Positions 1 through 20,206 of a stretch of DNA of 20,206 nucleotides are shown here, in pieces. The first letter of the stretch is position 1. Each line of letters starts with the position of its first letter. The notes under the pieces were generated by a model. That model had not been told where the DNA came from and did not search any database. It saw only the letters and a list, made by a program, of their open reading frames with translations. This stretch comes from a virus, in IMG/VR virus record IMGVR_UViG_3300037961_003562, positions 1-20,206 of that record; one strand, 5' to 3'. A program made the position numbers and the translations under genes.

Positions 1-265
1 CTCGTGTTGTGATCTCTAGTGACCATGGGTCTCCAGCGGTGGTAACTGAAAAGGTTGTTGAATCCCCAGCAATATCGGAGCTGGGCGTTACATTACTGCC
101 AGACCAGCTCGAATAATCACCTCCATACACCTCCGTTTCAATAGTACGTTCGATGTCGATGGTAGTAGTTGTAGTGGATTGCATTGACCCCTGGGTAAAC
201 TGCGGGGTAACAGTTTGAGCTGATGCAGGCGCAGCCAACAGCAGCAACAGAAGTAGCTTCTTCAT
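1..265 (-). CDS. Secreted protein with signal peptide, 3' end outside window
   Basis: This is the first 88 codons of a gene that is still open at the window edge. It starts MKK followed by a run of seven leucines and then AAPASA-Q, a textbook Sec signal peptide (basic n-region, Leu core, Ala-x-Ala cleavage after about residue 16). The mature part is rich in Thr and Ser, with a TTTTT run, then a GGDYSSWSGSN stretch and a predicted beta-rich sequence. Its ATG overlaps the stop of the two-helix membrane gene upstream as ATGA, so the two are probably translationally coupled; an AAGGA sits directly before the ATG. I recall similar secreted proteins near the fibers of cyanophages, but no enzymatic motif is visible and the function is unknown. 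A phage protein exported to the periplasm in a fiber/lysis region might act in lysis, envelope modification or virion decoration; that is inference only. Confidence 0.8.
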   Translation of the reverse strand, partial: MKKLLLLLLLAAPASAQTVTPQFTQGSMQSTTTTTIDIERTIETEVYGGDYSSWSGSNVTPSSDIAGDSTTFSVTTAGDPWSLEITTR

Positions 266-438
266 TCCTTTTTTTCTCGTGTAATTGAAAAAGTTGCTAG
301 AGTGCCGCTAAGAATTGATGCGACATAGGTAGGATCCATCTTTTCCATCCATCCTGCATAACTAGCAGTTAGGAGTCCGGCGGACCAGACGAGGACGATG
401 AATTTGATGAACCCTTCCGTTTTGTTATTTTTGTCCAT
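262..438 (-). CDS. 58-residue two-helix membrane protein, holin-like
   Basis: An uninterrupted 58-codon frame starts MDKNNKTEG. It carries two hydrophobic segments, about residues 11-30 (FIVLVWSAGLLTASYAGW core) and 37-52 (TYVASILSGTLATFSI core), joined by a short charged turn (MEKMD), and ends in charged REKKE. Small size, two helices and charged termini are the layout of class II holins such as T7 gp17.5, which also lies just downstream of the fiber gene; the function is inferred from this and not proven. The first 70 bases overlap the 3' end of the proline-rich gene in another frame, and the stop overlaps the next start as ATGA. There is no clear Shine-Dalgarno. A shorter start at 348 would remove the first helix, so the 438 start is preferred. 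It could instead be a generic membrane protein. Confidence 0.72.
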   Translation of the reverse strand: MDKNNKTEGFIKFIVLVWSAGLLTASYAGWMEKMDPTYVASILSGTLATFSITREKKE

Positions 439-827
439 GCTTGTTTAAGGATGGGCTTCATTACAGTTACAGTATGTTTAAATACTGCCGTTGCTGTAAG
501 GGTGGCTGCAACAGACACGGTGGCAGTAGTACCAGCCGTGACAAGGATTTCATTAGAAGGCAGGGGTACAGTTACATCCGTAAATGGAACATCCACCTGC
601 CTTGTATCCTGCGGTAGTTTAACCGGAGGAGGTTTAGGTTTTGGTTTCTCTTTGTCAGATTGTGTTGTTCCTTTGACTCCCGGAGGTGGCCGAAGGTCGC
701 TAGGAGGCACCACAAGCGGCTTGTATGAGGGCAAATCCGCTCGTGGGACATCTAGTACCGGACGGGGTAAAACAAGGGGCTCAGGGAGCCGTAGAGACGG
801 TAGTACCGGCGGCTCACCTAAATCCAT
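369..827 (-). CDS. Proline-rich protein with C-terminal membrane-like segment
   Basis: A 152-residue protein whose first 90 residues are dominated by Pro, Leu, Val and charged residues, including LPEPLVLPRP (14-23), SYKPLVVPP (34-42) and KPKPKPPPVKLP (61-72). A hydrophobic, small-residue segment follows (about 94-123, rich in Ala, Thr, Val), then a basic stretch (KQAWTKITKRK) and a Ser-rich tail ending GPPDS. The layout suggests an extended N-terminal arm anchored by one membrane helix or a beta-rich segment. The start is set by the TAATG junction with the 53-residue gene upstream. A similar proline motif occurs in the gp14-like virion protein of this window. It may be a structural or spanin-like protein, but no lipobox or signal peptide is present to support a spanin. 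Related proteins seem familiar from cyanophages; the function is unknown. Confidence 0.8.
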   Translation of the reverse strand: MDLGEPPVLPSLRLPEPLVLPRPVLDVPRADLPSYKPLVVPPSDLRPPPGVKGTTQSDKEKPKPKPPPVKLPQDTRQVDVPFTDVTVPLPSNEILVTAGTTATVSVAATLTATAVFKHTVTVMKPILKQAWTKITKRKGSSNSSSSSGPPDS

Positions 828-988
828 TATTTGCTAGGAAAAAGTCCGTTACGGATAAACTCAACAGCTTTGTCATCGACATCGTTGTCGGTAGACTCAG
901 CTAGTTTGGTCAGCATGTCTACAATAAGCAGCTTAACCTTGTCAGATTGGAGAAAAGAAAACAGGATTGGACGGATAAGGGCGATCAT
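827..988 (-). CDS. 53-residue hypothetical protein with hydrophobic N-terminus
   Basis: A 53-codon frame starting MIALIRPILFSFL and ending FIRNGLFPSK. The N-terminal 13 residues are strongly hydrophobic. The remainder is a likely amphipathic helix (KVKLLIVDMLTKLAEST) followed by an acidic turn (DNDVDD) and a last short helix. It sits two bases after the stop of the 80-residue gene, and its stop overlaps the next start as TAATG, so it is tightly embedded in the cassette. This packing, in a region with no alternative frame of better quality, supports real coding. The pattern recalls small membrane-associated phage proteins found in lysis regions, but one short hydrophobic stretch is too little to call it a holin. 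Function unknown. Confidence 0.72.
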   Translation of the reverse strand: MIALIRPILFSFLQSDKVKLLIVDMLTKLAESTDNDVDDKAVEFIRNGLFPSK

Positions 989-990
989 AA

Positions 991-1233
991 TTATTCAGCA
1001 GGAAGGACAGCAGTACCAGCAGTAATAGCAGCGTTCAGAGGTGCAAGATCTTCAGTAGTCCAGAAGTCCTTAGCAACCATAATTTCAAGGTGCTCAACGT
1101 TACGACGAACAGTGTCAACCTGCTCATCATCACGCTCAGACAGAGCAACCAGTTCGTTAATCAATGTGACGCTATCGCTAGCAGCAGAGTAGTGTTGAGC
1201 GATTTCTTGAGCAGTAAGAGTTTCTTCAGGCAT
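991..1233 (-). CDS. Conserved-looking 80-residue phage protein of unknown function
   Basis: An 80-residue acidic, helical protein starting MPEETLTAQEIAQHYSAA, with SVTLINELVALSE and DDEQVDTVRRNVEHLEIMV in the middle and DFWTTEDLAPLNAAITAG near the end. It is probably an all-helical small protein, perhaps a helical pair. The ATG at 1233 overlaps the last codons of the fiber gene by 8 bases (ATGCCTGA). A longer start at 1284 exists in frame, but its extra residues (MYRQSKILNLKSK and so on) come from the fiber-coding region and do not look like a protein N-terminus, so it was rejected. Small proteins of this pattern, placed right after fibers, look familiar from cyanophages. A role in fiber assembly or as a minor virion component is possible but not shown. 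Confidence 0.82.
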   Translation of the reverse strand: MPEETLTAQEIAQHYSAASDSVTLINELVALSERDDEQVDTVRRNVEHLEIMVAKDFWTTEDLAPLNAAITAGTAVLPAE

Positions 1234-1534
1234 TTGATTTAAGAGTTTCGATTTCAGATTTAAGATCTTTGATTGCCTGTACAAGGACAGGGATGAGTTG
1301 CCCGTAGGCAGCCTCTAGACGGTCAGGGTTAGAATCCATAACCATCTTCAGGTATTCAGCATCAGAGGTAGACTGGGCAGATTGCAGATCTTGAGCAATA
1401 AAACCAGCTTCATAAGAACCATCTTTACCGTTACCATCACGGGTGTCCCATTTGAATTTAACGGGACGGAGAGTATCAATAAAGTCAAGACCCAAAGGCA
1501 GATTTTCTACTTCAGTCTTGTCACGACCATCAGA
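1226..1534 (-). other. S74-type self-cleaving intramolecular chaperone domain
   Basis: The last 102 residues of the fiber start at Ser2023 in the motif S-D-G-R-D-K. The S-D-x-R-x-K pattern is the hallmark of the peptidase S74 / intramolecular chaperone family, where the conserved Ser is the first residue after the cut. It is followed by FIDTLRPVKFKWD, EAGFIAQDLQ and a C-terminal helix ending KSEIETLKSNA, all typical of the family. The released domain would help trimerise the fiber and then leave, giving a mature fiber of about 2022 residues. Cleavage itself is inferred from the family. Confidence 0.88.
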
Positions 1535-4500
1535 CAAGCTGCTAATGGTCTGCGTATTGCAACGCAAAGTGCTAACGCTGCTATTGCCTAGCGTGATTTC
1601 GTTGGTTGCTGTTGCAGAACTTGCGTCAGCGTCGTATCCAATAACAGTGAGGTTTGAGCCTGTGGTGATGCTGTTGCCAGCTTGACGACCAAGAGCAGTG
1701 TTTTGAGTACCGGAAGTGTTAAGAACGAGAGCTGCTTCACCAACAGCAGTGTTGTAATCAGCGGTGGTGTTGGCACCCAAAGCGTCCATACCGACAGCTG
1801 TGTTGCCGTTCCCAGTTGTATTTGCGTCAAGAGCTTTTGAACCAAAAGCAGCGTTTTGCGTGCCAGTATTGTTTAGCCGTAAGGTCTGAAAGCCAACTGC
1901 AGTGTTGTGGTCGGCAGTTGTATTTGCATACAAAGCCATAAAGCCTTGAGCAGTATTATTTTCACCAGTCGTGTTGCTATACAGACTGTCTGCACCGACA
2001 GCAGTATTTGCATCGGCAACAGTTTGGCTCGTTAGTGCTCTATAACCAAGGGCTGTGTTGTTGTGCCGTGTTGTGTTTGCATCAAGAGCATTAGTTCCTA
2101 AAGCAACGTTGGCAGTGCCTGTGGTGTTTGCGTAAAGAGCTAAACGTCCAACAGCCGTGTTATTGCTAGCAGTATTTTGCTCTAATGCTTGTCTGCCTAC
2201 AGCTACGTTGTCGTTGCCCGTTTGATTTGACTCAAGGGACTCTGCACCAACAGCAACGTTGTTAGCGCCAGTGGTGTTTACAACAAGAGCTTGAGAACCA
2301 ACAGCTAGGTTGGATGCGCCAGTAGTGTTTAAAAGAAGCGTGTTGTAACCAACGGCGGTGTTTTGACCTGCAGTGGTATTGCTATTCAGTGCAGCGCGAC
2401 CTACGGCTGTGTTGGTCGCACCAGTGGTGTTAGAAAGTAACGCTTGATACCCTACTGCTGTGTTGTAAACACCAGTTGTGGTGGATTGGAGCGACTGCGA
2501 ACCAACACCAGTATTTTCCGTAGCAGTGGTGTTTGCGGATAAACAGTTGTAACCAATCGCAGTGTTGTTGTTGGCAGTTGTATTCCCATCAAGCGTAAAT
2601 TGACCAATAGCAGTGTTTTGTGTGCCAGTGGTGTTACTTTCCAGAGCTTTGTAGCCAACAGCGCAGTTGTTATTGGCGGTGTTATTTTCCAAAGCATCAT
2701 GCCCAACCGCAATGTTCTGACCTCCGGTTGTATTTGCTGCTAAAGCTGATCCACCAATAGCAACGTTTCGGATACCAGAAGTTGTAGCGCCAGCACTATT
2801 GTACCCAATAGCAACATTGCTAGAGCCGGTAGTATTCGCATCAAGAGCAAGCGCACCAACCGCAACGTTTTGCGTGCCAGTGGTGTTTGCAGTCAAGGCT
2901 TCATGACCAACACCCGTGTTGTCACTTGCTGTTGTATTTGCATCAAGTGTGTTATTGCCAATGGCTATGTTTCTGTTGCCAGTGGTGTTGGCAAGAAGAG
3001 ACTGATGTCCAACAGCGATGTTCTTTTCTGCAGTAGTGTTGTTAAAAAGGGCACTATAACCAATAGCTGTATTGTAATTTCCAGTGGTATTTGCGTAAAT
3101 ACAATTTTGACCAACAGCGGTGTTTCTAACCCCTGTGGTGTTTAAGCGAAGAGAAGAGACGCCAACGGCACTGTTATTAGAACCTTCTGTGTTATTACCA
3201 AGCGAATCCTTGCCAACAGCAGTGTTTTGATCGCCAGTGGTGTTTTTAGTCAAAGCATCAGTGCCAACAGCACTGTTGTTTGAGCCAGTCGTATTTACTC
3301 GGAGAGTGTCTCTGCCAAGTGCAGAGTTACTGCTGCCCGTGCTGTTGGTAAACAACGAGTCATAGCCGACCGCAGTGTTGTGGCTAGCCGTGTTCGCATA
3401 TAGTGCGTTATAGCCGACGGATACGTTTGCTGTTCCCGTTTCATTTGACCGAGATGCATTTACTCCAACAGCAACGTTTTGACCTGCGGTAGTGTTAGAG
3501 AAAAGAGCATCTTGACCAATAGCGGTGTTGCTGAAGCCCGTAGTGTTTGAACCAAGCGCACCTTTGCCAAAAGCATTACAATTACTTCCAGTCGTATTTG
3601 CATCTAGAGACTGGTACCCCACCGCAACGTTGTTGTTGCCAGTGGTGTTGGCACTAAGAGCAGATTTGCCAACAGCAGAGTTTTGGGCACCCGTAGTGTT
3701 TGCCCCAAGAGCGTCAACACCTAAAGCACTATTGAAATAGCCAGTGGTGTTGGCGTCCATTGCCAACGAACCAACACCAGTATTTTGCGAGCCAGTGGTG
3801 TTTGCAGTTAGAGCATCTGTTCCAACAGCGGTGTTATTGCTTGCGGTGGTGTTTGCGTCAAGAGCGTGTGCGCCGACAGCTGTATTATTTGTGCCTGAAG
3901 TGTTGTTGAAGATTGCTCTTTTACCAACACCAGTGTTGCTGTTAGCGGTGTTGTCACGACCAGCTTCACTTCCGACAAAAGTGTTGCTTGCACCTGTTTG
4001 GTTACTAGACAAGGCTAGGTAACCAACAGCAGTATTGTCGTTTGCAGTTGTGTTTGCAGTAAGAGCATTTCGGCCAACAGCGGTATTTTGCGTGCCAGTG
4101 GTATTTTCTTCTAAAGACTGATAACCGAAAGCAGCATTGTCATTAGCAGTGGTGTTTTTCTCTAGGGCTTGGTAACCGTACGCTGTGTTGTAATTACCAG
4201 TTGTGTTTTGATGTATGCACTCAACACCTACTGCAGTGTTTCGTACGCCAGTGGTGTTGTTCTCAAGAGAATTAGTACCGACCGCAGTGTTACTGCTTGA
4301 TGTAGTTGTATATTTAAGAGCGTCTTTGCCAACGGCAACGTTGTAATCACCTGTAGTAACGAATTTCAACGCATCGGAGCCTATAGCAATCGAATCAGCT
4401 GCTCCATTTGCAGTGGTCATCGCTTGATAACCAATGGCAATGTTATTGGAATGAGTCAGGGTTGAAGCAAGAGCTGATACACCCAGGGCTACGTTTTGAG

Positions 4501-7500
4501 TGCCAGTAGTGTTAGCCCCAAGAGCGTGTTCACCTACAGCAGTATTTAGAGCCCCTGTGGTGTTTGCATCCATGCATTTCGCGCCGACAGCGGTGTTGCT
4601 TGAGGCGGTATTAGCCGAGAGTGCTTCAGCACCTACAGCAGTATTGTTATTTGAAGTTGTATTTGCATCAAGCGCAAGTGAACCTACAGCGACGTTTCGC
4701 GTGCCAGTGGTGTTAGCATAAAGGGCTTGGTGTCCAACACCTGTGTTATTGGCAGCAGTGGTGTTTTGACGCAGTGCGTCTTTTCCAACAGCTGTATTAC
4801 TAAACCCTACGGTGTTACTAAAAAGAGTTTGTCGGCCAACAGCAGTATTGTCGTGTGCTGTAGTGTTGCTCTTTAGGCTTTGATAACCGATTGCAGTATT
4901 GTCGTCTGCAGTGGTGTTAGCAACGAGGGCTTGGTAGCCCGTTGCAACGTTTCTTGTACCGGAAGAATTAACCCTTAAAGCGCTATTGCCTACAGCAACG
5001 TTTCCAGAAGCAGTCGTACTCGACAGTAAAGCACTTACTCCAACAGCAGTATTTTCGTTCCCGGTAGTGTTGGCTTGAAGCGCAGTTGCACCGACAGCAA
5101 TGTTGCTCAATCCCTCGGTGTTTGCAGTCAACGCCTCATCACCAATCGCCGTATTGTTCGTGCCTGTGGTATTGGCATCCAGTGCGTTGTTGCCGACAAC
5201 CGTGTTAGTCGCAACGTCACCCGCTCCACGGCCAACAGTTACACTATTGATAGTTGCTTCAGATTGAATGTCAACTACACCAGTGCCGTGTGGATTGAGA
5301 ACGATGTTTTCGTTACCAGCATCAGTAACAATTTGGTTACCGTTGACATCCAAATTACCACCAAGTTGTGGTGTCAGATCCGACAACAGGTTAAACGCAA
5401 TAGAACCTTCAGGAATGGTAACGAAACCAAGCTGTTGGTCTACCTCAAAGAACGGATCATCAGTCTGGTTACCACCAACAGTAAACTTACCATTTTGGTC
5501 AGTAGTAGCAGTCCAGATCTTACCATTATCCAGCTCGATTTTTTGGTTAGCATCTACAGGCACACCACCATTTTCAGGCAATGCCGTGTAGTCAGTACCG
5601 CTACCAACGTATTCCATGGTGTGACCGCTAGAAGCAATCATCGACCTAAGGAAGAACGACACAGCAGCGCCATCGCTAATTGCACCATTAACACCAAGGT
5701 TAGTGCTACGGTTGTTAGGATCAGGACGACTGATAGTCACAGTCCAGCCAGAACCATTAGCAACAGCAGACAAAATAGGATAGGTGACGCTGTTCACAGT
5801 CACCAACTGGTTGCCTGCAGGACGAGTAGCAGAACCGTGCCAACCAGCACCAGCAGTAGGTGCATCGATGTTAAAACTAATAGCACCGTCAGAAACAGCA
5901 CCATCAATGGTTGAAGTAAAGATTGCAGTAGTAGATTTACCGCTAGCAATCAAACCATAACGACCAAAGTCACTTGTAGATGCAGCAAGGTTTGCTTGAC
6001 CGCCATTGATACAAGTGATGTGTGCGTGGTTGAAGAACGCATAGCTACTGGTAGCCTGCACGTAACCATTGTTGGTAACAAAGATGCCAGGTGCATCTAG
6101 ACCAGTGTGGGTATAGCTATCGCAAACGATAGACCGTAGCGGAGAGTTTTGGTGAGGTGTTGAACCATCAACAAGCAAACCACCACCAGTCGGTGCAGAA
6201 TCAAGGTCACCAGCACGTCCTTTGTCAGTATCACCAGCATAGAAACCAAGATTGGTGTTATCAATCTCAGAGTCAGAGAAGTTGGTACAGTTTTGGATGT
6301 ACGGAGACTTGTAGATATAAGCGTTGTTGTAGAACGCAACGTTCCAACCCTGTGTCGGAGGCAGACCATAGGTAGCGTTTTCCCACAGAGAGCCAGTAGC
6401 ACCACGTGTGCCGCTTGCCTTCATACCAGTGAACGTCAAATTCTTCAGGTACGAACCACTGTTGACCTCAAACATCGTTGCGGTTTCAGTAGCAGCAGTA
6501 GGATGGATCACACACTGACGCAACGCTGAACCAACAATAGCAACGTCACGTTTTTGAATTTGGATCGGACATGCTTCTTGGTACACACCAGGAGCAACAA
6601 TAACAATACTACCATCACCATAGGTAGCATCGTTGTTAATTTGGTTGATAGCAGCCTTAATAGTACGCTTAGGTGTGCTGATACGGTGACCATCAGCGTT
6701 ATCATCACCCGCTGTAGCATCTACGTAAACAACCTTAGGCTGGTTACTGAACGTACCACCAGAGGCAACACCTAGCCAGTTAGTACCGTCCCAAACTGAC
6801 AGTGTTTTGTCGTTGTTATTTTGAAGCCATGTCTTACCGGCTTCCCAGCTTGAACCACTAGGAGTACCAGTTTGCACGATGGTGTCAAACCGCCGTGCAG
6901 CAGCAGATGCAGTAAAGATGTTGGTATCAGCAGGAGATGGAGAGCCAGCATTCTGCTCATTATAAGTAATGATGTCCGTATCTTTGATACGATCAAAATC
7001 AACAGAGCCAGCACCTAAACCAACCGTAATAGTACCGTCACCATCATCAGTAATAGACACACCATCAGATCCGGCAATGTCATTAGTAATGGCAGTGTCG
7101 ATACGATTATCAATGGCTGCCGTTGTAGCAATAGTGTCATCATTGTCCGGCCAAGTTTCACTGCTAGTAATGGTTTCTGTTGCTTCATCTTGGAAGCGGG
7201 CGTCCATTGCAGCAGTAGTGGCAATTTGGGTGTCACTGCTTACCCAAGTTTCGTTAGACTTGATGGTTTCAGTATCGACATCCCAAGTACTTTCTCGTAC
7301 TTCTTCAACAGCAAAATTGTTTTGCGTAAAGTTATCATTAAGATCTTCTGCTTTAATTGCAGAACCAGCAAAGAACGTAGCCTTCAAAGAAGACACATCC
7401 GTCTCACGATAGATACGGATTTTAGCGCCGCTTGCTGGTGCTGTTGTAAAACTGAGGGTGGTAGCGTTGGCAAAAGTAAATGCAGTTGTAGCTGTGCCGT

Positions 7501-7600
7501 CAATAGTTACTTTGACTTCAGCTTCTTTAATGTATTCAAATGTAAATGAATAGTTCGTGGTTGAACCATTCCCTGTGTATTCAACAAAAGTGTTAGCCAT
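1226..7600 (-). CDS. Giant tail fiber: T7-type attachment, beta-helix, 70 repeats, S74 chaperone
   Basis: A 2124-residue receptor-binding fiber. Residues 1-100 resemble the T7 gp17 N-terminal domain that docks on the tail (VEYTGNGSTTNYSF, EVKVTIDG, SAIKAEDLNDNF). Residues 110-170 are two tandem repeats of about 31 residues. Residues about 289-660 look like a right-handed beta-helix (VVYVDATAGDDNADG opening, IVIVAPGVYQE, VAIVGSALRQCVI). A glycine/asparagine linker runs to 798. Residues 799-1982 are 70 YadA-head-like units of 17 residues. The C-terminus (about 2023-2124) is an S74-type intramolecular chaperone that normally cuts itself off after trimerisation. T7 gp17 has 553 residues, so this is nearly four times longer. 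It sits 20 bases after the gp16-like gene with only a weak ribosome binding site. The fiber call is firm; domain limits are estimates. Confidence 0.95.
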   Translation of the reverse strand: MANTFVEYTGNGSTTNYSFTFEYIKEAEVKVTIDGTATTAFTFANATTLSFTTAPASGAKIRIYRETDVSSLKATFFAGSAIKAEDLNDNFTQNNFAVEEVRESTWDVDTETIKSNETWVSSDTQIATTAAMDARFQDEATETITSSETWPDNDDTIATTAAIDNRIDTAITNDIAGSDGVSITDDGDGTITVGLGAGSVDFDRIKDTDIITYNEQNAGSPSPADTNIFTASAAARRFDTIVQTGTPSGSSWEAGKTWLQNNNDKTLSVWDGTNWLGVASGGTFSNQPKVVYVDATAGDDNADGHRISTPKRTIKAAINQINNDATYGDGSIVIVAPGVYQEACPIQIQKRDVAIVGSALRQCVIHPTAATETATMFEVNSGSYLKNLTFTGMKASGTRGATGSLWENATYGLPPTQGWNVAFYNNAYIYKSPYIQNCTNFSDSEIDNTNLGFYAGDTDKGRAGDLDSAPTGGGLLVDGSTPHQNSPLRSIVCDSYTHTGLDAPGIFVTNNGYVQATSSYAFFNHAHITCINGGQANLAASTSDFGRYGLIASGKSTTAIFTSTIDGAVSDGAISFNIDAPTAGAGWHGSATRPAGNQLVTVNSVTYPILSAVANGSGWTVTISRPDPNNRSTNLGVNGAISDGAAVSFFLRSMIASSGHTMEYVGSGTDYTALPENGGVPVDANQKIELDNGKIWTATTDQNGKFTVGGNQTDDPFFEVDQQLGFVTIPEGSIAFNLLSDLTPQLGGNLDVNGNQIVTDAGNENIVLNPHGTGVVDIQSEATINSVTVGRGAGDVATNTVVGNNALDANTTGTNNTAIGDEALTANTEGLSNIAVGATALQANTTGNENTAVGVSALLSSTTASGNVAVGNSALRVNSSGTRNVATGYQALVANTTADDNTAIGYQSLKSNTTAHDNTAVGRQTLFSNTVGFSNTAVGKDALRQNTTAANNTGVGHQALYANTTGTRNVAVGSLALDANTTSNNNTAVGAEALSANTASSNTAVGAKCMDANTTGALNTAVGEHALGANTTGTQNVALGVSALASTLTHSNNIAIGYQAMTTANGAADSIAIGSDALKFVTTGDYNVAVGKDALKYTTTSSSNTAVGTNSLENNTTGVRNTAVGVECIHQNTTGNYNTAYGYQALEKNTTANDNAAFGYQSLEENTTGTQNTAVGRNALTANTTANDNTAVGYLALSSNQTGASNTFVGSEAGRDNTANSNTGVGKRAIFNNTSGTNNTAVGAHALDANTTASNNTAVGTDALTANTTGSQNTGVGSLAMDANTTGYFNSALGVDALGANTTGAQNSAVGKSALSANTTGNNNVAVGYQSLDANTTGSNCNAFGKGALGSNTTGFSNTAIGQDALFSNTTAGQNVAVGVNASRSNETGTANVSVGYNALYANTASHNTAVGYDSLFTNSTGSSNSALGRDTLRVNTTGSNNSAVGTDALTKNTTGDQNTAVGKDSLGNNTEGSNNSAVGVSSLRLNTTGVRNTAVGQNCIYANTTGNYNTAIGYSALFNNTTAEKNIAVGHQSLLANTTGNRNIAIGNNTLDANTTASDNTGVGHEALTANTTGTQNVAVGALALDANTTGSSNVAIGYNSAGATTSGIRNVAIGGSALAANTTGGQNIAVGHDALENNTANNNCAVGYKALESNTTGTQNTAIGQFTLDGNTTANNNTAIGYNCLSANTTATENTGVGSQSLQSTTTGVYNTAVGYQALLSNTTGATNTAVGRAALNSNTTAGQNTAVGYNTLLLNTTGASNLAVGSQALVVNTTGANNVAVGAESLESNQTGNDNVAVGRQALEQNTASNNTAVGRLALYANTTGTANVALGTNALDANTTRHNNTALGYRALTSQTVADANTAVGADSLYSNTTGENNTAQGFMALYANTTADHNTAVGFQTLRLNNTGTQNAAFGSKALDANTTGNGNTAVGMDALGANTTADYNTAVGEAALVLNTSGTQNTALGRQAGNSITTGSNLTVIGYDADASSATATNEITLGNSSVSTLRCNTQTISSLSDGRDKTEVENLPLGLDFIDTLRPVKFKWDTRDGNGKDGSYEAGFIAQDLQSAQSTSDAEYLKMVMDSNPDRLEAAYGQLIPVLVQAIKDLKSEIETLKSNA
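1655..5206 (-). repeat. 70 tandem 17-residue (51-base) YadA-head-like coding repeats
   Basis: Residues 799-1982 of the fiber split by eye into 70 consecutive units with the consensus N-T-A-V-G-x-x-A-L-x-x-N-T-T-G-x-x. Sixty-four units are 17 residues and six are 16 residues (units 12, 25, 36, 50, 60, 70), giving 1184 residues, which matches the nucleotide span exactly. The spaced VG and AL positions resemble the left-handed beta-roll of YadA-type trimeric adhesin heads, although the classical YadA unit is about 14 residues. Codons differ freely between units while the residues hold, so the array is not a fresh DNA-level expansion. The repeats probably make a long trimeric stalk or adhesive shaft. 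Confidence 0.93.
7091..7273 (-). repeat. Two tandem ~31-residue spacer repeats in the fiber N-terminus
   Basis: Residues 110-140 and 141-170 of the fiber align as TETI-x-S-x-ETW-x(3)-D-T-x-IATTAA-x-D-x-R. The two copies differ by one residue in length and many residues at unconstrained positions. They lie between the tail-attachment domain and the beta-helix and may act as a flexible or coiled spacer. Confidence 0.8.
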
Positions 7601-7620
7601 TACGCTTTAATACCTAGTAG

Positions 7621-10600
7621 TTAATAAGAAAAGTCTTTCATGTATTCAAGGAACCGCTCAGCGGCTGCTTGGTCGCCACTACGCAGGTAGTTACCAACAA
7701 CTTCCTGAGTGTACAGTTGTCTAGACACATCATCACGCTGTGTGGATTTAGCAGATGCCATCCTCATAGCGTAACGTAATTCACGGTCGAGCATAAAATG
7801 CAAGTTTTGGAACGTGCTAAGATCCGGCTCTAGACCGGCGTCAACCGCTTCTTTGTACTGTCGTCTAAATTCTTTTGCATCTGTGCTTTGCATGACACGT
7901 CTGATGCCATCTTTAAACAACCCATCACGACCCATAATGTCAGTAATTTCAGACCGTTGGTCGTCAGTAAGTTCAACACCCTTACCGTTAGTTTGCAGGG
8001 TAGGACGGGCATCGTACTCAATGTCCATCAAGAACTGTTTTTCATCACTAATTTTTCCGCTGATTTTCCACGGAGAATAAGTGTTCCAGGCACGTGCAAG
8101 GAAGGTATCAGGGACACCTACTTCACCACCATCAATCCAATCATGTTTAGCAGGAAGCTGACCTTTCAACAAAGGCAACCTGTTACGTACAAGACTAAAT
8201 ACATCTTGTTCAACTTCTTTAAGACCAGGATCAATCAATCGAGAAATCTCGGCTAGCTGACTAGAACCAGGAATAGTGGCACTGGTCAAGAAACTAGACG
8301 ACCATTTTTCAATAGCACCCACGTCACCTCTAAACACATCAAAGGCTACTTCTAAACCGGAAGTGGTTGTTTTTTCAGTAATCGAAGAAGCAAACACAAA
8401 ACCAAGCTTACGTAGTTGTTCTTCAATGTCATTAGGAGCCAGTTGATCGAAGTTGTCCATAACATCGACTGTCAATGCCAACCAGTTGGTAATAGGACCA
8501 AGGTTGTCATAGCTTACCCAGTCTCCGCCTGGCAAACGGATAGAACGTGGTTTCCAGTTTGCATCTCTACGAAGTGCTTGTTTTTGTTTATCGTAAAGAC
8601 CGTTACCGGTAATCCTGTCGCTAAAGAACAAGCCAAAAGCACTAGCAACTGCAATGTTGCCAATAGCTTCTCTACCTTTAATATCAGCTCTAAGCTCATT
8701 GTACTTAGCTCTGATCGAAGGTGTGTTGCTCAAATCAATGCCACGAGCAGTGAGCAGTTCTTCAACCCTTTGACCTGACATCTCTTCAAAAGGCAGATCA
8801 AAGTCTCGACGAGCTTTAGAAAAGATACCCAGGGGAGTATAAGAAGCAGACAGTGCAATTTCATTCAAAGGTGTCTTGGTAAACAGCAAGAACGGCTTGA
8901 GGATCGGGAAGCGACGAATAGCTCCAGAAAATGCATCGTTAGCTGCATTATCCAAGTTAAGAGCAATCTCACCAGAAGTATGTTTAACTGCAGAATCGGT
9001 AATCAAACCATTGCTGTCAAACATCTCACCCCTTACTTGTTTGTACAGAGCGTCTGCTTTTTTAGCGTCAAAGACTTCTTTACCTTCTTTAGTAACCATG
9101 TCGAATGCACGACCTTTGGCTTCTGCAGTAGCAATCATTGACTGTGTAAAGCCGTCAAGAGCCTGCATAGCACGGTTGCCAAACCGAAGGTAAGGATGAT
9201 CTGCCAGGGCATTCATGTCGTTAATGACTTGCATCATTACCTGGGGACCGTAGTCTCCTCGTTCTGCTTTAGCATCAGCAAACTGATTAAGGATCTCAAG
9301 CTGACGTTCGTTTCTTAGACCAATGTCATCACGTGCTGCAACAACATAAGGATCAGAACCACTGCGTTTAAAGACTTCCTTCATGTAACCAAACGAGTCT
9401 TGGAGCGTTTCTACCATACTACTGTATTGATAGAAACCACGACGAATAGTTTGGTTATCCTTAGCAGCCATGCCGCCAGCTAAAGTACGTACAGGTTTTT
9501 CAATCAGCAACGCAGCGTTACTAAGACCTGCTTTGATTGGAGTAGCAAAAGCACTAAGCGTTGAGTTATAAACGTTAGACCAGAATCCACGGAGAACCAC
9601 AGAAGGAATCTCAGGGGTAAGATCAACAAACGCTTTACTCAACACACCTGTAGAAGCTTTGACATAGTTGTTTAGCTTTGTGATTGTATTTACATTACCA
9701 TCGGTAAGTTCATACGCAAGCATCAACGGAGCAAGCATTTCAGGTCGCTCTTCTTTGATAACACGTAGGTTATCTACAACTGATTTAGCTTCTTGCTTAA
9801 TCCTCTCCATAGCGCGGAGGGTAGCGTTGGACTCGTTTTTAACGAGGTTCTCAAGGCGCTTAGCTTCTGCCATTTGGAATGCATCGGTGCCTTTTTTAGA
9901 CATCCGATTCCAGAGGTTCAGCATGTTCAAAGCACGACCACGTGCATACGAAGTCATACCCTTTTGTGCCATCAAGAACTCAACACGATCAAGGATCTGT
10001 TCTTGTGCACGCTCAATAGCAGGTGTGCCTTCAGTAAGGCGCATACCTTGAGCCATATCAGAAATCTGACCAGCAAAGGAGGTACCTACATACGCTTGTG
10101 CACGCATGTAATCCATGTTAATGTAGTCATCCATATAACGCTTGATAGCGCCCATAGCGCCCGCGTAAGCCTCTGATTTAAGCACAGGGGCACCAGTGTC
10201 TACATCAACACCTTGGAACTGCTTTATAGCCTGTTTAAGTTGGGGTACATCCATCTCATAGAACATACCTGCTAGATCTTCACCAGACTCTAGGATCTCA
10301 TCATGACTAAGGTATCGACCAGAAGCGGTGTTGTAACCGTATTCACCAGCATCTTTTAGCTGCTCAGCTACACCACGGATAATAATCTCTTGGTTATCAG
10401 CAGCTTCAAGTCCAAACTTAAGCGCACCTTCAGTAACAACACTGCCTACACGACCGTAAACTGTATCAACATCTTTACTGATACGTGCGTAGTCAACTGC
10501 TGCACCGACAACACCTAGGTCATCTGCAGATCTAATGCCTTGTTCTTGGTAACCATAGAGATCATGTACACCAAAAACAGGTTGATCAAGGTTAGGTGAC

Positions 10601-11505
10601 TGTTCAAAGTTGTAGCTACCAACCTCATCCAATGCTTCAGACCGCTTAGCTGCAGAACGTTCGACAACTTCTTCAGGTGTAGCAGCATCAATTTCAAGGT
10701 TTTTATCAAACCAAGCCTTTGCTTTTTCGCTTTCAGGTACCCATTGTGTAGAACGATCGATACCACGAACACCTTTAAAAAGCTTGTTAAGACCCAAAAG
10801 TACATCTACACCTACACCAAGATAAGCACCTTCAAGAACGTTTTTTGCACGTTTAACATCAGGGCTATCTTCGTCCAATGTAGCTAGATCTTCAGGCAAC
10901 CAACCGAACCACCTTGGGTAGTTCTTACGAAGACTACCAGACAGGTTATCATCTTCTTGGTTCAGCTCTACAGTGTAGTCAACAAACGCACCGGTACCTG
11001 CACCAAGCGCAGCTTCACCGATATGTTTGACAAGTGGATCAGAAAGAAACTTAGATTTTTGTACTGCACCAACGCCTTTGATGGCACCACTAGCGGCACC
11101 ACCAATAGCAAGAGTAGGGATTACAATAGAGGAAAGCTCCCTTACACTTTGGGCTACTTCGTTTTCAAAAGGAGAGGTTTTGGGAATATCAACGTTAGGG
11201 ATCAGGTTCAAAAGGTCGATGCCAAAATCAACCACACCTGTAACCGCAGCTACGTCAAACTCACCGCCTTCTCTCCTTAGTTTTTCTATGTCAAGGTTAC
11301 CCTCGGCATCTCTGTATCTGTTAGCAGCAACAGGCTCCTGTGCCGTAGCTTCAGGAGCTGGTGCTTGCTGTTGTGCACTTTCTACGGTTTGCTCTAGTTG
11401 AGGAATGAGCTGATCAGTTCGCTCTTGCTCTTGCAAAAGTTCTTGACGTTTTTCTTCACTTAGAGTTGGCGTACCACCGAGAAGTGTGTCTTCATACTCA
11501 TTCAT
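7621..11505 (-). CDS. Internal virion (ejection) protein, T7 gp16-like by position and size
   Basis: A 1294-residue protein, close to the 1318 residues of T7 gp16, and placed as gp16 is, directly before the fiber gene. Residues 1-60 are charged, Gln- and Pro-rich and probably disordered. Glycine-rich hydrophobic segments follow at about 124-148 (IVIPTLAIGGAASGAIKGVG), 163-175 and 225-240, which could insert in membranes. The rest is long, mixed-charge and mainly helical. Such proteins are packed in the capsid, ejected first, and form a channel across the host envelope. No soluble lytic transglycosylase motif was seen at the N-terminus, where T7 gp16 has it; the gp15-like neighbour carries a lysozyme-like domain instead. 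The start overlaps the neighbour's stop as ATGA, so translation is coupled. The role is inferred from gene order, size and composition. Confidence 0.82.
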   Translation of the reverse strand: MNEYEDTLLGGTPTLSEEKRQELLQEQERTDQLIPQLEQTVESAQQQAPAPEATAQEPVAANRYRDAEGNLDIEKLRREGGEFDVAAVTGVVDFGIDLLNLIPNVDIPKTSPFENEVAQSVRELSSIVIPTLAIGGAASGAIKGVGAVQKSKFLSDPLVKHIGEAALGAGTGAFVDYTVELNQEDDNLSGSLRKNYPRWFGWLPEDLATLDEDSPDVKRAKNVLEGAYLGVGVDVLLGLNKLFKGVRGIDRSTQWVPESEKAKAWFDKNLEIDAATPEEVVERSAAKRSEALDEVGSYNFEQSPNLDQPVFGVHDLYGYQEQGIRSADDLGVVGAAVDYARISKDVDTVYGRVGSVVTEGALKFGLEAADNQEIIIRGVAEQLKDAGEYGYNTASGRYLSHDEILESGEDLAGMFYEMDVPQLKQAIKQFQGVDVDTGAPVLKSEAYAGAMGAIKRYMDDYINMDYMRAQAYVGTSFAGQISDMAQGMRLTEGTPAIERAQEQILDRVEFLMAQKGMTSYARGRALNMLNLWNRMSKKGTDAFQMAEAKRLENLVKNESNATLRAMERIKQEAKSVVDNLRVIKEERPEMLAPLMLAYELTDGNVNTITKLNNYVKASTGVLSKAFVDLTPEIPSVVLRGFWSNVYNSTLSAFATPIKAGLSNAALLIEKPVRTLAGGMAAKDNQTIRRGFYQYSSMVETLQDSFGYMKEVFKRSGSDPYVVAARDDIGLRNERQLEILNQFADAKAERGDYGPQVMMQVINDMNALADHPYLRFGNRAMQALDGFTQSMIATAEAKGRAFDMVTKEGKEVFDAKKADALYKQVRGEMFDSNGLITDSAVKHTSGEIALNLDNAANDAFSGAIRRFPILKPFLLFTKTPLNEIALSASYTPLGIFSKARRDFDLPFEEMSGQRVEELLTARGIDLSNTPSIRAKYNELRADIKGREAIGNIAVASAFGLFFSDRITGNGLYDKQKQALRRDANWKPRSIRLPGGDWVSYDNLGPITNWLALTVDVMDNFDQLAPNDIEEQLRKLGFVFASSITEKTTTSGLEVAFDVFRGDVGAIEKWSSSFLTSATIPGSSQLAEISRLIDPGLKEVEQDVFSLVRNRLPLLKGQLPAKHDWIDGGEVGVPDTFLARAWNTYSPWKISGKISDEKQFLMDIEYDARPTLQTNGKGVELTDDQRSEITDIMGRDGLFKDGIRRVMQSTDAKEFRRQYKEAVDAGLEPDLSTFQNLHFMLDRELRYAMRMASAKSTQRDDVSRQLYTQEVVGNYLRSGDQAAAERFLEYMKDFSY

Positions 11506-14147
11506 TTAATTTGAGAATAGATTCGGTTTGCAAATCTGTAGCGATTACCAGCAATACCGTAGCCAACATAATCTTTCATGGCTTTGTTCAGCTCAGGCTG
11601 ACTAGAGTTTGGATCCATAATGACCTCATAGGTAGCAGGATAAAACTCTTTCATTTCCCGGAGGATAGCTGCCAGCTGTTCTTTATCAGAAGCCTGATCG
11701 ATTTCTTTGCCTAGGTAGCCTTCAATACGTGCAACACGGGTACGGTCACCTTGGAACTCAGCCCAAGATAGCAGACCATAGTTTTTAACACTACCATCAT
11801 TCTGTACTTCACCCCAGTTACGTTGACCTTGCCACGTAGACTCTTGTTCAATAGAACCGGACATAGTCGCAGCAGCTCTCGGTGGAACTCCCATACCCAC
11901 AAGGGAACGTGCTCCAGGGACAGCTTTGTCAGACATAACTACTTGTGCACCAAAAGCACCACGCAAATCTGCAGTGTTTGCTCCATCAGTCATCGCCAAC
12001 GTAGCGCGATTGACACGCTCATTGGTACGATAAGTGTTAGCTGCACGGATAAATTTAGGAGGAAGGCTGTTCTTCAATGCCTGCAACGTATTATTTTCAA
12101 ATCTAACAGGATCTTTACCAATAGCAGGTGCGATGTAGTTCAAAGCACCCAAGGGATCCAAGTTCAAAGATTCACCAATATACCTAATAATGGCTGGTTG
12201 TTTGATTCCAGGATCACCAAATTTATCAATATACTCAGAGATGTCAGCAATCATTTCAGGACTCATTGCGTTTGTAATTGTTTTAGCATTAGTCAACGCC
12301 TTTGGGTTGAGCAACGCTTGGGTAACATTGTTAAATGTCGTAATGCTTTTTGCTGCATCGCTAGCATTACTTTGCAGTTCACTAACAATTTCGTTGAAGT
12401 TACCGTTCTTGTCGTAGTTAGCTGGGTTGCTGAGTAGACTGCTTACCCTAGCATTGTTAGCTGCAAGAGCCTGCTGAATGTTACCGTTAGAAGCGATGAG
12501 GTTTTGTTTAAATTCACGTACCAGCTTGTCCTGCATACCAGTAACAGTAGCTACGTTCTTCTTCATTTGATAAGCTACTGCGATAGCATCGTTATTCAAA
12601 ACAGAAGCACGCACTTGTTTAATAGCAGACGCTACCTCTGGATCTTCTAGCATACGTTCTTGCTGCTCAGCCAGTGCCATGTAAGTAGCATGTAGCTGCC
12701 TGGTAAGTTTCATGGACTGTACATATTTAACAGTCAACGTACCAGAAGCAAGTCTATCGTCTAGCATTTTCTGTGCCAATGGTGCGGCACGTTGCTCAAG
12801 AGTTGTCTTAGCTGCAGACTTTACAAACTCACTGTCATATCCAATACCACCGATTTGTTCTGCATATTCTTGCAGCCTACGATGTTCTTGAGATGTGTAA
12901 AAACCATCTTCATTTAACTCATCATACTTTTCACGAATTGACTGCTCGTTATCTCGTTTTCTGTCGTTAACGGATTGCCGATAAGCTGCAGACTCACGCT
13001 CACGATACTCTCGAATAGCAACGTTCATCGAAGTAACTTCATCAGTACCGTTAAACTGTTGACCCCAAGATGTTTGTTTGTTGTTAAATGTGTACTGATA
13101 GTTTAGAATATCATTAAGGTCTTGTCCATTTAAGGCATTAGGACCACTGCTTTTTGATGAGTTAATAGCCCACTCAGACAGTACCTTACGTTTTTCAGCT
13201 GATGGATTAGTAGTAAACCACTCCATAACACCAGCTGCACCTTTATCGTTAAATACCTCGTTAAGTAGTACAATGGTATCTTGCTTTACCTGAGCTTTCT
13301 GCTGTTTAGTAATATCACCTTGTATGCTTGTTCTCAGGTTATTAGAAAGGTTCCGAAGTCTCGGATAGACAGCTTCGTTAAGGACTTCAGGACGTGCACC
13401 TTCAAAATGTGTTGTTATAAATGCAGTTTCAGCACTTTCAAGGGCAGCCAGTCGGTCAGCAGCTGATGCTGTTGGAGGCAGTTTACCCACAGCTTCACCC
13501 AGATACTCAAGGAATATCTGATCGCTATTAGAATAAATAGCTTTGTTTTCGATCCATGCACGTGTACTGCGATTACGATAAATCTCGTAAAGAGCATTAA
13601 GTTTAGCAGGATCTACTTCTTTACCATAAGCCTCGCGTACAACATCTTGTTGTGCAAACTCTGCTTTGGTCAGGTTATCTGACAAAGACCGGATGGCTTG
13701 TACAGTTTTATAACCAACACCTGCTTTGTAAGCAGTTGCCAGTGCTGCAGCTGCATCTTTTTTCCTGTCTTGCTCTTGGATAGCTGAGTAAGTATCAAAA
13801 GCACTCTTAGAAAAAGCAGAAAGATCCCTTAGAAGATTAAGGCTAGACTGTGCTTTGTTTTTATCGTTTTGCAGTTCAATGTTATAGTCACGAGTAACCG
13901 CGTCTATATATGCTTGACGATTTTGTGTTTCAAGTTTGTAGTTATCTTCACGTTGCATCCGCTCTTGTTGTTGAGCTTGCTGCTGTGCTTGAAGATAAAT
14001 AGATTCATTCTTTTCTAGAAAGGCTTGCGCCGTATTCATACCTTGAACACGGCGTGCAGCTCGACTTCTAATTTTTTGAGATTCATCAGGTGCTCTCAGT
14101 TGATTGTCACTGAAGCTCCCTTGTGAAGCAAAACTTTTATAAGACAT
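11502..14147 (-). CDS. Internal virion protein, gp15-like position, C-terminal lysozyme-like domain
   Basis: An 881-residue protein in the T7 gene 15 position (T7 gp15 has 747 residues). Residues 40-105 are Gln/Glu/Lys-rich and probably coiled coil; most of the protein is helical and hydrophilic. The C-terminal 130 residues look like a phage tail lysozyme: MGVPPRAAATMSGSIEQEST, with Glu767 as the likely catalytic acid, then NYGLLSWAEFQGDR, then an ILREM...Y...NKAMKDYVGYG pattern. This family cuts peptidoglycan so that the tail can reach the inner membrane. The domain is at the end of the protein, so it may be exposed or released during ejection. The gene overlaps the gp16-like gene by 4 bases and follows the gp14-like gene by 17 bases. 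The gp15 label is positional; the lysozyme call rests on motif pattern. Confidence 0.82.
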   Translation of the reverse strand: MSYKSFASQGSFSDNQLRAPDESQKIRSRAARRVQGMNTAQAFLEKNESIYLQAQQQAQQQERMQREDNYKLETQNRQAYIDAVTRDYNIELQNDKNKAQSSLNLLRDLSAFSKSAFDTYSAIQEQDRKKDAAAALATAYKAGVGYKTVQAIRSLSDNLTKAEFAQQDVVREAYGKEVDPAKLNALYEIYRNRSTRAWIENKAIYSNSDQIFLEYLGEAVGKLPPTASAADRLAALESAETAFITTHFEGARPEVLNEAVYPRLRNLSNNLRTSIQGDITKQQKAQVKQDTIVLLNEVFNDKGAAGVMEWFTTNPSAEKRKVLSEWAINSSKSSGPNALNGQDLNDILNYQYTFNNKQTSWGQQFNGTDEVTSMNVAIREYRERESAAYRQSVNDRKRDNEQSIREKYDELNEDGFYTSQEHRRLQEYAEQIGGIGYDSEFVKSAAKTTLEQRAAPLAQKMLDDRLASGTLTVKYVQSMKLTRQLHATYMALAEQQERMLEDPEVASAIKQVRASVLNNDAIAVAYQMKKNVATVTGMQDKLVREFKQNLIASNGNIQQALAANNARVSSLLSNPANYDKNGNFNEIVSELQSNASDAAKSITTFNNVTQALLNPKALTNAKTITNAMSPEMIADISEYIDKFGDPGIKQPAIIRYIGESLNLDPLGALNYIAPAIGKDPVRFENNTLQALKNSLPPKFIRAANTYRTNERVNRATLAMTDGANTADLRGAFGAQVVMSDKAVPGARSLVGMGVPPRAAATMSGSIEQESTWQGQRNWGEVQNDGSVKNYGLLSWAEFQGDRTRVARIEGYLGKEIDQASDKEQLAAILREMKEFYPATYEVIMDPNSSQPELNKAMKDYVGYGIAGNRYRFANRIYSQIK

Positions 14148-14164
14148 AAGGAAGTGTAGTTAAA

Positions 14165-15283
14165 TCAACCAAATAAGCTGCTACCAGCGGCATAAGGATT
14201 AAATGTACCGGGAGTTGTTCCACCAATACCTGAATAACCAGCAACAACAGCACCACCAATCCTACTAACAGCAGCAGCAAACAGGTTTGTTGTTTCTGCA
14301 ACAGCTTCTTGTGGACGTGGAGGAGCAACAGGTTTATAGATGTCCTGATATTCAGGTCTAGGCAATGCAAACGGTTTAGGCAGCGGTGGCATAATCTCAG
14401 GCTTAAGTTCGATACTTGCTTTAGTATCCAAGTCAGCTTGAAGACGTTGCATCTTAATACGCTGTCTAGTGTTGACATCAGCACCCATCAAGCTGTCACG
14501 TGCAGCACCAAGCTTAGCAATATCAAGATTTAGTTGATCACTGAGTTTAACAAAGTCGATGTCAAGTGCATCCTTTGTAGACAACAGTTGTTCAACAATC
14601 TGTGCTTGCCGCATCCCAGCTTCTGAAGCAATAGATTGATAGTTTTTTTGAGCAGTACGACCAGCTTGACCACGAGCACGTGCAGTACCAGTAGCCTTAA
14701 GTGCTTCAAGACGTGTTTGTTGTGTAGCAAATGCAGCTTCTCTTTCAGCCTTTCGTCGGCTAAGAGCTAAGCCAAGACCAGCAGCTTCAAAGTTAATAAG
14801 AGTCTGATCTTGGTCAAACTCCATAGCAAGCATCTGTTCTTGAACAAACCGATTCTGCTGTGTATTAGCTTGACGTTCTGCAATCTCATTGAATGTAAAT
14901 TGATTAGCAGCTTGATTAAGATTCTGTTCGTATGCACGCAGCTCTTGGTGATGCTGGTACGCACGAATGCCCATGCCGTAGTTCCATTGCTGAGCTAGCT
15001 GAGCTTCTTGAAACTTAAGGTTTTCTTCAGTTTTACGCTTAAGTATTTCTTGACCTTCAACAGAGTAGTTATACTTACGCTCTAGCTCTGCAAGAGAATA
15101 ATCGTAAACTTTATTGTTGTAGTCATTGGTACGGTCTGCTTGTTTTTTAGCCTGTTTGTTTCGGCTGTAAGCACCACCAGTAAATACGTCAGCAACAAAA
15201 CCAAAGATATTGTTATCTACACCAGATACAGCTAGCTGATCATCAAGGAGGTTTTGTTTAGGATTAAATTCGTAGGGATTCAT
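14165..15283 (-). CDS. Internal virion protein, T7 gp14-like by position
   Basis: A protein of 372 residues from ATG, or 373 from a TTG one codon upstream, larger than T7 gp14 (196 residues). It begins MNPYEFNPKQNLL, has a short small-residue segment (IFGFVADVFTGGAYS), then long Gln/Ala/Glu-rich helices over residues 45-290. A proline-rich stretch (about 298-326: PPLPKPFALPRP, YKPVAPPRP) follows, then a Gly/Ala-rich, weakly hydrophobic C-terminus (VSRIGGAVVAGYSGIGG) that could touch membrane. In T7 the gene between tail tubular B and gp15 encodes an ejected protein of the inner-membrane end of the channel; the same job is inferred here. A strong AGGAGG lies inside the end of the tail tubular B gene. 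The protein could also be a generic structural protein. Confidence 0.78.
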   Translation of the reverse strand: MNPYEFNPKQNLLDDQLAVSGVDNNIFGFVADVFTGGAYSRNKQAKKQADRTNDYNNKVYDYSLAELERKYNYSVEGQEILKRKTEENLKFQEAQLAQQWNYGMGIRAYQHHQELRAYEQNLNQAANQFTFNEIAERQANTQQNRFVQEQMLAMEFDQDQTLINFEAAGLGLALSRRKAEREAAFATQQTRLEALKATGTARARGQAGRTAQKNYQSIASEAGMRQAQIVEQLLSTKDALDIDFVKLSDQLNLDIAKLGAARDSLMGADVNTRQRIKMQRLQADLDTKASIELKPEIMPPLPKPFALPRPEYQDIYKPVAPPRPQEAVAETTNLFAAAVSRIGGAVVAGYSGIGGTTPGTFNPYAAGSSLFG

Positions 15284-15288
15284 CAATG

Positions 15289-17916
15289 TCAGGTCCTCCT
15301 ATAGAAACGAGGTGTGTAGTTACCTTCCCACATCATAGAGTTGACAGCGACTGGAAACGGTGAATTGTTGAACATTCTAATAGTAAAGTTTTCTGTACGC
15401 TGATGGACGGGAACAGTAAACACAGTTTCATTGTTTAGAGGAACGTCATTAGCAAGATACTGGTTAGCTTCAGCTACAGGGTTGATAGTAAACCATTCAT
15501 CAATAAACATGATGATCTCTGCATTGTTAGCCGGAGCTGAGTCAAATACAATCGTAGTGTCGTTTGTAAAGGTAAACCCAGTCTCACGTACACCATTGAC
15601 AGTAATCTTAACTTCAGATCTGTCAACAAAATCTAGATCACGTTTATTAAATGTATATGTAGTTGTAGAGCCATCACCAGTAAAACTAATCTCATAAGGA
15701 CGTCTTCCCTTTTGCTCAAGTTTAAAGCTCATCATACCGGACAAACCGATAGCAAACTTCATACGTGAAATAGTTAGTGAAGCAGTAAAGTCAGTAATTC
15801 TAGGATCTGGTCGGAAGTATGTACGAGGCAGTCTAATGTCAAAGTTATACTTAAACCCGACAATTACGTCGCCTGCAACGTTCAGGGCATCCTCTCCGCT
15901 AGCTGTAAGGTTTTTATTAGGAATAATAAAGAACGTCTCAGTAGCAGGTGAGTTAGGACCGTTGGTGTCAGAACCACGCTCAGGTGTGATAGTAAAGCCA
16001 GACTCAACAAAAGTACCGCCACTGGTGTCACCTTTAATAACAATAATAGGTGTCAACCCAGATACATCATTGTATGGAATGTAACACTTAGTACGGTTGT
16101 TAGTACTGTCATAAACGACAGCACTGGATGCAATGTTTTTGTACAGGTCAATACTGGGGTTAACCTTTTCACCGTCATTGTTGACAATGATAGCTTGTTC
16201 AGGGCTTTGACTCAACGCTGCTTTAGTGATCGTAAATTGATTACCTTGCTTAGTAACGGCATACATCTCATCAGAGTTAGTAGCCAAGAACTGCACAGTA
16301 CCGGGCATCAACCAGCTGACCCAAGCTTCCATCAAGTTTTCTTTACCATCATTAAAATAACGATAAAGGAATACTTCATTTGAACCTTGACCACTGAGTG
16401 CAATCAAAGAGTTTTGAGGACTTGCAATCAAAGAATCAATGTCAGGGCTAATCCATTCCTTGACAACACGAGAGATGTCTAGCACCTGGGGGTTCTCTTG
16501 CTGACCTCTGGTAACCATGCTAAACACACGGCTGTAGCCAGGAGTCTTGCTAACAAAGTTGATGTTTGTACCGACGTCAACAGGATAAATATCAGTATCC
16601 ATTTCAAAGTTAGAAAGGGTACGGATAGTAGTCAACGCAGGTGTCAGCACTCCACTGTCGGAGAACATAATAAACTGCTGATCTTTAGAAAACAGTACGA
16701 CACCCTGGGCTGTAGGCAACACAGCGTGTAGTGCAGTCGGTCGGATAGAAGAGCAGCTAAGGTCTACCGGATCTGAATCAATAACAATCTGAGCAGATGC
16801 ATGGTAGAAGTTAAAGAAGTCACCAGATTGACCCATCGACACGTTGTCTTTGGATAGAAATCCTAGACGATTGTTGTGGAAAAACCCAGCGGTAATCTTT
16901 TCACCTACAAAACTAGGATGTGAGTTAGTTACATCATCACCTACAAGCCTGTTTGTGTAAGATATTTTACGAAAAATAAAAGTATCTACAGCAGTATTTA
17001 CCAGCTCATGTGGCATAGTAGCTGTATCAAGACCAGGTGATGCATCAGGTGCAATAGTCTCTTGCCAGTAACCTTCTCCAGATACACCATCATGTGCTAC
17101 AAATTTAGCATAGTAGGTATCTTTATCAGAGTTTGTGTTAACAACTTCTACAACTCTGTTATGCACGCTTTTAGCTGGAAGCTCAGAAACGTTAGCAACA
17201 ACATCTTCAAAAACAATCAACTCTAGGTTATCAGCACCACCCTCAGCATGGACATCCATGTGAAGAGTACTGCTGATCTCTAAAGTGTTGCTAAGTCTGA
17301 TAACAGTAAGCTGAGCATGATCACCAGTAAATGCATCAATATCAGATTTAAGATCTGTCAAAATGTCATTTACATCAGAAGATGCAGAAGCTGTAAAGGT
17401 AGCTGTTTTTGTGACACTGTTGATTGTAATTTCAATGGTGTAGGTAGCGCCTGATGTTACAGCTTTAACTTCAACAGTTGCAACACGGTGTGCGTTGAAT
17501 GTAGGTGCAGCTTGGGTTCCGACAGTCTTATCACTGTTAATAACAATAGTTGTATCTTGTACAGTGATGAGGTTGTACTTGTCACGGGTACTGCCTAGAT
17601 AGCTGGTGCCATCAGGAAAGGTAACTGTAGCTGCGTTACCAGTCTTGACATTCCAAATATCAATATCAGTGCCTTTGATTACACCGATGTATTCTTCATC
17701 ATCATCACGATTGATGTAAAACCATTTACCACTATCGTATGTAGTACCGGTACCTAAGTTGACGATGTGTTCAAAACCGGGTCGTTTAGTCAACCCATAG
17801 GTAGCATCAGGGTAGCCGTTGTAGCACTCACGGACCTGACCCGGTAATTTTTTGTCATCTGATTGTCGTGAAACTCCACCGAGGTAGTTTCCGATCCGTT
17901 GAGTAACTGCAGGCAT
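15289..17916 (-). CDS. Tail tubular protein B (T7 gp12-like nozzle)
   Basis: An 875-residue protein (T7 gp12 has 794) that begins VTQRIGNYLGGVSRQSDDKKLPGQ and continues CYNGYPDATYGLTKRPGFEHI, the signature opening of podovirus nozzle proteins (GGISQQP, then LQKRPP in T7). It would form the hexameric lower tail tube through which DNA passes. Its start directly abuts the tail tubular A stop (TAAATG), and its end carries the ribosome binding site of the next gene. Residues about 742-807 (FTGDGSTTTYTF, SEVKITVNG, GFTFTNDTTIVFDSAPANNAEI) resemble the N-terminal attachment domain of the fiber in this window, an inserted module that may account for much of the extra length. The protein ends ...RFYRRT. 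Confidence 0.92.
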   Translation of the reverse strand: MPAVTQRIGNYLGGVSRQSDDKKLPGQVRECYNGYPDATYGLTKRPGFEHIVNLGTGTTYDSGKWFYINRDDDEEYIGVIKGTDIDIWNVKTGNAATVTFPDGTSYLGSTRDKYNLITVQDTTIVINSDKTVGTQAAPTFNAHRVATVEVKAVTSGATYTIEITINSVTKTATFTASASSDVNDILTDLKSDIDAFTGDHAQLTVIRLSNTLEISSTLHMDVHAEGGADNLELIVFEDVVANVSELPAKSVHNRVVEVVNTNSDKDTYYAKFVAHDGVSGEGYWQETIAPDASPGLDTATMPHELVNTAVDTFIFRKISYTNRLVGDDVTNSHPSFVGEKITAGFFHNNRLGFLSKDNVSMGQSGDFFNFYHASAQIVIDSDPVDLSCSSIRPTALHAVLPTAQGVVLFSKDQQFIMFSDSGVLTPALTTIRTLSNFEMDTDIYPVDVGTNINFVSKTPGYSRVFSMVTRGQQENPQVLDISRVVKEWISPDIDSLIASPQNSLIALSGQGSNEVFLYRYFNDGKENLMEAWVSWLMPGTVQFLATNSDEMYAVTKQGNQFTITKAALSQSPEQAIIVNNDGEKVNPSIDLYKNIASSAVVYDSTNNRTKCYIPYNDVSGLTPIIVIKGDTSGGTFVESGFTITPERGSDTNGPNSPATETFFIIPNKNLTASGEDALNVAGDVIVGFKYNFDIRLPRTYFRPDPRITDFTASLTISRMKFAIGLSGMMSFKLEQKGRRPYEISFTGDGSTTTYTFNKRDLDFVDRSEVKITVNGVRETGFTFTNDTTIVFDSAPANNAEIIMFIDEWFTINPVAEANQYLANDVPLNNETVFTVPVHQRTENFTIRMFNNSPFPVAVNSMMWEGNYTPRFYRRT
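15295..15300 (-). promoter_or_regulatory. Strong ribosome binding site AGGAGG for the gp14-like gene
   Basis: AGGAGG sits in the last codons (Arg-Arg) of tail tubular protein B. It is 8 bases from a TTG and 11 bases from the ATG right after that TTG. The TTG has the better spacing and the ATG the better codon, so either could be used. It is the clearest Shine-Dalgarno in the window; most other genes here have none. Confidence 0.75.
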
Positions 17917-18537
17917 TTATCGAATAAGAGCTTTGTAAGGTTGATAGCTAATGTATTGATTGGTATCACCAGCGTGACCAAAGAAGGTGTAGTCACCTTG
18001 ATTGCATTCATACTCCATAGCCATAGCTCGGGAGAATGCTTCCTTTTGTTGTAGGATTGTGTATTGATTAGGGTCACCGACGATACGGCTAGATACGATA
18101 GCAGCAGCACGGTTAGTAATAAAGTCAGCAATAGGCTTGGGAATATCAACCCAGTCAAACTGCCAAACTACATCACATTTAACTGTAGTGAAATTAGTCC
18201 ACTTGTACGTGTGATGTACTGGATCGTATAGCTTACCGCTGCGACGAACAGCACCGTACTCAACGTTTGCAGGGTCGTTACTCAAGTCAAGTTGCAGAAC
18301 GTTGTTAGGGATTTGAATTTCATTATTTACATCAGGAGTAAATTCATATTTGTACTCCTTATTAAAGGACCATCCTTCCGCCTGTACTTCCCGAGAGACT
18401 TCAAGTAAAGTCTGATAGGCAATCGCAACGTCCGGGTTGGTTTGATCTAGGGTAGTCACAGGCGCTTGACCACATGACTGCAGGATTTGATTGACAGCAG
18501 GCAGCTCTTGCTGCGAGTTAGTGGTAGGAAAAGCCAT
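17917..18537 (-). CDS. Tail tubular protein A (T7 gp11-like adaptor)
   Basis: A 206-residue protein (T7 gp11 has 196) with the family's opening: ELPAVNQILQSCGQAPVTTLDQTNPDVAIA, then VSREVQAEGWSFN (T7: AVNDILASIGEPPVSTLE, then RQIQSRGWTFN). It would form the dodecameric ring between portal and nozzle. It lies right after the capsid gene's terminator, with no ribosome binding site visible in the AT-rich leader (TTTTTTTTATCTATATGG), so its transcription must come from read-through of that terminator. Its stop abuts the ATG of tail tubular protein B, which suggests coupled translation. Confidence 0.93.
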   Translation of the reverse strand: MAFPTTNSQQELPAVNQILQSCGQAPVTTLDQTNPDVAIAYQTLLEVSREVQAEGWSFNKEYKYEFTPDVNNEIQIPNNVLQLDLSNDPANVEYGAVRRSGKLYDPVHHTYKWTNFTTVKCDVVWQFDWVDIPKPIADFITNRAAAIVSSRIVGDPNQYTILQQKEAFSRAMAMEYECNQGDYTFFGHAGDTNQYISYQPYKALIR

Positions 18538-18543
18538 ATAGAT

Positions 18544-18571
18544 AAAAAAAAGGGGACCCCGAAGGATCCCC
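18544..18571 (-). terminator. Intrinsic terminator after the capsid gene
   Basis: On the minus strand an 8-pair stem, GGGGATCC pairing with GGGTCCCC (one T-G pair), closes a TTCG loop and is followed by eight T. It starts 14 bases after the capsid stop. C(TTCG)G loops are extra stable. T7 has its partial terminator at the same place, between genes 10 and 11. Because all tail genes lie downstream, this one must also be leaky or act for only one polymerase. Confidence 0.92.
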
Positions 18572-18585
18572 CAGAATTGAATAAA

Positions 18586-19722
18586 TCAGAATGCAGCAGG
18601 TGCGGTGGCGGTACCAGCGTACAGCTCAACAGCACAAGCAGGGTTCAGGTAGTCAGCGCCCATGGCGAGACGACCCAGAATCACGTCACCCTGGTAAACC
18701 ACGGAGACGTCGCCCGAGGTGACTTGCACCTGAGGACCGATGGCTTCAACACAACCAGCAGCTTCGCGCTGGAAGATGAGACCACAGGAGTTTGCGAATT
18801 CGGTTTCTTCACCGTACTCGTTGTTGATGCCAGTGACATCGTTAGCAGCATCTTCCAGAGCTTCACCAACGAAGGAGCCGGTGTTGCCAGGAGAGGTGGT
18901 GCCAGGGTTGGTCGCAGAACCGGTACCGTACTTGGTGCCATACTGGCTAAAGAACGGGATGTTCATGGACTTGAAGATCTTGATGCCAGCGATCTCAACG
19001 ATGCCTTGACCAGACTGCAGGGCAGCGCCTTGCTCGTCGCGGTTGATCAAACCATTGTTGCCGACCTCTTGGATCAGAGCATAGTACTGACGGGGGTTCA
19101 GAATACCCACACGTCCTTCAGAGGACACACCCTTTTCGTCCATCGCAGCAGCGGCGTCGAAGAAGGCGGTGGTCAGTTTCTGAGCGTCATATGCATCAGA
19201 AGCGTTGGTGCTGGTGCCCACACGAATCTGGGTACCACCAGGCTCAACAAAGCTGGACTTGGTGATCGGAGATGCAGCACGTGCGCCACGGGTGACAGCA
19301 CGGAAGATCAGACGGTCATACTTCTGAGCAAGAGCATAGCCGATCTTACGGGAGATCTCGCTACGCAGGTCGTAATGAGAAAGGGTCTCATCAAGGTCGT
19401 AGACGAAGGCGCTGGAGATCAGCAGGTCATCAACCGTGATGGTCTTCTCGGCCACCGGCGGTGCACCATCGGTGTTGCCAAGGATGGCGTTACCGGGGGT
19501 GTGGAACTCAGCCGTGGTCCGACCGGTGTAGATGAATTGAAGGGACTTACCGTTGGTAAGGGTACGCTTCATGACCAGGTCACGAGCGATAGCATTGTAC
19601 TGGAACCCTTTGAACATCTCGCCGGAGAACAGCTTAAGGTAAAGGGCGCGGGCGTCACCCGCAGAGTTAGCTTGACCAGGACGAGTCAGGCTCGTGGTCA
19701 GCGTAGAAGACTGATGTGCCAT
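18586..19722 (-). CDS. Major capsid protein (T7 gp10A-like)
   Basis: A 378-residue capsid protein (T7 gp10A has 345) starting MAHQSSTLTTSLTRPGQAN. Family features are GDARALYLKLFSGEMFKGFQYNAIARDLVMKRTL near the N-terminus, LQFIYTGRTTAEFHTPG, DDLLISSAFVYDLDE, EISRKIGYALAQKYDRLIFRAV and RVGILNPRQYYALIQ. It forms the icosahedral shell by the HK97-type fold shared by tailed phages. Codons are clearly richer in G/C at third positions than in neighbouring genes, as expected for the most expressed virion protein. No Shine-Dalgarno is visible before the ATG (TTTTTAATCCATAACA). A strong terminator follows. There is no sign of a frameshifted longer form such as T7 gp10B, because the terminator lies just after the stop. 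Confidence 0.95.
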   Translation of the reverse strand: MAHQSSTLTTSLTRPGQANSAGDARALYLKLFSGEMFKGFQYNAIARDLVMKRTLTNGKSLQFIYTGRTTAEFHTPGNAILGNTDGAPPVAEKTITVDDLLISSAFVYDLDETLSHYDLRSEISRKIGYALAQKYDRLIFRAVTRGARAASPITKSSFVEPGGTQIRVGTSTNASDAYDAQKLTTAFFDAAAAMDEKGVSSEGRVGILNPRQYYALIQEVGNNGLINRDEQGAALQSGQGIVEIAGIKIFKSMNIPFFSQYGTKYGTGSATNPGTTSPGNTGSFVGEALEDAANDVTGINNEYGEETEFANSCGLIFQREAAGCVEAIGPQVQVTSGDVSVVYQGDVILGRLAMGADYLNPACAVELYAGTATAPAAF

Positions 19723-19760
19723 TGTTATGGATTAAAAAGAAAAAAGTATTTACAGTTTTC

Positions 19761-19780
19761 TTGATCGATCAAAAATTTTT
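19761..19780. promoter_or_regulatory. AT-rich palindromes in the capsid gene leader
   Basis: A perfect 12-base palindrome, TTGATCGATCAA (19761-19772), runs into a second dyad, AAAAATTTTT (19771-19780). They lie 39 to 58 bases upstream of the capsid ATG. They could be an operator, part of a late promoter, or a phage polymerase signal; nothing in the sequence decides which. No convincing -35/-10 pair with normal spacing was found. Confidence 0.4.
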
Positions 19781-19793
19781 GTGGTCTATCCCA

Positions 19794-19870
19794 CCGTCTA
19801 GACGGCGCGAGGTGTCGGGCGTACCCGGCTCGTGCCAATGCAAGGGAGGTCCGACTCTGAGGTGCCTCCC
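19794..19870 (-). other. GC-rich structured leader upstream of the capsid gene
   Basis: This non-coding stretch of about 77 bases can fold three times in a row. GGGAGG pairs with CCTCCC (19865-19870 with 19844-19849; 15-base loop). CGAG-C-CGGG-TACG-CCCG-ACAC-CTCG forms a two-part hairpin (19808-19832). CCGTCTAGACGG is a perfect 12-base palindrome (19794-19805). No T-run follows any of them, so they do not look like intrinsic terminators. They could be an RNA-processing or stabilising structure for capsid mRNA (T7 late messages are trimmed at RNase III hairpins) or part of a promoter. Its composition is distinct from the AT-rich flanks. Confidence 0.5.
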
Positions 19871-19876
19871 AAGCTA

Positions 19877-20023
19877 TTACAGAAGACCCTTAAGGCACTT
19901 CTTTTGTTTCCGACATTGTGGCTTTTTATCACCACATTGCCCACATCTTTTAAAAACCACACCACTATTATCAGGTGTCATCTTTGTGATTGATGCTTGT
20001 ACTTTTTTAGATTGATGTGGCAT
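19877..20023 (-). CDS. 48-residue basic protein with four clustered cysteines
   Basis: A 48-codon frame starting MPHQSKKVQASITKM and ending KCLKGLL. Cysteines at 27, 30, 37 and 43 (C-G-Q-C-G-D-K-K-P-Q-C, then C five residues on) are spaced like a small zinc-binding knuckle, and the protein is rich in Lys, Arg and Gln. It starts 8 bases after the 38-residue gene's stop and ends before the structured leader of the capsid gene. No ribosome binding site is visible. In T7 this place, before the capsid gene, is held by the scaffolding gene, so these mini-genes are extra. It could bind nucleic acid or act as a minor regulator; both are inference, and coding is probable but not certain. Confidence 0.6.
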   Translation of the reverse strand: MPHQSKKVQASITKMTPDNSGVVFKRCGQCGDKKPQCRKQKKCLKGLL

Positions 20024-20031
20024 TAGTAGAT

Positions 20032-20148
20032 TTAGTTAAGAACAGTTTTTTTGTAAGCAGTTCCACGGTAGCAAAGGGCAACCTCTTTCTCCTGACGGAG
20101 AAGCTTTTGGTATTCTTTGATGATGAAGCGCTTTTCGAGATCAGACAT
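20032..20148 (-). CDS. 38-residue protein ending in a YRG-x-x-Y motif
   Basis: A 38-codon frame starting MSDLEKRFIIKEYQKLLRQE, a charged amphipathic helix, followed by KEVALCYRGTAYKKTVLN. The C-terminal YRG-x-x-Y resembles a short motif of small cyanobacterial proteins (the DUF4278 type, from memory) and would fit a cyanophage. It lies directly upstream of the 48-residue gene with an 8-base gap. There is no strong ribosome binding site before the ATG (TTTATTCCTGTACGAACT). Function unknown; it may be a small host-interaction protein. Confidence 0.6.
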   Translation of the reverse strand: MSDLEKRFIIKEYQKLLRQEKEVALCYRGTAYKKTVLN

Positions 20149-20166
20149 AGTTCGTACAGGAATAAA

Positions 20167-20190
20167 CCTAGACCCCGTTCCATGTCTAGG
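20167..20190. repeat. Short inverted repeat at the right edge
   Basis: CCTAGAC and GTCTAGG form a perfect 7-base inverted repeat around a 10-base spacer, about 18 bases upstream of the 38-residue gene. No T-run follows on the minus strand, so it is not a clear terminator. Minus-strand bases 20191-20206 probably hold the end of an upstream gene, but two frames reach the window edge and the right one cannot be chosen. Confidence 0.4.
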
Positions 20191-20206
20191 CAGTCATGCG
20201 TCTATG

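What the first reader, a model, noticed from the sequence alone, without database searches (positions are those of the whole stretch)
1655..5206. A podovirus fiber built of 70 YadA-head-like repeats
Nearly 1200 residues are an unbroken array of 17-residue units (consensus NTAVGxxALxxNTTGxx), with 70 counted and the total matching the span exactly. T7-like fibers are usually 500-1000 residues. An array this long, attached to a short-tailed phage by a T7-type docking domain, suggests an exceptionally long stalk or an adhesive surface with many equal sites, borrowed from the trimeric-adhesin fold.
Basis: partly seen in the sequence, partly recalled or inferred. Interest (0 to 1): 0.72.

Follow-up and report, generated by a model that had tools for sequence, protein, structure and literature searches.

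The report
Swappable repeat tip on phage fibre
A marine T7-like phage carries an attachment fibre whose outer half is a 70-unit repeat coil that has been swapped in as a cassette, together with a self-cleaving folding domain and a small, previously unnamed helical protein that accompanies such repeat fibres in many unrelated phages.

Summary
The 2124-aa fibre (window 1226-7600, minus strand) has a T7-type N-terminus, a conserved middle, then 70 uninterrupted units at residues 799-1983 (65 of 17 aa, 5 of 16), a 39-residue cap and a C-terminal S74 intramolecular-chaperone domain. No 21-base word repeats within the array DNA, so collapse of reads is unlikely. AlphaFold gives a regular beta-solenoid, but the YadA label is weak: the YadA_head profile scores 12.3 bits (cut-off 25) and no PDB structure matches significantly. 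Length is not exceptional: a relative has 90 units, and a T7-type fibre with YadA-like and S74 ends was described in 2014.

A sibling contig (94.6% nt over 12.3 kb) breaks at fibre residue ~757, directly after a PQLGGNLDVNG hinge, and matches again at the stop codon of the next small gene. That gene (orf80) overlaps the fibre stop. In an independent search 67 of 69 orf80 loci had such an array upstream, and all 7 phage records carrying orf80 are array phages; no orf80 was found in 84 comparison loci, nearly all lacking arrays. Likely reading: an exchangeable receptor-binding solenoid plus a dedicated helical partner, probably a folding chaperone.

The parts
1226..7600 (-). tail-fibre gene, 2124 aa
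   Evidence: intact ORF
7244..7594 (-). T7-type tail-fibre N-terminal (virion docking) domain, residues 3-119
   Evidence: PF03906 E 4.4e-17; weak phmmer matches to tail-fibre N-terminal segments of solved phage structures 8e4g/8dsp
5339..6760 (-). conserved middle region, residues about 281-754, possibly beta-helical (weak Pectinesterase profile match below cut-off)
   Evidence: shared with the related contigs and with S-RIP2/S-SBP1 fibres; PF01095 18.9 bits, cut-off 27
5339..5371 (-). hinge motif PQLGGNLDVNG, residues 744-754, directly before the exchange point
   Evidence: sibling homology stops at residue about 755-758 in L006 and L132; motif present in 21 of 84 related fibres
1652..5206 (-). 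array of 70 NTAVGxxALxxNTTGxx units, residues 799-1983
   Evidence: unit scan and shuffles; AlphaFold solenoid for its last 13 units
1535..1651 (-). array end cap, residues 1984-2022, ends ...CNTQTISSL
   Evidence: conserved between array fibres
1229..1534 (-). S74 intramolecular chaperone, residues 2023-2124; predicted self-cleavage between L2022 and S2023 (SDGRDK, Ser and Lys five positions apart)
   Evidence: PF13884 E 1.8e-9; S[DN]xRxK motif in most array relatives; Ser-Lys dyad S911/K916 of endoNF described in PMC8326128
991..1233 (-). orf80: 80-aa three-helix protein; its ATG overlaps the fibre stop by 8 nt (ATGCCTGA); conserved partner of array fibres
993..5330 (-). exchanged cassette (array + cap + S74 + orf80) replaced by other DNA in sibling contig L006
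   Evidence: blastn: 94.6% identity up to window 5330, none across the cassette, resumes at 993

Best explanation
This is the host-recognition fibre of a cyanophage-like T7-type podovirus. Residues 1-754 are the conserved virion-proximal part. After a PQLGGNLDVNG hinge the phage carries an exchangeable distal cassette: a 70-coil beta-solenoid, an end cap, a C-terminal S74 domain and the overlapping gene orf80. Inferred mechanism: three chains are brought together by the S74 domain, the solenoid folds, and S74 cuts itself off before Ser2023, so that the mature fibre ends in the solenoid with no separate globular tip. The solenoid is then the adhesive surface, offering many similar polar Asn/Thr/Gly loops. 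Orf80, a small all-helical protein probably made by translational coupling, is a dedicated partner of this kind of solenoid, most likely a folding or trimerisation chaperone that works like T4 gp57A without being its detectable homologue. Shown by computation: domain order, repeat number, monomer solenoid, cassette boundaries, Ser-Lys motif, orf80 linkage and predicted fold. Inferred: trimer, cleavage, receptor binding, chaperone role.
For: Domains; units; solenoid model; matches to predicted viral solenoids at E down to 4e-13. Cassette: L006 is 94.6% identical over 12.3 kb, homology ends at fibre residue about 757 and resumes at the orf80 stop; L132 ends at the same point and resumes at orf80, where the array is a separate gene; 1 of 84 related loci has an array. 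Ser-Lys motif SDGRDK at 2023 matches the dyad of endoNF and MyRF. Orf80: 120 loci hit, none among L002-L085; found on its own it has an array upstream in 67 of 69 evaluable loci, 52 within 200 nt; only 7 of 50,697 phage records carry it and all have an array in the gene next or next-but-one; it stays 76-80% identical in L113 and L132, where the S74 part is only 29-34% identical, pointing to the array rather than S74 as its partner. T4 gp57A: 79-residue chaperone for trimerisation of fibre proteins.
Against: No experiment. Only 23 of 56 non-redundant array genes with enough downstream sequence have orf80, so arrays fold without it elsewhere. S74 alone is a known trimerisation aid, so a second chaperone is not obviously needed. 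The trimer could not be modelled and the S74 part of the monomer model is poor (pLDDT about 30-40 for most of it). No sequence or fold similarity of orf80 to any known chaperone.
Confidence: 0.6

Rival explanations
1. The array is a passive spacer: a rigid stalk of about 34 nm that reaches through a surface layer, and receptor binding lies elsewhere. In this version orf80 would be the adhesin that caps the stalk tip, as gp38 does on some T4-like fibres.
For: Repeat number varies from a few to 90 units among relatives, as expected of a length element; S74 removal would leave a bare end; orf80 sits where a tip adhesin gene would sit.
Against: Orf80 is strongly conserved (V22, R44, H48, L49 invariant in 43 sequences; carriers include phages of SAR11, roseobacters and Methylophilales), which does not look like a host-specific tip. 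Core positions of the units are fixed while positions 6, 7, 10, 16 and 17 vary freely, which also fits an adhesive surface.
Confidence: 0.22
2. One reading: a true YadA-type trimeric adhesin head transferred from bacteria.
For: Local N-x-A-V/I-G resemblance, PF05658 at 12.3 bits; Mizuno et al. 2014 call a similar pelagiphage fibre end YadA-like, with S74 (PMC3909814).
Against: Below the family cut-off; period 17 and not the roughly 14 of YadA heads (own knowledge); no significant solved-structure match by sequence or fold; no anchor domain.
Confidence: 0.13
3. Orf80 is a positional hitch-hiker with no functional tie to the fibre.
For: In HTVC111P and HTVC112P a glycosyltransferase gene lies between fibre and orf80, and in CRP-1 orf80 lies upstream of the array gene.
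Against: 67 of 69 loci with an array upstream across unrelated phages, against 1 of 84 loci with an array among relatives sharing the fibre N-terminus; kept beside the array when S74 or the N-terminus is replaced.
Confidence: 0.15

Closest known systems
Pelagiphage T7-like fibre with YadA-like domain and S74 (Mizuno et al. 2014, PMC3909814)
   Same: PF03906 N-terminus, YadA-like part and S74 in two described pelagiphage fibres; variable C-terminus taken as host recognition
   Different: different host group; no repeat count, cassette boundary or partner gene is reported in the section read
Endosialidase / T5 L-shaped fibre S74 (intramolecular chaperone) proteins
   Same: S74 profile and the Ser-x4-Lys motif at the predicted cut
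   Different: the part upstream is a 70-coil solenoid and not an enzyme or a triple-beta-helix stem; cleavage untested
T4 gp57A and tail-fibre assembly chaperones (Tfa family, Pam3 gp25, V22 gp27)
   Same: orf80 is a small phage protein beside the fibre gene; gp57A is 79 residues, orf80 is 80 and predicted all-helical
   Different: no profile match of orf80 to any Pfam family at cut-off or to a known structure; Pam3 gp25 is 162 residues with a beta-sandwich domain; V22 gp27 relatives carry DUF4376
YadA-type trimeric autotransporter adhesin heads
   Same: N-x-A-V/I-G motif in a parallel beta-solenoid
   Different: profile below cut-off, 17-residue coil, no membrane anchor
S-TIM4 YadA-domain structural protein (PMC6224464)
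   Same: large cyanophage YadA-labelled structural protein (2235 aa), mutated when the phage adapted to sub-optimal hosts
   Different: phage is a myovirus; sequence not aligned here

Membership tests
T7-type tail fibre | PF03906 N-terminal domain over the gathering score | tested here: met
   62.7 bits against 25.2
T7-type tail fibre | gene lies in a T7-like structural cluster (capsid, tail tube, nozzle, internal proteins) | tested here: met
S74 intramolecular chaperone proteins | PF13884 over cut-off at the C-terminus | tested here: met
   38.1 bits against 22
S74 intramolecular chaperone proteins | Ser-Lys dyad five positions apart at the cut | tested here: met
   SDGRDK at 2023, conserved in relatives
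S74 intramolecular chaperone proteins | trimerisation and self-cleavage | not testable with these tools
   needs protein
YadA-type adhesin head | PF05658 over cut-off | tested here: not met
   12.3 bits against 25
YadA-type adhesin head | solved YadA head as significant sequence or fold match | tested here: not met
   (monomer model only)
YadA-type adhesin head | regular parallel beta-solenoid | tested here: met
   one strand every 17 residues in the AlphaFold monomer
YadA-type adhesin head | trimeric left-handed beta-roll | not testable with these tools
   no multimer prediction on hand
Tail-fibre chaperone families (for orf80) | curated profile match | tested here: not met
   only scattered weak matches in Pfam; 5 of 23 members weakly match the unannotated phrog_12220
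Tail-fibre chaperone families (for orf80) | works as a chaperone for the adjacent fibre | not testable with these tools
   genomic linkage only

The most novel reading that the evidence does not exclude
Orf80 defines an unnamed family of dedicated assembly factors or structural partners for NTAVG-solenoid fibres, and array + S74 + orf80 moves as a receptor-binding cassette between unrelated phages of cyanobacteria, SAR11, roseobacters and Methylophilales.
Probability: 0.5. Interest if true: 0.6.

Novelty: new variant of a known kind. Interest (0 to 1): 0.5.

Why it matters
Host range of the phages that kill the most abundant marine bacteria is set by fibre ends that mostly have no known fold or partner. 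A sharply bounded cassette, a sibling contig that carries a different end on an almost identical body, and a small companion gene give a concrete way to recognise and test receptor-binding modules in uncultured marine phages. The companion gene can also serve as a marker: where orf80 occurs, an array fibre is almost always next to it.

Tried and rejected
YadA membership by Pfam, NCBIfam, PDB sequence and PDB fold searches: no significant result. Segmental duplication inside the array: the best diagonal of unit similarity does not exceed shuffled unit order. Regular spacing of the five 16-residue units (units 12, 25, 36, 50, 60; chance about 8e-5, post hoc) as a structural rule: the relatives do not show the same spacing, so it is not claimed. 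Orf80 as a known chaperone: no profile, sequence or fold match. Orf80 as a cellular gene: only 7 metagenome-assembled contigs among about 85,000 genomes, 4 of them beside an array as well. A paper search for a left-handed parallel beta-roll in phage tail fibres gave nothing.

Full report
Observation. The window is the whole of a 20,206-base virus record. All large genes lie on the minus strand: capsid, tail tube, nozzle, two unassigned or virion proteins, a 1294-aa internal virion protein, then the fibre, window 1226-7600, 2124 aa. A scoring matrix made from its own units finds 70 abutting units at residues 799-1983: 65 of 17 and five of 16 residues. Shuffled sequence of the same composition gives about 6 matches. 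The units are diverged at DNA level (mean identity 53%; longest exact repeat 20 bases; no TRF array), so the count should be trusted.

Anatomy. Residues 3-119 are a T7-type fibre N-domain (PF03906, E 4e-17); residues 2023-2124 hold an S74 intramolecular chaperone (PF13884, E 2e-9). The S74 part begins with SDGRDK, the Ser-x4-Lys arrangement that forms the catalytic dyad of endosialidase endoNF (S911/K916) and of MyRF; most array relatives keep it. If it cuts there, the mature fibre ends with the solenoid and a 39-residue cap. This is a prediction.

Fold. AlphaFold2 on residues 1764-2124 with 15 sequences gives a regular solenoid with one strand every 17 residues (array pLDDT about 75-90); the S74 part is not resolved as a monomer. 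Foldseek finds the same solenoid in predicted viral proteins, among them a Bodo saltans virus adhesion protein and a Prochlorococcus phage P-SSM5 protein, but nothing significant among solved structures. The YadA_head profile gives 12.3 bits, cut-off 25. So 'beta-solenoid' is supported and 'YadA head' is a resemblance only.

How unusual is the length? Relatives with the same repeats are common in phages. One has 90 units in a complete 1829-aa ORF (L129), and one T7-type fibre is 2298 aa (L093). Among 60 complete relatives that share this fibre's N-terminus the median is 1090 aa and the maximum 1765, so within its own clade this fibre is long. Mizuno et al. 2014 (PMC3909814) already describe pelagiphage fibres with PF03906, a YadA-like part and S74.

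A cassette. Of 84 loci L002-L085, nearly all chosen for sharing the fibre N-terminus, only one has an array. Contig L006 is 94.6% identical to the window over 12.3 kb, ends at fibre residue about 757, just after the hinge PQLGGNLDVNG, carries a different 760-residue end without array or recognisable S74 and a different small gene, and is again 84% identical from the stop codon of orf80 onwards. Contig L132 stops at the same residue and resumes at orf80; there the array is a separate gene. The array, cap, S74 and orf80 therefore behave as one exchangeable unit. Which of the two sibling states is older is not shown.

Orf80. The 80-codon gene starts inside the fibre stop (ATGCCTGA). Relatives lie directly behind array fibres in many loci and in none of L002-L085. 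An independent search with the orf80 alignment gave 80 loci; 67 of the 69 with at least 700 bases upstream have an array upstream, 52 within 200 nt; the two exceptions have less than 1 kb of upstream sequence. Seven of 50,697 phage records carry it: phages of SAR11, roseobacters, Methylophilales and one uncultured siphovirus, and all seven have an array fibre in the neighbouring gene or one gene away. The reverse is weaker: 23 of 56 non-redundant arrays have orf80. It stays highly conserved where the S74 part is replaced by a distant one (L113, L132). The model is a confident three-helix protein (pLDDT 93.6) without significant relatives of known fold or profile. T4 gp57A, a 79-residue chaperone needed for trimerisation of fibre proteins, is the closest functional analogue, by size and role beside a fibre only.

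Judgement. The given finding is real and mostly of a known kind. What adds interest is the clean cassette boundary and the tightly linked, unnamed companion protein. Its role as chaperone is inferred from linkage, size and predicted fold. Caveats: only the best 80 of 567 orf80 relatives were inspected; the repeat detector was trained on this fibre; trimer, cleavage and binding are untested.

Noticed in passing
window 991-1233 (-): Unnamed 80-aa three-helix protein family (orf80) linked to NTAVG-array fibres; two tandem copies in L091 and L095.
   Followed up: yes
window array, units 12, 25, 36, 50, 60: The five 16-residue units all read NTA[SN]x in place of NTTGxx and are evenly spaced (10-14 units; chance about 8e-5, post hoc); relatives do not share the spacing.
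   Followed up: partly
L109, L135, L148 array ORFs: In these relatives about every fourth unit is 19 or 21 residues long, a four-unit super-period.
   Followed up: no
L045 and L098 (contig IMGVR_UViG_3300037963_001909, around 20737-20746): The array of the one related array fibre is split over two loci with a 10-base break, possibly a scaffold gap or masked bases.
   Followed up: no
window 2-265 (-) and 369-827 (-): A protein with an apparent signal peptide (MKKLLLLLLLAAPASAQ) and a proline-rich 152-aa protein (phrog_9426) follow the cassette; both are conserved in sibling L006.
   Followed up: no
L006 10001-14626: The alternative fibre end of the sibling consists of VGIGTSSP-type repeats with ERMRIDSSG motifs and no recognisable S74.
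   Followed up: partly
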